From the NCBI RefSeq assembly GCF_022170825.1, contig NZ_CP081878.1, forward strand, positions 1,762,001-1,826,000: 64,000 nucleotides of DNA, given 5' to 3'. Below, piece by piece: positions 1-64,000 of this stretch; within the stretch, counting starts at the first letter, position 1; each line of letters opens with the position of its first letter. The notes below the pieces were generated by a model, which was not told the DNA's origin, made no database searches, and saw only the letters and a program-made list of their open reading frames with translations. Position numbers and translations under genes: made by a program. The DNA comes from Exiguobacterium acetylicum. GTDB taxonomy: Bacteria > Bacillota > Bacilli > Exiguobacteriales > Exiguobacteriaceae.

Positions 1-283
1 TTAGTTCGTCGATTGATTGTAAGGGAAGGTTCAATGAAATGGAAGAGAATAACTCCTCATAATACGGACTATGCGTTTGACAAAAATAAAGGAATTCGTT
101 CAATCGGTGCAACTGCTCTGCCTGGACGTCATTTGGTTGTCCTAACTTTTGCTTCAGTTCTTGTAACCGTTGTTGATAGGCTGTACCGTACCGTTCGTGA
201 AACAGACGACGTCCTTGTAACGTTGTCAACAAGTTTTGGATGAAGATCGGTGAATGAAAGTAGATTGATTCTTTGAGCTGCAT
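1..283 (-). CDS. N-terminal part of a PaaK/CapK-like adenylate-forming protein (runs off the left edge)
   Basis: An open frame reads leftwards from an ATG at 281-283 to the window edge, giving about 94 residues with no stop. A strong ribosome binding site (GGAAGGAGTG) sits five bases upstream. The translation begins MQLKESIYFHSPIFIQN and contains HSPYYEELF about 80 residues in. That motif is typical of the N-terminal helical region of phenylacetate-CoA ligase-like and capsular CapK-like adenylate-forming enzymes. The ATP-binding core that would prove the family lies outside the window, so the family call is an inference. The gene is separated from its right neighbour by about 260 bases. Confidence 0.5.
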   Translation of the reverse strand, partial: MQLKESIYFHSPIFIQNLLTTLQGRRLFHERYGTAYQQRLQELKQKLGQPNDVQAEQLHRLNEFLYFCQTHSPYYEELFSSISLNLPLQSIDEL

Positions 284-482
284 GATGTCACTCCTTCCAT
301 AGTTTGACCACCTTTTACTGATACTTTCATCTTATTTCCAGTCGTCGCCCAACTCAATTAGTTCTTCGTGAATAAACTTAGCTTTTATTTTCATGGCGAT
401 TTATTTTTGTAAACTTTAATTCACTAACTTCTTCTCACAATATTTTTAATTACACCTTCTTCTCTCGAGATTCATCGTACAC

Positions 483-528
483 AAAAAAATCTGACCATCG
501 AAGCGAATAGCCACTTCGTTGATCAGAT
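483..528 (-). terminator. Rho-independent terminator of the small DUF6075-like gene
   Basis: An imperfect inverted repeat (ATCTGA...CTTCG paired with CGAAG...TCAGAT, with GU pairs) is followed on the minus strand by a run of seven T. It lies just downstream of the stop at 543. Confidence 0.7.
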
Positions 529-542
529 CTATCGATTACACA

Positions 543-938
543 TCATGATTTAGTCGTTTGCCTCTCAAGCACGCTTATCCCATACGTCCGCAATTTAATG
601 GCTTCGAGCACAAGCATCATCTGTTGCTCATCCGATTGTTCAATCAGTTCGATGATCGTAATCGTCGTCCGACCGTTATACAGCTGAACAAGCAGATTGG
701 CAACAGCTTCTTTACTAGAATCTAAAAATCGTTCTGCCAAAAATTCTCGGTCAAAGAACTCGCCGCTGTCTGGGAAAAAATAGTCTGAAAAGCGCTCTAG
801 GATTTGTGGATATGCTGTTGCAAGATACAACATCGATAACATTGCCGCATCCTGCCGTTTCCTTGATTTTAAGCGTCTCCACAACAGATCGAATCGTCGC
901 TCATGTCCATCTTGCATGAATTGTATCGTCTGCATCAT
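543..938 (-). CDS. Small hypothetical protein, possibly DUF6075 family
   Basis: This is a 131-residue soluble, acidic, helix-rich protein with no signal peptide or membrane segment. A GAGGGGG ribosome binding site lies five bases before the ATG at 938; a second ATG follows directly and is equally possible. The pattern near the N-terminus (FMQDGHERRFDLLWRR, then LSMLYLATAYPQI) resembles the DUF6075 family of Bacillales proteins of unknown function (FLSxEHExRFxxLL, then LFYILxG). That family is recalled from general knowledge and the match is loose. It is a single-gene unit with its own terminator, so context gives no function. Confidence 0.7.
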   Translation of the reverse strand: MMQTIQFMQDGHERRFDLLWRRLKSRKRQDAAMLSMLYLATAYPQILERFSDYFFPDSGEFFDREFLAERFLDSSKEAVANLLVQLYNGRTTITIIELIEQSDEQQMMLVLEAIKLRTYGISVLERQTTKS

Positions 939-1093
939 TGAGGCCCCCTCTTTTCAATCCATTAAATCATTTTATTTCCATACCTCTTTATTCCCTATTC
1001 TGTTCAACTGAATCGTCTCAGCCTGTTTCCACACGATTGAATCGACTCGATTAGGGGTAACTAAAACAGATAATGAGAGAGGAGTTTACATCC

Positions 1094-2518
1094 ATGCCAA
1101 CGCGCCTAGCTTTAGCCGGAGCCACCGGATACATTGGTCACAATTTACTGAACGAATTAAAGAAAAAATATGATGTCATTGCCCTTTCACGAAATGGTGA
1201 TGATAAGGACAATGAAGAACGAGTTGAGTGGCGATCGTGTGATCTCTTTTCTCTAGACGATACGATCGCTGGTATGAAAGGAGCAGATATCGCTGTCTAT
1301 CTCGTCCATTCGATGATGCCTTCTGCCAAACTGACGCAAGGCTCGTTTGAAAACATGGACTTATTGTTAGCTGATAACTTTGCCCGTGCCGCAAAAGAGA
1401 ACGGTATCCGGCAAATTATCTACTTAAGTGGTATCATCCCCGAGGAAACAGAAGATTTGTCGCGTCACTTAAAGAGTCGACTTGAAGTCGAACGCGTTCT
1501 CGGTGCGTACGGCACTCCGGTGACGACGATTCGCGCTGCGTTAATCGTTGGTCCTAAAGGGTCATCGTTCCCGATTTTATCGAAGCTCGTCAAACGTCTT
1601 CCTGTCATGGCATTACCACGTTGGACGCGCAACAAGACGCATCCTGTTGCCTTACCGGACGTCATTCATGCGCTCGGTGAAAGTGTCGATCGTGATGACG
1701 TCAAAGACCGAGCAATCGATATCGGTGGACCGGAAGCAATGACCTATAAAGAGATGATTCTTAAAACGGCTGATATCATGGGCAAACGTCAACCGACGAT
1801 CGATATTCCCTTACTGACCGTCAAACTGTCTCGGCTATGGGTCACACTCGTATCTGGTGAACCAAAAGAAACCGTCTATCCTCTCGTTGAAAGTATGGTG
1901 CATGAGATGGTCGCCGATCCCGAAAAAATGGTTCCAGGCATCAGTGATGGGAAAATCACATTTGAACAATCCGTTCGAGACGCGTTAAAAGAAGAAGCGG
2001 AACAAAAAGACTCTTCCTCATCCTCTTCTTCGAAACCAGACGTGCTTGACGTTCGTTCGGTTCAACGTGTCCTACTTCCGAAGGATCGTGATGCCGACTG
2101 GGCTGCTGACGATTATATGGATTGGTTGTCATCATTCGCCCGCCCGTTCCTTTCCTCATCAGTCAAAGATCAAGTCGTCGGGATCCATATTCCGTTTTAT
2201 GAACAGTCGCTTCTTGAATTGACGAAAGAGCCGGTCCACGACCGGCAAATGGCGACGTACCGGATTACCGGTGGGCTGTTCGCGAAAGTCGCACAAGATA
2301 GCCGTGGACGGATTGAATTCCGACAAATCCCAGGTACACAGGAATGTATCATCGCCATCCATGAGTTCGTTCCTGCGTTGCCATGGGTACTCTATAAAGC
2401 GACACAAGCAAATGTCCACCTACTCGTCATGTACCTCTTTAAATTACACTTGTTACGTCGAGTTCACTCGACTGAACAAGAATCGACACGAGCGGACGAA
2501 ATCGTTCCCTCGACTTAA
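1094..2518 (+). CDS. NAD(P)-binding SDR-type epimerase-like protein with C-terminal DUF2867-like domain
   Basis: The 474-residue protein opens with a Rossmann fold (LALAGATGYIGHNLL, residues about 4-18), the GATGYIG dinucleotide signature of atypical short-chain dehydrogenases of the NmrA/NDUFA9 type. The substrate is unknown. Residues to about 290 look like the oxidoreductase domain. A serine-rich linker (about 310-320) follows, then a C-terminal region of about 140 residues that resembles DUF2867 and may bind a hydrophobic or lipid ligand. The start at 1094 is preferred over an in-frame ATG at 1073 because AGAGAGGAG lies nine bases upstream of it. The gene stands alone and ends at a strong terminator. 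Function beyond dinucleotide binding is inference. Confidence 0.85.
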   Translation: MPTRLALAGATGYIGHNLLNELKKKYDVIALSRNGDDKDNEERVEWRSCDLFSLDDTIAGMKGADIAVYLVHSMMPSAKLTQGSFENMDLLLADNFARAAKENGIRQIIYLSGIIPEETEDLSRHLKSRLEVERVLGAYGTPVTTIRAALIVGPKGSSFPILSKLVKRLPVMALPRWTRNKTHPVALPDVIHALGESVDRDDVKDRAIDIGGPEAMTYKEMILKTADIMGKRQPTIDIPLLTVKLSRLWVTLVSGEPKETVYPLVESMVHEMVADPEKMVPGISDGKITFEQSVRDALKEEAEQKDSSSSSSSKPDVLDVRSVQRVLLPKDRDADWAADDYMDWLSSFARPFLSSSVKDQVVGIHIPFYEQSLLELTKEPVHDRQMATYRITGGLFAKVAQDSRGRIEFRQIPGTQECIIAIHEFVPALPWVLYKATQANVHLLVMYLFKLHLLRRVHSTEQESTRADEIVPST

Positions 2519-2526
2519 TCAGCCTA

Positions 2527-2560
2527 AACGATCCTCCCCTTGCCGGGCGGATCGTTTTTT
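2527..2560 (+). terminator. Terminator of the SDR/DUF2867 gene
   Basis: The stem AACGATCC pairs with GGATCGTT around a 14-base loop and runs into six T on the plus strand, nine bases after the stop codon. Confidence 0.85.
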
Positions 2561-2637
2561 GTCGCTTTCAGAAGGATGACGAAACTGAAAAAATCGTGAT
2601 ACACTGAACGATGACTGAAAGAAAGGGGTTTCATCGC

Positions 2638-5600
2638 ATGCGCTCATTTGAGGAACGATTAACGAACCAGCTCGAGGCGACCGCTTCACTCGCCACATTG
2701 ATTCAACCTTCAACGGATCAACTCCGTTTAGATAAATTAGATAAATTCGCCACGAAGTTACTGAAACGAGAGTTCACGATTGCGTTTGCCGGTCACTTTT
2801 CAGCTGGAAAGTCGAGTATGATCAATGCTTTGACAGGTGAGTCCGTCTTACCGACGAGTCCGATTCCGACAAGTGCGAACATCGTGACACTTCAGCAAGG
2901 TGACTTGGATGAAGCGATCGTCCACTTTCATGAACGACCATCCGTACGCTTAACAGATGAAGAACAACATGAACACCTTCAATCGCTTGGGAAAAGTGGC
3001 GATGTCCGGCAAATCGATTTGACGCACGCCGCGTCTGCACTTCCGCCTGGTCTCGTCTTGATGGATACTCCAGGGGTCGACTCGGTTGACGATGCTCACC
3101 GCGTGTCAACGGAATCGGCACTTCATTTAGCAGACATTTTGTTTTATGTCATGGACTACAACCATGTTCAATCGGAATTAAACTTCATGGTGACGGACGA
3201 ATTACAAGCTGCGGTACTTGAATTGTATTTAATCGTCAATCAAATCGATAAACATCGCGATGATGAACTATCCTTTGAGGCGTTCCGTCGCTCGGTTCAC
3301 GCCTCATTCGCGGAGCACGGTGTTGTCCCAAAAGGAATTTTCTTTACGAGCTTACGGAACCCAGATCATCCCCACAATGACTTCACAGAAGTCGAACAGC
3401 TGGTCAAACAAAGCATTCGCGACGCTCAACCTAAACTGTTGACTTCTGCTGCCATGACACTCGAAAGTCTTCATCAGGAACATATGGGTTATCTCACTCG
3501 CCTCGTCTCGGAAGCTGATGAGACGATGACAGAGCAGTTAACTGATGCCGAGCGAAACGATCCGACAACGGTGGAAACAGTGTTAGCACATGTGTCGCAT
3601 CAATTAGAAGCACGTCAACCGGACCGCTGGGTACAGACATTTTCTCTGCACCGAGATCAGCTCTTGAAAAACGCGACGTTGATGCCGTTTGAATTACGCG
3701 AGAAGATGCGTCGTTTTCTCGAATCTCGTCAGCGTGACTTCAAGGTTGGACTGTTCCGTAGTACGAAAAAAACGGAAGCGGCACAAGCAGAGATCGCCCA
3801 AGACGTCATGCGTGCCTACCAGACGGTCACGGCGTCTGAAATTTCGCTCCACCTTCGCAACTTGATGAAACAATCGTTACGCGAACTTGATCTCTTGCAG
3901 GATACACACATCGTGACGATTGATCAGTTATCACTTGATCCGCCGCTTTCCGTACTCGAAAGTGCATTACCGACTGGTATTACAATCACAGGCGAGTCAG
4001 TGCTCCAGTTTACGAATCGTGTCGCCGAGCAGACGCAAGCTTGGTTTGTTAAAGAAACAAACGCGTGGCGGGAACACGTTCGTCAAGAGTTGACGGTGGC
4101 TTTCCCAAAAGAACAAGCTGAACTGCCGCAACAGCAAACGCTCCTACAACAAAAGTGGGATAGTGTTCTGGCCTGGCAACAGGCTACCGCGGCTCTCGCG
4201 CGCTATGAGAGCGGTGTCGTCAATCCGTCTGAAACACAACTCGAACAAGCACGGACCCAAGTAACCGTTTGGAAAGAACAACTGGTTCAGCAGGAAAAAG
4301 CGATCGTCTCCTTTACAGGTTTTGAGTCGGTGGCAGAAACAGCTGCCTATGAAGTTGCGACGACGATGACGGACCATCAAACCGTCCGTTATGCGCCAGA
4401 AGATGTTGCTCAAATCCGACAGCACTTAAACGGTCTACAAGGGTTTGAAGAAGCCGTTGCTTATTTAAACGATAAACTCGATCGACTAACACATCAGTCA
4501 TTCACGATTGCCTTATTCGGTGCCTTCAGCGCTGGGAAATCATCGTTTTGTAATGCTTTGCTCGGAGATAAGGTACTACCGGTCTCGCCGAATCCGACGA
4601 CGGCGTCAATCAACCGGATTCACCCCGTTGATGACAAACACGCTCACGGCACCGCAGAGGTCACGTTCAAATCGGAAGCTGCAATGGTCGAGGATTTGAA
4701 TGAAGCGATGACGAACACGATGACGTTTGATTCAACCAAACAGGCATACGAAACACTGTTGCCACGTGCTAAAACGTTAACAGATCCATTCCTTCGCGCC
4801 TTCTTGAAGGGATTCCTTGATGTCGAGGCATTCATCGGAACCGTCCAGACCGTTGACGAGGATGCATTTAGAGCCTATGTCGCAAAAGAAGAGCGAAGCT
4901 GTTTCGTCGATGTCATCGATTTCTACTATGATAGTCCGTTAACACGACTAGGGGTCACGCTCGTCGATACACCAGGAGCCGATTCGATCAATGCTCGTCA
5001 TACCGATGTTGCCTTCGATTACATTAAAAATGCCGATGCGATTTTATTCGTCACCTACTTCAATCATGCCTTTGCTCGGGCAGATCGTGAATTTTTGATT
5101 CAACTCGGTCGTGTCAAAGACGCGTTTGAACTTGATAAGATGTTCTTCCTCGTCAATGCGATTGATCTCGCTGCTTCCGACAGCGAACGTCAAGATGTCC
5201 TGAATTATGTCGCGACAGAATTGCAACGCTTCGGGATTCGCTCACCACGCCTTTACGGGGTCTCAAGTTTGCAAGGATTAGCTGAAAAACAACAAGGACT
5301 AACCGAATCGACATCCGGTTTACCTGTATTCGAGGAGGCGTTCCATCATTTCTTAGCAGAGGATTTGACCGGACTCGCTAAAGTTTCCTTATCGGAGCAG
5401 ACGGAAAAGACCGTCCAGCGACTCGAGCGGTTCATTGCTGCAACAGAAGCGAACCTTTTACGAAAAGAAGAACGTTTGACCGAGCTGTCTGCCTTAGAAC
5501 AACAAGTGACGGACCGGTTCCAAGAGAATCGCGCCGCTTTGATCGAACCTGCACTGAAAGCAGAAATCCATGAATTGTTGCACCATGTCGTACAGCGCAT

Positions 5601-6228
5601 TTACTATCGTTTTCCTGATTTCTTCAAGGAAGCTTATAATCCAGTCCGCTTCGCTCAAGCAGCCAAAACGGTGGCACTACAAGATGCATTGACAGAACTG
5701 TTAACGTTCCTTCGGTTCGATTTTGAACAGGAACTACGGGTCACGCATTTCCGTGTTGATCAATGGCTTGAAGCGGCATTGATCCGTCGACAACAAGAAG
5801 AGCAACAACTCCTTGAGCAATGGAACGACTCGTTCCAACTGGCGCCTGTCACGGTCTCTTCGTTGACTGAGATGACATTTGATGGTCCTTTCGAGGATCC
5901 AACGCCTTATGTCGGTGTCAAACGCCACTTCCGGAATGCGAAAGCCTTCTTTGAGAAAAATGAGAAGGAACAGCTCAAAGAGGAACTGGCGATATTAACG
6001 AAACAGGATGCACTCACGTATACCGCCGTTCAAGAAGAACGATTGCTTGAGGTTGCAACGGCACATCTAGACGTTTCTTTAACGTCCCTTTCAGAACAGC
6101 TTTTACGTCAAGCACTCGAACAACTCGAGAGTGAACGTGCGACGTTACAAGAACAAGAGACGTTGACGCCTTATAAACAAGCAGCCGATCAAATCCGTCG
6201 TCTGACGCAACACGTCACCTCATCCTAA
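2638..6228 (+). CDS. dynA: Bacterial dynamin-like protein with two GTPase modules (DynA)
   Basis: This 1196-residue protein is two dynamin-like GTPases in one chain, the arrangement and size of Bacillus subtilis DynA (YpbR). DynA binds membranes, tethers or fuses them, and protects against phage and membrane damage. The first module has a P-loop GHFSAGKSS near residue 52, then DTPGVDS and NQIDKH. The second has GAFSAGKSS near residue 628, DTPGADS and NAIDLA. Long helical and coiled-coil stretches follow each GTPase and would form the stalk and membrane-binding paddle. The start at 2638 is chosen because AGAAAGGGG lies nine bases upstream; an in-frame ATG at 2611 lacks such a site. Both GTPase modules keep their key motifs. 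It is transcribed alone. Confidence 0.95.
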   Translation: MRSFEERLTNQLEATASLATLIQPSTDQLRLDKLDKFATKLLKREFTIAFAGHFSAGKSSMINALTGESVLPTSPIPTSANIVTLQQGDLDEAIVHFHERPSVRLTDEEQHEHLQSLGKSGDVRQIDLTHAASALPPGLVLMDTPGVDSVDDAHRVSTESALHLADILFYVMDYNHVQSELNFMVTDELQAAVLELYLIVNQIDKHRDDELSFEAFRRSVHASFAEHGVVPKGIFFTSLRNPDHPHNDFTEVEQLVKQSIRDAQPKLLTSAAMTLESLHQEHMGYLTRLVSEADETMTEQLTDAERNDPTTVETVLAHVSHQLEARQPDRWVQTFSLHRDQLLKNATLMPFELREKMRRFLESRQRDFKVGLFRSTKKTEAAQAEIAQDVMRAYQTVTASEISLHLRNLMKQSLRELDLLQDTHIVTIDQLSLDPPLSVLESALPTGITITGESVLQFTNRVAEQTQAWFVKETNAWREHVRQELTVAFPKEQAELPQQQTLLQQKWDSVLAWQQATAALARYESGVVNPSETQLEQARTQVTVWKEQLVQQEKAIVSFTGFESVAETAAYEVATTMTDHQTVRYAPEDVAQIRQHLNGLQGFEEAVAYLNDKLDRLTHQSFTIALFGAFSAGKSSFCNALLGDKVLPVSPNPTTASINRIHPVDDKHAHGTAEVTFKSEAAMVEDLNEAMTNTMTFDSTKQAYETLLPRAKTLTDPFLRAFLKGFLDVEAFIGTVQTVDEDAFRAYVAKEERSCFVDVIDFYYDSPLTRLGVTLVDTPGADSINARHTDVAFDYIKNADAILFVTYFNHAFARADREFLIQLGRVKDAFELDKMFFLVNAIDLAASDSERQDVLNYVATELQRFGIRSPRLYGVSSLQGLAEKQQGLTESTSGLPVFEEAFHHFLAEDLTGLAKVSLSEQTEKTVQRLERFIAATEANLLRKEERLTELSALEQQVTDRFQENRAALIEPALKAEIHELLHHVVQRIYYRFPDFFKEAYNPVRFAQAAKTVALQDALTELLTFLRFDFEQELRVTHFRVDQWLEAALIRRQQEEQQLLEQWNDSFQLAPVTVSSLTEMTFDGPFEDPTPYVGVKRHFRNAKAFFEKNEKEQLKEELAILTKQDALTYTAVQEERLLEVATAHLDVSLTSLSEQLLRQALEQLESERATLQEQETLTPYKQAADQIRRLTQHVTSS

Positions 6229-6240
6229 ATAATCCAATTA

Positions 6241-6275
6241 ATAAAGACCGAAGCGCGATGCGTTTCGGTCTTTAT
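6241..6275. terminator. Hairpin between convergent dynA and the LysR gene
   Basis: A stem of about 12 pairs (ATAAAGACCGAA with TTTCGGTCTTTAT) lies between two converging genes and probably serves both. T-runs on either side are short. Confidence 0.6.
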
Positions 6276-6288
6276 GTTGTATTTTGCA

Positions 6289-7197
6289 TCACCTAGCGGG
6301 AGTCGGCCAGTACGATTGAAAATAGTGAACGATGTATTGGTGGACGTGCCGGACGACGGGGCGCAATTCTGTACCGACGAGTCGATTCAATGAGACATCC
6401 CATAACATCGGTGGATCGAACGGGATGATTCTAACGTCATCCGCATGATGAAACCGGAGAATCGGTTCCGGGAGAATCGAGATGACATCAAGTTCTTGGA
6501 CCATCCCAATCAATAAGTCCCACGCCCCTGACATGAAGAAAATATTCGGTTCTTGCTGTACCTTGCGAAACTCTGAAAGGATCTGGTGATGCAACATGAA
6601 TCGGTCGTTCAAGATGACGAGTGGTTCGTTTCCGATGTCACGATACGAAATGGCGGCTTTTGCTTGAAAAGGATGGTTCGGACGAACGGCAACGACAACT
6701 TCATCTTCGATCAATCGAAAACGTTCAATGCCGTATGATTCGCCTGGTTCGATTAAGACTGCTAAATCAAGTTCTTCCAGTAATAGTCGACGTTTCAGTT
6801 CAAACGCCCCTTCTTCGATGATTTCGAGTTCAATCCCGGGATGCTCCGCCATAAACTTCGGAATTAGTTGTGAAAATAAGACTGGTAAGATGACCGGCGG
6901 GATCCCAAGTCGGACTTTTCCTCGGACGACGCTCGATCGTTCACGTAGATGTCCCATTAACGCTTGATGTCGTGCTAGAACGATTTTCGCATCTTCATAT
7001 AATTGACGTCCCGTTTCCGATAATCCTGTCAACCGCCCGTTTTTACGAATGAACAGTTCGACTTGTTCAACCTGTTCAAAATCCCGAATCATCTGACTGA
7101 GTGCCGGTTGGGAGATCGACAAGTGTTTTGAGGCACGTGTTAAATTACAGCCGTGCTCAACAATCGTCGTAAAAAAGAGTAACTGTCGAATATCCAT
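6289..7197 (-). CDS. LysR-family transcriptional regulator
   Basis: The 302-residue protein has the LysR layout: a winged helix-turn-helix at residues 1-60 (NLTRASKHLSISQPALSQM) and a C-terminal periplasmic-binding-protein-like effector domain from about residue 90 (RGKVRLGIPPVILPVLFSQL). LysR regulators usually act as tetramers that sense a small metabolite and often control a neighbour. Here the upstream neighbour on the same strand is corA, 12 bases away, so the two are probably co-transcribed. That arrangement is not the usual divergent LysR layout, and it gives no firm clue to the effector or target. The resemblance to CidR/YwbI-like members is weak, so no symbol is given. Confidence 0.9.
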   Translation of the reverse strand: MDIRQLLFFTTIVEHGCNLTRASKHLSISQPALSQMIRDFEQVEQVELFIRKNGRLTGLSETGRQLYEDAKIVLARHQALMGHLRERSSVVRGKVRLGIPPVILPVLFSQLIPKFMAEHPGIELEIIEEGAFELKRRLLLEELDLAVLIEPGESYGIERFRLIEDEVVVAVRPNHPFQAKAAISYRDIGNEPLVILNDRFMLHHQILSEFRKVQQEPNIFFMSGAWDLLIGMVQELDVISILPEPILRFHHADDVRIIPFDPPMLWDVSLNRLVGTELRPVVRHVHQYIVHYFQSYWPTPAR

Positions 7198-7209
7198 CTA
7201 CATCTCTCC

Positions 7210-8160
7210 TTACTCATCGAACCAGCGATTTTTTTTGAAAAATAAAATCATTCCTAGAGCGAGGAGTGCCATTGCCCCTAATGTCACGAAATAACCGTAC
7301 CGAGTCGTTAGTTCTGGCATATAATCAAAATTCATACCGTATATTCCAGCGATGAACGTCAACGGCATGAAAATCGTCGTGAAGATCGTCAACGTCTTCA
7401 TGATGTTATTCATCCGGTACGAGTTGAGGGAGATGAAATTATCTCGAAATTCAGACGTCATCAATCGGTTGTATTCGATCATCTCCGATAACTTCAATAA
7501 GTGATCGTATAAATCGCGAAAGAACGCTTGTTTCTTCGGATGAATCGAGAGTCGTTTTGATTCGACGACACGATATAGTAAGTCCCGCATCGGCATGACG
7601 GTCCGCGAGATCCGCAGTAAACGGGCTCGAAGCTCAAAGATTTCTTCCATCAAGCGACGATCGTTGCCTCGTGTCCGGTATCGTTCCTCGAGCGCAAACA
7701 ATTCATCTTCTGTCGCATGGACGATCGGAAAATAACCGTCAACGATCTTATCCATGATTTTATGTACGAGGTCGACCGTCTCTTGTTTGACGAGACGCTG
7801 ACTATATTGCTCAAATACAACATCGATTTCTGGTGAACGTTGCTCATGATAGCTGACGAGATGTCGATCACTTGCGAACAAGTTGATCTCACGATTCGTC
7901 AACGTCCCTTCATCGAGTGCATGGAGAACAAAAAAACTATGGTCCGTATAATACTCAAGCTTCGGACGTTGTAAGTAGTGGAAACAATCTTCGATCGCCA
8001 GCGGATGGAAATCGAAAGCGTCAATCAACATTTGTTTTTCAGTAGCTGTCGGCTGATCGAAATCAACGAAATAACGTTTGATGCCAGGCTCTTGTGTCCG
8101 AAAGACGTCATCGGTCAAAATAAGCTCATCGTCGGCATTGATCAATATACAACGAATCAA
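7210..8160 (-). CDS. corA: CorA-type magnesium/divalent cation transporter
   Basis: The 316-residue protein carries the diagnostic IYGMNFDYMPEL motif between two C-terminal transmembrane helices (about residues 257-277 and 288-308), with a large N-terminal cytosolic domain before it. CorA forms a pentameric channel in the membrane that admits Mg2+ and also Co2+ or Ni2+. The GMN loop is the ion selectivity filter and is intact. A run of basic residues closes the C-terminus, as usual. The gene is followed after 12 bases by a LysR regulator on the same strand. I saw no magnesium-sensing leader in the short (95-base) upstream gap. Confidence 0.95.
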   Translation of the reverse strand: MIRCILINADDELILTDDVFRTQEPGIKRYFVDFDQPTATEKQMLIDAFDFHPLAIEDCFHYLQRPKLEYYTDHSFFVLHALDEGTLTNREINLFASDRHLVSYHEQRSPEIDVVFEQYSQRLVKQETVDLVHKIMDKIVDGYFPIVHATEDELFALEERYRTRGNDRRLMEEIFELRARLLRISRTVMPMRDLLYRVVESKRLSIHPKKQAFFRDLYDHLLKLSEMIEYNRLMTSEFRDNFISLNSYRMNNIMKTLTIFTTIFMPLTFIAGIYGMNFDYMPELTTRYGYFVTLGAMALLALGMILFFKKNRWFDE

Positions 8161-8212
8161 CTTTTCCTCCTCCTTTTACTATGTAAGCGTACTATATTTT
8201 TACGTATGCAAC

Positions 8213-8244
8213 AAAAAAGGATTCCCCGAACAGGAATCCCTTTT
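8213..8244 (-). terminator. Terminator of the 182-residue membrane protein gene
   Basis: The stem GGATTCC/GGAATCC is followed on the minus strand by a run of T (AAAAAA on the plus strand at 8213). It separates the membrane protein gene from corA. Confidence 0.8.
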
Positions 8245-8255
8245 CATATGGACAA

Positions 8256-8804
8256 TCAACCGTGTTCAATATAAAAGCCACTCCAATAGACTTGACGATA
8301 CGTATACTCTTTCCCACTTTTTGTCGTCACAAGCATCTCATCTTCTGCCATGACAGCGATTTTAATCGGGACTTCGCCATGATCGGTCAAATAGTTGAGG
8401 ATTTCAAGATGCCGATTCAACCAAAGGCGACGGCGGAACCAACGAAAACGACTAAATGCTGCACTGAAGTGAAGCAAGGCAAGCGCTAGGATGATCAAGG
8501 CAAAAGGAAGTGGAATATCAAACAGGGCAATCAAATAGATATCTGCGATGATCAGTGATAACGAGAGACCCATTTCCGTCATCTCCATGAAAGATGCTTT
8601 ATAGGTCGCAAAGTAGGTCATCACGCGAAATAGGAAGATGATCGTGAGGTACGGTACGAAGTACATTTGAAACACATGGTCCGTGCCGCTGTTGACGAAC
8701 ATGAGTAGCGGCAGGAAGAATAGCAATTTCCAGATTAGGATGGCGGAATAAAATAAAGTATGATCCGTGTAGCGTTTGCGTACGATGGCTTGACTCATAT
8801 TCAT
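8256..8804 (-). CDS. Hypothetical integral membrane protein with short cytosolic tail
   Basis: The 182-residue protein has about four hydrophobic segments: residues 14-38, 44-64, 75-95 and 98-115. A basic stretch (FRWFRRRLWLNRHLE) follows, then a soluble tail of about 45 residues containing TTKSGKEYTYRQVYW. I do not recognise the family. The start is set at the ATG at 8804 because AAGGAGGGG lies six bases upstream; an in-frame start at 8837 would read through that site. It is a monocistronic gene ahead of corA and ends at its own terminator. No catalytic motif is visible, so no function is assigned. Confidence 0.75.
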   Translation of the reverse strand: MNMSQAIVRKRYTDHTLFYSAILIWKLLFFLPLLMFVNSGTDHVFQMYFVPYLTIIFLFRVMTYFATYKASFMEMTEMGLSLSLIIADIYLIALFDIPLPFALIILALALLHFSAAFSRFRWFRRRLWLNRHLEILNYLTDHGEVPIKIAVMAEDEMLVTTKSGKEYTYRQVYWSGFYIEHG

Positions 8805-8890
8805 TGCCTTCCCCTCCTTCATGATGGACCGTTTCAAAGTCGATGATGACAGGACATGATGCCTATAAGGGTATGTTTCCGAATTCTACT

Positions 8891-8926
8891 GTTTCTAATC
8901 GTCTAAATCACAGTTTTTAGAAACTG
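8891..8926. promoter_or_regulatory. Inverted repeats between divergent genes, possible operator
   Basis: GTTTCTAA at 8891-8898 is repeated inverted as TTAGAAAC at 8917-8924. The second arm also sits within a tight hairpin CAGTTT-TTAG-AAACTG at 8911-8926. The element lies in the intergenic space between the membrane protein gene (minus) and the FAD oxidase (plus). It may be a regulator site, but no known regulator is implied. Confidence 0.3.
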
Positions 8927-9088
8927 TATATTTAGTATACGTGATTGATTTCAAAATGGTTCACTTTCCCCATCATTTCCCATCATTCGATGTGCTACCG
9001 ATTCGATACCCACTCTTGCTAGTCGCCTGGAACTTCTACTGCTACAATATAAGATATTCCAATTGAACAGAATCGAGTTGAATCTTTC

Positions 9089-10207
9089 ATGTACACCCAT
9101 ATCATCATCGGTGCCGGAATTCTTGGTGCCTCGACCGCGTATCATTTATCGAAGGCAGGTGAACGCGTCTTACTCGTCGACCGAAAAGAACCTGGTCGTG
9201 CCTCTCATGCGGCGGCGGGCATCATCTGTCCGTGGATGACACAACGACGAAATAAGGCATGGTACAGATTAGCGAATAACGGTGCCCATTTTTATAAGAC
9301 ACTGATTCCTGAACTCGAAGCACTCGGTGAGACGAGCACAGGCTATCAACAAGTCGGAACGATTGCCCTGCATGAAACATCAAAAATCGAGAAGATGGAG
9401 ACGATTGCGCATAATCGTTTTCCGGAAGCCCCTGCCATCGAGCGCATCGAACGACTCGATCAAGAGCGTGTCAAAGCACTCTTCCCGCTCGTTGAACAGA
9501 TCGAAGATGCCTTATTCGTCTCCGGTGGCGCTCGTGTTGACGGCCGTGCCTTATGTGCTGCTTTGATCCGTGGCGCTGTTGAGCATGGTGCAACCGTACT
9601 TGATGGGGATGCATCGCTTGTCCTAGAGGACGGGATCGTTACAGGGATTGAAATCGACAACGCGCAGTACACGGCTAATCAATTCATATTAACGGCTGGC
9701 GTCTGGTTAAACGATCTCCTTCGTCCGCTTAATCTTAAAATTGATTTACATCCGGAAAAAGGACAGATCCTTCAACTCGACTTGACCGATTCAACATCAA
9801 CGACCTGGCCCGTCATCATGGGGCAACGCGGATTGTATGTAGTTTCGATCCATGAAGGGAAACTGATCGTCGGTTCAACGCACGAAAAACAGACGGACTA
9901 TGACTTGAAACCGACCGTAAAAGGAATGCACGCCTTATTGAATCGCGCCTTACCTGTCTTACCGAGTCTCGAGGAAACGACGATTGACGAACTGCGCATC
10001 GGATTGCGTCCATATACGAAAAATTCATTGCCCGTGATCGGTCCTCTTCAAGACCATCCGAATGTATTTTTAGCGAATGGGCTCGGCGCATCTGGTTTGA
10101 CGATCGGACCGTATCTCGGTAGCCAACTAGCGAAGCTTGCGAGTCACCAAACGCCCGATATTGAATGGTCGACTTATGAACCGACTTACGTACCACTCGA
10201 ATCCTGA
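9089..10207 (+). CDS. FAD-dependent oxidoreductase of the DAO family (glycine/D-amino acid oxidase type, YurR-like)
   Basis: The 372-residue protein begins with the dinucleotide-binding signature of DAO-family flavoenzymes (HIIIGAGILGASTAYHLS, residues 4-21), followed by LVDRKEPG, whose acidic residue would bind the ribose of FAD. The C-terminal GLRPYTKNSLPVIGP and LANGLGASGLTIGP motifs complete the FAD site. Such enzymes oxidise glycine, sarcosine or D-amino acids. Length and motif pattern resemble B. subtilis YurR, whose substrate is not known to me. The ATG at 9089 has only a weak ribosome binding site. The next gene, for a tRNA-binding protein, starts 28 bases downstream and is probably in the same transcript. 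Confidence 0.9.
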   Translation: MYTHIIIGAGILGASTAYHLSKAGERVLLVDRKEPGRASHAAAGIICPWMTQRRNKAWYRLANNGAHFYKTLIPELEALGETSTGYQQVGTIALHETSKIEKMETIAHNRFPEAPAIERIERLDQERVKALFPLVEQIEDALFVSGGARVDGRALCAALIRGAVEHGATVLDGDASLVLEDGIVTGIEIDNAQYTANQFILTAGVWLNDLLRPLNLKIDLHPEKGQILQLDLTDSTSTTWPVIMGQRGLYVVSIHEGKLIVGSTHEKQTDYDLKPTVKGMHALLNRALPVLPSLEETTIDELRIGLRPYTKNSLPVIGPLQDHPNVFLANGLGASGLTIGPYLGSQLAKLASHQTPDIEWSTYEPTYVPLES

Positions 10208-10235
10208 TTATATTTCTTCGAAAGGAAGTACACCA

Positions 10236-10565
10236 TTGTCTATGAAACCGGTCGTTTCTCTTGATGTATACAATGCTTTAGATCTACGCGTCGGTACGAT
10301 TCTTTCCATCTCAGACTACGCAGACGGAATGGTTCAGCTTGAACTACAATTCGATGGGTTCACGCGTCATTTTTCGCTTGCTTGGGAATCACTTCGCCCA
10401 GATGTCCATGAATTGCTTGGAAAACAAGCAATCGCTGTGTTAAATATACCCGGTCGTACCCCTGAAGAGTCCGGGCGGTTGCTTGAGATCGGGCGAGCAG
10501 AACAATGGATGCCGATCCTCGTCGTACCGGAACACCCGATTCCGGAAGGTGCTCGCGTCGAGTAA
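10236..10565 (+). CDS. CsaA-like tRNA-binding domain protein
   Basis: The 109-residue protein is a single OB-fold tRNA-binding domain, with LDLRVGTILSISDY near the N-terminus as in CsaA and EMAPII-like proteins (typically DIRVGTI). CsaA has been described as a chaperone-like export factor and as a tRNA-binding protein. The start is unusual: GAAAGGAAG lies seven bases before a TTG at 10236, whereas the next ATG (10242) is 13 bases away, so the TTG is preferred. The sequence is divergent from CsaA in its middle part, so the exact role is unsure. It follows the FAD oxidase closely and ends at a shared terminator. Confidence 0.8.
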   Translation: MSMKPVVSLDVYNALDLRVGTILSISDYADGMVQLELQFDGFTRHFSLAWESLRPDVHELLGKQAIAVLNIPGRTPEESGRLLEIGRAEQWMPILVVPEHPIPEGARVE

Positions 10566-10577
10566 TTCTAATCCTAT

Positions 10578-10634
10578 AAAAAATACTCCCGTATGTCGCT
10601 TTTAGATGGAAGCTTACATACGGGAGTATTTTGC
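10578..10634. terminator. Strong bidirectional terminator
   Basis: A 15-base perfect stem (AATACTCCCGTATGT with ACATACGGGAGTATT) lies between the converging csaA-like and egtD genes. T-runs follow on both strands, longer on the minus strand. Confidence 0.9.
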
Positions 10635-10653
10635 TTTGTGAAGCATCACCTTA

Positions 10654-11610
10654 TTACATTTTTTCTAGATAGTGTACGCTGAATCGTTCGTCGACATCAA
10701 TCCAGCAGTTGACCGGATGAAAACCACTTTGTTGAGCGAGTTTCTCAAACTCTTCTTTACTATATTTATAGGAGTTTTCCGTATGAATCGTTTCACCTTG
10801 TTTAAATGGAACCGTCACGTCGCCTACTTGGACGAGCTGATCCAACTGACTCCGAAGATGCATCTCAATGCGTCCTTTTTCCTCATTATAGAACGCCTGG
10901 TGTTCAAAACGAGCGATATCGAATGTTCCACCAAGCATCTGATTCAAATGCGTCAACATATTCAAGTTGAACGCTGCCGTGACACCTGCTGCATCGTTAT
11001 AGGCACGTTCCAGGACATCAGTCGACTTTTTCAGATCGACACCAATCAAGAACCCGTCTCCAACCTCTAGAATCCGCGAGGAGTGACGTAAAAAGCGCAT
11101 CGCTTCCTCCGGTTCAAAGTTTCCGATTGTCGAACCCGGGAAAAAGATGACCCGTTTTTGCGCTTCTTCAACCGGTAAGGAAATTGATTGCGAGTAATCG
11201 CCACAAACAGCTTTGATATGGAGCGCAGGATATCGTTCAGAAAGTTGGCGCGCGGATTCCATCAAAAAGTCTTTTGAGATGTCGATTGGCATATACGTAT
11301 CCAGATGTGTAAATGTCTCAAGCAACATCTGGATTTTACGGCTACTCCCACTGCCATACTCGATTAACGTATGCACATCGCCAATACTTCGCGCAATTTC
11401 TGTCCGGTGGTTTTCCAAAATGGTGAGTTCCGTCCGTGTCGGATAATACTCTGGTTGTTCTGTAATTTGTTCAAATAACTGGGATCCGATATGATCGTAA
11501 AAATATTTCGCTGGTAAGATTTTTTGCTCTCGCATCAGACCGTCGACGACTTCTAAGCGCATGTTTTGTTGCGGCGTATATAAATCGTAACCAATGACTG
11601 TTTCCCGCAT
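10654..11610 (-). CDS. egtD: L-histidine N-alpha-methyltransferase (ergothioneine biosynthesis)
   Basis: This SAM-dependent enzyme trimethylates histidine to hercynine, the first step to ergothioneine. The 318-residue sequence carries EgtD hallmarks: YDHIGSQLFEQIT and EYYPTRTELTIL near the N-terminus (about residues 38-60), an SAM loop LIEYGSGSSRKIQ (about 81-93), and FFPGSTIGNFEPEEA (about 157-171). The upstream egtB stop and this ATG share a base (TGATG), which indicates translational coupling; an in-frame GTG lies one codon earlier. The gene ends at a strong terminator. EgtD and EgtB together make hercynylcysteine sulfoxide. No EgtA, EgtC or EgtE lies alongside. Confidence 0.93.
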   Translation of the reverse strand: MRETVIGYDLYTPQQNMRLEVVDGLMREQKILPAKYFYDHIGSQLFEQITEQPEYYPTRTELTILENHRTEIARSIGDVHTLIEYGSGSSRKIQMLLETFTHLDTYMPIDISKDFLMESARQLSERYPALHIKAVCGDYSQSISLPVEEAQKRVIFFPGSTIGNFEPEEAMRFLRHSSRILEVGDGFLIGVDLKKSTDVLERAYNDAAGVTAAFNLNMLTHLNQMLGGTFDIARFEHQAFYNEEKGRIEMHLRSQLDQLVQVGDVTVPFKQGETIHTENSYKYSKEEFEKLAQQSGFHPVNCWIDVDERFSVHYLEKM

Positions 11611-12890
11611 CACATGTCACCCGCCAATCGGAAGCCGCCAAACAACCAGCGTTTATCAGGTGGGAAGAAGTTCCGATACGTCTCGCGAATATGATCGTCT
11701 GGCGTCACGCAAGCACCACCACGCAACACCATCTGATTACACATGAACTTCGCGTTATACTCGCCGAGTGCCCCTTCAAGTGGTTTGCTACCAGGATACG
11801 AACTATACGGACTAGACGTCCATTCCCAGACGTTTCCGAACATACTTGCAAGCGTCGTTTCTGATTCTTCGACTGCTACGGGATGGAACGTACCGCTTCC
11901 CATCATGTTGCGTTTCGTTACGGAATCGACTTGGCGAGAAGCCCATTCCCACTCCGCTTCTGTCGGCAATCGTTTCCCTTGGTAACGACTGTAAGCGTCC
12001 GCCTCATAAAAACTGACATGACAGACCGGTTCGTCGAGCCGAAGGGGTTCGACACCATTCATCGTAAAGATCGTCCATTCCCCCGCGTCATCCTTCATCC
12101 AATATAACGGCGCTTTCCAGCCTTCTTTTTGGACAGTCGCGTAGCCATCCGACAACCAATACTCCGATTTTTCATAACCGCCTGCTTCAATGAACGCCAA
12201 ATATTCCCCATTCGTGACGGGACGCGTTGCTAATTCAAACGGATGAAGCCATGTTTTGTGACGCGGACTTTCGTTGTCAAACGCAAAACCGTCACCCGTA
12301 TGACCAATCTCGACGAGTCCCTCTTCGAATTGGATAAAGGATGTCTCTGTAACTAAACTCTCAGTTGTATCTGTTGTCATCGATATCGATTGATAGGCAG
12401 GTAACAATGGATTCGTAAAAAAGTTATATTTCACGTCCATCAAAATCAATTCCTGATGTTGTTGTTCATGCTGAAGACCCATCTCGACTAATGCTTCCAC
12501 TTTACGCTGATCTTCCGGAGTCCGTTCCGCTTTCAAAAACTCGACCATTCGTTCATCGACATACGCCCGGTAAGCAATGATATCCTCGACGGTCGGACGT
12601 GACAACATGCCCCGTTGCTGACGAGGTTGATAAGGTCCGATCGAGTTGTAGTACGAGTTAAATAGATAATTATACTTCGGATGGAAAACTTGATACCCTT
12701 CACTATATTCTTGTAGAATCATCCGTTCAAAAAACCATGTCGTATGGGCGATATGCCACTTTGGTGGACTAACATCCGAGCTGGCTTGAATAATAAAATC
12801 TTCCGCTTCAAGTGGTTCAATCAAGGCAATCGTTTGATTCCGAACGGTGGCGAATTTTTCGATTAAGTACGATGTCGTTTCAAATATCAT
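11610..12890 (-). CDS. egtB: Hercynylcysteine sulfoxide synthase-type enzyme EgtB
   Basis: EgtB is a non-haem iron enzyme that uses oxygen to join hercynine to a thiol (gamma-glutamylcysteine or cysteine, depending on the class). This 426-residue protein has the two-domain layout: an N-terminal DinB-like part and a C-terminal FGE-sulfatase (formylglycine-generating-like) domain. Likely iron ligands are His49 (WHIAHTTWF), His141 and His145 (HEQQHQE). The C-terminal domain shows RLPTEAEWEWASR, FGNVWEWTSSPYSSYPG and LRGGACVT. The ATG at 12890 has GGGAGTG six bases upstream; a GTG three codons earlier is less likely. The thiol co-substrate cannot be told from motifs alone. Since no egtA or egtC is adjacent, a cysteine-using class is possible (inference). 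Confidence 0.92.
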   Translation of the reverse strand: MIFETTSYLIEKFATVRNQTIALIEPLEAEDFIIQASSDVSPPKWHIAHTTWFFERMILQEYSEGYQVFHPKYNYLFNSYYNSIGPYQPRQQRGMLSRPTVEDIIAYRAYVDERMVEFLKAERTPEDQRKVEALVEMGLQHEQQHQELILMDVKYNFFTNPLLPAYQSISMTTDTTESLVTETSFIQFEEGLVEIGHTGDGFAFDNESPRHKTWLHPFELATRPVTNGEYLAFIEAGGYEKSEYWLSDGYATVQKEGWKAPLYWMKDDAGEWTIFTMNGVEPLRLDEPVCHVSFYEADAYSRYQGKRLPTEAEWEWASRQVDSVTKRNMMGSGTFHPVAVEESETTLASMFGNVWEWTSSPYSSYPGSKPLEGALGEYNAKFMCNQMVLRGGACVTPDDHIRETYRNFFPPDKRWLFGGFRLAGDM

Positions 12891-12976
12891 GTCAATCACT
12901 CCCTATCCAAAATATTCCGAATCTTTTAGTCCATTTGATGTATACCCCTCCTATGGAAAAGTTATGCTAAGGAAAC

Positions 12977-13003
12977 AAAAAAATCCGCTCCATTAAGAGC
13001 GGA
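12977..13003 (-). terminator. Terminator of guaC
   Basis: The stem TCCGCTC/GAGCGGA with a six-base loop is followed on the minus strand by seven T, ten bases after the guaC stop. Confidence 0.88.
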
Positions 13004-13012
13004 CACATCGTA

Positions 13013-13996
13013 TTAAAAGACTTTATCCCCGTTGAAAATCGAGTTCTTGACGACGACATAATCAACCGTGCGAATCGCCTGCAGCTTGTTCCCACCCGCA
13101 TACGAAATCGCTGATTGCAAATCTTGCTCCATCTCGATCAACGTATCTGTCAGACTACCTTTATGTTCGACGAACATCTTCTTGCCTTCGACGTTCTTGC
13201 GTTCCCCTTTTTGGAACTCAGAAGCGGAACCGAAGTATTCCTTGACGAGTACCCCGTCCACTTCGTGTGTCTCACCAGGCGATTCCTCGTGCCCTGCGAA
13301 GAGTGAACCGATCATGACCATCGAAGCACCGAACCGGACTGACTTCGCGATATCGCCATGCGTCCGAATCCCACCATCGGCGATGATCGGTTTGCTTGCT
13401 GCTTTCGCACACCAACGAAGTGCCGCTAGCTGCCAACCGCCCGTACCGAATCCTGTCTTAATCTTCGTGATACAGACCTTACCCGGTCCGATACCGACTT
13501 TTGTTGCGTCTGCTCCCGCGTTTTCGAGTTCGCGAACCGCTTCCGGTGTACCGACGTTACCAGCGATGACGAAACTCGTCGGTAAAAGAGACTTGATATG
13601 ACGAATCATCTGAATGACCGCTTCCGAATGTCCGTGCGCAATATCAATCGTAATGTATTCAGGAGTTAGCCCCTCTGCTGCAAGCTGTTCGATCAGCTGA
13701 TATTCTTCTTCCTTAACGCCGACACTAATCGAAGCGAACAGTTGACGTTCTTGCATCGTGCGAACGAATGCTAAACGACGTGCCGGTTCGAATCGATGCA
13801 TGATATAGAAATAATCGCCTTCTGCTAAGAATGTTGCAATCGATTCATCAATGATCGTTTGCATGTTTGCCGGTACGACGGGCAGTTTAAAACGACGACC
13901 ACCGAATTCCACTGACGTATCGCATTCTGATCGACTGCCAACGATTGATTTTGCTGGAATTAATTGAATATCTTCATAATCGAATACTACATCCAT
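13013..13996 (-). CDS. guaC: GMP reductase
   Basis: GuaC reduces GMP to IMP with NADPH and release of ammonia, feeding guanine nucleotides back to the adenine branch. The 327-residue sequence matches the IMPDH/GMPR barrel, with the catalytic loop [17 protein letters not shown], where the cysteine forms the thioimidate, and [16 protein letters not shown] for phosphate binding. The N-terminus [15 protein letters not shown] and the absence of CBS domains fit GuaC, not GuaB. The ATG at 13996 is chosen because AGAGGTG lies six bases upstream. The upstream region holds a near-consensus sigma-A promoter and a PurR box, so purine control is likely. It is monocistronic. Confidence 0.95.
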
Positions 13997-14058
13997 GAAT
14001 AACACCTCTAATTACGAATATTTTTTAAGTAATGGCGATAATCATTCGCCCCTTGACT

Positions 14059-14087
14059 ACTATAACGAACTGCTATTGCACTGTCAA
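14059..14087 (-). promoter_or_regulatory. Sigma-A promoter of guaC
   Basis: On the minus strand TTGACA (14082-14087) and TATAGT (14059-14064) are separated by exactly 17 bases. Transcription would start about 60 bases before the guaC ATG. Confidence 0.8.
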
Positions 14088-14143
14088 AGAAAATTTCGTG
14101 TTTTCGAGGTTTTTTATGAACTTTTTTTAGTATTCAATAAAAT

Positions 14144-14156
14144 AATGTTCGGATTT
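14144..14156 (-). promoter_or_regulatory. PurR box upstream of guaC
   Basis: The minus strand reads AAATCCGAACATT, a full match to the Bacillus PurBox consensus AWWWCCGAACWWT. After about 17 bases a degenerate inverted copy (AAAGTTCATAAAA) follows towards the promoter, lacking the GG of the consensus. Both lie upstream of the -35. In B. subtilis guaC belongs to the PurR regulon. The box overlaps the last base of the Nudix stop codon. Confidence 0.7.
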
Positions 14157-14662
14157 TAATGGTTTCGATGCTGTAAATCAGTCAACCAGCGTTCATTCCA
14201 TTCGAAATAGCTCGTCGCCTCTGATTCCTCAAACACTTGATCAGGATAAGGTAATGCAAGTGGTGGACGCTCATTCTTCGGAAAATAAGCCAGTTGCTTG
14301 GACTCTCCATCGATTGCCTCGAGCACTCCACCGACTACCTCACACTCGAACATCATTGCTACATACTCGACTTCGTTTCCGTCTGGATATGTCAGTCGAA
14401 ACGACTCCCCACCGAATGTCCCAATCAAACGGACGGGGCGAACAAATAGACCCGTTTCTTCATAGACTTCGCGAATGACCGCTTGCGCAGGGGATTCCCC
14501 TAGTTCAATTGCCCCGGCAGGCAAGCTCCAGTAGGGACCACCTGGATCCTGGAAGAGGATGTGACCCGCTTCGTTTCGAATGATTGCTGCGACGCATGGT
14601 GTAAAAAGACGTTGCGTTCCGACAAGTTGCCGTAGATTGGCATAATAATCAGAGATTGGCAT
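14156..14662 (-). CDS. Nudix hydrolase
   Basis: The 168-residue protein carries a complete Nudix box (GAIELGESPAQAV then REVYEETGLF, about residues 50-72), which binds Mg2+ and cleaves nucleoside diphosphates linked to another group. The N-terminal AAIIRNEAGHILFQDPGGPYW is typical of ADP-ribose or (d)NTP pyrophosphatase-like members; the substrate cannot be named. Its start overlaps the end of the upstream acetyltransferase gene by 14 bases, so the two are translationally coupled. The gene ends inside the guaC control region, with no visible terminator of its own. Confidence 0.92.
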   Translation of the reverse strand: MPISDYYANLRQLVGTQRLFTPCVAAIIRNEAGHILFQDPGGPYWSLPAGAIELGESPAQAVIREVYEETGLFVRPVRLIGTFGGESFRLTYPDGNEVEYVAMMFECEVVGGVLEAIDGESKQLAYFPKNERPPLALPYPDQVFEESEATSYFEWNERWLTDLQHRNH

Positions 14663-15209
14663 GACGTGACTCCTTCCGGTCTTCTTTTAATAGAGCAAAC
14701 AAAATAAAATCTTCCCAAGCCTCATTGATGAAGAGGTTTTGCTTCGCTATTCCTTCTTGACGAAATCCAACTTTTTCTAGAACACGGATCGATCCGATGT
14801 TCGCCGGCATGACTTCAGCACGAATCCGATGGAACTGATGGACATCAAATAGATGATCCACGAACAATCCGACCGCTTGAGCCATATATCCTTTTCCGCC
14901 ATACGCGTTATCTAACTGATAGCCGATCATGCACGTCTCTGCCGGTCCACGCTGGATGAACATCGCTGAGACATCTCCAATCAATTGATCGGTTTCTGAT
15001 AAAAAAACACCGTAGGCATAATACGCATCTTGTTTCATCAACTCTTGATGGCGTTGTATCCGTTCCCGCTGTCCTTCTACCGTATACTGTTCGGGTAACG
15101 GCTTTACCGGCATCCAGTATTCAAAATGCTTACGGTTTCGTAAGTTTACATCGAGAATAGCTGCTGCATCCTCTAAGACATACGGGCGAATATATATAGG
15201 CAACATCAT
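14649..15209 (-). CDS. GNAT-family N-acetyltransferase (RimJ/RimL type)
   Basis: The 186-residue protein resembles RimJ/RimL-like acetyltransferases that modify the N-terminus of ribosomal or other proteins. Seen here are YIRPYVLEDAAAILD at the N-terminus, the acetyl-CoA loop region IGYQLDNAYGGKGYMAQAV (about 100-118) and RIRAEVMPANIGSIRVLEKVGF (GNAT motif B, split across 130-152). AAGGAGGAAT precedes two adjacent ATG codons at 15209 and 15206; the second has the better spacing (seven bases). It overlaps the downstream Nudix gene. Substrate is unknown. Confidence 0.9.
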   Translation of the reverse strand: MMLPIYIRPYVLEDAAAILDVNLRNRKHFEYWMPVKPLPEQYTVEGQRERIQRHQELMKQDAYYAYGVFLSETDQLIGDVSAMFIQRGPAETCMIGYQLDNAYGGKGYMAQAVGLFVDHLFDVHQFHRIRAEVMPANIGSIRVLEKVGFRQEGIAKQNLFINEAWEDFILFALLKEDRKESRHANL

Positions 15210-15347
15210 TATTCCTCCTTCAGATCATTATCTTTAGTTCAAGAAGTTTGTGTGTTTCATAATTCAGCTAACGGGAATCTATATAATAGTTAATTACATT
15301 ACAGTGACAGCATATTACAGAGAAAACTGTCGAAGAAGGAGTGACCT

Positions 15348-15608
15348 ATGTATTCAGACACTGATTTGCTTCATCAAATCAAACAGCGTGATTCTGTCGC
15401 GCTCGAGCGATTATATGATCGTTACGAAAAAACACTTTTTCTTTTATTTCGTCGTACACAAGTCGATGAAGCACTCATCCATTCTGCAATGACCGAGTTA
15501 TTCCGCACCGTTTGGGAACAACCAGCCCGATATCCAAATTTCCAAGGATTTATTTTGCATACATTACGGCAACTAAGTAACAAAAGAGAAGCTACTCCGA
15601 CACGGTGA
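15348..15608 (+). CDS. Stand-alone sigma-70 region 2-like protein
   Basis: The 86-residue product looks like the first half of an ECF sigma factor. TDLLHQIKQRDSVALERLYDRYE (split over residues 5-27) and AMTELFRTVWEQPARYP correspond to region 2, which binds core polymerase and the -10 element. Region 4, which reads the -35 element, is absent: the frame ends at TGA (15606) and I find no region 4 remnant in the next 240 bases. GAAGAAGGAG lies a few bases before the ATG. It could be a decayed sigma gene or a genuine short regulator similar to stand-alone region 2 proteins. No anti-sigma gene is adjacent. Confidence 0.7.
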   Translation: MYSDTDLLHQIKQRDSVALERLYDRYEKTLFLLFRRTQVDEALIHSAMTELFRTVWEQPARYPNFQGFILHTLRQLSNKREATPTR

Positions 15609-15729
15609 AAGAACACGTTATACTTTTTCGACACAGGTAGAATGAACCCTTTAAATCAATGATTTATTCAGAGAAGAACAGCTTAGTTTGTTCTTTTTTT
15701 GTTTTGTCCTTTCTTTTTCGATACAGGCA

Positions 15730-15738
15730 TGCTATATT
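15730..15738 (+). promoter_or_regulatory. Extended -10 promoter element of the cold shock gene
   Basis: TGCTATATT is an extended -10 element with no good -35. It would give an untranslated leader of about 105 bases ahead of the cold shock coding region, a length usual for csp genes whose mRNA leader responds to temperature. Confidence 0.4.
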
Positions 15739-15851
15739 ATTAAGTAATTATTGTTGTTCGGTGGAGATACGAAGTGTTTCACTTTATATTCGATGAAATT
15801 GATCACGGTAGTAATAATCAGTGTGCCAGTCACACGCAGGAGGCAATACAC

Positions 15852-16052
15852 ATGGAACAAGGTAAAGTAAAATGGTTTAACGCAGAAAAAGGATTCGGCT
15901 TCATCGAGCGCGAAAGCGGAGACGACGTATTCGTACACTTCTCAGCAATCCAATCTGAAGGTTTCAAATCACTTGACGAAGGTCAAGAGGTTTCTTTCGA
16001 AGTTGAAGAAGGCCAACGTGGACCACAAGCAACTAACGTTGTAAAACTTTAA
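15852..16052 (+). CDS. csp: Cold shock protein (CspB/CspA family)
   Basis: The 66-residue protein is a single cold shock domain that binds single-stranded RNA and DNA. Both nucleic acid-binding motifs are intact: KGFGFIE (RNP1, residues 13-19) and DVFVHFSAI (RNP2, about 25-33). The start at 15852 follows AGGAGG by eight bases; an in-frame ATG at 15774 is part of the leader. The gene has a long leader and a strong UUCG-loop terminator, so it is a single-gene unit. Which Bacillus paralogue it corresponds to (cspB, C or D) cannot be told. Confidence 0.95.
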
Positions 16053-16060
16053 TTTCCTTT

Positions 16061-16087
16061 AGACCCTGCTTCGGCAGGGTCTTTTTT
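16061..16087 (+). terminator. Terminator of csp with UUCG tetraloop
   Basis: AGACCCTGC and GCAGGGTCT form a perfect nine-pair stem around TTCG, followed by six T. Confidence 0.95.
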
Positions 16088-16135
16088 GTGTCTAAATGTG
16101 CTACACTGACGATTCAAGAAGAGAGGAGTTTTTCC

Positions 16136-16501
16136 ATGACACTCGAGAATACCATGCATCAGTTGCAAGAATCGATGCTAAAAGGAGATTTGACACAAGT
16201 CTCTCACCTGTTGTCACCTGAATTTACATTTATCGATGCTTTAGGTCGGTCGTTTGATGCTGAGACGTATCTCGATCATTACGTCGATCCAGAAAACATT
16301 CGCTGGTTGTCACGAACTGATGATTTTTCATACATCGACCACTTCGAAGATACAGTGATTCAATATAGTTTGACAGAGGATCGGTTTGAATACGGCACGA
16401 CGCAGTACGTCGGTCGTTTCCGTGTCGTTTCGGTCTATCGTGCGACAACTGAGGGCTGGAAATGGCACTTTGGTCAACTGACATCTCTTGATCCGTCGTA
16501 A
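16136..16501 (+). CDS. NTF2-like (SnoaL/DUF4440-type) protein
   Basis: The 121-residue protein fits the cone-shaped NTF2-like fold: helix MHQLQESMLKGDLTQVSHLLSP, then FTFIDALGRSFDAETYLDHY, and strands ending WKWHFGQLTSLDPS. Such proteins are diverse small-molecule-binding proteins or enzymes, and no active-site signature is clear. The start at 16136 is supported by GAGAGGAG six bases upstream; an in-frame ATG at 16088 is inside the csp terminator region. Its own terminator overlaps the stop. It is monocistronic, so context is silent on function. Confidence 0.75.
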   Translation: MTLENTMHQLQESMLKGDLTQVSHLLSPEFTFIDALGRSFDAETYLDHYVDPENIRWLSRTDDFSYIDHFEDTVIQYSLTEDRFEYGTTQYVGRFRVVSVYRATTEGWKWHFGQLTSLDPS

Positions 16502-16523
16502 CGGATTGAGAGGTGTTTTTTTA
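16482..16523 (+). terminator. Terminator overlapping the NTF2-like stop codon
   Basis: A 14-pair stem with GU pairs (ATCTCTTGATCCGT with ACGGATTGAGAGGT) includes the last codons of the gene and runs into seven T. Confidence 0.85.
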
Positions 16524-16627
16524 TTTTCATTTTTCCATTCATCGACAGTTGGAATTGCTTCTCATTTTTCATTCCGTTACACTTGAGTGGTACATATTTT
16601 CTGAAAATTCAAGAAGGAGTGTTCATC

Positions 16628-17692
16628 ATGACGGTTTATAACTTCTCTGCCGGTCCGGCAGTCCTTCCTGCCCCGGTCTTATTGAAGGCACAATCTGAAC
16701 TACTCAATTATGAAAATTCAGGACAATCCGTTCTTGAAATGAGTCATCGTTCGCCAATCTTCGAATCGATTCGAGATGCAGCCGAACAATCATTGCGAAG
16801 GTTGATGTCGATTCCCGATACGTACTCCGTGCTGTTTCTTCAAGGTGGAGCGACACTTCAATTTTCAATGTTACCGCAAAATTTGGCGACGAAGACCGGA
16901 CGGATCGATTTTATTGATACCGGCGGCTGGTCGACAAAGGCGATTGCGGATGCCAAACAGTATGCGACGGTTAATGTCCTCGCCTCTTCTGCTGATCAAG
17001 GTTATCGCTTCATCCCGGACGGACCATTTACGTCTTCAAGCGACTATCTGCATATCACTTGGAATAATACACTCGAGGGGACGACGTATCAGATACCACC
17101 TCACGTCGATGTGCCGCTCGTCGCCGACGTCTCATCATCCATCCTATCTGAACCATTGCCGATTGAGTCATTTGATGTGTTATACGCTGGTGCTCAAAAA
17201 AATTTAGGTGTCGCCGGCTTGACAGTTGTCATCATTAAGAATGACTTACTTGATCGTGTCCCTGATACGATCGGCGCCTACTTACGGTATGACATCCATG
17301 CGAAACAGCGTTCTCTTTACAATACGCCACCGACGTTCAGTCTTTATATGACGAAGTTGGTACTCGAATGGATTGAAGAGACGGGACTCGAGACGATTAC
17401 AGCGCGAAATGCCTCACAAGCACAACTCTTATATGAAGCAATCGATCAATCTACTGTTTTTCATAATCATGTTACCGTTAAAGACCGAAGCCGGATGAAC
17501 ATCCCGTTCTCGACCGGAAGTGAGACAGAAGACGCTGCCTTCTTAGCTTTCGCCGAGCGTCACGACCTCATTAACCTTGCCGGTCATCGCTCGATCGGCG
17601 GAATGCGTGCAAGCCTCTATAACGCAATGCCAAGCGAGGGAGTTAAAGCACTTATTCACATCATGCACCGTTTTGAACAGGGGGAACGTTAA
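16628..17692 (+). CDS. serC: Phosphoserine aminotransferase
   Basis: SerC converts 3-phosphohydroxypyruvate and glutamate to phosphoserine, the second step of serine synthesis, and is PLP-dependent. The 354-residue sequence begins YNFSAGPAVLPAPVL, the family N-terminus, and carries the PLP lysine in LYAGAQKNLGVAGLT (about residues 186-200). FLQGGATLQFSMLPQN and HRSIGGMRASLYNAMP are further family motifs. The start at 16628 follows AAGGAGTG by six bases. It abuts serA with no gap (TAA-ATG), so the two are co-transcribed, with a DUF1015 gene behind. Confidence 0.95.
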   Translation: MTVYNFSAGPAVLPAPVLLKAQSELLNYENSGQSVLEMSHRSPIFESIRDAAEQSLRRLMSIPDTYSVLFLQGGATLQFSMLPQNLATKTGRIDFIDTGGWSTKAIADAKQYATVNVLASSADQGYRFIPDGPFTSSSDYLHITWNNTLEGTTYQIPPHVDVPLVADVSSSILSEPLPIESFDVLYAGAQKNLGVAGLTVVIIKNDLLDRVPDTIGAYLRYDIHAKQRSLYNTPPTFSLYMTKLVLEWIEETGLETITARNASQAQLLYEAIDQSTVFHNHVTVKDRSRMNIPFSTGSETEDAAFLAFAERHDLINLAGHRSIGGMRASLYNAMPSEGVKALIHIMHRFEQGER

Positions 17693-18850
17693 ATGTATCA
17701 AGTGCAATTATGGAACGACTTATCAGATAAAGGATTAAAACGATTTACGGAAGACTATCACGTCCACCGCGAAACCGAGCAGCCCGACGCCTTTCTCGTT
17801 CGCAGTAAGGATTTGCATGACATGCGTTTTCCGGACAGTCTAAAAGCTGTCGCCCGTGCTGGCGTCGGCGTCAATACGATTCCACTCGATCAACTCGCTA
17901 ATCGTGGAATTCCAGTCTTTTCGACACCTGGCGCCAATGCCAATGCCGTCAAGGAACTCGTCATCGGGAGCTTATTCCTGACCGCACGAAAACTCGTCCC
18001 GAGTCTGCTTTGGACGAATAATCTACGCGGACCGGATATTCCGGAACGGATTGAAGCGAACAAAAAGCAGTTCGTCGGAACTGAATTACTTGGAAAACGA
18101 ATTGGGATTGTTGGACTTGGAGCGATTGGTGCGAGCTTAGCTAACACCCTTCACGAACTTGGTATGACGGTTACCGGTTACGACCCGCATATGTCTGTCG
18201 AATCGGCGTGGCGTGTCTCGAATCAAATTCACCGCGCAACGCAACTCGAAGAGTTACTCGCGACAAGCGACTACATCACGCTACACCTCCCACTCGTTGA
18301 CGCAACGACTGGTTTACTAGATGCTGCACTCTTCTCGAAAATGAAGCACGGCGCGACGTTACTCAATTTCTCGCGTGGAGAACTCGTCGATGAACAGGCG
18401 TTAGCCGATGTTCTTCGATCCGGTCGCCTTGCCAACTATGTGACCGATTTTCCGAATGCCTTTATCTTATCTCTCCCACGCGTCATTCCATTACCACATA
18501 TCGGCGCATCCACGAGTGAAGCGGAAGAAAATTGTGCCATCATGGCTGTCGATCAGCTCCGAGCGTTCCTTGAGACAGGAAACATTCGCAATGCTGTCAA
18601 CTTCCCAGCAGTTGAGTTACCTTATACCGGAAAACGACGAATCACGATTGCTCACCATAATATTCCGAACATGGTCGGTCAAATCGCTTCCGTATTAGCT
18701 CAAGAATCGATCAATATCGCCAACATGATCAACGGGAGTAAAGATGCGATTGCTTATACGATCATCGATATCGATAATCACGCGGACGAAATGATCTCTC
18801 TCGACCGTCTGAATCAAATTCCAGGCGTCTTGAAAACACGTCTACTTTAA
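17693..18850 (+). CDS. serA: D-3-phosphoglycerate dehydrogenase
   Basis: SerA oxidises 3-phosphoglycerate with NAD to start serine synthesis. This 385-residue form is short: a substrate domain, an NAD-binding domain (IVGLGAIGASLANTLHELG, about residues 139-157), and a C-terminal ACT domain (about 316-385, NIPNMVGQIASVLAQESINI) that may bind serine for feedback control. LNFSRGELVDEQAL and the catalytic LPHIGASTSEAEENC segment are present. It lacks the longer intervening domain of the B. subtilis type enzyme. The ATG directly follows the serC stop, which implies coupling; a DUF1015 gene follows 13 bases later. serB is not in the window. Confidence 0.95.
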   Translation: MYQVQLWNDLSDKGLKRFTEDYHVHRETEQPDAFLVRSKDLHDMRFPDSLKAVARAGVGVNTIPLDQLANRGIPVFSTPGANANAVKELVIGSLFLTARKLVPSLLWTNNLRGPDIPERIEANKKQFVGTELLGKRIGIVGLGAIGASLANTLHELGMTVTGYDPHMSVESAWRVSNQIHRATQLEELLATSDYITLHLPLVDATTGLLDAALFSKMKHGATLLNFSRGELVDEQALADVLRSGRLANYVTDFPNAFILSLPRVIPLPHIGASTSEAEENCAIMAVDQLRAFLETGNIRNAVNFPAVELPYTGKRRITIAHHNIPNMVGQIASVLAQESINIANMINGSKDAIAYTIIDIDNHADEMISLDRLNQIPGVLKTRLL

Positions 18851-18863
18851 AAGGAGTGATCCC

Positions 18864-20066
18864 ATGCCAACATTCGAACCCTTTGCAGCGTTACGACCGG
18901 ATTCAAAATATGCAGCAGACTTTTCCGCCTTACCTTATGATGTCTATTCCCGTGAGGAAGCACGCGCTGAGATTCGTCGACGTCCCCTCTCTTTTTTACG
19001 GATTGACAAGGCAGAAGCGACACTTCCTTCGCTCATTGCTGAAGACGACCCACGCGTTTATCAACAAGCAACTCTTGCTTTTGAAGAGAGTCAGACGAAC
19101 GGTATCTTACAACTCGATTCGGACGAGACGTATTACATTTATCAATTATCAGATGGTTCACATACACAATCTGGCTTCGTCGGTTGTGTTGCCGTCGCTG
19201 ATTACGAGACGAACCAAATACGTAAACATGAATTTACGCGTCCGGATAAGGAACGCGACCGCGTCCGCCACGTCGAACATTTAGAGGCTCATACAGGACC
19301 GATTTTACTTGCGCATCAAACGGATACTCAGTTGCAAGAAATCGTCTCGACAATTACTACCGGTGATCCACTATATGATTTTACAGTTGACGGGATCACA
19401 CACCGGATTTTTAAAGTCGTCGACCGAAATCATCTGTTGACGATTGGTAGCCAGTTTGCACGTCATGACGCTCTCTACATCGCCGATGGTCACCATCGCG
19501 CTGCAGCTGCAGCCATCGCTGCTAGCCGGACGGATCAAGAAGAGGCACAACGCTTTCTCGCTGTCTCGTTCCCACAAGATGAATTACGGATTCTCGGATA
19601 CCACCGTGTCGTTGAGGATCTATACGGTCAATCCGTCGTTGATTTTCTTGAACGCTTAGCACACCGGTTTACGATCGCAAAAGGACGTGCTGAACAAACA
19701 AAGAAACACCAAATCGAGATGTATCTTAACCGGCAATGGTACACGCTCACGTACGCTTCTGAACGCACGGGCACGAAAGCGAATCTAGACGTCTCGATTC
19801 TTCAAGAAGAGCTTCTGACACCGCTACTCGGCATTGAAGATCCACGGACAGATGCGCGCATCCAATTCGTCGGCGGACACAAAGGCTATGAAGGTCTCGA
19901 ACAACTTGTTGATGCCGGACATGCAGCAATTGCCTTTCACTTGCACCCGACCTCGATCGAAGACTTGATGGCAGTGGCAGATGCGGGAGAAGTGATGCCA
20001 CCAAAATCGACATGGTTCGAACCGAAACTGCGAAGTGGATTGCTGATCCATCCGTTTCATTCTTAA
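18864..20066 (+). CDS. DUF1015 family protein, serine operon
   Basis: The 400-residue protein belongs to DUF1015, recognised by the conserved core YIADGHHRAAAAAIA (about residues 206-220), the N-terminal FAALRPDSKYAADFSALPYDV and the C-terminal MPPKSTWFEPKLRSGLLIH. Family members often sit beside serA and serC, as here, and have been proposed to have a role in serine or phosphoserine metabolism, but the reaction is not established to my knowledge. An AAAGGAGTG site lies six bases before the ATG. It is the last gene of serC-serA-DUF1015 and ends at a shared terminator. Confidence 0.9.
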   Translation: MPTFEPFAALRPDSKYAADFSALPYDVYSREEARAEIRRRPLSFLRIDKAEATLPSLIAEDDPRVYQQATLAFEESQTNGILQLDSDETYYIYQLSDGSHTQSGFVGCVAVADYETNQIRKHEFTRPDKERDRVRHVEHLEAHTGPILLAHQTDTQLQEIVSTITTGDPLYDFTVDGITHRIFKVVDRNHLLTIGSQFARHDALYIADGHHRAAAAAIAASRTDQEEAQRFLAVSFPQDELRILGYHRVVEDLYGQSVVDFLERLAHRFTIAKGRAEQTKKHQIEMYLNRQWYTLTYASERTGTKANLDVSILQEELLTPLLGIEDPRTDARIQFVGGHKGYEGLEQLVDAGHAAIAFHLHPTSIEDLMAVADAGEVMPPKSTWFEPKLRSGLLIHPFHS

Positions 20067-20075
20067 AATCATGCA

Positions 20076-20119
20076 TGAAAAAACAAGCCGTGGACAAGTT
20101 GTTCACGGCTTGTTATTTT
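20076..20119. terminator. Bidirectional terminator between the serine operon and the glycosidase
   Basis: AACAAGCCGTG and CACGGCTTGTT form an 11-pair stem, with A/T runs on both flanks, between two converging genes. Confidence 0.88.
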
Positions 20120-20136
20120 GATAAATATACTTTTCC

Positions 20137-21969
20137 TTAAAGTTGTCGCAAAATAACGGCCGATAAAGCTGGTATTTGAACAGCCTCCGAAGCCGTTGTC
20201 TCATCCAAAAGATTCTCAAAAGTCCCTTCTAGCGAAAAAATCTGTGTTTCTTCACTTACATTGACTATTACCAAGTAAGATTGTTCACCCTGACGTCGTT
20301 CGACCACCATAAGTTGTTTTGACTCGTCAGCTAACTTAACGTGATACGTTCCATCATTTGCTAAAATCGGATGTTTTTTACGAAGTGCAATCAATTGAGC
20401 CACGTAGTCGAACAATTCATGATTCTGTTTCGACTTATCCCACTCCATACAGGCACGATTGGCAGGATCTTGCCCTCCCGTCATCCCAATCTCATCACCG
20501 TAGTATATGACCGGTGTTCCAGGAAACGTCAACAATGTTGCGAAAAGTAATTTCATCCGGTCAACGTTGCCTTTCGCCCGTGTCAATGCACGTGGCGTGT
20601 CATGCGAGTCAATTAAATTAAACATCACTTCGTTGACGTTTTGAGAATGCCAGTTGAGATTCCGGCTGACCGCGTGCGAAAAATCGCGAACCGTTGTCTC
20701 GCCTGTTGCAAAACAAGTGAGAAAACTCTCTGTCAATCCGTAATTCATGACGGCATCGAATTGATCACCAAGTAACCACGGTTGTGAATCCGTCCAGCAT
20801 TCACCGACGATATAACACGTGCCGTTCGCAGCACGTACCTCTTTTCGAAACTCGCGCCAAAAAGCATGATCGACTTCACTTGCGACATCAAGACGCCAGC
20901 CATCGATTCCGAATTCCTCGACCCAGTAGCGTCCGACATGGAGCAGGTATTGTTTTACGTCAGGATGAGCAGTGTTCAACTTCGGCATGTTCCGTTCGAA
21001 CGCAAACACTTCATAATTGGGAATCGACGGATCAACTGGGAATGAATCAATCGTAAACCAGTTGGCGTACTTCGAGTCTTGTCCTTTTTCTAAGACGTCC
21101 TGGAATGCTGGATGGTCTTCACTAATATGGTTGAAGACGGCATCAAGCAATACACGGATACCGTTCTCATGCAACACTTGGATCATTTTCCGGAATGTTT
21201 CCTCGTCCCCGAATGCTGGGTCGAGCTTAAGATAATCAAGAGTGTCATACTTATGATTTGATGGTGCTTGAAAGACTGGGCAGAAGTAGACACCTGTGAC
21301 ACCGAGCCGTTTTAAGTGATCGATGTGGTCGATGACTCCTTGAAAGTCTCCACCGAAGAAATTCTGAAATGCTGGTGCCTCACTCCCCCATTCCTTTGTT
21401 CCTGCCGGATCATTCGTCGGGTCTCCATTCGCAAATCGTTCCGGGAAAATTTGATACCAGACCGTATCTTTGACCCAGTCCGGTGTATCAAAGACATCCG
21501 TCGCATGGACATATGGAACGGAAAAATAGTAGCCTGGATGATCGAGCGGTGCTTCGTCATACCATCCACGCTCCGTTAAAACGGCTGTCGTATCACTGTG
21601 AACTTCAAACCCATATCGTACGCGTTTTCGTTCTGGACGGATGGCAACGAACCAGTAATCATAGGTTGCATCACTTCCATTGTATTGCATCTGTGTTTGC
21701 TGCACTTTCCATGACTTCTCTTTATCCGGATCAAAATTCCAATCGCGGTCTTCTTCCTTTTCAGCTTCCCATTCATATGGATCACCGTGAATTAAGTTTA
21801 CTTCACGAACATCATCCTTAGCCGTCATAAGCCGTACATGGACGGTTTCTTGATCATAAGCATAAACAAATGGTGATAATGCGCGATGGACGACCCCAGC
21901 CTGATTCAAATTCTGCCACTCTCCCTTAAATTGATATATCTCTAACGGTAAAGTTCCTCTCTTCAACAT
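20137..21969 (-). CDS. GH13 alpha-glycosidase: cyclomaltodextrinase / neopullulanase / maltogenic amylase type
   Basis: The roughly 610-residue protein has an N-terminal CBM34-like sandwich (about 20-130) followed by a GH13 catalytic barrel. Such intracellular enzymes cleave cyclodextrins, pullulan and maltodextrins. The catalytic set is intact: nucleophile Asp in DGWRLDVASEVDH, acid/base Glu in IVGECWTDSQPW, and Asp in LIDSHDTPRAL. VWYQIFPERFANGDP is the family GH13_20 signature. No signal peptide is present. The start is uncertain: GTG (21972) and ATG (21969) directly follow AGGTG with poor spacing. Homologues begin nearer residue 25. It stands alone; no sugar transporter is adjacent. Confidence 0.92.
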   Translation of the reverse strand: MLKRGTLPLEIYQFKGEWQNLNQAGVVHRALSPFVYAYDQETVHVRLMTAKDDVREVNLIHGDPYEWEAEKEEDRDWNFDPDKEKSWKVQQTQMQYNGSDATYDYWFVAIRPERKRVRYGFEVHSDTTAVLTERGWYDEAPLDHPGYYFSVPYVHATDVFDTPDWVKDTVWYQIFPERFANGDPTNDPAGTKEWGSEAPAFQNFFGGDFQGVIDHIDHLKRLGVTGVYFCPVFQAPSNHKYDTLDYLKLDPAFGDEETFRKMIQVLHENGIRVLLDAVFNHISEDHPAFQDVLEKGQDSKYANWFTIDSFPVDPSIPNYEVFAFERNMPKLNTAHPDVKQYLLHVGRYWVEEFGIDGWRLDVASEVDHAFWREFRKEVRAANGTCYIVGECWTDSQPWLLGDQFDAVMNYGLTESFLTCFATGETTVRDFSHAVSRNLNWHSQNVNEVMFNLIDSHDTPRALTRAKGNVDRMKLLFATLLTFPGTPVIYYGDEIGMTGGQDPANRACMEWDKSKQNHELFDYVAQLIALRKKHPILANDGTYHVKLADESKQLMVVERRQGEQSYLVIVNVSEETQIFSLEGTFENLLDETTASEAVQIPALSAVILRQL

Positions 21970-22102
21970 CACCTAAACGTTTTAATGGAAATTCAACTGT
22001 TCCACTGACATTTTAGTTCAGTCTGTCAGGTAGTTTAAGGTATACTGATAACGCATAGGAAATCATAGATTTCTGACATTACGGAAAGAGAGTGGATACG
22101 AA

Positions 22103-22816
22103 ATGGGTCGTAAATGGAACAACATCAAGGAAAAAAAGGCATCAAAAGACAAAAATACGAGTCGGATCTACGCAAAGTTCGGTCGTGAGATTTATGTAGC
22201 GGCTAAACAAGGCGAGCCAGATCCAGAATCTAACCAAGCATTAAAAGTCGTTTTAGAACGAGCGAAGACATACAACGTTCCTCGTGCCATCGTCGATCGA
22301 GCAATCGAAAAAGCAAAAGGTGGAGCAGAAGAAAACTATGATGTGCTTCGTTATGAAGGATTTGGACCGAGCGGTTCAATGGTCATCGTTGAAACACTGA
22401 CGAACAACGTCAACCGGACGGCTTCTGACGTACGCGCTGCATTCGGTAAAAATGGCGGAAACATGGGTGTCAGTGGGTCTGTCGCTTACATGTTCGATGC
22501 GACTGCCATCTTTGCGTTTGAAGGAAAATCAGCAGATGACGTTTTAGAATTGATGATGGAAGCGGACATCGATGTTCGTGATATCCTTGAAGAAGATGAG
22601 TCTGTCATCATCTATGCCGAGCCGGAACAGTTCCATGCTGTTCAAGAAGCATTAAAAGCGGCAGGTATTACAGAGTTCTCACTTGCCGAACTCGTCATGT
22701 TGGCGCAAAACGAAGTCGCTTTGTCTGAAGACGACGTTGCACAATTCGAGAAAATGATTGATGCACTTGAGGATTTAGAAGACGTACAACAGGTCTATCA
22801 CAACGTAGAGCTATAA
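22103..22816 (+). CDS. yeeN: YebC/PmpR family protein, YeeN type
   Basis: The 237-residue protein starts [18 protein letters not shown], the signature of the Bacillus YeeN branch of the YebC/PmpR family. YebC proteins were long annotated as transcriptional regulators; recent work links the family to relief of ribosome stalling, and I cannot say which applies to this branch. The three-domain pattern is complete: basic N-terminal domain, [20 protein letters not shown] in the middle, and an acidic C-terminal domain ending [22 protein letters not shown] precedes the ATG. It has its own terminator. Confidence 0.95.
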
Positions 22817-22821
22817 TTAAA

Positions 22822-22859
22822 AGACAAGGAGCTAGTCGCGACTAGCTCCTTGTCTTTTT
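22822..22859 (+). terminator. Terminator of yeeN, a 38-base perfect palindrome
   Basis: AAAGACAAGGAGCTAGTCG is repeated inverted with no loop between the arms, followed by T. In RNA a few central bases would open. Confidence 0.9.
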
Positions 22860-22926
22860 GATTATAGATTTCCTGTATCGGTTAACGCCCTGCTTCGGTA
22901 ACGCACCGTCTGCACTCATCATAATG

Positions 22927-22944
22927 TATGAAACGCGTTTCATA
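22927..22944. promoter_or_regulatory. 18-bp perfect palindrome, likely operator
   Basis: TATGAAACGCGTTTCATA reads the same on both strands and has a central CpG. This is the style of operators for LacI-family regulators, but it does not fit the CcpA cre consensus at the central positions. It lies about 115 bases upstream of the 98-residue hypothetical gene. Confidence 0.5.
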
Positions 22945-23058
22945 ACAAGGATAAAAAAAGATTCATTCTCGATGTTTATTTCTTCAATTTAATGGGAATA
23001 GTAATATTCGGAGTTGATTATAACTTATTTGGTTTTGAAGGAATAAAGGGAGGAACGA

Positions 23059-23355
23059 ATGATGACATATTCTTTAATTGAAACATTCAAACACATCGTA
23101 AGCGAGGCAACCCGCTTTAAGCGCGTTGATTTCGGAGGTTACGACATTTATATGCAGACAACTGACGGACGAACGATTACAGCACATATCCGTTACGATG
23201 GTGGTGGTACAGACTTTAATGAAGCCTATCTGATGCTCGAGTCAAGTACCGGGCAACGCCGTACAGCAACGTTAACGCTTTATCAGTTCGAACATCTCTC
23301 TTCTTATACCGCACACAGTGAACGGACACGTGCCCTTGTCACAACGAGTGCTTGA
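23059..23355 (+). CDS. Small hypothetical protein
   Basis: The 98-residue protein is soluble and looks beta-rich. It has GGYDIYMQTTDGRTITAHIRYDG in the middle (split around residues 27-49) and a Thr/Ser-rich tail. I do not recognise it. GGGAGG lies five bases before the ATG at 23059, with a second ATG immediately after. A perfect 18-bp palindrome upstream and a terminator just after the stop support a real single-gene unit. Confidence 0.65.
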   Translation: MMTYSLIETFKHIVSEATRFKRVDFGGYDIYMQTTDGRTITAHIRYDGGGTDFNEAYLMLESSTGQRRTATLTLYQFEHLSSYTAHSERTRALVTTSA

Positions 23356-23362
23356 TTCATAA

Positions 23363-23395
23363 AACACGCCTCTCATTCGAGAGACGTGTTTTTTT
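23363..23395. terminator. Bidirectional terminator between two small hypothetical genes
   Basis: AACACGCCTCTC pairs with GAGAGACGTGTT around a four-base loop, with seven T on the plus side and AAAA on the other. It overlaps the stop of the minus-strand gene. Confidence 0.85.
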
Positions 23396-23645
23396 AATCC
23401 TCTTCTTGCTCGAGACGTTCGAGTTCCGCATGTGTTTGTGGAAATCCATTCGCTTGCCAATCGGCACGGTGAATGGAATCAAGTTGCGTTAAGCCGACCT
23501 CTGCCGGATCGCGCTTCGCGTCGATACTTGGTCGGTGATCAATATCGCCGGAGGATGTTTTCCGTTGTTGATATTGTTGATATGCAATTGTCGCAATGGC
23601 CGCTAATCCACCTAAAATGACACCTGTCTTGAATGTGGCTCGCAT
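23394..23645 (-). CDS. Small single-pass membrane protein
   Basis: The 83-residue protein has one N-terminal hydrophobic segment (TGVILGGLAAIATIAY, residues about 7-22) followed by a charged, hydrophilic tail ending in an acidic stretch (ELERLEQEED). It probably sits in the membrane with the tail in the cytosol. I do not recognise the family. The ATG at 23645 is chosen because AGAGGGGG lies seven bases upstream; a longer frame starting at 23732 lacks a site. It is transcribed towards, and shares a terminator with, the small gene to its left. Confidence 0.65.
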   Translation of the reverse strand: MRATFKTGVILGGLAAIATIAYQQYQQRKTSSGDIDHRPSIDAKRDPAEVGLTQLDSIHRADWQANGFPQTHAELERLEQEED

Positions 23646-24001
23646 GAAATTTCCCCCTCTATGATCGATACATTTGCTCTTGGTAATTGTACCCGTGTTG
23701 ACTGAATTTGAATCCTTCCCATGAGTTTTCACTCGTTTTATTAAAAAATCAAAAAAAAAATTCAGCCTTTTTCCACCGTGTTCCTACATATTTAATAATT
23801 ATGAGGAAAAATGGCTCTACCCCTTATGCTTCAACGCTTCACGTCATGCAAGAAGGAAAAAAGTACGCTATACTTGATTCAGAAACATCTTCGACGAACA
23901 AAATGAATCATGTCTTCTACTGGACAGTTCCGAGCTTCAATGGCTTGCGTTCGCGTCCCTTTTTCATTTTTGGTCGTCGATGTCACAAAGGAGGGAATTT
24001 C
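23646..24001. other. Intergenic region holding the start of the mrp operon
   Basis: This 356-base stretch separates the small minus-strand gene from mrpA. It holds a possible -10 TATACT at 23869-23874 without a good -35, which would give a leader of about 120 bases before the mrpA start. AAGGAGGG at 23988-23995 is the mrpA ribosome binding site. The mrpA frame stays open through this stretch, but nothing in the translated upstream part resembles MrpA. I see no strong hairpin or recognised riboswitch. Confidence 0.5.
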
Positions 24002-26407
24002 GTGTCCGTGATGCACGGGGCTATCTTACTGCCCATATTGATCAGTCTTTTCATTCCGCTTCTAGCGAAACGCCTTCCGAATATTCATACCGGTTGGTTT
24101 GTACTTGTCGTACCTGTACTGCTCGTTTCGTATTTCAGCCGTTTTCTCCCTAGTACCATGTCGGGTGAGACGCTTACGGCACGCATGCCATGGATACCAT
24201 CGCTCGGGATCGATTTCGTCACGTATCTCGATGGACTTGGCTTGTTGTTCGCCTTGTTGATTACCGGAATTGGTGCACTCGTCGTTCTTTATTCCATTTT
24301 TTATCTGGATGCGAAAAAAGAGTCACTCGGAACGTTTTATGTGTATTTATTGATGTTCATGACAGCGATGCTTGGTGTCGTACTATCAGACAACATGGTC
24401 GTTCTCTATTTGTTCTGGGAATTGACATCAATCTCTTCTTTCTTATTGATTGCATACTGGTACGAGCGGGAACGTTCTCGCTACGGTGCTCAAAAATCGA
24501 TGTTGATCACCGTTTTTGGTGGATTAGCGATGCTTGGCGGAATCGCTATTCTCTCTACACTTAGTGGATCACTCAGTATTCGGGAAACGTATGCGTCGCT
24601 TGAATCGATTCAAGGAGAATCATTCTTTACGGTTGCACTTGTCTTATTCTTGTTAGCAGCATTTACGAAATCCGCACAGTTTCCATTCCACATCTGGTTA
24701 CCGGATGCGATGGAAGCGCCGACCCCTGTCAGCGCCTACTTGCACTCGGCAACGATGGTCAAGGCAGGCTTGTACCTCGTCGCTCGGTTCAGCCCGATTT
24801 TTGCGGATGAGTCGCTTTGGTTTTATCTCGTTTCTTCTGTCGGAATATTCACCTTATTCTGGGGCTCACTGAATGCAGTGAAACAACATGATTTAAAAGG
24901 TATTCTCGCCTACTCGACGATTTCTCAGCTTGGATTGATCATGTCCTTACTCGGACTCGGAGCAGCTGCCTTGCACGTCGACGCGTTAGACGATGGACTG
25001 TACACGATTGCGACAGTGGCTGCGATTTTCCACCTGATCAACCACGCGACGTTCAAAGGAAGCCTGTTCATGATGGCAGGAATCGTCGATCACGAGACCG
25101 GAACACGTGATATCCGGAAACTCGGTGGTCTTGCGCAACTGATGCCGATCTCGATGACGATTGCGATGATCGGGACTCTTTCGATGGCAGGGATTCCACC
25201 GTTCAATGGTTTCTTAAGTAAAGAGATGTTCTTGACAGGTGTTCTTCAAGTTTCAGAATCGGATTTGTTCCACTTGCCGTCGTACGGTTGGATCATTCCT
25301 GTACTCGCCGTCGTCGGAAGCATCTTTACGTTCGTCTACAGCATCTTGATCGTCCGGAGAACGTTCTTCGGTAAACGCCAAGACGACAAGTTACCGAAAA
25401 CACCACACGAGGCACCGATTGGCATGTTGATTCCACCACTCGTCCTTGTCTCGCTCGTCGTCATCATCGGACTCTTCCCGAACATATTGTCAGATACGTT
25501 GATTCGACCAGCAGTCGAAGCGATCCTGCCACAAGTCGTTGCTGCCGGCGGGAAGATTGATGTGCACATTTCAATGTGGCATGGATTTAACCCAGAATTT
25601 TTCCTAACGTTACTCATCTTTACAGTCGGGTTCATCTTGTACAAGACACTGCCACGTTGGCAATCACTTTATAACCGGATGCCACGCGCTGTCTCACTCA
25701 ACCATCAATATGATGCGCTGTTACGCCGTGGTGAACAGACATCGACTCGGATCCACGATGCGGTCATGACCGGTTATATGCGATCATACCTTGTCTATAT
25801 CTTCGGGTTCATCGTCATCTTGATTTTGACAGCATTATACGGATTTGATGCTTTCCGCTTCGCGGTTGATCCAATTAGCTCGATTGATGCTTACGAGATC
25901 ATTCTTGCACTCGTCCTTGTTTCGAGTGCCCTCTCGATTACCTTTGCACGCTCGCGTCTGACTTCAATCATCTTGCTTGGTGTAACAGGTTATACGGTCG
26001 CTCTGTTCTTCGTCTTGTTCCGGGCACCCGATCTTGCTTTGACACAACTCGTCATCGAGACAGTATCGGTCGCCTTATTCCTACTCGTTTTCTATCGTTT
26101 GCCGGAAATCAGTCGGAAAGAAGAACGCATTCCGTTTAAGCTCGGAAATGCTTTAATCTCAGCACTCGTCGGATTGACAGTGACGCTTGTCGCCCTTGCT
26201 TCGCTCAGTCAGCGTTCGTTTACTTCGATTGCCAAGTATTACATTGACAACGTTGCTGATCTTGCTGCTGGTGGGAATATGGTCAACGTCATTCTCGTCG
26301 ACTTCCGTGGCTTTGATACGTTGTTTGAGATTGCGGTTCTCGCACTTGCCGGAATCGGGATTTATACGATGATTAAATTCAGACGAACAGGAGGGGTGGA
26401 TAAATGA
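24002..26407 (+). CDS. mrpA: Mrp-type Na+/H+ antiporter subunit A
   Basis: MrpA is the largest subunit of the seven-part Mrp antiporter, which expels Na+ in exchange for H+ and supports alkali and salt tolerance. This 801-residue sequence, the same length as B. subtilis MrpA, has a NuoL-like part (MVVLYLFWELTSISSFLLI, with the conserved Glu, and QFPFHIWLPDAMEAPTPVS) and a C-terminal MbhD/DUF4040-like part (APDLALTQLVIETVSVALF). A GTG at 24002 is taken as the start: AAGGAGGG lies six bases upstream and the length then matches the family. The open frame extends further left without any homologous sequence. The stop overlaps the mrpB start. Confidence 0.95.
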   Translation: MSVMHGAILLPILISLFIPLLAKRLPNIHTGWFVLVVPVLLVSYFSRFLPSTMSGETLTARMPWIPSLGIDFVTYLDGLGLLFALLITGIGALVVLYSIFYLDAKKESLGTFYVYLLMFMTAMLGVVLSDNMVVLYLFWELTSISSFLLIAYWYERERSRYGAQKSMLITVFGGLAMLGGIAILSTLSGSLSIRETYASLESIQGESFFTVALVLFLLAAFTKSAQFPFHIWLPDAMEAPTPVSAYLHSATMVKAGLYLVARFSPIFADESLWFYLVSSVGIFTLFWGSLNAVKQHDLKGILAYSTISQLGLIMSLLGLGAAALHVDALDDGLYTIATVAAIFHLINHATFKGSLFMMAGIVDHETGTRDIRKLGGLAQLMPISMTIAMIGTLSMAGIPPFNGFLSKEMFLTGVLQVSESDLFHLPSYGWIIPVLAVVGSIFTFVYSILIVRRTFFGKRQDDKLPKTPHEAPIGMLIPPLVLVSLVVIIGLFPNILSDTLIRPAVEAILPQVVAAGGKIDVHISMWHGFNPEFFLTLLIFTVGFILYKTLPRWQSLYNRMPRAVSLNHQYDALLRRGEQTSTRIHDAVMTGYMRSYLVYIFGFIVILILTALYGFDAFRFAVDPISSIDAYEIILALVLVSSALSITFARSRLTSIILLGVTGYTVALFFVLFRAPDLALTQLVIETVSVALFLLVFYRLPEISRKEERIPFKLGNALISALVGLTVTLVALASLSQRSFTSIAKYYIDNVADLAAGGNMVNVILVDFRGFDTLFEIAVLALAGIGIYTMIKFRRTGGVDK

Positions 26408-26844
26408 AAAAGCAGGCAAAAAAGCATACGAATGATGTCATCTTAGAGTCCGCGACTTCCTTCATCACGTTCATCATCTTCCTGTTTGCTGTCTATTTGT
26501 TCTTTGCCGGACACTATACCCCAGGTGGCGGTTTCATTGGTGGTCTCGTAACAGCGTCTGCTCTCGTCTTGATCTTACTTGCATACGACATCAAGACGTT
26601 GCGCCGGATTTTACCGTTTGATTATAAATGGATCACGGCGCTTGGCATGTTGATTGCTGTACTGACGGCTTCAGGAGCGCTCGTGTTCAACGTACCGTTC
26701 TTCACGCATGCGCATGATTATTTTAATTTGCCGTTGTTCGGTAAGACATCGCTTCACACGGCGATGTTGTTCGACCTCGGTGTATACCTTGTCGTCGTTG
26801 GTGTGACGATGACGATTATTCAAACGATTGGGGAGAGTGATTAA
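26404..26844 (+). CDS. mrpB: Mrp antiporter subunit B
   Basis: The 146-residue protein has about four transmembrane segments and the MrpB core [20 protein letters not shown] (about residues 36-55). It is required for assembly and activity of the Mrp complex. Its ATG overlaps the mrpA stop by four bases (ATGA), and the next gene starts two bases after its stop, so translation is coupled along the operon. Confidence 0.95.
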
Positions 26845-26845
26845 T

Positions 26846-27187
26846 ATGGAAATCATCATGGCGATTGCCGCAGGCATCCTGACGATGTGTGCCATTTATC
26901 TCATTCTTTCGAAAAGCATTCTTCGGATTATCATCGGAACGGGATTACTCAGTCACGCTGCTCACCTACTCGTCATGACGATGGGTGGATTAAAACGAGG
27001 CGCAGCTCCGGTTTTAAAGGATGGCGTGACTTCCTATACGGACCCATTACCACAAGCACTCGTCTTGACTGCCATCGTCATCAGCTTTGGTGTCACCGCC
27101 TTTTTCTTGGTACTTGCGTATCGCGCGTATCAAGAGCTTGGAACCGATAATATCGAAGAGATGAAAGGAACCGATTCGAATGATTAA
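26846..27187 (+). CDS. mrpC: Mrp antiporter subunit C
   Basis: The 113-residue, three-helix protein is NuoK-like, with [15 protein letters not shown] and [20 protein letters not shown] (residues about 72-91) as family signatures. The start at 26846 gives exactly the length of B. subtilis MrpC; GGGGAGAGTG in the end of mrpB provides the ribosome binding site. It overlaps mrpD by eight bases. Confidence 0.95.
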
Positions 27188-28667
27188 CTTACCGCTATTA
27201 CCGATCATCATCCCTTTGTTGACGGGTGTCATTTTAATGTTTTTCCCGCGACACCTCAAAGGACAACGAATCGTTTCCGTCTTTTCGACGATTTTGACTG
27301 TCTGCGCATCCATCTACCTCGTTCTGACTGTCCGCTCGAATGGCATTTTGACCGTCACACTAGGTAGCTGGCCGGCACCTTTTGGTATCACGCTCGTCTC
27401 TGACATGTTGTCTGCTTTACTCGTCACGACGACGAGCATACTTGTCCTAAGTATCATCTGGTATGCGATCGTCTATTTGAGCGATGCTTATCAACGGTAT
27501 TACTATTTCATTGCCGTTCAATTCCTGCTCGTTGGTGTCAACGGTGCCTTTACGACGGGTGATATCTTTAACATGTTCGTCTTCTTCGAAGTCTTCCTGA
27601 TTTCGTCGTATGTCTTGATCGTTCTCGGCGGGAAGCCGGCACAATTACGAGAATCACTCAAGTATCTCTTGATTAACGTCATCTCGTCCGCCTTGTTCGT
27701 CATGACGGTTGCCTTCTTGTACGGGATCATCGGTTCGCTTAGCATGGCGGATATCAGCCAGAAGATCACAGAGGTCGGGCAACCAGCGATTCTAAACGTC
27801 ATCGCCTTGTTATTCCTGATCGTTTTCGGGTTAAAAGGTGCGATTTTCCCACTCTACTTCTGGTTACCAGGATCTTATCAAGTACCACCGACACCTGTTC
27901 TTGCTCTGTTCGGTGCCTTGTTGACGAAGGTCGGGGTGTACGGGATTTTACGGACGTATAGTTTGTTCTTCTCAAACGAGATTGGAACGATTCATCAAAT
28001 CTTAAGTGTCCTTGCTCTGAGTACAATCATCATCGGGGTGATTGGTGCGCTCGCGACGCGAGATGCGAAACAAATCATCATCTACAACATCATCGTTGCG
28101 GTTGGAGTCATCTTGTATGGAGTTTCCCTCATGACGCCGCAAGCACTAGAAGGAGCGATTTTCTATCTTCTTCACGATATGGTGATCAAGGCCGCGTTGT
28201 TCTTACTCGTCGGAATCATGGTCGGAATTGCCGGTTCGAGTAAACTAAAGGATATGGGTGGTATGATCAAAGCCTATCCTGTACTAGGTTGGACATTCTT
28301 CATCGCAGCGTTATCACTCGCCGGGATTCCACCGCTCAGTGGGTTCATCGGCAAGTTCCTAATTGTTCGTGGTGGCATTGAAGACGGTGAGTTGATTGGA
28401 CCGATCATCGTTTTATTATCGAGTCTGCTCGTCTTGTATTCCGTCGTCCAATTGTTCATGCGCGCCTTTTGGGGGACACCAAAGACGTACTCAGGTGAGA
28501 AGCAAGCGCTTGTTCCACGGCTGCTTGCTCCTACGATCGCCTTAGTTGCACTTAGCGTCCTCTATGGCGTAGGTGCTGAGGCAATGCGTCCACTCATTCA
28601 ACAAGCCGTTGAACCGTTAACGAATCCAACGCTCTACATCGATGCCGTACTCAAAGGAGGTCGTTAA
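27180..28667 (+). CDS. mrpD: Mrp antiporter subunit D
   Basis: MrpD is a NuoN/NuoM-like proton channel subunit and with MrpA forms the ion-translocating core. The 495-residue sequence has many transmembrane helices, the conserved Glu in [20 protein letters not shown], and the Lys-bearing [18 protein letters not shown] and [14 protein letters not shown] segments. Length equals that of homologues. It is embedded in the operon, overlapping mrpC by eight bases and followed by mrpE after three. Confidence 0.95.
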
Positions 28668-28670
28668 TTC

Positions 28671-29147
28671 ATGGCATTTCAAGTCTTGCTCAACTTATTT
28701 CTTGCATTCTTGTGGATGTTTCTCTCAAACAATTTCTCGGCCTCCGGTTTCGTCATCGGCTATGCACTAGGTCTGATTGCGATGTTCGCTTTCCGCCGCG
28801 GCTTTAAAGGTCGTTTTTATCTCGGACCCGTCATCGCACTCGTCTTGTTGTTTTTCCGCTTTCTCTACGAACTGGTCGTCGCGAACATCGATGTTCTAAA
28901 AATCATCTTAAAGCCGAAGTTAGATATTCAGCCTGGTATCTTCGCCTATGAGACGGAACTCGATCAACCGTGGCAAATCACGTTGCTATCGATGCTGATC
29001 ACACTGACTCCCGGGACACTCGTCGTCGATATCTCAGACGATAATAAAACACTCTATATTCATGCACTCCATATGCCAGAAGTCGATGAAGCGGTCGCAT
29101 CGATTCGTGACAGCTTCGAGAAAGCCATTCTGGAGGTGAGTCGGTAA
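28671..29147 (+). CDS. mrpE: Mrp antiporter subunit E
   Basis: The 158-residue protein has two or three N-terminal membrane segments and a cytosolic C-terminal domain with LLSMLITLTPGTLVVDISDD (residues about 104-123), the typical MrpE signature. A GGAGGT site precedes its ATG. The stop overlaps the mrpF ATG by one base. Confidence 0.95.
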   Translation: MAFQVLLNLFLAFLWMFLSNNFSASGFVIGYALGLIAMFAFRRGFKGRFYLGPVIALVLLFFRFLYELVVANIDVLKIILKPKLDIQPGIFAYETELDQPWQITLLSMLITLTPGTLVVDISDDNKTLYIHALHMPEVDEAVASIRDSFEKAILEVSR

Positions 29148-29431
29148 TGTTTGATATCTTAATCTATATTGCACTCGGAGGCGTCTTCCTCTCGATGCTC
29201 GGTCTATTTTATCGGGTCATCAAAGGACCGAGTGTCGCGGATCGGGTCATCGCCCTTGATTCAATCGGTATCAGTTTGATTTCAATCGTTGGTCTGGTCT
29301 CAATCATCTTACGAACGAGTGACTATCTAGAAGTTATCCTCTTAATCGGGATTCTTGCCTTTATCGGTACCGTTGCCTTTTCGAAATATATCGAGAAAGG
29401 AGAGATCATCGAACGTGATCGCAATCAATGA
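29147..29431 (+). CDS. mrpF: Mrp antiporter subunit F
   Basis: The 94-residue, three-helix protein carries KGPSVADRVIALDSIGI (residues about 26-42), the MrpF signature. Family length is normal. Its stop lies beyond the mrpG start, so the two overlap by 17 bases. Confidence 0.95.
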   Translation: MFDILIYIALGGVFLSMLGLFYRVIKGPSVADRVIALDSIGISLISIVGLVSIILRTSDYLEVILLIGILAFIGTVAFSKYIEKGEIIERDRNQ

Positions 29432-29789
29432 ATTGATCGTCGCGATCTTCGCCTTGCTTGGGATGGGATTTAGTCTCGTTACCGCGCTCGGTCTGATTCG
29501 CTTACCCGATCTTTATACCCGTGCTCATGCAGCCTCTAAAAGTGCGACATTAGGTGTGATGTCGATCTTGATCGGCGTCATCATCTACTTCGTCACGGAA
29601 GATGGATTTTTCTCTTCTCGTGTCCTACTCGGTATTTTATTCGTACTGATCACGGCACCGATCGGTGGTCATTTAATCGCTCGTGCCGCATATTACAGCA
29701 ATGTCCCCTTATGGAAATCATCCGTGCGTGACGATTTATCTAAGAATAAAGAACATGTAGAACCGAAAAAACGCCAAGATGACGTATGA
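29415..29789 (+). CDS. mrpG: Mrp antiporter subunit G
   Basis: The 124-residue protein has three helices and the MrpG signature LGLIRLPDLYTRAHAASKSA (residues about 27-46). A GTG at 29415 is taken as the start because the length then equals B. subtilis MrpG, and AAAGGAGAG lies just upstream inside mrpF. It is the last gene of a complete mrpABCDEFG operon and is followed by a strong terminator. Confidence 0.93.
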   Translation: MIAINELIVAIFALLGMGFSLVTALGLIRLPDLYTRAHAASKSATLGVMSILIGVIIYFVTEDGFFSSRVLLGILFVLITAPIGGHLIARAAYYSNVPLWKSSVRDDLSKNKEHVEPKKRQDDV

Positions 29790-29802
29790 GTAGGTCGATA
29801 TG

Positions 29803-29842
29803 ACAAAACCCTCGCTTCCATTTACGGAAACGAGGGTTTTTG
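29803..29842. terminator. Bidirectional terminator of mrp and nsrR
   Basis: AAAACCCTCG pairs with CGAGGGTTTT around a 16-base loop, with T-runs in both directions, between converging mrpG and nsrR. Confidence 0.9.
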
Positions 29843-29843
29843 A

Positions 29844-30287
29844 TTAAGAACGCTGTAAAGAGGAAGCAGCAAATAAGAGTGCTAATTCATCGCGATTATC
29901 TAGCAATTCTTCTAATGTATGTTGTTCCAGTTCACGAATGAAAGCTCGCAGCGCTCGACCGAGCACGCCTTTAAGACGACACCCTGGTTCGATGACACAA
30001 TGACCGTTGCTCCCGAAACATTCAACGATATCCATCGGTTCCATTTCACGAACGACCTTCCCAATGTTAATGTCCTGTGGATCACGAATCAAACGAAGTC
30101 CCCCTGAGCGACCTCTCGTGGATTCGACATATCCAAGTTTCGCTAACTGTTGTGTCACTTTCATTAAATGGTTGGATGAGATGTCATAATGCTTTGCAAT
30201 CTGTGGCATTGGTGTGATGACATCCCGGTGCACACCGAGATACATCAACACACGTAAACCATAATCCGTATACTGTGTAATTCTCAC
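29844..30287 (-). CDS. nsrR: Rrf2-family nitric oxide-sensing repressor NsrR
   Basis: NsrR is an iron-sulfur repressor that loses DNA binding on exposure to nitric oxide. The 147-residue sequence matches Rrf2 proteins: a winged helix (RITQYTDYGLRVLMYLG, then ISSNHLMKVTQQLAKLGYVE) and three cluster cysteines in VECFGSNGHCVIEPGCRLKG. INIGKVVREMEPMDIVECF is close to B. subtilis NsrR. The start is set at a GTG (30287) with GGAGTG six bases upstream, giving the family length; the open frame extends eight codons further. Known targets such as hmp are not in the window. Confidence 0.9.
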   Translation of the reverse strand: MRITQYTDYGLRVLMYLGVHRDVITPMPQIAKHYDISSNHLMKVTQQLAKLGYVESTRGRSGGLRLIRDPQDINIGKVVREMEPMDIVECFGSNGHCVIEPGCRLKGVLGRALRAFIRELEQHTLEELLDNRDELALLFAASSLQRS

Positions 30288-30455
30288 GATCTTCACTCCA
30301 TTCCTTCCCAAAACTGTACTGTTATCGTAACATGAAACACTCTAACGACCACATAGTTTTGTCTCACTATTCATCTCACAATTCGAATTATTTATCATGC
30401 TCTACACAGATTACGTAAGGAAGGAAATATTGGATTTAAAATACGAGATTTCATC

Positions 30456-30504
30456 AAAAAAGAGCGATTCCTTATTTCGCCATCGAAACGAGGAATCACT
30501 CTTT
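30456..30504 (-). terminator. Terminator of the glpQ-like gene
   Basis: AAAGAGCGATTCCT pairs with AGGAATCACTCTTT (one mismatch) and is followed by T on the minus strand, just after the stop. Confidence 0.85.
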
Positions 30505-30507
30505 AAA

Positions 30508-31413
30508 TTATTTTGATGGCTTTTTAGACAACTCTTTCACGACTGCATTTAAACGATCCGCATAGTTCGTAAAGACACCTGTGACACCATAGTCGAGCAT
30601 ACGAGCCATATCGACTTTTTCATTTACTGTATACGGATGCAACAACAAGCCCTGTTGACGAATTGTTTTAACATTTTCACGTGTCAACGCTTTATAAGAA
30701 GGACCGACACCAACTGCATACTTACGGATCTTCTTTAATTTTGTATTAGTTAAGGAAGACACATCCTTTGCTTCCATCAGTTGAATCAACGGAACTTTTG
30801 AATCGATGGCTCTGACTTTTTGCAAACTTTCTGCACTAAACGATTGAATCAAGACTTGTCCTGGCTTGACCTTGTTACTCGACAATCCATTTCGCTTCAA
30901 TAAATCGAGTAATTTCTTTTCCATTCCAGGATACACTTCAGGTGATTTCGTCTCAATATAATAGTTGGCATGCTTTCCATATTTATTAACAATCTCTTGG
31001 AGTGTCGGTACTTTTAATCCCACATATGATTTTTTAGCGAGTGTTGGATTTGCTTCATTAAACCAACTACCAGCATCAAGTTTCTTGATTTCAGCTAAGG
31101 TCTTCTCTTTGACGGCACCCGTTCCGTTTGTCGTCCGGTCGACGGTTTCGTCATGCATCGCAATCAACTGACCATCTTTCGTCATCTGTAGATCAATTTC
31201 GATGTAATCCGCTTTGAATTTCTTATGTCCCATCTCGTAAGCTGGCATCGTATGCTCTGGAGCATATCCTGAAGCACCACGGTGTGCAACGTTAATGATC
31301 CGATTTGGATCGAGTAACGATTTTTCTTTCGATTTCGCTCCAACCTCTTCAGTTGGTAATCCCGTACTCAGTAGTGCTCCTGCTACCATCGTCAATCCAA
31401 GTTGTTTCAACAT
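30508..31413 (-). CDS. glpQ: Secreted glycerophosphodiester phosphodiesterase
   Basis: GlpQ hydrolyses glycerophosphodiesters, and in Bacillus also teichoic acid glycerol phosphate units, to glycerol 3-phosphate outside the cell. This 301-residue protein has a signal peptide-like N-terminus (LKQLGLTMVAGALLSTGLP), then the GDPD core: VAHRGASGYAPEHTMPAYE with the catalytic His, YIEIDLQMTKDGQLIAMHDE with the metal-binding acidic residues and second His, and YYIETKSPEVYPGM. The start at 31413 follows AAGGGGG by eight bases. It is monocistronic; glpT is not adjacent. Related secreted GDPDs with other substrates are possible. Confidence 0.88.
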   Translation of the reverse strand: MLKQLGLTMVAGALLSTGLPTEEVGAKSKEKSLLDPNRIINVAHRGASGYAPEHTMPAYEMGHKKFKADYIEIDLQMTKDGQLIAMHDETVDRTTNGTGAVKEKTLAEIKKLDAGSWFNEANPTLAKKSYVGLKVPTLQEIVNKYGKHANYYIETKSPEVYPGMEKKLLDLLKRNGLSSNKVKPGQVLIQSFSAESLQKVRAIDSKVPLIQLMEAKDVSSLTNTKLKKIRKYAVGVGPSYKALTRENVKTIRQQGLLLHPYTVNEKVDMARMLDYGVTGVFTNYADRLNAVVKELSKKPSK

Positions 31414-31532
31414 TATCAATTCCCCCTTGAAATATTCTTACAACATTTATCCTAAGTTATATGTATGAAGCTGATATAGAGAAGATGTAAACGTCGTTTC
31501 GTGATTTGATGACAAAGCGATATTACATCATT

Positions 31533-31562
31533 AAAAAAAGACCCGTGACTAAACGGGTCTCT
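31533..31562 (-). terminator. Terminator of odhAB
   Basis: The stem GACCCGT/ACGGGTC is followed by a T-run on the minus strand, 15 bases after the odhB stop. Confidence 0.88.
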
Positions 31563-31577
31563 TCTGATTGATTATGC

Positions 31578-32834
31578 TTACGCTTCGAAAATCAATGATT
31601 CTGGATCTTCGAGTAGGTCTTTAATGTGCTTCAGGAATGTAACGGCTTCTTTTCCATCTACGATTCGGTGATCATATGACAGTGCCACGTACATCATCGG
31701 ACGGTTTTCCATGCGTTCTGCATCAATTGCAACAGGGCGCAAGTTGATCGCATGCATACCGAGAATTGCGACTTGTGGACCGTTTAAGATTGGCGTCGAC
31801 ATGAGTGAACCGAACGTACCACCATTCGTAATCGTGAATGTACCACCCGTCAAATCAGACAGACCGAGTTTATTGTCACGTGCTTTGACAGCTAATTGAA
31901 TGATATCTTTTTCAATCTCAGCGAAGTTCTTCTTGTCCGCATCACGAACGACAGGAACGACGAGACCATCTGGTGCTGAAACGGCAATTCCGATATCGTA
32001 GAATTTTTTCAGGACGATTTCATCACCTTGAATCTCAGCATTCAAGTATGGCATTTTTTTAAGTGCTGCCACTGCTGCTTTCGTAAAGAAGGACATGAAG
32101 CCAAGTTTAACTTCATTTTCTTTAACGAACTTTTCTTGACGACGTTTACGGAGTGCCATGACAGCAGACATATCGATTTCATTGAATGTCGTCAACATTG
32201 CTGCCGTTTGTTGGACTTCGACAAGGCGATTCGCGATCGTCTTCCGGCGACGTGACATCTTGATTCGCTCTTCTGGTTTACCAGGAGCTGCTGCTGGAGA
32301 TGGTGTCGGTGTTGCAGCAGGTTTAGGAGCCGGTTTTGCTTGTTCACGTGGTGCTACTTCGAACGTCGCGACGTCTTGGACGCGAATCCGACCGAGCGGA
32401 TCTTGCGTCGCAACTTGTGCTAAATCGATTCCTTTTTCACGCGCCAATTTACGGGCAGCTGGTGAAGCAATCGGGCGATCCGCAACAGATGTACTTTCCG
32501 TCGCTGCTGCAGCAACGGGTTGTTCCGCTTTTTCTTCTGCCTTTGCCGTTTCTTTTGGTTTTTCTTGTGCTGTTTCCGTTGCAGCCGGTTTTGGAGCTTC
32601 GCCACCAGCAGAGATGACAGCAATCGTTTCCCCAACGCGGACTGTATCTCCCTCAGCAGCCATCACTTCCGTCAACGTACCAGCCTCATCTGACGGTACT
32701 TCGATGTTAACCTTATCTGTCTCAAGCTCAACGATGGCTTCCCCTTTTTCAACGTGATCACCTGGTTGTTTTAACCAAGACGCCACCGTTCCTTCTGTAA
32801 TTGATTCGGCAAGTTCTGGTACTTTGATTTCCAT
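31578..32834 (-). CDS. odhB: Dihydrolipoyllysine succinyltransferase, E2 of 2-oxoglutarate dehydrogenase
   Basis: E2 of the 2-oxoglutarate dehydrogenase complex transfers succinyl groups to CoA in the TCA cycle. The 418-residue protein has a lipoyl domain with the modified lysine in [13 protein letters not shown] (about residue 43), an Ala/Pro/Glu-rich linker, an E1/E3-binding domain ([16 protein letters not shown], about 123-138), a second Pro/Ala linker, and the catalytic domain ending with [14 protein letters not shown] (active-site His). GGGGGAG lies six bases before the ATG. It follows odhA after 35 bases in the same operon. Confidence 0.95.
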
Positions 32835-32869
32835 CGTTTTCTCCCCCTATGACTCGATTCTATCTTAAG

Positions 32870-35710
32870 TTATGATGTGTGATTCGATACATGTGATGGT
32901 GCTTTTGGTGTCGCAGTAGTAGCTGTCAACGCATCATTGATGATGCGTGCCTGCTCTACTTTATGACCTGATGGGTCACCTTCAGCTGTACTTGAGCGAC
33001 GACGACGACCGATGTAACGCACCGTTTGAATGCCGTTCGGTGCGACCGTCTCAAGACGTGGTTCCATAAATGACCACGCACCCATGTTTTTCGGTTCTTC
33101 TTGCACCCAGACCATCTCTTCGACGGATTCGTATCGTGCGATGACTTCTTTTAAAGCTTTAGCCGGGAATGGATACAGTTCCTCGACACGAACAATCTGT
33201 AGCCAATCCAGATTCTCGTCTGATTTCGAAACAGCTTCTGCCAAATCGATTGCCATCTTACCAGAACAGAACACAAGGCGTTTGACACGCTCCGGTGATT
33301 CCCCAAGACCTGCTTGCTCGATGACACGGCGGAAACTACCTTCAGTCAACTCAGAGACATCAGATGTCGCAAGTGGATGACGCAAGAGGCTCTTCGGTGT
33401 CATGACGACGAGTGGACGAACTTCCTCTTTACCGAGAATCGCTGCTTGTCGGCGTAACAAGTGGAAGTATTGCGCCGCACTTGATACGTTCGCGACCGTC
33501 CAGTTCTTCTCACCCGATAAAGTCAAGAAGCGTTCAAGACGACCACTCGAATGTTCTGGTCCTTGTCCCTCATAGCCGTGCGGAAGCAACATAACAAGAC
33601 CTGACGTTTGCCCCCATTTTGCGCGACTTGCTGAGATGAACTGATCGAAGATGACCTGACCTGAGTTCGCAAAGTCGCCGTACTGCGCTTCCCATAAGAC
33701 AAGCGTTTCTGGTGCAAAGACATTATAGCCGTATTCAAAGCCAAGTACGCCTGCTTCGGAGAGTGGACTGTTATAGACTGAGAACGAGGCTGTTGCCGTT
33801 GACAAGGCATGGAGTGGTGAGAAACCTTCTCCTGTTTTGGCATCATGAAGATTGATATTTCGTTGTGCGAATGTACCTCGTTCAGAATCTTGCCCGCTCA
33901 AGCGGATTGGTGTTCCATCTGAGAGAATCGAAGCAAACGCCAATGTTTCGGCATGTCCCCAGTCAATCCCGTTCTTCGTCGAGAACGCATCTGTCCGGCG
34001 CTTTAAGACTTTCTCAAGTTTATGGAACACTTGGAATCCATCCGGCCACTGTAATAATTCTTCATTGTACGCTGTTAATGTTTCGATCGAGACCCCCGTC
34101 TCGATTGTCGGAACGCCTTTAAAGACGACGTCCGGCATGACCCCACCATACTCTTTCTCCGCGTTTGGTACTTTTTCACGAGCCGCTTTCATCTGATCAT
34201 TGATTGATGTCTCAATCGTTTGAATTTCGTCAGCTGTCGCATCCCCGTTCGCGACAAGTGTTTTTCCATACAAGACACGAATCGGATCATGTTTATGAAT
34301 CAAATCGTATAGGACCGGGTTCGTGTTCATCGGTTCGTCCATTTCGTTATGACCGAAACGGCGGTACCCGATCAAATCGATCATGACATCCTTCTTGAAT
34401 GTCGCTCGGTACTCACTCGCGAGTAACGCAACAGCAAGACAGCTTTCCGGCTCATCAGCGTTGACATGGAAGACTGGAATCTCGTAACCCTTAGCTAGGT
34501 CACTTGAGTAGCGCGTTGAACGTGAATCCGTCGGTTCCGTCGTAAAGCCGATCGTATTGTTCGCGATGATATGAATCGTTCCACCCGTGTTGTATCCTTT
34601 GAGGTTCGCTAAGTTCAGTGTCTCAGCAACGATTCCTTGTCCTGGGAACGCAGCGTCGCCGTGGATCAGGATCGCAGCAGCTGCTGCCTGTTCTTGACGT
34701 GGTGCGCCTTTTTGCGTCCGGTCATCTTGCGCCGCACGTGTGAAGCCCTCAACAACCGGGTCGACGAACTCAAGGTGCGATGGATTGTTCGCAAGCGTCA
34801 TTCGGACGTTGCGTGTCTCCTGCTCAAGTTTCCGGTTTAATCCGAGGTGATACTTGACGTCTCCCGTCCAACCGTACGTGATGCCGATCGAGCCCTCAGA
34901 CGGTACAAGGTCGTGGTTCGGTGCATGTTGGAACTCAGCAAAGATCATTTCATATGGTTTCCCAAGTACGTGCGCTAACACGTTCAACCGTCCACGGTGC
35001 GCCATTCCGATGTTGATCGTCTCCGACCCGTTTGAAATGAGGTGTCCGACGATCGTATCAAGCAATGGCACCATCGCGTCAAGCCCTTCGATGGAGAAGC
35101 GTTTTTGACCGACATATGTTTTATGCAGGTATTTTTCGAATAGATCCGTTTCAGCTAAGCGCTTAAACAATTGTTTCTTTTGTTCAGCATCAAGCGTCGC
35201 TGTGAGAGCACCTTGTTCGATTTTCTGACGAAGCCATTTCTTTTCATCAAGATCGTCGACATGCTGGAACTCAACAGCTGCTGCACCTGTATACTGCGCC
35301 TTTAAATGCTCGATTCCTTCGAACGCATCCTGGACACTAGGTGGTGGTTCCGGACAAACGAGTGAGACTGGCATTTTCCGAAGATCTGCCTCCGTCAATC
35401 CGTACTGACTTAATTCGAATAACCCTGTTTCTCGCGGATGGTCCTTCAGCGGATAGATGTCCGCCGCAAGATGTCCTTTTGCACGAATTTGTTCCGCTAA
35501 ACGATTCGCCGCAAGATATTTTTCAAAATCTCCCGTCTCAACTTGCATTGATGTGACTGGTTCCGTCACTGGTGCACCGTGCTCTTCAAAATAAGCACGT
35601 GTCTCCTCATCAACGGATGTTTTGTCTTCTAAAAAACGCTCGTACAATTCAATGATGTAGCCAAGGTTTGGTCCATAGAATGCTTGTTGATCTTGCTCGT
35701 GGCCTGCCAT
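32870..35710 (-). CDS. odhA: 2-oxoglutarate dehydrogenase E1 component
   Basis: OdhA is the thiamine diphosphate-dependent E1 enzyme that decarboxylates 2-oxoglutarate in the TCA cycle. The 946-residue sequence has GMAHRGRLNVLAHVLGKP, IHGDAAFPGQGIVAETLNL and DLIGYRRFGHNEMDEP, which bind the cofactor and substrate, and LLPHGYEGQGPEHSSGRLER in the C-terminal part. The length matches B. subtilis OdhA. A GGGGGG site lies upstream of the ATG. A perfect cre site about 75 bases upstream predicts CcpA repression by glucose. It is co-transcribed with odhB. Confidence 0.96.
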   Translation of the reverse strand: MAGHEQDQQAFYGPNLGYIIELYERFLEDKTSVDEETRAYFEEHGAPVTEPVTSMQVETGDFEKYLAANRLAEQIRAKGHLAADIYPLKDHPRETGLFELSQYGLTEADLRKMPVSLVCPEPPPSVQDAFEGIEHLKAQYTGAAAVEFQHVDDLDEKKWLRQKIEQGALTATLDAEQKKQLFKRLAETDLFEKYLHKTYVGQKRFSIEGLDAMVPLLDTIVGHLISNGSETINIGMAHRGRLNVLAHVLGKPYEMIFAEFQHAPNHDLVPSEGSIGITYGWTGDVKYHLGLNRKLEQETRNVRMTLANNPSHLEFVDPVVEGFTRAAQDDRTQKGAPRQEQAAAAAILIHGDAAFPGQGIVAETLNLANLKGYNTGGTIHIIANNTIGFTTEPTDSRSTRYSSDLAKGYEIPVFHVNADEPESCLAVALLASEYRATFKKDVMIDLIGYRRFGHNEMDEPMNTNPVLYDLIHKHDPIRVLYGKTLVANGDATADEIQTIETSINDQMKAAREKVPNAEKEYGGVMPDVVFKGVPTIETGVSIETLTAYNEELLQWPDGFQVFHKLEKVLKRRTDAFSTKNGIDWGHAETLAFASILSDGTPIRLSGQDSERGTFAQRNINLHDAKTGEGFSPLHALSTATASFSVYNSPLSEAGVLGFEYGYNVFAPETLVLWEAQYGDFANSGQVIFDQFISASRAKWGQTSGLVMLLPHGYEGQGPEHSSGRLERFLTLSGEKNWTVANVSSAAQYFHLLRRQAAILGKEEVRPLVVMTPKSLLRHPLATSDVSELTEGSFRRVIEQAGLGESPERVKRLVFCSGKMAIDLAEAVSKSDENLDWLQIVRVEELYPFPAKALKEVIARYESVEEMVWVQEEPKNMGAWSFMEPRLETVAPNGIQTVRYIGRRRRSSTAEGDPSGHKVEQARIINDALTATTATPKAPSHVSNHTS

Positions 35711-35783
35711 GTACGGTTCCCCCCGTTTCTATATTTCTCCCCACACATCCACTGAATACTAGATGTGTTTCCAGCCCTCTACC

Positions 35784-35797
35784 TGTTAGCGCTTTCA
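35784..35797 (-). promoter_or_regulatory. CcpA cre site in the odhA control region
   Basis: The minus strand reads TGAAAGCGCTAACA, a full match to TGNAARCGNWWWCA. It lies about 75 bases upstream of the odhA start, probably in the leader or over the promoter. Confidence 0.75.
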
Positions 35798-35983
35798 AAA
35801 GGACTTGCATAGATAAAGCGCTGAACGTCATGAGAAGGAATGATCGCGTCATTCTTCCATGAAAGTGCCTTCGTTACTATATTACTACTCTTTTCCTACG
35901 TGTGCATTTCGAATTCCCAAATTCTTGTGCTTAAATGTATAAGTTTTTCTTATGACCACTTGCCCAGTTATTTATGATTACCC

Positions 35984-36020
35984 AAAAAACCGGCGTATCC
36001 GTTTTTAAGATACGCCGGTT
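35984..36020 (-). terminator. Terminator of the glnHPQ-type operon
   Basis: A perfect 12-pair stem (AACCGGCGTATC with GATACGCCGGTT) is followed by six T on the minus strand. Confidence 0.92.
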
Positions 36021-36023
36021 GAA

Positions 36024-36752
36024 TTATAAGACTTTACTGAGGAACGATTGCGTACGCTCATGTTGAGGAGCGTCAAATAATGCTTGTGGCACATTTTCTT
36101 CGACGATATATCCACCGTCCATGAATAAGACACGATCGCCAACTTCACGAGCAAACCCCATCTCGTGAGTCACGACGACCATCGTCATCCCTTCAAGAGC
36201 GAGTTGTTTCATGACAGCAAGAACGTCGCCTACCATTTCTGGATCGAGCGCTGAGGTAGGTTCGTCAAACAACATGATTTTGGGATTCATCGCGAGCGCT
36301 CGAGCAATCGCGACCCGTTGTTTTTGACCCCCAGACAGTTCTCCTGGATAATTATCCGCTTTTTCGCGTAATCCGACTTTGTCAAGGAGTTCAAGTGCTC
36401 GTTGTTTCGCCTGTTCTTTATCCGATTTTCGCACTTTGATCGGTGCAAGTGTGACGTTTTCTAGGACGGTCTTATGCGGGAAAAGATTAAAGTGCTGAAA
36501 AACCATCCCGACCTCTTCACGGACCTTATTGATATCGACTTTAGGACTCGTAATATCATGATCATCGACGACGACCGTGCCACCCGTAATCTCCTCTAAA
36601 CGATTCAGACAACGCAGGAACGTACTTTTCCCAGAACCAGAAGGACCAATGACACAGACGACTTCTTTTTCGGCAATCGAAACGTTAATGTCTTTTAGGA
36701 CCTCGTTCGAACCAAATGATTTTTTTAAATTCTTCACTTCAATAATACTCAT
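36024..36752 (-). CDS. glnQ: Polar amino acid ABC transporter ATP-binding protein (GlnQ-like)
   Basis: The 242-residue ATPase has Walker [10 protein letters not shown], signature [15 protein letters not shown], and Walker [15 protein letters not shown] with the switch His in [13 protein letters not shown]. It powers uptake of a polar amino acid, most likely glutamine or glutamate by similarity to GlnQ; specificity is an inference. Its start overlaps the permease stop by four bases (ATGA), and the operon order is binding protein, permease, ATPase. Confidence 0.9.
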
Positions 36753-37393
36753 CGTAATGTAAACCTCCGTTCCAAGAACTTCGCCACTAAGGACAACAGA
36801 TAAATGATGACGAAGTACATCAATCCGACAACGGACCAGACGATGAATGGTTCAAACGTCGTTGACTGCTGGACTTGTCCTTGTTGTGTCAAGTCAGCAA
36901 TACCGATGATCGACAGCAACGACGTATCTTTTAAGCTAATGATCGATTGGTTCGTAATCGTTGGTAACATCCGTCGGAATGCTTGCGGCAGGATAATTTG
37001 TACCATTGTTTGACGTCCTGTCATCCCGAGTGAACGGGCCGCTTCTGTTTGTCCTTTGTCAATCGACTGGATACCCGCTCGAATGATTTCCGCAAAATAA
37101 GCACCGGCATTGATCGCGACCGTCAGTATCCCTGCATACATCCGATCCATTGATAACCATTCGAGCGAGTTGAGTCCAAAATAGATGAAGAATAACTGGA
37201 CGATGAACGGTGTTCCGCGAATGACATCAATATAGACAATCGCGATTCCGTTTAAAATCTTTGATGGAGATAATCGCATCAAAGCGACGACTAATCCGAT
37301 CAAAAAGCCGACGATGACGGCGATGATGAAAATATACAACGTGACTTGAAGCCCTTCCAAGAAAAATGGAAATGCGGTTTTGACCACTTCCAT
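36749..37393 (-). CDS. Polar amino acid ABC transporter permease (GlnP-like)
   Basis: The 214-residue protein has about five transmembrane helices and the permease signature [21 protein letters not shown] (split around residue 125), the cytosolic EAA loop that contacts the ATPase. The HisM/GlnP family call is clear; substrate is inferred from the neighbours. It lies 30 bases after the binding protein gene and overlaps the ATPase gene by four bases. Confidence 0.92.
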
Positions 37394-37423
37394 TGGTATC
37401 CCACTCCCTTATCGCCTTGCGAC

Positions 37424-38191
37424 TTATTTTAGATACGTGTCGACGATTTTGTCGTATTCACCGTTTTCTTTCAGGTTCGCAAGTCCTTTGTTGATTTTCT
37501 TCATCAGATCTTCGTTCTCACCTTTTAAGACAGCGATTCCGTAGTTATCCCCGTTGAGACGATCTCCGACCAGTTTTAATCCAAGATTTTGTTGTTTGTT
37601 TGCATATGAGATGACTGGGTAATCTTCGATCAAGGCTGCTGCGTTCCCGTTCTTCACTTCTTGGAACATCGCAGGACTATCATTGAACTGCGTGACTGTA
37701 AAGCCAAGTTTGTCTGCGTTATCCGTTGCATATTTTGCACCCGTCGTTCCCTTTTTGACGGCTACTTTTTTTCCCTTTAAATCGTTGACGGATTTGATAC
37801 CGTCCTCATCTTCCTTGACGACTAGAATAAGACCAGCTTTGAAATATGGATCTGAGAATGTGACGACTTTCTTCCGTTCAGGTGTAATACTCATCCCAGC
37901 AATCGCAACGTCTAATTGATTTGCTTGTAGAGCCGGAATGATACCGCTAAAGTCCATCGCTTCGAATTGAATCTTGAAGTTCTGATCTTTGGCGATCGCT
38001 TTCATGAGATCAATATCAATTCCTTTGTACGTGTCCCCATCTTTATACTCGAACGGTGGATACGTAACGTCGATACCGACCTTATACGTCTTTCCTTCTG
38101 ATGACTCTTCTTCTTTTGAACCGATACTACATGCACCCAGCACGAGAATACAGCTCATTAAGAGCGCTAGCAAGATACTCCCTTTTTTCAT
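37424..38191 (-). CDS. Amino acid ABC transporter substrate-binding lipoprotein (GlnH-like)
   Basis: The 255-residue protein has a lipoprotein signal ending LVLGACSIGS, with the lipidated Cys near residue 21, and a family 3 solute-binding fold: VGIDVTYPPFEYKDGDTYKG, AGMSITPERKKVVTFSDPY and GKKVAVKKGTTGA. GIDIDLMKAIAKD and EDYPV complete the ligand pocket. It would capture a polar amino acid, glutamine being the best guess. It heads an operon with permease and ATPase and has an upstream region of about 200 bases. Confidence 0.92.
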   Translation of the reverse strand: MKKGSILLALLMSCILVLGACSIGSKEEESSEGKTYKVGIDVTYPPFEYKDGDTYKGIDIDLMKAIAKDQNFKIQFEAMDFSGIIPALQANQLDVAIAGMSITPERKKVVTFSDPYFKAGLILVVKEDEDGIKSVNDLKGKKVAVKKGTTGAKYATDNADKLGFTVTQFNDSPAMFQEVKNGNAAALIEDYPVISYANKQQNLGLKLVGDRLNGDNYGIAVLKGENEDLMKKINKGLANLKENGEYDKIVDTYLK

Positions 38192-38344
38192 GTTTGTTTC
38201 CCCTCTCCTATGTCTTAAAGAATGTTGTCTCCACTTAGTACTTTCCCTGAAGAGTACCCTCTTTAAAACGTATTTTACCAGAAAAATTCTAAAAAGATAA
38301 ACTTTTCTGAATTTTTATTCGATGTAATCGTTTTCTATTCAGCC

Positions 38345-38382
38345 AAAAAAAGGAGGCAATCCCTTAATGGGATTGCCTCCTT
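38345..38382 (-). terminator. Terminator of tRNA-Leu
   Basis: A perfect 14-pair stem (AAGGAGGCAATCCC with GGGATTGCCTCCTT) precedes seven T on the minus strand, ten bases after the tRNA end. Confidence 0.95.
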
Positions 38383-38392
38383 CAATCATTTA

Positions 38393-38476
38393 TGCCGCCG
38401 AGAGGACTTGAACCTCCACGGTGTTGCCACCACTAGATTCTGAGTCTAGCGCGTCTACCAGTTCCGCCACGACGAC
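38393..38476 (-). tRNA. tRNA-Leu (anticodon CAG)
   Basis: The 84-base class II tRNA folds with acceptor arms GTCGTCG and CGGCGGC (two GU pairs), D-arm TGGCGGAACTGGTAGACGC, anticodon stem CTAGA/TCTAG around loop CTCAGAA (anticodon CAG, reading CUG), a long variable arm and T-loop TTCAAGT. The discriminator base is A. The 3' CCA is not encoded and must be added after transcription. It stands alone between the ABC operon and the hydrolase gene. Confidence 0.95.
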
Positions 38477-38492
38477 GTTGATTTACGATATT

Positions 38493-38522
38493 AATATAGC
38501 GGATAGTGAACTGAGTTGTCAA
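38493..38522 (-). promoter_or_regulatory. Promoter of tRNA-Leu, overlapping the end of the hydrolase gene
   Basis: On the minus strand TTGACA (38517-38522) and TATATT (38493-38498) lie 18 bases apart. The -10 ends about 17 bases before the tRNA. The -35 overlaps the stop codon of the hydrolase gene. Confidence 0.75.
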
Positions 38523-39451
38523 TCATTTCGCAAGATGGCTCGTACAAACTTCTCGACGACCTCGTCGTATAATGCAGGATCTTCGAAATAAGCCATCGCA
38601 TGCGCGGCATTTGGAATCACAACGAGCTCTTTTTCCGTCGGACATGCTTCATATAATTCATATACCATCTCGGTCGGCACGAACGTATCCGCTCCACCGT
38701 GAATGAAGAGAATCGGTACCTGTGCTTTTTTAACTTGTTTTAAAGCAGATGCTTCTCGGAACGTATATCCCGCCTTTAACTTTGTCAACACACTCGTCAT
38801 TCCTAAAAATGGGAAGTGTGGTAGTCGATACATCCGTTTCATCTGATAGGCAAGGACGGCATTGACAGACGTATACGCACAATCGGAAATGATTCCTTTG
38901 ATTTGTGCCGGCAATTGTTCGCCGCTCGTCATTAAAACAGTCGCGCCTCCCATCGAAACGCCGTGCAGGAACAATTTTGTATCCTGTCCAATCCGTTCAA
39001 TGAGGTAATTCGACCAGCTGAGGCAGTCTTCCCGATCATGCCATCCGAATCCGATATAGTGACCGTCACTCATCCCGTGTCCGCGGTTGTCAGGCATCAT
39101 GACGTGAAAACCGGCTTGATGGTACAAGTAAGCGAATCCCGCTAAATCCGTTCCGACGCCTCCATATCCGTGTACGAGAATGACGATCCGATCGGACGGA
39201 ACAACTGCCGGAAGAAAATGTCCACGTAATGTTAATCCATCTTTTGCTTCAATCTCGATTCGCTCAAGTGGTTGTTCTTTGATCCATGTCTGACCAGGTT
39301 GCATCAATCGGACCATCTCGTCACTTAAGTCTCGATTATTCGATAAAAAGGATTTTGGATTCGTAGCAATCGCCATTTCATAAAAATAATAACTCGCTGC
39401 CACTAATCCAGATCCGATAACCCCTAGACCAATTTTTGTTCTCCGACGCAT
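38519..39451 (-). CDS. Membrane-anchored alpha/beta hydrolase (YqkD-like)
   Basis: The 310-residue protein has an N-terminal hydrophobic anchor (IGLGVIGSGLVAASYYFYEMA, split near residue 16) and an alpha/beta hydrolase domain. The catalytic triad is visible: Ser in LHGVSMGGATVL, Asp in FIHGGADTFVP, and His in IPNAAHAMAYF; HGYGGVG provides the oxyanion hole. The substrate is unknown; the layout resembles B. subtilis YqkD. An ATG at 39451 is preferred: AGAGGGAG lies eight bases upstream, whereas a GTG three codons earlier would be too close to it. It is downstream of the AbrB-like gene (about 20 bases), probably in one unit. Confidence 0.88.
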   Translation of the reverse strand: MRRRTKIGLGVIGSGLVAASYYFYEMAIATNPKSFLSNNRDLSDEMVRLMQPGQTWIKEQPLERIEIEAKDGLTLRGHFLPAVVPSDRIVILVHGYGGVGTDLAGFAYLYHQAGFHVMMPDNRGHGMSDGHYIGFGWHDREDCLSWSNYLIERIGQDTKLFLHGVSMGGATVLMTSGEQLPAQIKGIISDCAYTSVNAVLAYQMKRMYRLPHFPFLGMTSVLTKLKAGYTFREASALKQVKKAQVPILFIHGGADTFVPTEMVYELYEACPTEKELVVIPNAAHAMAYFEDPALYDEVVEKFVRAILRND

Positions 39452-39472
39452 CTGCTCCACTCCCTCTTTCAG

Positions 39473-39814
39473 TTATAACTCGATTTTCAATTGAGCAGCA
39501 TGGTCGTCCTCTTCATCCTGCAAGACTTGTTGACGTAATCGTTGTTCCTGTTGTTGGCGGCGGTAAGCAAACTCTTGTACGAGCTCTGTTCCCGTAAATC
39601 CATCTCCCACGAGTTCACTCAACAGTTCGGTCTCTGTCTCGACGACCTCACCAGGACGACGCATGACAAGAACATCTCCGACTTGTGCGATCAACAACTC
39701 ATCTTCTAATCGTAGTGCATCGTAAAAAGGTTCCGGTAACGTCATTCGTCGTGTCTCCGGATTAATATGGACCCGTTTATAAACGCCTAGTGCTTGAAAC
39801 TTACGACGTGCCAT
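39473..39814 (-). CDS. AbrB/SpoVT-like swapped-hairpin domain protein
   Basis: The 113-residue protein has an AbrB/MazE-type swapped-hairpin sequence: VHINPETRRMTLPEPFYDAL, then LEDELLIAQVGDVLVMRRPG. These domains bind DNA in regulators and antitoxins. A C-terminal Gln/Glu-rich helix (EFAYRRQQQEQRLRQQVLQ) may support dimerisation. A partner toxin gene is not adjacent: the upstream gene is an LD-carboxypeptidase (16 bases away) and the downstream one is the hydrolase. DNA binding is inferred, not shown. Confidence 0.75.
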   Translation of the reverse strand: MARRKFQALGVYKRVHINPETRRMTLPEPFYDALRLEDELLIAQVGDVLVMRRPGEVVETETELLSELVGDGFTGTELVQEFAYRRQQQEQRLRQQVLQDEEDDHAAQLKIEL

Positions 39815-39829
39815 TGCGTGCTCTCCTTT

Positions 39830-40840
39830 TTAATTAAACGTAATATCAATTCGTGAATCTTTACCTTGAATGTGTACTGTACCTGTGGCTCCATTGACCA
39901 AGGTCAATTGCGGTGGTTGATGCCCGATATCGAGATCATATAAGACCGGTAAACCCGTTTCGTCAGCTAAATCTTGATAGACATGTAGCCATGTCAAATC
40001 TTCTGTAATCCGCGCAGATGTTCGACCAAATAAAAAGCCAGACGCATGATTGAACCAACCAGCGTATGCCATTTGTCGTAATGTGCGGTGCACCTCTGCA
40101 GAACTAGCTTCTGACACCTCAAAGTACCAGAGAATCGGTTCCCCGTTTACCTCGTCTCGCTGGAAACGATCGACATCCCCATAAGGCGTTCCGATCAAAT
40201 GACGAATCGTCTCTAGACAACCACCAAGTAATCTTCCTGTCACTTCTGTACGCTCATCAAGCGCCTTCCATTCCGTTGGTTCCGTCAGCTGAAATAAAGA
40301 ACCATCTAAACGTTCTTCGTCTGTCCATTCTGTTTGATAACGATCAGAAGCCCATTGCGTAACGGTTCCACCTGATGCCGTCGCTAAAACCCGTCGCCAT
40401 GCACTTGTCGTCTCATCCCATGCTTCGCTCCGAAATTCAACGAAATTCGGTCCGTGTGCTGTCGCGATTCCTGTTTGAAGCGTCAGACCGAGCAATAACG
40501 TACTGATGTCTGAATAGCCAAGCAGCCACTTTGTTTGATAAGCAGTTGGCGTCAATTCAGGTAAAAGATCAATCGCACGTTCTCCACCGAATGGCGGGAT
40601 GACGGCATCAATCGTCTCGTCCATCATCATGCGATTTAATTCCTCAGCTCGTTGCTTGACCGGCGCACTTTCAGCGTGTTGATGTGACCAAATCGTTTCG
40701 CCTAAACGAACGTTCATTTGTCGTGCTTGTACCTGTTCAACTGCTCGTTCGACCCATTCCTGTTGCTGTTCGCGAAGTCCAGAGGAGGGCGCCGTCACTC
40801 CGATCGTTTGACCTGTCCAACCTAAAAATGGATATTTCAT
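39830..40840 (-). CDS. LD-carboxypeptidase family protein (peptidase S66)
   Basis: The 336-residue protein fits S66 serine peptidases, including L,D-carboxypeptidases of peptidoglycan recycling and MccF microcin self-immunity enzymes. Seen here are IGVTAPSSGL at the N-terminus, IPPFGGERAIDLLPELT, WLLGYSDISTLLLGL (catalytic Ser in GYSD) and LYDLDIGHQPPQLTLVNG with the catalytic His. No signal peptide is present, so it probably acts in the cytosol. The substrate cannot be decided between the two sub-types. It heads a cluster with the AbrB-like and hydrolase genes. Confidence 0.9.
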   Translation of the reverse strand: MKYPFLGWTGQTIGVTAPSSGLREQQQEWVERAVEQVQARQMNVRLGETIWSHQHAESAPVKQRAEELNRMMMDETIDAVIPPFGGERAIDLLPELTPTAYQTKWLLGYSDISTLLLGLTLQTGIATAHGPNFVEFRSEAWDETTSAWRRVLATASGGTVTQWASDRYQTEWTDEERLDGSLFQLTEPTEWKALDERTEVTGRLLGGCLETIRHLIGTPYGDVDRFQRDEVNGEPILWYFEVSEASSAEVHRTLRQMAYAGWFNHASGFLFGRTSARITEDLTWLHVYQDLADETGLPVLYDLDIGHQPPQLTLVNGATGTVHIQGKDSRIDITFN

Positions 40841-40955
40841 GGTGACCTCCTATAGTTCGTAATGTTAATATATGTTTCCGTCCAAATATGTGTTTATTAT
40901 ACCGTTCTTGTTCCCCATTACCAACTTTTATCCCGCTAGTATATTACGATACAAA

Positions 40956-41018
40956 CAAAAAACACGATTCCATACGAGCGACAGGATCTTACGTGTCGCA
41001 TAGATGAAATCGTGCTTT
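40956..41018 (-). terminator. Long two-tier terminator hairpin of the aldehyde dehydrogenase unit
   Basis: AACACGATTCCAT pairs with ATGAAATCGTGCTT; inside it GCGACA/TGTCGC form a second stem. A T-run follows on the minus strand, about ten bases after the DUF779 stop. Confidence 0.75.
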
Positions 41019-41026
41019 ATCAGTCA

Positions 41027-41395
41027 TTAACTCGACGCTGACAGCTCAGCATACTCCTCCTGCGTGAACGCACGGGAACGTGTCAAAAAACGTTTTCCTT
41101 CAACACCTTCAAGTGAGAACATTCCACCTCGACCATTCACGACGTCAATGATGAGCTGGGTATGTTTCCAGTATTCATACTGATCTTCGTGAATGTAAAA
41201 TGGACAGCCACCAATCTCTCCAAGCTTTTTATCCTGATCTCCAAGGAATAGATCCCCTTGCGCAAAACACATCGGGGAACTGCCATCGCAACAACCACCA
41301 GATTGATGAAACATCAACGGACCGTGTTTTTCTCTCAACTGGTCGATCAATTCAAGACAAGCTGCCGTCGCCTGAACACGTTCCACCATTTGCAT
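41027..41395 (-). CDS. DUF779 family protein, aldehyde dehydrogenase partner
   Basis: The 122-residue protein belongs to DUF779, recognised by MFHQSGGCCDGSSPMCF and GGCPFYIHEDQYEYWKHTQL. Genes of this family very often lie beside aldehyde dehydrogenases, as here; its activity is unknown to me. The conserved cysteines (CC...C...C) hint at metal binding or thiol chemistry (inference). AAAGGA lies five bases before the ATG. It follows the dehydrogenase after 16 bases and is certainly co-transcribed. Confidence 0.92.
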   Translation of the reverse strand: MQMVERVQATAACLELIDQLREKHGPLMFHQSGGCCDGSSPMCFAQGDLFLGDQDKKLGEIGGCPFYIHEDQYEYWKHTQLIIDVVNGRGGMFSLEGVEGKRFLTRSRAFTQEEYAELSASS

Positions 41396-41411
41396 CCACG
41401 TCCTTTCCGAC

Positions 41412-42932
41412 TTAGAAGAAACCGAGTTTATTCGGATTGTAGCTAACGAGTAGGTTTTTCGTCCGTTGATAATGGTTGAGCATCATTTTATGGTTTTCAC
41501 GTCCGATACCTGACATTTTGTAACCGCCGAACGCTGCGTGAGCTGGGTATTGGTGATAACAGTTCGTCCAGACGCGCCCTGCTTCAATCGCACGACCAAA
41601 CCGGTAAGCACGGTTCATGTCACGCGTCCAGACGCCGGCTCCAAGACCATACAGCGTATCATTCGCAATCTCAAGCGCTTCTTCTTCCGTCTTGAATGTC
41701 GTGACCGACAGAACCGGTCCAAAAATTTCTTCTTGGAAGATCCGCATCTTGTTGTGACCTTTGAAAATCGTTGGTTGGATGTAATAGCCTTCTGCGAGAT
41801 CGCCTTCGAGCATATTCCGTTCTCCACCGACGAGACACTCAGCACCTTCAGACTTACCGATTTCGAGATACGAAAGAATTTTCTCCATCTGCTCGTTCGA
41901 AGCTTGAGCACCCATCATGACGTCCGCATCAAGTGGATTTCCGATTTTAATGGCTTTGACGCGTTCAAGAACACGTTCCATGAACGGCTCATAAATTGAC
42001 TCTTGAATCAAGGCACGCGAAGGACATGTACACACTTCTCCTTGGTTCAATGCGAACATCAGCAATCCTTCGATCGCTTTATCGAAGAAAGCATCATCCG
42101 CCTGCATGATATCCTCGAAGAAGATATTCGGGGATTTCCCACCGAGCTCGAGTGTGACCGGAATCAAGTTTTGCGAAGCATACTGCATGATCAAGCGTCC
42201 TGTCGTCGTCTCACCCGTAAAGGCGATTTTTGCGATCCGTTTGCTCGACGCGAGTGGTTTCCCTGCTTCGAGACCAAAGCCGTTGACGATGTTAAGAACA
42301 CCCGCTGGTAGTAAATCCTCAATGAGTTCAACGAGTACCATGATGCTCGCTGGTGTTTGTTCTGCCGGTTTTAAGACAACGCAGTTTCCTGCTGCGAGTG
42401 CTGGCGCTAGTTTCCAGACAGCCATCAAGAGCGGGAAGTTCCACGGGATGATTTGACCGACGACGCCAAGCGGCTCATGGAAGTGATATGCAACCGTGTC
42501 TTGGTCGAGTTCTCCAACCGAACCTTCTTGAGCACGAATGACTCCAGCGAAATAGCGGAAGTGGTCAATCGCGAGCGGTAAATCCGCGTTGAGCGTCTCA
42601 CGGACCGCTTTCCCGTTCTCAAGTGTTTCCGCATACGCGAGCATCTCGAGATTTTCTTCCATTCGGTTGGCGATTTTATTTAAAATGTTTGAGCGTTCCG
42701 TTACAGACGTTTTTCCCCATGCTTCTTTTGCGGCATGTGCTGCGTCAAGAGCGAGTTCAATGTCTTCCTTAGTAGAACGAGCGACTTGACACAAAACCTT
42801 ACCGGTGACAGGTGTGACATTATCAAAATATTCTCCCCCGACAGGTGCCGTCCACTTTCCATTAATGTAGTTTTCATACCGTTCCTTGTACTGTACTTTT
42901 GACCCTTGCTTGTTCGGAATGTCATAAATCAT
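41412..42932 (-). CDS. NAD-dependent aldehyde dehydrogenase (acetaldehyde type, AldB/ExaC-like)
   Basis: The 506-residue enzyme oxidises aldehydes to acids. It resembles AldB and ExaC, which act on acetaldehyde in ethanol metabolism. Catalytic residues are present: Cys in [13 protein letters not shown], Glu in LELGGKSPN, and Asn in [27 protein letters not shown] near the C-terminus is typical of this subgroup. A perfect cre site about 50 bases upstream predicts catabolite repression. The DUF779 partner gene follows after 16 bases. Confidence 0.95.
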
Positions 42933-42981
42933 GCGTTATTTCCTCCCTCAACTAAAATGGTCAAGCAGTGAGACGGTTGCT

Positions 42982-42995
42982 TGTATGCGCTTACA
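42982..42995 (-). promoter_or_regulatory. CcpA cre site of the aldehyde dehydrogenase unit
   Basis: The minus strand reads TGTAAGCGCATACA, a full match to TGNAARCGNWWWCA, about 50 bases before the aldehyde dehydrogenase start. Confidence 0.78.
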
Positions 42996-43089
42996 TTTTA
43001 AAACAGGCTAAAACAGCCCTCTCGATACCATCGTACCAAAATTATATGAAAAGTCAAAAAATTCCGGTAAATATTCGTGGTTTTTTCCG

Positions 43090-43121
43090 AAAAAAAAAAA
43101 CATCTCCGTTTTCAGGAGATG
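43090..43121 (-). terminator. Terminator of the DksA/YteA-like gene
   Basis: CATCTCC/GGAGATG with a seven-base loop is followed by a run of eleven T on the minus strand. Confidence 0.92.
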
Positions 43122-43129
43122 CTTTACAT

Positions 43130-43654
43130 TCAAGATCGCGTTGGGTCAATCCCATCTTCTTGATCAGATGGCGTATCAGAACTACCAAAATCACTCACTT
43201 TCGAGAAACCGTCCGTATCGCCATCGATGTCTTTTCCACGTGCTGTGACCGATGGATCAAGAACGTCTTCTTCGCTTGGTCGCGAATTTGGATCATTTTC
43301 ATTTTGTTCTGCTTCTTCTTTAGCATGCTCGATACATAATAACGTTTCTGGAATGATATCAAGACGTTCGATTTCGATCTCTTTTCCACAGACTTTACAA
43401 ATTCCGTACGTTCCGTCTTCAATCGCTTTTAAAGCGCGATCGACGTCTGATAGCATATCCTCTTGCATGTCTGTGATCGCTTGATCACGTTCTCGTAAGA
43501 ACAATTCGTCACCTGAATCAGCAGGATGATTATCGTAACTCGACAATTCGCCTTCATCGTAATCGGTATCGCGTTGTTCGATGTTTGATGTTGTCTTCTC
43601 TTTTTCTTTTAATAAACGTTGTTTGAATTCTTCAGTTTGTTGTTTGGATAACAT
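43130..43654 (-). CDS. TraR/DksA-type zinc finger protein (YteA-like)
   Basis: The 174-residue protein has a coiled-coil N-terminus (KQRLLKEKEKTTSNIEQRD), an acidic middle (SSYDNHPADSGDELFLRERD) and a zinc finger in which CKVCGKEI is followed by IPETLLCIEH (residues about 88-116). It resembles B. subtilis YteA, a general stress protein of the DksA family, rather than E. coli DksA. A long acidic tail follows the finger. The fourth ligand may be His instead of Cys. The start at 43654 follows AAGGGGAG by ten bases. It is monocistronic. Confidence 0.88.
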   Translation of the reverse strand: MLSKQQTEEFKQRLLKEKEKTTSNIEQRDTDYDEGELSSYDNHPADSGDELFLRERDQAITDMQEDMLSDVDRALKAIEDGTYGICKVCGKEIEIERLDIIPETLLCIEHAKEEAEQNENDPNSRPSEEDVLDPSVTARGKDIDGDTDGFSKVSDFGSSDTPSDQEDGIDPTRS

Positions 43655-43722
43655 GATTGTTCGACTCCCCTTCATTAGCACCTCTGTTAAGAATGTAGCC
43701 GATTCAGAGAAGAGTTAAACCA

Positions 43723-44520
43723 TTATGAACATTTGTACGAACGAATCGACCCATGCAGATCACAGATGACCGTCATACATTCATTTCCGTCATTAAAACA
43801 AATCTGGTGCGATCGTCCGTTTTTAGATGTCGTGATGTCATCAATCCACAGTTGCGAAGCATCTGCTGAAGACAGCATCGCGATTTTGTCGCGAATCATG
43901 AATAAATCAAATGGTAATAGATTTAACGATTGAATCGTCAAGCCATGTTTTCGAAACAGCGGATCAAGTTGGTACTGAGATAGACTGTACAAACACTTCT
44001 CCGCTCCACCAATCAGTAATTGAATTGAATGTGACGGTTCGTGGCTATCAATCCGTTCCTTATGAAGAATGATCCGCCCTCGAACACCTGACTCATTGAA
44101 GATGCGTTGTGTATCTTCTTGCGAAAGACGTGATCCACCGTCTTTGACCTTTAAGACAATATGGGCGAATTCAGCAAAGTCTGGTTTCCCGATTTCAAGT
44201 GCTGGGATGTGACGCACTTCTTCACGCTCAATGATTTCAATCAAGTCACGCTCGACTTGGACACTGACTGTACCTGTCGAAAAGACACGAACGTCAATTA
44301 CGAATTGATCAAGTACCGCATTTACTTCAATCGTATACGTTAAGTCCAAGTTTTTTTCCTGTTCTACCAATAAGCGGTTCAATACAAGCTGATGTAATAA
44401 GTGGACGGGCGTTCGCGATAAAAATTGACTCGAATAAATCAAGTGCTTTGGTCCTGTTCCTTTTGTTGTCTTTGGTCGTGCTCCATTTAATCTATATACG
44501 TTCACTTTGTAATTTAACAT
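43723..44520 (-). CDS. Unrecognised 265-residue protein
   Basis: I do not recognise this gene. The 265-residue soluble product starts MLNYKVNVYRLNGARPK. It has an even mix of charged and hydrophobic residues, no signal peptide, no membrane segment and no clear motif. The middle has VERDLIEIIEREEVRHIPAL and FAEFAHIVLKVKDGGSR. AGAAGGTGAAGAA precedes the ATG at 44520; a longer frame from 44634 has no such site. An upstream region with inverted repeats suggests its own regulation. No terminator is obvious. Confidence 0.72.
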   Translation of the reverse strand: MLNYKVNVYRLNGARPKTTKGTGPKHLIYSSQFLSRTPVHLLHQLVLNRLLVEQEKNLDLTYTIEVNAVLDQFVIDVRVFSTGTVSVQVERDLIEIIEREEVRHIPALEIGKPDFAEFAHIVLKVKDGGSRLSQEDTQRIFNESGVRGRIILHKERIDSHEPSHSIQLLIGGAEKCLYSLSQYQLDPLFRKHGLTIQSLNLLPFDLFMIRDKIAMLSSADASQLWIDDITTSKNGRSHQICFNDGNECMTVICDLHGSIRSYKCS

Positions 44521-44547
44521 TTCTTCACCTTCTCTTACCTGAAAAAT

Positions 44548-44617
44548 CGGAATAGAGATGTTCCGTTTATATAGCGTACAATGTATTCCGAACGTAAAAT
44601 ATTCGTTTTCGAATATT
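44548..44617 (-). promoter_or_regulatory. Inverted repeats upstream of the unrecognised gene
   Basis: A perfect eight-base inverted repeat AATATTCG-TTTT-CGAATATT lies at 44598-44617. A second, looser pair CGGAA/TTCCG spans 44548-44565, 28 bases before the start codon. The region between holds TATATA-like -10 candidates. It may be an operator region; no known regulator is implied. Confidence 0.35.
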
Positions 44618-44708
44618 CCAAATTTAATATACAAATTGTAATCAACTTGTGATAAAAGATTTTCAAAAACTCATGGAACTTAATATTAAATTCCTCTTTA
44701 AATAAAAC

Positions 44709-44741
44709 TAAAAACACCTTCCACAGGACGTGAAAGGTGTT
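44709..44741 (-). terminator. Terminator of the mtl operon
   Basis: AACACCTT/AAGGTGTT with a 13-base loop is followed on the minus strand by five T, about 15 bases after the mtlD stop. Confidence 0.85.
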
Positions 44742-44756
44742 CAATATGCAATAAGC

Positions 44757-45899
44757 TCATGCGATCGAATTGACTTGTTGTTGCATTGCTTCATAATGTT
44801 CGACGATTCGAGATCCGAGTGGATCCGTTGCCGATAATTGGAGATATACGTTCAAGGCGTCTTCAATTCCATTTTTCGTAATATACGCATTTAATTCTGA
44901 AGATTCTGAATCATTTGGATCGAAATAGGTCAGTGCAGCTGCAATACCTCGTGCTAATCCGTCTGCTTCGATTCCACGCTCCATTAATTCCTTCGCAGGT
45001 TTGACGAGTCGGTCGCTTGGACTCAGTTTCCGAATCGGCGAGCGGGCAACGCGAATGATTTCATCGTGAATCCGTGGATTCTCAAAGCGTTTCATATTCT
45101 TTTGGATATAAGCGCTATGATCGACTGGGTTGAACCCATACTTTTCAAGTAACAACCACCCTGTCTCGTATAGTGCTGTCTGGACGCCACGACGGATGCG
45201 TGGATCCGTTAAACTTTCGGCAATCGTCTCTTTCTGGAACAGTGCTCCGAGATATGAAGCAATCGCATGTCCCGTATTGACAGTGAAGAGCTTCCGCTCG
45301 ATGAACGGTTCAATGTTCTCGACATAGGTTACGCCCTCGATCCGTGGATACGCTTCCGGAAGTCCCGTCGTCTCAATCACCCATTCGAAGAACTCTTCGA
45401 CTTCGACGTACAGCGGATCTTCATGATGCTGTAGTGGTACGATCCGGTCCACCGCTGCATTCGGGAAATACCAGTTATCCGCAATCGGATGGTGTTTTGC
45501 GACTTCCCCTTGTAAATGTTTTGATCCACCAATCATATTCTCGCAAGCGATGATGTAGACGGGCGTCTGCGAACCGCGTTGGCTTAATCCTTCTGCAATT
45601 AATGGAGCGACTTTTGATAACAAACTAGGACCGACGGCTGTCGTAATGACGTCTGCCTCGCGAATCGCTGCGATGACCTGATCCGGTTCTGATATGCTGT
45701 TGAGTGCTGTGACACCATCGACCCGTTCACGTCCTCCTTGTTCTGAAGCATAACCGACCTCATAGGTATTTCTTGCTTTTAACGCATCAACGACCGTCGT
45801 ATTGACATCAACGAAACAGACTTCGTAGCCCGTCTTAACGAGTTGTAAGCCGATAAATCCGCGCCCGATGTTTCCAGCACCAAAATGAATGGCTTTCAT
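44757..45899 (-). CDS. mtlD: Mannitol-1-phosphate 5-dehydrogenase
   Basis: MtlD oxidises mannitol 1-phosphate to fructose 6-phosphate with NAD, joining mannitol to glycolysis. The 380-residue protein has the NAD loop HFGAGNIGRGFIGLQL at residues 4-19, FVDVN for adenosine binding, and the long-chain dehydrogenase core YFPNAAVDRIVP and FTVNTGHAIASYLG. All are as in B. subtilis MtlD. It follows mtlF after two bases and ends the mtlA-mtlF-mtlD operon. Confidence 0.96.
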   Translation of the reverse strand: MKAIHFGAGNIGRGFIGLQLVKTGYEVCFVDVNTTVVDALKARNTYEVGYASEQGGRERVDGVTALNSISEPDQVIAAIREADVITTAVGPSLLSKVAPLIAEGLSQRGSQTPVYIIACENMIGGSKHLQGEVAKHHPIADNWYFPNAAVDRIVPLQHHEDPLYVEVEEFFEWVIETTGLPEAYPRIEGVTYVENIEPFIERKLFTVNTGHAIASYLGALFQKETIAESLTDPRIRRGVQTALYETGWLLLEKYGFNPVDHSAYIQKNMKRFENPRIHDEIIRVARSPIRKLSPSDRLVKPAKELMERGIEADGLARGIAAALTYFDPNDSESSELNAYITKNGIEDALNVYLQLSATDPLGSRIVEHYEAMQQQVNSIA

Positions 45900-45901
45900 G
45901 C

Positions 45902-46339
45902 TTACACCTCCGCTGTTAACAAAGCAATGATTTCTTCTTTTGATGTCGCTGCTACGATACGTTCCACGTTTTCTTCGTCAGAGCAAATGACTGCGATGTT
46001 TGATAGCAACTCAAGATGTTCATCACCAACACCTGCAATCCCGATGACGAGTCGTGCTTGTTCCGTACCAAAAGTTACGCCTTGTGGTACTTGCAGAATC
46101 GATAGTCCTGTTTTTTTGACTTGTGATTTTGCTGTCTCTGTTCCGTGTGGAATCGCAACATGGTTGCCGATGTAGACCGTTGATAAGGCATGACGCTCAT
46201 GCATCGAGTCAATGTATCCGGCTTCGACATATCCGTGATCGACGAGTAATTGACCGGCAGCCGTAATGGCTGCCGTCTCATCTGTAAATTGTTGGTCGAG
46301 TAATACAAGTTCCGGTGAAAGGTTCATAGTCGTTGTCAT
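45902..46339 (-). CDS. mtlF: Mannitol PTS EIIA component
   Basis: The 145-residue EIIA passes phosphate from HPr to the EIIB domain of MtlA. The phosphorylated His lies in NHVAIPHGTETAKS (near residue 64), as in the mannitol/fructose EIIA family; PQGVTFGTEQARLVIGIAG and SKEEIIALL follow. It lies 33 bases after mtlA and two bases before mtlD, so mannitol uptake and catabolism are one transcription unit. Confidence 0.95.
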   Translation of the reverse strand: MTTTMNLSPELVLLDQQFTDETAAITAAGQLLVDHGYVEAGYIDSMHERHALSTVYIGNHVAIPHGTETAKSQVKKTGLSILQVPQGVTFGTEQARLVIGIAGVGDEHLELLSNIAVICSDEENVERIVAATSKEEIIALLTAEV

Positions 46340-46372
46340 GTTTATTCCTCCTTGAAGTATCTCTATCTTTTT

Positions 46373-47803
46373 TTAAGAAATCTTGTTGCGTGCTGTTTCG
46401 ATCTCGTGCACGAGTTGATCGTAATACCCGGCATTTAAGAAGTTATCGACTGATCGATGTTCTGCAGTTGGTACTTGCTCCATCGCCCGCTCCGTCAAAT
46501 CACGGTGCGTGATGATCAGTTCCGCGTTTTGCGGCAACTGACTGATTGACGTATTCGTCACCTTGATTGGTAACCCCGCCTTGTTGATTTTATTGCGAAG
46601 GACAGATGCTCCCATCGCACTCGAACCCATACCCGCGTCACAAGCGAAAATGATATGTTCGACTTCCGCAAGTGGTTTCGCATCAGCTGATACGAGGGTC
46701 GAAGCAATCGATTGTTTTCCTTTCATCGCACTGACGTTCGCGCTCGCTTCTTCAAGCGATGTTTCTTTTGCTTTACTCGTTTTCAGAAGAACGGTCGAGA
46801 CGAAGAATGTCACGGTTGCTGAGACTAGCACACCAGCGATCAATCCGACATAAGAACCACGTGATGCCATCGCAAGAACGGCGATGATGCTACCTGGTGA
46901 AGCAGGTGCGACTAATCCGACATCAAACAGAACGAATGTGAGAATACCGCTCATTCCGCCGGCGATCATCGCAAGTAGTAAGACTGGTTTCATCAAGACA
47001 TAGGGGAAGTAAATTTCGTGAATCCCACCGATGAATTGAATAAATGCTGCACCTGGTGCTGTTTTCTTTGCTGCACCCGATCCGAAGAACGAATACGCGA
47101 GCAATAGACCAAGACCAGGACCTGGGTTTGCTTCAAGTAAGAATAGGACTGATTTTCCGGCTTCGTTTACTTGGTCAAGACCAAGTGGGCTTAAGATACC
47201 GTGGTTGATTGCATTGTTTAAGAATAAAATTTTTGCTGGTTCGATGAACAAGCTGGCTAGTGGTAGCAAGTGTGCGCTGACGATCGCACCAACTGCTGCT
47301 GCCATGATGTCGTCAAGACCTGTCATGAGTGGTCCAAATACTTTGAATCCACCGAGCATCAATAAACCACCGATAATCCCGACTGAGAAGTTATTGACGA
47401 GCATCTCAAGACCCGGTTTGACTTTTCCTTCGATCAGTTGATCAAACTTTTTGATGACATATCCACCAAGTGGTCCCATGATCATGGCACCGAGGAACAT
47501 CGGAATCTCTGTTCCGACGATGACTCCCATCGTCGCAAGCGTCCCGACGACGCCTCCTCTGACGTCATGCATTAGTTTCCCACCCGTGTACCCGATCAGT
47601 AACGGTAAAAGATACGTAATCGTTGGACCGACGAGTTCACCGAGCTCTTTATTCGGTGCCCATCCGGTCGGGATGAAAAGTGCTGTGATGATCCCCCAGG
47701 CGATGAATGCACCGATGTTCGGCATGACCATGCCACTTAAAAAGCTTCCGAACCGTTGTACTTGAACACGGATGCCCCGTGCCCCATTTTGAGCTGTCGC
47801 CAT
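46373..47803 (-). CDS. mtlA: Mannitol PTS EIICB permease
   Basis: MtlA imports and phosphorylates mannitol. The 476-residue protein has an EIIC membrane domain with about eight segments (MVMPNIGAFIAWGIITALF; FIQFIGGIHEIYFPYVLMKP with the substrate-binding GIHE) and a C-terminal EIIB domain with the phospho-Cys in IIFACDAGMGSSAMGASVLR (about residue 390). There is no EIIA domain, which is supplied by mtlF. The start at 47803 follows GGAGG by eight bases and matches the 478-residue B. subtilis protein; the frame extends 29 codons further left. A near-perfect cre lies 70 bases upstream. Confidence 0.95.
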   Translation of the reverse strand: MATAQNGARGIRVQVQRFGSFLSGMVMPNIGAFIAWGIITALFIPTGWAPNKELGELVGPTITYLLPLLIGYTGGKLMHDVRGGVVGTLATMGVIVGTEIPMFLGAMIMGPLGGYVIKKFDQLIEGKVKPGLEMLVNNFSVGIIGGLLMLGGFKVFGPLMTGLDDIMAAAVGAIVSAHLLPLASLFIEPAKILFLNNAINHGILSPLGLDQVNEAGKSVLFLLEANPGPGLGLLLAYSFFGSGAAKKTAPGAAFIQFIGGIHEIYFPYVLMKPVLLLAMIAGGMSGILTFVLFDVGLVAPASPGSIIAVLAMASRGSYVGLIAGVLVSATVTFFVSTVLLKTSKAKETSLEEASANVSAMKGKQSIASTLVSADAKPLAEVEHIIFACDAGMGSSAMGASVLRNKINKAGLPIKVTNTSISQLPQNAELIITHRDLTERAMEQVPTAEHRSVDNFLNAGYYDQLVHEIETARNKIS

Positions 47804-47873
47804 TGCGTTAGCCTCCATTTCGTGTATGAGTTGATAGGATGATTGCGTTGCTATGCCCTTATTGTAAGAGCAC

Positions 47874-47887
47874 TGCAAGCGCTTACT
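47874..47887. promoter_or_regulatory. Near-consensus cre site of mtlA
   Basis: TGCAAGCGCTTACT matches TGNAARCGNWWWCA except for the last base. It lies about 70 bases upstream of mtlA and predicts CcpA repression of mannitol use. Confidence 0.6.
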
Positions 47888-47951
47888 CAATCTTTCCTAG
47901 TTCAGTCTTTGTCCAAGAAGTTGGACAGATGGAAAAGAAGCTTGCCACACC

Positions 47952-47992
47952 TAAAAAAATCCTTGTCACATCAAGAATCGAGTGACAAGGAT
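47952..47992 (-). terminator. Terminator of mtlR
   Basis: ATCCTTGTCAC and GTGACAAGGAT form a perfect 11-pair stem with seven T following on the minus strand, directly after the mtlR stop. Confidence 0.92.
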
Positions 47993-47997
47993 GTATG

Positions 47998-50010
47998 TTA
48001 AGCATGACCAAGAACTTGATCGATGACGGTTCGAAACGTTTGATTCAGAAGTGAGCGAATCATTGGTTCTTCACCAAATTCGAATTGATCCATTTGCTCG
48101 GGACTTTCAATGATTGCAGCACTGATCGAACTAAGTAATTCGAGCAACTCGTTTGATGTCTCTTCCGGTGCGACGAGAACGAGCAGCCGTTCGACGGATT
48201 GCAACTGTTGATCCATCCCAAGTAAATCGATGGGCTCAGGCAGTTCAAAGATCAGAAAGCCGCCCTGTTGGATTGTCGCATCTCGACCATGGAATAAGGC
48301 CAGCCGAGTACCTGGAATACCAAGACCCGACATCTCATGACGGCGTAACAATTGTGTAGATAGGGCTACAGCAGACTTCGCTATCCCTTGCTCGACCATA
48401 CGCGTACTGATTTCAAACAATAACGATTCAATCCCTTCGCCGACACGTTCCAAGCGGTCCATCTTGAAGCCGTTCGTCACTTGAATCGCTGACGTAACGA
48501 GACGTTGCAGCTGTTCAAGATCGAGCCATTCCGATTTCGTCTGTCGTGGTGCTGGTTGAAAAGATTTCGGTAAAGCGAGAATCAGCTTGCGAATCCGCTC
48601 GACCTCGTCTTGCGGAAGCAGTGGGTTGACGAGTAGGTGTGGTGGACGGATATCGGGTAACGGTACGGTCGATAAGACGAAGTCATACGATTCAATCGGT
48701 AAGCGTTCAATCCCAAATAAGGATGAATTATCGATATGCTCAAGTTCAGTGAATTCTTGACGCAAGCGATTCATCAATAACTTTGAAGAACCGAGTCCAG
48801 CAGAGCAGACGACAAGAACACGATAAGGTAGTTTAGGTGTTGGTTTACTCAGCACGGCACCGAAGTGCATGACCCAAAATGCTAAATCCACGTCTTCGAA
48901 TGTAACGTCTGTGAAAATCGATAGCGCTGCCTGCTTGACCGCATCAAACAAACGGGGATATTCCCGTTCGATTTGTTTAATGACATACGATGGATTCACG
49001 CTGTTTTGACGTGTATAGGATTGAATATGCGAAACAAGTCCCCGCTCTAACGCCTGATCCTTCGTAAAGTTCGTTCCGTACAAAAGAGATACTTGCTCAA
49101 TCAACCGTTTGACACGCAGTCGGGTAACGAGTTCTTCTGTATCGCCCTCATCCGATTGAAAGAACGTTCGTAACTCTTCCGATAACCATTGACGTTCAGC
49201 GATCGACAACGGGTCCGGCAATCGCTGTTCGACCCGTTCGACCCAATTGAGAATCTCGACCGGATACGCCTTTAGTTCGTAAGTCATCGGAAACTGATCT
49301 TTGCGCAGCGCTTGTAAGGCTAAGCTGAGTGTCGCACGCATGATTTGTCGGTCATTCAATCGTCCCTCTTCTGTCAACGGTGCGATAACTGCGTACGCCT
49401 GATTGATCATCTCGAGCCAAGAAGTTCGATTCATTCGTAATAAATGAGGTAACTGATCAATGTCTCCTTGTAATAACCGATAAAAAGCGAGAACATCCCA
49501 TTGTGTAAAGATTAAAGAAATCAACAAACGGCGTTTATTGATCTCTTCGCCAATGACTTCTGCACCAATTCCTTTTTTACGCTTGATTTCAAGATTGTAT
49601 TGGAGAAACCAATCATCGATTCGCTCCAAATCTTGACTGACCGTACTCGGTGCTACATACATCGCATGTGCAATTGCTTGTAATTTGACCATTTCGTTCT
49701 CTTGCAGTAAACGATATGCCAGTTCGACTTGTCGATCCTCGGCAGTCGGTAATTGTTTATGTGACAACAATAATTGTTCACGCAATTCGTGTTTCGCTTC
49801 ATCCGTTCCCTCAATCAACAATCCTCTGCCACGGACGTATGTCAGACGTAAGTCATGCCCTTCTAAAGACTGAACAAGACGATCCCGTTCCCGCTGAATC
49901 GTACGTTCCGAGGTTTCAAGGGTTTCAGCAATTTCTTGTATTTGAACGGGTTCCTCACGTGTCAGTAGGAAAAATAAGATATCGTGTTCTCGTGGTGTGA
50001 ACTCAGTCAT
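47998..50010 (-). CDS. mtlR: Mannitol operon activator MtlR (PRD-type PTS-regulated activator)
   Basis: MtlR activates mtl genes and is controlled by PTS phosphorylation. The 670-residue protein has a DeoR-like helix-turn-helix (EIAETLETSERTIQRERDRL, residues about 22-41), two PRD domains in the middle, an EIIB(Gat)-like domain with VLVVCSAGLGSSKLLMNRL (about residue 400), and an EIIA(Mtl)-like C-terminus. In B. subtilis MtlR is also activated by binding the EIIB domain of MtlA. Its ATG overlaps the stop of an upstream IIB-like gene by eight bases, so translation is coupled. It is separated from mtlA by its own terminator. Confidence 0.95.
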   Translation of the reverse strand: MTEFTPREHDILFFLLTREEPVQIQEIAETLETSERTIQRERDRLVQSLEGHDLRLTYVRGRGLLIEGTDEAKHELREQLLLSHKQLPTAEDRQVELAYRLLQENEMVKLQAIAHAMYVAPSTVSQDLERIDDWFLQYNLEIKRKKGIGAEVIGEEINKRRLLISLIFTQWDVLAFYRLLQGDIDQLPHLLRMNRTSWLEMINQAYAVIAPLTEEGRLNDRQIMRATLSLALQALRKDQFPMTYELKAYPVEILNWVERVEQRLPDPLSIAERQWLSEELRTFFQSDEGDTEELVTRLRVKRLIEQVSLLYGTNFTKDQALERGLVSHIQSYTRQNSVNPSYVIKQIEREYPRLFDAVKQAALSIFTDVTFEDVDLAFWVMHFGAVLSKPTPKLPYRVLVVCSAGLGSSKLLMNRLRQEFTELEHIDNSSLFGIERLPIESYDFVLSTVPLPDIRPPHLLVNPLLPQDEVERIRKLILALPKSFQPAPRQTKSEWLDLEQLQRLVTSAIQVTNGFKMDRLERVGEGIESLLFEISTRMVEQGIAKSAVALSTQLLRRHEMSGLGIPGTRLALFHGRDATIQQGGFLIFELPEPIDLLGMDQQLQSVERLLVLVAPEETSNELLELLSSISAAIIESPEQMDQFEFGEEPMIRSLLNQTFRTVIDQVLGHA

Positions 50011-50296
50011 TTTGCCTCACTCTTTTCTGCCAAGATTCGAGGACGACATCGTATGCAACCGGATCAAGAATTCGGTCAACTGGATGGACGTGACATTGGA
50101 CTTTCCAGACGTGACGATGAATTAGCTGTGTTTCTCCGACAATGAAACATGCCTGGTCAGGGAGTTCATTGATTCGACATGTTTTGACGTACGCTGAGAT
50201 ACCACGTTCACGTAAGCGCTTTCTCAAAATCGTAGCCCCCATGATACTACTCGCCATACCACTCTCGCATACGAAATAGATGATTTCTGAATCCAT
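50003..50296 (-). CDS. Stand-alone PTS IIB-like protein (mannitol type)
   Basis: The 97-residue protein resembles a lone EIIB domain of the mannitol family: IIYFVCESGMASSIMGATIL carries the phospho-Cys (residue 10), as in ACDAGMGSSAMG of MtlA. The family fold fits the length. Its stop overlaps the mtlR start by eight bases; GAGGAGG lies eight bases before its ATG. It has no EIIC. It may act as a PTS component or, more likely, as a partner in signalling to MtlR, since MtlR is known to bind the EIIB of MtlA; the latter is inference. Confidence 0.85.
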   Translation of the reverse strand: MDSEIIYFVCESGMASSIMGATILRKRLRERGISAYVKTCRINELPDQACFIVGETQLIHRHVWKVQCHVHPVDRILDPVAYDVVLESWQKRVRQND

Positions 50297-50404
50297 CTGT
50301 CACTCCTCCTCTTCATTTTATAAGAATAACAGAAATATTTTCGGTGTTTCATTCCTAAACGACGTCAATAGTTATTTTTGAATTGACACTTAAGTTAGAC
50401 AAAT

Positions 50405-50447
50405 ACAAAAAAGCCTGGATTTCTGAAGCTACCAGAAAATCCAGACT
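50405..50447 (-). terminator. Terminator of gltAB
   Basis: AGCCTGGATTTCTG pairs with CAGAAAATCCAGACT (mismatches) and is followed by six T on the minus strand, just beyond the stop of gltB. Confidence 0.85.
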
Positions 50448-50454
50448 GTATAAT

Positions 50455-51921
50455 TCAACCAGTTTGTTGCATTGTTCTTAAATACTGTCCGACGGCTTCT
50501 GCGACTTCACGTCCCTCGCGAATCGCCCAAACGATGAGTGATTGCCCCCGTCTTGCATCACCTGCAGCAAATACGCCTGGACGGTTCGTCGCGTAACGCG
50601 TCGTCTTAATTTTCCCGCGTTCCGATGCGACCGCTAAATGTTCAAGTACATTCTCTTCGACACCACTGAACCCAATCGCAATCCAGACTTGATCGACGGG
50701 GAAGTACCGGTCGCTCCCTTCGATTTCCTCAAAGATCACTTCACCTGATTCATTTGTTGTTTTCGTCGTCTGAATCGTCCAAACACCGGTGACTTGTCCA
50801 GATTCACTTGTCGTAAAACGTTTGATAGCAATCAAGTATTCACGCGGATCCCGTCCGAACTGTTGCAATGCTTCCGCATAGCCATAATCAATGGAGTAGA
50901 GTAACGGTGTATCCGGCCACATGTTTCCTGTTGCACGTGTCGTGCCCGGTTGTTCATGTTTACCGAATTGGACGACGGAGCGACAGCGTTGGCGAAGCGC
51001 AGTTGCCACACAGTCCGCTCCTGTATCGCCGCCACCAATGACGAGAATATCTTTATCTTTTGCATCGTGATTAGGAGATAATGGTTCTTGCGAGAGCACG
51101 TGACGCGTCACTCCGGTCAGATAATCCATCGCATAACCTACACCACGCGTTGGCGCCTCTGTTAATTTACGGGGTTCCGTCGCACCGACGCACAAGATGA
51201 CCGCGTCATACTCTGCTTCAAGAGTCTCGAGTGTGATGTCGGAACCAATCGTGACGTTCGTCCGGAAGTTGATTCCTTCTGCTTCAAGTAAATCGACACG
51301 ACGCTGGACGACTTCCTTATCAAGTTTCATCGCTGGTATACCGTACGTCAAGAGTCCACCAACACGATCTTCCCGTTCAAAGACCGTGACCTGGTGACCG
51401 GCTTGATTTAATTGGTCGGCAGCCGCAAGACCGGCAGGACCAGATCCGACGATGGCAATCGAACGTGTCGAACGAACCGTTGGGATTCGAGGCACGACCC
51501 ATCCTTTTTCAAAGCCGATGTCGATGATTGTTCGTTCGATATCTTTGATCGCAACTGCCGGCTCATGAATTGATAACGTACACGATCCTTCACACGGAGC
51601 CGGGCAGACGCGACCCGTGAACTCCGGAAAATTGTTCGTCTCGAGCAATCGATCGAGCGCTTCCTGAAAACGTCCTTCTTCAACAAGTAAGTTCCACTCT
51701 GGAATCAAGTTGTAAACCGGACACCCGATCTTCACTTGATCAAACACTTCCCCGACATGACAAAACGGGGTACCGCAGTCCATACAACGACTTGCTTGTT
51801 GACTTGCTTCCGCTTCTGTCAAAGCGGTTTTATATTCGTTAAAATCACCGATCCGTTCGCTTGGTTGTCGTTCAGTCCCGCTTGAACGGGCGACTGTCAT
51901 GAATTGATCGCGTCGTTTCAT
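50455..51921 (-). CDS. gltB: Glutamate synthase (NADPH) small subunit
   Basis: The small subunit oxidises NADPH through FAD and passes electrons to the large subunit. The 488-residue protein has the N-terminal cysteine-rich iron-sulfur region (CMDCGTPFCH, GCPVYNLIPEWN, GRVCPAPCEGSC), an FAD motif IVGSGPAGLAAADQL and an NADPH motif VIGGGDTGADCVATAL; TRYATNRPGVFAAGDARRGQ is the C-terminal FAD signature. It starts within the last codons of gltA (overlap of four bases), so the two are coupled. It corresponds to GltB of Bacillus and GltD of E. coli. Confidence 0.95.
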   Translation of the reverse strand: MKRRDQFMTVARSSGTERQPSERIGDFNEYKTALTEAEASQQASRCMDCGTPFCHVGEVFDQVKIGCPVYNLIPEWNLLVEEGRFQEALDRLLETNNFPEFTGRVCPAPCEGSCTLSIHEPAVAIKDIERTIIDIGFEKGWVVPRIPTVRSTRSIAIVGSGPAGLAAADQLNQAGHQVTVFEREDRVGGLLTYGIPAMKLDKEVVQRRVDLLEAEGINFRTNVTIGSDITLETLEAEYDAVILCVGATEPRKLTEAPTRGVGYAMDYLTGVTRHVLSQEPLSPNHDAKDKDILVIGGGDTGADCVATALRQRCRSVVQFGKHEQPGTTRATGNMWPDTPLLYSIDYGYAEALQQFGRDPREYLIAIKRFTTSESGQVTGVWTIQTTKTTNESGEVIFEEIEGSDRYFPVDQVWIAIGFSGVEENVLEHLAVASERGKIKTTRYATNRPGVFAAGDARRGQSLIVWAIREGREVAEAVGQYLRTMQQTG

Positions 51922-54900
51922 CGTACCCCTCCTGTTCTTCGCCCTAAATGTGTCTCGAATGCGAGCAACATCGCTTCTTCGGTATTGTGTCCCTGTTGTG
52001 CAAAGTCTGCCATCAGCGTCGTGACTTTTTCATAAGTCGATGGGATGACACGGATGAACGAATGGATGACATGATCCCAGTTTGCAAGAATCGCATCGCC
52101 TTGTTCACTTCCAGTCCGTGCGACATGACGCTCAATGAACGTCTTCAATCGTGCAATCTCTTCAACATTCGTAACAGGTCCCGTCGTAACGAGTTCACGG
52201 TTGACACGTTGTAAAAATTGTTCAGGATTACGCGGCAACACATACGCGACGCCACCGGACATCCCGGCTGCGAAGTTTTTCCCAACATCTCCAAGAACAA
52301 CGACCGATCCGCCTGTCATATACTCAAGACCGTGATTTCCGATCCCTTCGACGACGGCAACGGCTCCACTGTTTCGTACAGCAAAGCGCTCACCCGCCTG
52401 TCCATTGACATAGAGCTCACCACTTGTCGCCCCGTAGAGCGCAACGTTCCCGATAATCGACTGATCGGACGAGACGAATGGAATCAAACGCGAAGGATGA
52501 ACGGCTACGATCCCACCAGACAATCCTTTTCCGACGTAATCGTTCGCTTCTCCCGTGACATCAATCGTCATTCCACGCGGTAGATACGCCGCTAGACTCT
52601 GACCGGCAGAACCAGTCAATTCGAGTTTCAGACGATCCGTCGGCAGACCGAGCGCCCCAAAGCGTCGGGTCAGCATCGCACCTGTTTGTGTTCCAATCGC
52701 ACGATCCGTATTTTGAACAGTTAATCGAATCGTCTGTTGATGAGTAAAATCTGCTGCTTCTAAATAAGGAGCAACTTCACGCGCGTCGAAGGAACGATCG
52801 ACATGATGCTGTTGTTGTTCTGCCGGACCATGTGAGACATGGACGAGAAGGCGTGAGAAATCGAGACTCTTCGCTTTCCAGTGCGTCCGTTGTCGTTCCG
52901 ATGGTTGCAGTAAATCCGTCCGTCCGACAAGGTCCTGCAGACGACGCACACCAAGCTTCGCTAAATGTTCGCGCACTTCCTCGGCAATGAACGTCATGAA
53001 ATGGACGACGTCATCGGCAGATCCCGTGAATTTCTTTCGGAGCTCTGGATCTTGTGTCGCAACACCAACCGGACATGTATCAAGATGGCAGGCACGCATC
53101 ATGATACATCCGACGGCAATGAGCGGTGCTGTCGCAAAGCCATATTCGTTCGCGCCTAACATCGCGGCTAAGATGACATCACGGCCGGTTAACAGTTTTC
53201 CGTCCGTCTCGAGTACGACACGTTCTCGTAAGCCGTTTAATGTCAACGTTTGATGCGTCTCTGCAAGTCCTAGTTCCCAAGGTAGACCGGCGTGTTGAAT
53301 GCTCGTTTTTGGAGAAGCACCTGTTCCGCCGTCATGACCACTGATAACGATGACATCGGCAAGTCCCTTCGCTACTCCAGCCGCAATCGTACCAACGCCA
53401 CCTTTTGCGACAAGTTTGACGCTAATCCGAGCTTGATCATTTGCGCGTTTCAAGTCATGGATCAACTGCGCCAAATCTTCAATCGAATAGATATCATGAT
53501 GGGGTGGTGGAGAAATCAATCCAACACCAGGTGTTGATGCACGTACACGCGCAATCCACGGATAGACTTTTTCACCTGGTAATTGTCCGCCTTCTCCAGG
53601 TTTTGCCCCCTGTGCCACCTTGATTTGTAATTCATCCGCATGAACGAGGTAATGACTTGTCACCCCGAAACGACCAGATGCAATCTGCTTGATTCGACTC
53701 ATTCGGAAGTCGCCATTCTCATCCCGTTCGTACCGTTCCTCTTCTTCGCCGCCTTCACCGCTATTGCTCTTACCTCCTAAACGGTTCATCGCGATCGCAA
53801 GCGTCTCGTGCGCTTCTTTTGAGAGTGAGCCATATGACATCGCACCCGTCTTAAAATACTTAACGATTTCGCTGACAGGCTCAACTTCATCAATCGAAAT
53901 TGCCGTCGTCTCCTTGAACGTCAACAGGTGACGCAGAACCGTTGCCGGTTCTTCCGCGATTCGTTGTGAATACTTTTGATAGAGACGGTAATCATTCGTT
54001 CGACAGGCATGCTGTAATAGATGAATCGTTGCCGGATTAAAAGCATGGTGTTCCCCGGCTTGACGATACCGGAAGACACTCCCTGACTCTAGATGAATCC
54101 GTTCGTCAGCGATCTGTTGCGCCCGGCGGACTTCTTCTTCCATCAAATCAATTGTCATGCCACTCAGTTGGGACACCGTACCTGTGAAGTGCTGCTCGAT
54201 GACCGTGCGATCAATTCCGACTGCTTCAAAAATTTGTGCTCCTCGATAACTAAAGACCGTCGAAATGCCCATCTTCGACATGACTTTAACGACGCCTTCC
54301 GTGACAGCTTTTTGGTAACGTTTATTTACATCTGGGAGTCGATTCCCGATGGCATCATCAATCGTCGCATACGCAAGATACGGATAGATCGCATCAGCGC
54401 CGTATCCAATCAATGTCGCCACATGGTGAACTTCACGTACTTCTCCACCTTCGATGATCAAGCTGAGATTCGTTCGTAATCCCTTCCGAATCAAAGCATG
54501 ATGAATCGCGCTCACCGCTAATAGAATTGGCATCGGTAAGGTTCCTGGTCGGACGAGACGATCTGATAACGTCAGTAATTCATAACCACTTCGTGCCGCA
54601 GTCACAGCCTCATCGACGACCATGTCGAGCGCTTCTTCAAGCGAGTTCGTGAACGTCGTCGAGATCGTTTTCTGCTTGAGTCCGCATTGTTTTAAGGCAT
54701 GCGCTTCGTCTGGACGTAGAATCGGTGTTTCTAAACGAACACGACGACAGTTCGTTCGATTAGGTGTCAGTAATTCGCCTTGGCGACCAAGCCATGTCAG
54801 CGTCGAGGTGACGATGTCTTCTCGTAATGCGTCGATCGGTGGATTCGTCACTTGTGCAAACAACTGCTTGAAATAGCGGAATAAGGATTGAGGGCGTTCA

Positions 54901-56390
54901 CTTAAAACAGCTAATGGGATATCTGTTCCCATCGCACCTAGCGGATCCTTTTGTTCTTCGACAAGCGGAATCAAGTATTGATCAATATCTTCACGCGTGT
55001 AACCGAAATGACGCTGTTTTGTGCCAAGATCAACGATTGTTTCTTTAAAGTCATTACTCGAAAGAGTGACGACTTCTTGCGCAAGCCACTCCGCGTACGG
55101 GTGACGTGTCGCCAGTTCCCGCTTGATTTCTTCATCTGCAATCAACTGACCAGATGCAAAATCGAGTAAAAGGAGTTCGCCTGGAGCTAACCGTTTTTTG
55201 TAAAGAATATCTTGTTCACGAAGCGGTAAGACCCCAGCCTCTGAAGACAGCATGAAGTGACCGTCCCGTAACTGGACATACCGCGCTGGGCGCAACCCGT
55301 TCCGGTCGAGTGTCGCTCCAATCTGTTTTCCATTCGTAAAGACGATTGCAGACGGCCCATCCCACGGTTCCATCATGCTGCTATGGTACTCATAGTATGC
55401 GCGCTTCGCTGGTCGAATCTCGCTATGTTCAAATGGTTCGGGTACGAGCATCAATGCCGTTTCAGCAAGTGATAATCCCGATAAATGCAGAAATTCAAAG
55501 GCATTATCAAGCATAGAAGAATCACTGCCCGTCTCGTCTAGAATTGGTAAGACTTCCTCTGCCCGATTACCATAAGTCGTCTCAGCAAGACGATGTTCCC
55601 GTCCACGCATCGCTCGGATGTTACCTTGTAACGTATTGATTTCACCGTTATGGATCAGATAACGGTTTGGATGGGCGCGTTTCCAACTAGGAAACGTATT
55701 CGTACTGAAACGCGAATGTACGATCCCGAATCCTGACTGATAGCGTTCATCTCGTAAATCATCGAAATACGCACGGAGTTGATCCGTCGTCACGAGTCCT
55801 TTGTAAACGATCGTTTCACTCGAACTACTCAAAACGTATTGCTCTAGCCCGAGTTGCTCTGACTCACGTTCAAACGCCCGTCGAATTAAAAAGAGCGTCC
55901 GTTCGAATGTCAATCCTTCCATCGCTTGCGCACCAATGAAACATTGGCGAATGACCGGCTCCGTTCTACGGGCACCAGACCCAAGCACTTCGGACTGAAC
56001 AGGTACGGTTCGCCATCCTAAAACGTCCTGTCCTTCCGTCAAAATGATGGACTCTAAAGTACGTTCAAGTCGTTGGCGTTCCCGTTCTTCTCGTGGTAAG
56101 AACATCATGAATACACCATAATCTCCTTTTTTCGGGAACGTAATCTGACGAACCGTCTCACGAAATAGTCGATCCGGTAATTGCGTCAAAATTCCTGCTC
56201 CATCTCCAGTCTTCGCATCGCTCCCTTGCCCACCACGGTGCTCCATTTGACAAAGCATGGCCAATGCGTTCTCAACGATTTCATGACTCGCTCGTCCTGT
56301 TTGATGTGCGTAAACGCCGATCCCGCACGCATCATGTTCCATACGAGGGTCGTATAATCCCTGCTGTTCAGGGTATTGATGAAATGTCAT
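51918..56390 (-). CDS. gltA: Glutamate synthase large subunit
   Basis: GltA makes two glutamates from glutamine and 2-oxoglutarate. The 1490-residue protein has the amidotransferase nucleophile Cys22 in MEHDACGIGVYAHQ, the FMN-binding barrel (PGEGGQLPGEKVYPWIARVR), and the 3Fe-4S ligands in CIMMRACHLDTCPVGVATQ. The C-terminal GXXGXXXG repeat domain is complete. The chain is slightly shorter than in B. subtilis. A TATAAT lies at 56436-56441 (minus strand) without a good -35, which would fit an activator-dependent promoter; gltC is not in the window. The N-terminal residues to Cys22 would be removed as a propeptide. Confidence 0.96.
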   Translation of the reverse strand: MTFHQYPEQQGLYDPRMEHDACGIGVYAHQTGRASHEIVENALAMLCQMEHRGGQGSDAKTGDGAGILTQLPDRLFRETVRQITFPKKGDYGVFMMFLPREERERQRLERTLESIILTEGQDVLGWRTVPVQSEVLGSGARRTEPVIRQCFIGAQAMEGLTFERTLFLIRRAFERESEQLGLEQYVLSSSSETIVYKGLVTTDQLRAYFDDLRDERYQSGFGIVHSRFSTNTFPSWKRAHPNRYLIHNGEINTLQGNIRAMRGREHRLAETTYGNRAEEVLPILDETGSDSSMLDNAFEFLHLSGLSLAETALMLVPEPFEHSEIRPAKRAYYEYHSSMMEPWDGPSAIVFTNGKQIGATLDRNGLRPARYVQLRDGHFMLSSEAGVLPLREQDILYKKRLAPGELLLLDFASGQLIADEEIKRELATRHPYAEWLAQEVVTLSSNDFKETIVDLGTKQRHFGYTREDIDQYLIPLVEEQKDPLGAMGTDIPLAVLSERPQSLFRYFKQLFAQVTNPPIDALREDIVTSTLTWLGRQGELLTPNRTNCRRVRLETPILRPDEAHALKQCGLKQKTISTTFTNSLEEALDMVVDEAVTAARSGYELLTLSDRLVRPGTLPMPILLAVSAIHHALIRKGLRTNLSLIIEGGEVREVHHVATLIGYGADAIYPYLAYATIDDAIGNRLPDVNKRYQKAVTEGVVKVMSKMGISTVFSYRGAQIFEAVGIDRTVIEQHFTGTVSQLSGMTIDLMEEEVRRAQQIADERIHLESGSVFRYRQAGEHHAFNPATIHLLQHACRTNDYRLYQKYSQRIAEEPATVLRHLLTFKETTAISIDEVEPVSEIVKYFKTGAMSYGSLSKEAHETLAIAMNRLGGKSNSGEGGEEEERYERDENGDFRMSRIKQIASGRFGVTSHYLVHADELQIKVAQGAKPGEGGQLPGEKVYPWIARVRASTPGVGLISPPPHHDIYSIEDLAQLIHDLKRANDQARISVKLVAKGGVGTIAAGVAKGLADVIVISGHDGGTGASPKTSIQHAGLPWELGLAETHQTLTLNGLRERVVLETDGKLLTGRDVILAAMLGANEYGFATAPLIAVGCIMMRACHLDTCPVGVATQDPELRKKFTGSADDVVHFMTFIAEEVREHLAKLGVRRLQDLVGRTDLLQPSERQRTHWKAKSLDFSRLLVHVSHGPAEQQQHHVDRSFDAREVAPYLEAADFTHQQTIRLTVQNTDRAIGTQTGAMLTRRFGALGLPTDRLKLELTGSAGQSLAAYLPRGMTIDVTGEANDYVGKGLSGGIVAVHPSRLIPFVSSDQSIIGNVALYGATSGELYVNGQAGERFAVRNSGAVAVVEGIGNHGLEYMTGGSVVVLGDVGKNFAAGMSGGVAYVLPRNPEQFLQRVNRELVTTGPVTNVEEIARLKTFIERHVARTGSEQGDAILANWDHVIHSFIRVIPSTYEKVTTLMADFAQQGHNTEEAMLLAFETHLGRRTGGVR

Positions 56391-56528
56391 AGTAGCACTC
56401 TCCTTGCCTTCTTAATTTTCTGTATATTCAGTTAAATTATACTTTACACCTTTTTATGTTTATTCGCTACTATGCATAATCAGAACCATTCGTCACTACC
56501 ACAGAGTAGAATTACCAAATATCAACAT

Positions 56529-56542
56529 TGTTAACGCTTACA
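56529..56542 (-). promoter_or_regulatory. Perfect cre site between gltA and the divergent amino acid transporter genes
   Basis: The minus strand reads TGTAAGCGTTAACA, a full match to TGNAARCGNWWWCA. It lies about 140 bases upstream of both gltA and the binding protein gene, so either or both could be under CcpA control. Confidence 0.7.
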
Positions 56543-56685
56543 TATATGTGGATATTCATTCATTATTTTTTTTTTTCGAATTCTACACTTCCTGCACGTA
56601 TTACTTTGCCCGAACATGTGATTCCGTGGTATTTTTATCTATGAACAGAGTTACTGATCATGGAAACAGAGAGAGGAATAATACG

Positions 56686-57528
56686 ATGAAAAAAACAATG
56701 CAACTTACGGGTCTCTTGATTGCAGGAAGCTCGATCCTATTAAGCGCGTGCGGTCAGCAGGAAGAAAAAGCAACCGCATATGACAAGATTCAAAAAGAAG
56801 GAACGATCGTCGTTGCAACTGCTGGCACACTATACCCGACATCTTATCATGATGAGAAAAGTAATGAATTGACGGGCTTTGACGTCGAAGTCGTCAAAGA
56901 AGTCGCAAAACGTCTTGATTTAAAAGTAAAATTCAAAGAGATGTCATTTGATGGCATGTTAACTAGCGTCAATACAGGTCAAGTAGACCTTGCCGCTAAC
57001 GATATTACGATCACAGATGACCGTAAAGAAAAGTTCGCTTTCTCAAAACCATATAAATACACGTATGGAACGGCAATCGTTCGAAAAAGTGATTTGTCTG
57101 GAATCAAGTCTCTCGAAGACTTAAAAGGCAAAAAAGCTGCCGGCGAAGCTACAACGACGTATATGCAAATCGCTAAAAAATATGGCGCGAAAGAAGTCAC
57201 ATACGATAATGCGACGAACGATCAATATTTACGGGATGTCTCGAATGGTCGTACAGACGTCATCTTAAATGACTATTACTTGCAAACGCTCGCTGTCGAT
57301 TTCTTCAAGGACTTCGATATTACGATCCATCCTGATATTGCTTATAATCCAAGTCAAGTCGGTTTGATCATGGATTTGGATAATAAAGAACTCCAATCCA
57401 ATATTAACGAACAACTCGACAAAATGAAGGAAGATGGCACTTTGAAAGACATTTCGAAGCAATTCTACGCAGGAAAAGATGTATCCCAAATGCCTGACGT
57501 CAAAACGACGATTGTCGATGTGAACTGA
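56686..57528 (+). CDS. Amino acid ABC transporter substrate-binding lipoprotein
   Basis: The 280-residue protein has a lipoprotein signal (LLIAGSSILLSACGQQ, lipidated Cys near residue 21) and a family 3 solute-binding fold: KEGTIVVATAGTLYPTSYHD, NDITITDDRKEKFAFSKPY and GKKAAGEATTTYMQIAKKYG. It would bind an amino acid outside the membrane; cystine- and YxeM-like binding proteins are the nearest pattern, but the ligand cannot be named. The start at 56686 follows AGAGAGG; a longer frame to 56548 is mostly untranslated leader. The permease gene starts two bases after its stop; no ATPase follows. Confidence 0.9.
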   Translation: MKKTMQLTGLLIAGSSILLSACGQQEEKATAYDKIQKEGTIVVATAGTLYPTSYHDEKSNELTGFDVEVVKEVAKRLDLKVKFKEMSFDGMLTSVNTGQVDLAANDITITDDRKEKFAFSKPYKYTYGTAIVRKSDLSGIKSLEDLKGKKAAGEATTTYMQIAKKYGAKEVTYDNATNDQYLRDVSNGRTDVILNDYYLQTLAVDFFKDFDITIHPDIAYNPSQVGLIMDLDNKELQSNINEQLDKMKEDGTLKDISKQFYAGKDVSQMPDVKTTIVDVN

Positions 57529-57530
57529 CG

Positions 57531-58208
57531 ATGTCATCGATTGATTGGCGGTCCGTCTTCAATCCGGAATTAGCAGTCGAATCGTTTCCTTACATTTTAA
57601 GTGGACTCGGACAGACACTATGGATCTCCTTGCTCAGCATGGCCATCGGACTTGGAATTGGGTTGATTCTTGCCCTCTGTCGTCTGTCCCATCTTCGACT
57701 ATTACGCATTGGAGCCAGTGCTTACATCTCTTTCATGCGTGGTGTACCGATTCTCGTTTTGCTGTTCATGTTGTATTTCGGACTTCCGGTCATCAATATT
57801 CAACTTGACGCGTTGACGGCTGCGATTACTGGTTTTAGTTTGAATAGTGCGGCGTACATGGCAGAGATCATTCGTTCTTCGTTACTATCGATTGATCGTG
57901 GTCAGGAAGAGGCTGCAGCGTCACTTGGTTTATCCAGGTACCGGACGTTTGTTGGGATCATTTTGCCGCAAGCGATTCGTATTGCCATCCCACCACTGTC
58001 AAATGTCTTGCTTGATCTTGTCAAAGCCTCATCGCTTGCTGCTATGATCACTGTCCCTGAGATTTTCCAAAAGGCAAAAATTGTTGGTGGACGAGAATTC
58101 GACTACATGACTGTTTATTTTGTCGTTGCTTTTATCTATTGGGGCATTTGTTCCTGTATCGCAGTCATCCAAGAGATACTCGAACGCCGTTTTGCCCGGT
58201 ATTTATGA
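57531..58208 (+). CDS. Amino acid ABC transporter permease
   Basis: The 225-residue permease of the HisM family has about five membrane segments and the EAA loop IRSSLLSIDRGQEEAAASLGL (split around residue 127), followed by VPEIFQKAKIVGGREFDYM. It forms the channel for the preceding binding protein. No ATPase gene lies downstream before the terminator, so it must borrow one, such as the GlnQ-like protein 21 kb away, or one outside the window (inference). Confidence 0.92.
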   Translation: MSSIDWRSVFNPELAVESFPYILSGLGQTLWISLLSMAIGLGIGLILALCRLSHLRLLRIGASAYISFMRGVPILVLLFMLYFGLPVINIQLDALTAAITGFSLNSAAYMAEIIRSSLLSIDRGQEEAAASLGLSRYRTFVGIILPQAIRIAIPPLSNVLLDLVKASSLAAMITVPEIFQKAKIVGGREFDYMTVYFVVAFIYWGICSCIAVIQEILERRFARYL

Positions 58209-58217
58209 TACGTCTCA

Positions 58218-58263
58218 TGCAAACAGGCGGTGGACCACGTCCATCGCCTGTTTGCATTTTTTT
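58218..58263 (+). terminator. Terminator of the binding protein/permease operon
   Basis: TGCAAACAGGCG and CGCCTGTTTGCA form a perfect 12-pair stem followed by seven T on the plus strand. Confidence 0.93.
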
Positions 58264-58273
58264 CAATACATCA

Positions 58274-60115
58274 TTATCCTTCCCGATACATCGTTAAAAA
58301 ATTTTCTAATTGACGCGGTTGTAACGGTCGATGAAAGAGATACCCTTGCAATGTATGACATCCTAAACGTTCAAGCAACGCTGCCTCTTCTTTTAATTCA
58401 ATACCTTCGGCTACGATTGTCATATCTAATCGTTTCCCTAATTGAATGATCGTTTCAATCATCGCTCGCTTCTTTTCAGAGTGGATCGCTTCTTGAACGA
58501 TTTCTTTTGGAATCTTTAACTGATCAAATGGCAATTCCACTAAAGATTGCATAGATGAGAAGCCCGTTCCAAAGTCATCAAGCGCAATCCGAATACCATA
58601 TAAATGTAACGCATTCAGCGTCTCGATGATTTGATCCGTACCTTCAACGAAAATATGCTCCGTCATCTCGATTTCGAGTAATGACGGAGGAAAGCCTGAC
58701 TGTTTAAGGATCGCTAATACACGATCCGTAAAATCTAGTTGGCGTAATTCCCATGGCGAGACATTCACTGAAATCGTTATAGGTTCTTTGCCCTCTTCCA
58801 ACCATGCTTTTCCTTGAAAACATGCTTGACGCATGACCCAACCTCCTAGTGTCTCAATGAAACGAGTCCGTTCGGCGAGCGGGATGAACTCAGTTGGAGG
58901 AACAAGACCATATTCCGGGTGATTCCACCGAATTAAAGCTTCTACTCCGGTAATCTGGCGCGTTTTTGAATTGACTTGTGGCTGAAATAAAATAAAGAAA
59001 TCACGATCTAATTCTGCATCATATAAATCACGCGTTAACTGAAGCGCTCGTTTCCGTTCATTTTGAGTCGCCAAATCGGTAATCGCATAAGTATTTTTCC
59101 GATTTGATTTAGCCGTGAACAAGGCAATTTCAGCATCATTGATGACATGGTCCGTCGTTGCGTCATTCATATATGAAACACCGATGCTTGCGGTGACATT
59201 AATTTGTTTAAAATCAATTTGGACACGTTCCGAAACGCTTGATAAAATATCGTCACAAAGGGTTCGAGCATCGTAATGCTTTGGTGCATGGAGCAAAAAG
59301 GCGCTTCCACTCGCTTTCGCAATCGTACAATCCGGAAAACGGTTCATCAATCGACGACCAATGATGTGTAAGGTACGGTCACCTGTTCGATAACCGAATG
59401 CATCATTAACCGTCTTAAAATCATCGAGATCAATCAGACAAATCAAATCATCTTCTTGTTTTTGTTTATCCACTTCGATGACAAAAGAAGAACGGTTTGA
59501 TAATCCTGTCACGGGATCCGTAAAGGCTTGTTCTTGTAAACGGGCTAAGTAATCGATATTTCGTTCAAGACGAGTGACGTACTGATTATGAATCAACAAA
59601 CTAATGATTGTCGCAATCAAGATGAGTCCGATTCGCGCGATGTGATCGGATGCAAACATCGTAACGTTTTCGAGTGAGGGTGTTTGATACCAAATATACA
59701 GCAGAGAAATCGTGGTAATGCTCGTAGCGTACAACAGCATCGTTCGATTGATGACAACGAGAGACGCTAAAATAAAAAGTAGCGCGCATGCCCAAACAGA
59801 CTGACCACCTCGATCAATGAACGGATAATAAATATATGGAATCAATAAAAAAACAATCGACATCATATGTGGCTTCAACCGATCCGACAACGTACTTTTA
59901 CCGATAAAATATTGCAGTACGCCGGCACTCGCAATGACGATCGCACGTATCCAATCGTCTCCATCCAAACCAGAGCGACTGAAGACGTTTGCCACAATAT
60001 ATAAAACGGCACCACAACTCGTCAATACAAAAATGATCATCCCGAACAACTGGTAATTTGCTCGAATTTCTCGATGATATTGCAGACTATTGGAAGAACG
60101 TCGCTGTGTATTCAC
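58274..60115 (-). CDS. Membrane GGDEF-EAL protein, probable c-di-GMP phosphodiesterase
   Basis: The 613-residue protein has an N-terminal membrane region of about six helices (residues 25-185), a GGDEF domain and a C-terminal EAL domain. The GGDEF active site reads SGSAF in place of GGDEF, so it probably cannot make c-di-GMP. The EAL domain keeps EALIRW, the Asn in SVNVSPWEL, EMTEH, ALDDFGTGFSS, the Lys in LKIP, EGIE and QGYLFHRP, so it is likely active and degrades c-di-GMP. The usual KID is KIP here. A GTG at 60115 has AGAGGGG six bases upstream; ATG two codons earlier is also possible. Monocistronic. Confidence 0.9.
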   Translation of the reverse strand: MNTQRRSSNSLQYHREIRANYQLFGMIIFVLTSCGAVLYIVANVFSRSGLDGDDWIRAIVIASAGVLQYFIGKSTLSDRLKPHMMSIVFLLIPYIYYPFIDRGGQSVWACALLFILASLVVINRTMLLYATSITTISLLYIWYQTPSLENVTMFASDHIARIGLILIATIISLLIHNQYVTRLERNIDYLARLQEQAFTDPVTGLSNRSSFVIEVDKQKQEDDLICLIDLDDFKTVNDAFGYRTGDRTLHIIGRRLMNRFPDCTIAKASGSAFLLHAPKHYDARTLCDDILSSVSERVQIDFKQINVTASIGVSYMNDATTDHVINDAEIALFTAKSNRKNTYAITDLATQNERKRALQLTRDLYDAELDRDFFILFQPQVNSKTRQITGVEALIRWNHPEYGLVPPTEFIPLAERTRFIETLGGWVMRQACFQGKAWLEEGKEPITISVNVSPWELRQLDFTDRVLAILKQSGFPPSLLEIEMTEHIFVEGTDQIIETLNALHLYGIRIALDDFGTGFSSMQSLVELPFDQLKIPKEIVQEAIHSEKKRAMIETIIQLGKRLDMTIVAEGIELKEEAALLERLGCHTLQGYLFHRPLQPRQLENFLTMYREG

Positions 60116-60260
60116 CGCCATCCCCTCTTTCTGGTTCCTGACGTTTATTTTCCTTATCGGAACCAAATTAAAACCTTAATTTTCTAAAAATAATAAAATA
60201 ATGGGAAGTCATGATTTTGCGCAGAACGGGAATAGAAAGACATAGAAAGGAGCGATTAAG

Positions 60261-60890
60261 ATGTCACACTTACTATTCATCGAAGCCAACGATAGTACGC
60301 ATCAAAAAAAAGGCATTAGTTCTGAATTAAACGATGCCTTCTTGAATGCTTATCGTGAAACTCATCCTGATGACAAGATCACGGTTTTAAATTTATTTGA
60401 GGAACGCCTTCCCTTCTTTGATTTGAAACTTGCCAGCGCAGCAGGTCGTCTTTTTAAAGGAGAAGAATTAACCGGGGAGGATGCGACACATGCGCAACGA
60501 CTTCAAGAATACCTAACTGGATTCTTAGATGCCGATAAGGTCGTCTTTTCATTTCCGATGTGGAACTTAACGGTTCCGGCACCGCTTCACAATTATATGG
60601 ATTATCTCGCTCAAGCTGGGCAGACGTTCCGTTATACAGCTGAGGGATCAATCGGTTTAGTAGAAGACAAAAAAGTGTTATTGATTCACTCACGTGGCGG
60701 TGATTATTCAACTAAAGAAAAAGCGTCAAGCGAACATGCTGTGCGCTATATGCTAGACTTATTAGCATTCTTCGGAATTAATGATGTATCGACTGTCATA
60801 TTAGAAGGACATCAACAATATCCTGAACGTGCAACAGAACTCATTGACCGAGCACTTGAGGAGTGTCGACAATTCGGTCAATCGTTTTAA
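60261..60890 (+). CDS. azoR: FMN-dependent NADH azoreductase
   Basis: AzoR is a flavodoxin-fold quinone and azo reductase that uses FMN and NADH; its natural role is probably quinone and thiol stress relief. The 209-residue protein has the flavin-binding segments FPMWNLTVPAPLHNYMDYL (about residues 98-116) and HSRGGDYSTKEK (about 141-152), typical of the AzoR branch. AGAAAGGAG lies eight bases before the ATG. It is monocistronic. Its stop codon overlaps the end of the decayed regulator on the other strand. Confidence 0.93.
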   Translation: MSHLLFIEANDSTHQKKGISSELNDAFLNAYRETHPDDKITVLNLFEERLPFFDLKLASAAGRLFKGEELTGEDATHAQRLQEYLTGFLDADKVVFSFPMWNLTVPAPLHNYMDYLAQAGQTFRYTAEGSIGLVEDKKVLLIHSRGGDYSTKEKASSEHAVRYMLDLLAFFGINDVSTVILEGHQQYPERATELIDRALEECRQFGQSF

Positions 60891-61396
60891 GCACGAAACA
60901 GTATATACTGCGCGTGTTCTTCAAGAAGAAGTTGCTCATGAAGTGGCATATCAAACGCATGAAACAAGGAATAAGCCATCGTAAAATCACGCTGAATAGT
61001 AGAAAGTTCACCATTCATTTTTTTGTAAAGTACCCTCTTTGATAGTAAAAATGACCTAAAAAATGACCATCTTCAATCTGTAAGCTTTCTTGAATACCTT
61101 GTTCGGTGATTTCTAGACCGGCAAGGTATTTTTTTTGCATCGACAGCTTTTGTCCATAATTGTAGAGAATCTTGATTCGAACCTTTTCGAAGATGATCTT
61201 GAAACAGCATCGATAACGGAACTTTTAATCGTTTTGCAACTTGTTGTAGCAAGTCAATAGTAGGTGAGTTCTTCCCATTTTCGACTTTACTGATTTCAGC
61301 TTGACTACAAATTCCTGTACTCATCTCTTTTTGCGATAAGCCATTCAATTGTCGAAAAAACTTCAACTTTTCTCCAATGACATATTCGCGCTTCAT
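60887..61396 (-). pseudogene. Decayed PlcR-like HTH-TPR regulator (internal deletion plus frameshift)
   Basis: The N-terminal part is an intact XRE-type helix-turn-helix (GLSQKEMSTGICSQAEISK, then VENGKNSPTIDLLQQVA), homologous to the two intact paralogues at its right. After LFQDHLRK the open frame diverges and ends at about 61076. In another frame the sequence continues as IKILYNYGQ, then GHFLGHFYYQ, aligning to the C-terminal TPR part of the paralogues (IYFNHCQ, FLFGHFYYQ). About 130 residues between are missing. A second frameshift sits at a run of seven A (61022-61028), after which MAYSLFHAF matches the paralogue VAYTLFHAF. Start ATG 61396 follows GAGGTG. A sequencing error could explain the A-run shift but not the deletion. 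Confidence 0.8.
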
Positions 61397-61435
61397 CTTA
61401 TTCACCTCAATTCATCAATTCAATTGTATTATCAT

Positions 61436-61466
61436 GAAAAAACCTTCTTGATCAACAAGAAGGCCC
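61436..61466 (-). terminator. Terminator of the 293-residue HTH-TPR regulator
   Basis: The stem CCTTCTTG/CAAGAAGG is followed by six T on the minus strand. It separates the intact regulator from the decayed one. Confidence 0.85.
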
Positions 61467-61480
61467 TAAAATCATATTCT

Positions 61481-62362
61481 TTAGTTGTCAAATGTAAATA
61501 ATAAAAAGTTTTCCTTCATACGAAAGATCATTTTTTTCCGAACATCATGTTCAAACGCATGAAATAATGTATAGGCGACTGAATATTGCTTTTTAAGAGA
61601 CGTAACGTCTTTACCTGATAACTCATCATAGTGGGCAAGTTGATAATAAAAATGCCCGAATAGAAATGTATGATTTTGCTCCAGACATAATTCGTACCCT
61701 TTCTTCGCGATGACGATACTCTCCTCAGACTTCCCTTGGTACTCAAGAATCTGACAATGATTGAAATAAATTTTCAACAAAGAATTTAGATGTGTCAATG
61801 ATTGCAGAAGTTCAATTTCTGTTTCTAGCTCTTGATAAACAGATTCAGTTAAATGAAACTGATCTTCTTCTGAATACATATTAGCAATCGCCATTTTGAT
61901 GCGAATAAATAATTGAATGGAATGCGACCACACTTCTTTTTCGATTAGAAGATGACTGAGCAAACTGGCAGCTGTTCGAAAATCAATCCGTTTTTGTTTT
62001 AAATCAATGATTGTCCTAATATAACTCTTTAAAATGTCTACTTCGATGATTTCATTCACTTCTATCTGATTAATACGTTTCATTGCCTCTTCATATTTCT
62101 CTTCACGAAGCAAATCGGATAAGAATCGATCAAGCTGAAAGAACTGCTCTTCATCTGTATGTTCTTGAAACAATAAAGAAATAGGAACTTGTAACCTTGT
62201 AGCCAGTTGCTGCAACAAATTAACAGTCGGTGAATTTAAGCCATTTTCGATTTTACTGATTTCTGCCTGACTACATAAATCGGCACATAGTTCTTTTTGA
62301 GAGTATCCTTTTTGAACCCGAAATCGTCTTACGTTTTCTCCAATCGGATTAGAAGTAACCAT
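61481..62362 (-). CDS. PlcR/Rgg-like HTH-TPR regulator
   Basis: The 293-residue protein has an N-terminal XRE helix-turn-helix (KGYSQKELCADLCSQAEISK, then IENGLNSPTVNLLQQLATRL) and a helical TPR-like C-terminal region. It resembles PlcR and other RNPP regulators that bind short secreted peptides; no peptide gene is seen nearby, so the signal is unknown. The start at 62362 has GGAGGG ten bases upstream; a TTG at 62380 is less likely. It is one of four related genes in tandem on this strand; the next upstream copy ends 48 bases away. Confidence 0.88.
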   Translation of the reverse strand: MVTSNPIGENVRRFRVQKGYSQKELCADLCSQAEISKIENGLNSPTVNLLQQLATRLQVPISLLFQEHTDEEQFFQLDRFLSDLLREEKYEEAMKRINQIEVNEIIEVDILKSYIRTIIDLKQKRIDFRTAASLLSHLLIEKEVWSHSIQLFIRIKMAIANMYSEEDQFHLTESVYQELETEIELLQSLTHLNSLLKIYFNHCQILEYQGKSEESIVIAKKGYELCLEQNHTFLFGHFYYQLAHYDELSGKDVTSLKKQYSVAYTLFHAFEHDVRKKMIFRMKENFLLFTFDN

Positions 62363-62410
62363 CCTTATCAAACCCTCCAAACACCTTAAAACGTCATCGT
62401 ATGTTTTGTA

Positions 62411-63328
62411 TCACTCTTTAAATGCATTAGTAGATTCAGTAGAATCAAAAGTAAATAACAAATATTTTCGCTTTAAGTCAACAACCAATTGTTTCGTCGT
62501 TTGAAACTCAAATGCATGCAACAATGTATAGGCAACTGTATACGTTTTTTGAAATAAGGCGTTTCCGACGGCTTCTTGATAGTTACCTAGTTGAAAATAT
62601 AAATGTCCTAAAAGAAAGGTTTGTTGAGAGTTTAAGCATAAGTTGATTCCTTTTTGAATAAACACAATCGCTTCTTCAAATAAATCTTGATATAAAAGAA
62701 TTTGAGCATGGTTAAAATAAACCTTTATTAATGAAATTACATATGTCGAACTTTCGAGTTTCTCTAATAACGTTTCGATTTCTAAATAAATACTGGTTGT
62801 AAAATGATACAACTCATGCTCAGCATATAAATTAGCAATTGCTGTTTTAATCCGAATGAATAAAGAGATGGATTCGTTCCAAACATCGTACTCTTGAATG
62901 ATGTTACTTAATAAAGAAGCAGCAGTCCGAAAATCAAATCGTTCTTGTTTCATGTCCACGATGATTTGAAAATAAGCGCTTAATATGATTAAGTTTAAAT
63001 TTTCATTATTATAGTCATACTTTGAGAGCAGTTTAGTGACCTGAGCATACTTTTTTTCTCGAAGTAAATCTGAAACTGTCTTATCAAAAAAATCTATCTC
63101 TTCTTTCAATTGAGGATTTTCAAGCAAGAGCGCTATTGGCGTATTTAGTCGCTTGGCAATTTGCTGTAATAATTCTACAGTTGGTGAGTTGAGACTATTC
63201 TCAATTTTACTAATTTCAGCTTGACTACAAACACCTTCACATAGTTCTTTTTGAGTCATCTGCTTTTCAATGCGTAGTTGTTTGATCTTTGTACCAATCG
63301 ATGAAGTCAAATCATTCATCTTCATCAT
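62411..63328 (-). CDS. PlcR/Rgg-like HTH-TPR regulator (second intact paralogue)
   Basis: The 305-residue protein has the same layout as its neighbour: XRE helix-turn-helix (KQMTQKELCEGVCSQAEISK, then IENSLNSPTVELLQQIAKRL) and a TPR-like C-terminus ending LLVDLKRKYLLFTFDSTEST-like in frame with the paralogue (KENFLLFTFDN). The two are clearly related along their whole length. The ATG lies just three bases after the stop of the upstream paralogue, so the genes are co-transcribed; its ribosome binding site is weak (GTGAGTG). Confidence 0.88.
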   Translation of the reverse strand: MMKMNDLTSSIGTKIKQLRIEKQMTQKELCEGVCSQAEISKIENSLNSPTVELLQQIAKRLNTPIALLLENPQLKEEIDFFDKTVSDLLREKKYAQVTKLLSKYDYNNENLNLIILSAYFQIIVDMKQERFDFRTAASLLSNIIQEYDVWNESISLFIRIKTAIANLYAEHELYHFTTSIYLEIETLLEKLESSTYVISLIKVYFNHAQILLYQDLFEEAIVFIQKGINLCLNSQQTFLLGHLYFQLGNYQEAVGNALFQKTYTVAYTLLHAFEFQTTKQLVVDLKRKYLLFTFDSTESTNAFKE

Positions 63329-63331
63329 TTT

Positions 63332-64000
63332 TCACTCACTTTCATCAATAGGAAATAGCAACAGATCTGATAAATGTGTTTCAAGAATTTTTCGGTATGC
63401 ATGATTATTAGTCGCAGTGAAAAACGAGTAAGCAATTGTATAGGCTTCCTTAATACTTTTCTCCGAAGCATTTAACGATTCTAAAAAGAACCCTTTTTGA
63501 TAATAAAAATGTCCGAGATATGTTAAGTCTTGTAGTTCTTTAGCCTCTTCAATCACTTGTTCAACTTTTTGTAATCCTTCTTCGAATCGCTTTAATCTAT
63601 AGATGTTCCGTAAATAGTTATACATTGTTTTCATTTTAATTTTTTTATACTCGCGCGTTCGATAAGGTAGTTTCAATAATTCTTCGTATATTTGGTGAGA
63701 ACGTGCGTAATCCATATGATTCGTATATAAAACTGCGATTGCCATTTGAATTCTAGTATAAAGAAGGAATGATTTTTCGACTAAATTTTCTTCAGCTACT
63801 AGTTTTAATAGCGCAGAAATGCAAGTTCTAAAATCGATGTTTCCTTTTTCATGCAATAATAGTTTTTGATGATACCGAATTAACACTTGAACTTCAAACG
63901 CTGTATTTGATTTCGCATATTTATCTAAATCCTTTTCCATAGCCGAGTAAGTTTTCTCTCTCATATGATGCAACATTTTTTGATCAATCTCATTCAATTT
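63332..64000 (-). CDS. PlcR/Rgg-like regulator, C-terminal TPR part (runs off the right edge)
   Basis: An open frame of about 222 codons reads from the right edge to the stop at 63332. It contains the TPR-like C-terminal part of the same family (NIDFRTCISALLKLVAEENL, then YLGHFYYQKGFF and AYTIAYSFF, as in the two paralogues). The frame is still open at the edge, so the helix-turn-helix must lie outside the window. The stop is three bases before the next paralogue's ATG. Confidence 0.85.
   Translation of the reverse strand, partial: KLNEIDQKMLHHMREKTYSAMEKDLDKYAKSNTAFEVQVLIRYHQKLLLHEKGNIDFRTCISALLKLVAEENLVEKSFLLYTRIQMAIAVLYTNHMDYARSHQIYEELLKLPYRTREYKKIKMKTMYNYLRNIYRLKRFEEGLQKVEQVIEEAKELQDLTYLGHFYYQKGFFLESLNASEKSIKEAYTIAYSFFTATNNHAYRKILETHLSDLLLFPIDESE

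Follow-up and report, generated by a model that had tools for sequence, protein, structure and literature searches.

Genes for ergothioneine synthesis are rare in the class to which Exiguobacterium acetylicum belongs; does a pair of adjacent genes in this organism encode such a route, and what would supply the sulfur and finish the pathway? Our analysis starts from the window, a 64,000-nucleotide stretch of contig NZ_CP081878.1, in a genome of 3.36 Mb on two contigs. We find that the pair is very probably a two-gene operon for aerobic ergothioneine synthesis, in which a Cth-like EgtB would use cysteine and a non-dedicated activity would carry out the last step; substrate and product are read from protein families, active-site residues, gene order, conservation, and the lack of EgtE and two-ligase-family matches.

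Organization of the locus

The features of the locus, all on the minus strand, are as follows.

10580-10632, minus: hairpin and T run 3' of egtD, probably a terminator (fold of 10575-10655, -32.7 kcal/mol, z -7.3)
10654-11610, minus: egtD, histidine N-alpha-methyltransferase, 318 aa from ATG (TIGR03438, PF10017, nearest solved chain EgtD 4pim)
11610-12890, minus: egtB, ergothioneine sulfoxide synthase, DinB_2 and FGE-like domains, 426 aa (TIGR03440, Pfam, nearest solved chains CthEgtB 8qf6/6qki/6o6l, active-site residues)
12897-12904, minus: ribosome-binding-like sequence AGGGAGTG 5' of the egtB ATG (direct reading of the sequence)
12910-12921, minus: conserved block TTCGGAATATTT upstream of egtB (alignment of genus loci)
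12983-13004, minus: probable intrinsic terminator of guaC, between guaC and egtB, hairpin and T run (fold of 12975-13012, -16.5 kcal/mol, z -5.2)

With ATG starts at 12890 for egtB and 11610 for egtD, the two genes overlap by a single base, stop and start sharing it in TGATG, as the initial annotation had proposed. By reading of the sequence, an in-frame GTG at 12899 is a possible alternative start for egtB, and another at 11613 for egtD would lengthen the overlap to 4 bases. Profile scans of the neighbours find guaC, a weak CsaA-like gene and a thiO-like oxidase, bearing out the earlier statement that no egtA, egtC or egtE lies beside the pair. The CsaA-like gene (10137-10565) scores far under all model cut-offs and has no Pfam match; of the 18 genus loci, 17 have it between thiO and egtD (16 short stretches, and L004 by way of the wider stretch L051), but its sequence diverges fast: identity falls to 39-52% in the second subclade, against 64-74% there for EgtD and EgtB.

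The egtB-egtD pair probably forms its own two-gene transcript, with limits set by the two hairpins. A terminator consensus scan returns 2 sites against a mean of 2.3 in shuffled sequences, so the case for the terminators is made by their fold energies; the scan, with a loop limit of 8 bases, lists the 12983-13004 site and not the 10580-10632 hairpin. A sigma-70 scan gives 8 sites against 4.3 expected, all within egtB or egtD and none upstream, and so we claim no promoter. When the upstream regions of 14 genus loci out of 18 are aligned, a set that includes 8 near-copies, most of the invariant columns fall in the 12910-12921 block, the T run of the upstream terminator aside. This block matches once in the window against 0.53 matches expected by chance, so that the evidence for it is position and conservation, not rarity, and it is possibly an operator. 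The same stretch, TTCnGAAnATTT, lies directly upstream of the egtB ribosome-binding site and holds a short palindrome.

Family assignment and the EgtB active site

EgtD scores 422.7 bits against TIGR03438 (cut-off 290.9, E 7.1e-127, profile positions 2-300 of 301) and 392.5 bits against PF10017 (Methyltransf_33), and its nearest solved chain, EgtD 4pim, gives 218.9 bits. EgtB scores 568.6 bits against TIGR03440 (cut-off 360, E 8.3e-171, profile positions 2-413 of 413), carries the Pfam domains DinB_2 and FGE-sulfatase, and among solved chains matches CthEgtB at ~490 bits (an alignment spanning residues 16-429 of the longer egtB open reading frame), MthEgtB at 132.5 and SenA at ~103. Both proteins thus lie far above curated family cut-offs, and the identities first assigned to them hold. 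By family, EgtD is predicted to trimethylate histidine to hercynine, with SAM.

The three histidines singled out in EgtB, His49, His141 and His145, align with His51, His134 and His138 of the mycobacterial enzyme MthEgtB, which we take to be iron ligands, assuming likewise the MthEgtB residue numbering used here; the match upholds the proposed site. EgtB places Arg90 and Arg93 at the columns of MthEgtB Arg87 and Arg90, Leu375 at that of Tyr377 and Phe409 at that of Asp416, where Arg87, Arg90 and Asp416 presumably bind the sulfur substrate. The tandem Tyr80-Tyr81 corresponds to CthEgtB Tyr93-Tyr94. Passages of a review (PMC10903977) speak of "three histidine residues" at the EgtB iron site, state that Tyr93-Tyr94 of CthEgtB fill the role of MthEgtB Tyr377, and give the preferred sulfur substrate as cysteine for CthEgtB and gamma-glutamylcysteine for MthEgtB. 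The comparison of pocket residues that had been suggested therefore sides with CthEgtB (tandem Tyr, Leu375, Phe409): judged by its residues, EgtB is of the Cth-like tandem-tyrosine type, most like the cysteine-preferring Chloracidobacterium enzyme. Of 13 other Cth-like EgtBs in the comparison, 12 also have Phe at this position and one has Tyr, so Phe409 is a marker of the group and no test of cysteine use here.

A search of the genome for gamma-glutamylcysteine ligases of two families finds no GCS2 and no Glu_cys_ligase match, which makes cysteine the likely sulfur donor. The Cth-like residues and this ligase result both favour the suggestion of the initial annotation that EgtB may use cysteine directly. 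EgtB, a predicted non-heme iron enzyme of the tandem-tyrosine type, would then use O2 to join cysteine to the imidazole ring, yielding hercynylcysteine sulfoxide.

The last step of the pathway

No protein exceeds the cut-off of the EgtE model TIGR04343 in any of the 19 genus genomes, the window's own included; matches under the cut-off occur in 19 of 19 genus genomes and 14 of 14 control genomes, and the best in the window's genome is SufS, at ~91 bits against a cut-off of 400. Aminotran_5 matches in this genome number 11. Eight of these proteins were scanned (7 with NCBIfam, and SerC) and none reaches the EgtE cut-off, in agreement with the genus search; outside the NCBIfam scan stand L036, L039 and L040, which by eye resemble a decarboxylase, a KBL-like enzyme and a glycine dehydrogenase.

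Other PLP enzymes are present, among them cysteine desulfurases, kynureninase, cystathionine gamma-lyase and a 37% relative of the protein at L045:16670-17833, by eye a PatB/MalY-like C-S lyase. Kynureninase and the PatB/MalY-like relative each occur in every one of the 38 family genomes, whether or not egtBD is there, so neither follows the distribution of the pair; we rejected both as lyases tied to egtBD, and either is possible as a general last-step enzyme. Around the best 80 of 509 related loci, a search with nine query enzymes, which misses unlike PLP families and includes some stretches that are short contigs, gives a PLP-enzyme match in 7 (L061, L073, L075, L095, L122, L124 and L135), and one match in the 6 same-class stretches (L045). 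At L061 (8001-9239, Fictibacillus fluitans) no EgtD turns up within 8 kb on either side of an EgtB; ~1 kb downstream of this EgtB is a PLP enzyme resembling aminotransferases, 20% identical to the query.

The search for a PLP lyase elsewhere in the genome, proposed at the outset, thus returns general PLP enzymes, none of them a dedicated EgtE. In yeast, an Aspergillus fusion enzyme is enough for ergothioneine to be made, and the amount fell when a candidate lyase was added, according to part of one study (PMC9502471); a review passage (PMC11993508) suggests an inherent yeast activity or an abiotic reaction for this step. To require a separate lyase for completing the pathway, as the initial annotation did, is on these grounds too strong: a dedicated lyase may not be needed, and the final C-S cleavage would probably fall to a household PLP enzyme or to plain chemistry.

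Alternative readings of the pair

Three other readings can be set against an operon that makes ergothioneine from cysteine. Were the FGE-like enzyme a selenoneine synthase (SenA), the product would be selenoneine, and the SenA model NF041186 does match at 353.8 bits; this is under its cut-off of 420, however, while the EgtB model is well exceeded (568.6 against 360), solved SenA chains score only ~103 bits, and no selenosugar synthase is found among the scanned neighbours, so that we give this reading next to no weight. The OvoA model TIGR04344 is also under its cut-off on this protein (128.2 bits against 400). A mycobacterial route, in which EgtB uses gamma-glutamylcysteine and the pathway is completed by EgtA, EgtC and EgtE encoded at scattered sites, has a parallel in Methylobacterium, where egtBD is clustered and egtA, egtC and egtE lie elsewhere (in part of PMC4621440). 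It is made very unlikely by the lack of a GCS2 or Glu_cys_ligase match in the genome, by an EgtE model that passes its cut-off in none of the 19 genus genomes and matches SufS best in the window's own genome, and by the Phe that replaces Mth Asp416.

Finally, the pathway may end at hercynylcysteine sulfoxide or another hercynine thioether in place of ergothioneine, as the missing EgtE and the lack of a PLP enzyme directly beside the pair in neighbour scans might suggest. Against such an early stop stand the cysteine desulfurases, the cystathionine gamma-lyase and the by-eye PatB/MalY-like relative, as well as the yeast that makes ergothioneine with a fungal fusion enzyme alone (in part of PMC9502471), and we see only a slim chance that it is correct.

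Distribution in the genus and the class

EgtD is present in 18 of 19 genus genomes and in none of 19 genomes of the sister genus. Across the class it exceeds the cut-off in 23 of 398 genomes, 18 of them in the genus and 5 among the 379 sampled genomes outside it (sister genus counted in). EgtB adjoins EgtD at each of the 18 genus loci and at the 5 loci outside; among the latter, the EgtB frame of L020 is broken. In G205 (L044 7588-8885), whose assembly has a listed contamination of 8%, the EgtB frame is in two pieces and that of EgtD is uninterrupted. The earlier remark that such genes are less expected in Firmicutes holds by frequency (5 of 379 outside the genus), but egtB and egtD homologs had already been reported there, according to a review passage (PMC12071650). 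In part of another review (PMC11993508), Bacillus subtilis, Clostridium perfringens and Lactobacillus casei are reported non-producers, which fits the rarity and yields no positive case in the phylum.

BshC, the product of a bacillithiol synthesis gene, is found over its cut-off. What emerges is a predicted ergothioneine operon that is nearly genus-wide, in a class with few such genes, and the sister genus, being without the pair, offers a natural comparison for the role of ergothioneine in a Gram-positive bearing a bacillithiol gene.

The surroundings of the pair are largely shared within the genus. A thiO-like gene is nearby in 17 of 18 genus loci (16 short stretches, and L004 in the wider stretch L051), with L010 unsettled; in L051 (3808-5387, genome G004) two open reading frames, transposase-like by eye, lie between the CsaA-like gene and egtD. 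The one genus genome with no egtD, G005, keeps the order of the LysR gene, w7210, w8256 and thiO, and guaC and the genes beyond are not adjacent; in three sister-genus genomes thiO is the only match in the stretch. We looked in these four genomes for a clean empty site and rejected the idea, as none shows an insertion scar. Gain after the split from G005 and loss in G005 look alike in this locus comparison.

Trees of EgtB and EgtD

Both trees are quick ones with SH-aLRT support and midpoint rooting, and each includes 8 of the 18 chromosomal genus copies. The named loci in them are the best 80 of 509 matches from a contig search and so are not an even sample. The EgtB tree has 94 rows, with L020 left out (EgtB in two frame-broken pieces), and the EgtD tree has 78, since 14 of the 80 named loci have no EgtD found and 2 were dropped (<251 residues).

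In the EgtB tree the eight chromosomal genus rows form one group (99, starred), inside a 19-row set (95, starred) of 17 class or Bacillota rows and 2 gammaproteobacterial MAGs; CthEgtB falls with one planctomycete and one myxococcal row (91, not starred), apart from Bacilli, and Fictibacillus arsenicus has an EgtB very close to that of G389. The genus rows again form a single group in the EgtD tree (93, not starred); with L022 (G355) added, the support is 99, starred, and Fictibacillus, G389 and G205 join them in a wider group (91). G355 is the nearest relative outside the genus in both trees. Elsewhere in the EgtD tree, rows L019 and L023 of the same class sit within gammaproteobacteria (86), L047, the copy on the plasmid, is next to a Bacteroidetes MAG (83), and both gammaproteobacterial MAGs are far from the genus; these placements speak against a single history. 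A phylogeny of both proteins had been proposed as a way to see whether the pair was acquired: the patchy presence and the grouping with some other Bacilli fit spread among Bacilli, with repeated loss as a possible alternative.

A second pair on an Exiguobacterium plasmid

Another genome of the genus, G016, has a second, divergent egtBD on a 55 kb contig (L047 7834-10040, G016:C3). Seven plasmid records match this contig, 6 of them from Exiguobacterium; the E. alkaliphilum plasmid pE52 (NZ_CP073102.1) does so along 10.5 kb at 98.2%. On pE52, which is mobilizable (MOBP), the region of the pair is L155 11850-20316. Its ~8.5 kb hold, on both strands, genes for a flavodoxin-family protein, egtB, egtD, an NAD(P)/FAD oxidoreductase, a haloacid dehalogenase and a Crp/Fnr regulator, together with glutaredoxin, thioredoxin, peroxiredoxin and OsmC genes, a content that makes a thiol-redox island possible. 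NCBI-style annotation of pE52 already names egtB and egtD. In G205 (L044), relatives of the Crp, OsmC, HAD and FAD-enzyme genes lie near egtBD. Separately, in the window's own genome, one 20 kb piece of the smaller contig matches a plasmid record (Exiguobacterium sp. Helios) over 22% of its length at 79.2% identity.

We considered the plasmid FAD oxidoreductase as an ergothioneine-disulfide reductase and rejected it. The best model for the G016 enzyme is glutathione-disulfide reductase, below its cut-off. Relatives (E <= 1e-80) occur in at least 70 of 398 class genomes, counts that are lower bounds because 4 first-look candidates were scored per genome, and in all 38 family genomes, with or without egtBD; a family so common in the class without egtBD is not tied to it. 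Among the five egtD-bearing genomes outside the genus, a relative was scored in G205 only, far from its egtBD, and the relative neighbouring egtBD there consists of frame-broken pieces.

It is conceivable, and we offer it tentatively as something less than probable, that an Exiguobacterium clade with a bacillithiol synthesis gene gained an egtBD cassette that moves between Bacilli, in some cases carried by mobilizable plasmids alongside genes for peroxiredoxin, thioredoxin, glutaredoxin and OsmC, and that a recruited household lyase finishes the pathway.

Comparison with known systems

We found no paper on ergothioneine synthesis in Exiguobacterium in the open-licence library searched, going by titles and the opening of abstracts (PMC12719100 included). 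The five-gene cluster is described as specific to actinobacteria in passages of two papers, one citing a survey by Jones et al. (PMC4621440) and the other a survey of over 2,500 bacteria (PMC7278568). Outside actinobacteria, egtB and egtD usually stand as a pair on their own: among the best 80 of 509 related loci, 51 have egtB-egtD and 14 have egtD-egtB within 300 bases (65 of 80), the rest comprising 14 without EgtD in the stretch and 1 with a distant EgtD.

The mycobacterial egtABCDE system has homologous EgtB and EgtD steps, whereas the pair in the window has no egtA, egtC or egtE alongside, a different EgtB active-site tyrosine and no ligase of the two tested families in its genome. As part of one study reports (PMC4621440), Methylobacterium carries a tandem egtBD whose deletion abolished ergothioneine, and in Methylobacterium aquaticum 22A this tandem is likewise away from egtA, egtC and egtE; that pair is on a plasmid, however, with egtA, egtC and egtE homologs elsewhere in the genome, whereas the window's genome has no EgtE over cut-off and no ligase of two families. 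CthEgtB of Chloracidobacterium thermophilum (6qki, 6o6l, 8qf6) shares the histidines, the tandem Tyr, and the Leu and Phe at the positions of Mth Tyr377 and Asp416, but comes from another phylum and groups apart from Bacilli in the EgtB tree.

Closer to home, Fictibacillus (L060, L062), G355 and G389 have the same two-gene layout, with EgtB identities of 57-62% and different neighbours in G355 and G389, the two examined. The pair on E. alkaliphilum pE52 has this layout too, in what is probably the same genus, but its EgtB and EgtD are 55.6% and 45.3% identical to those of the window, and it lies among thiol-redox genes on a mobilizable plasmid. Measured against these systems, the operon is ordinary in design and notable only for its rarity in its class: the biochemistry of such an operon has already been described, and its type is common among bacteria and rare among its own relatives.
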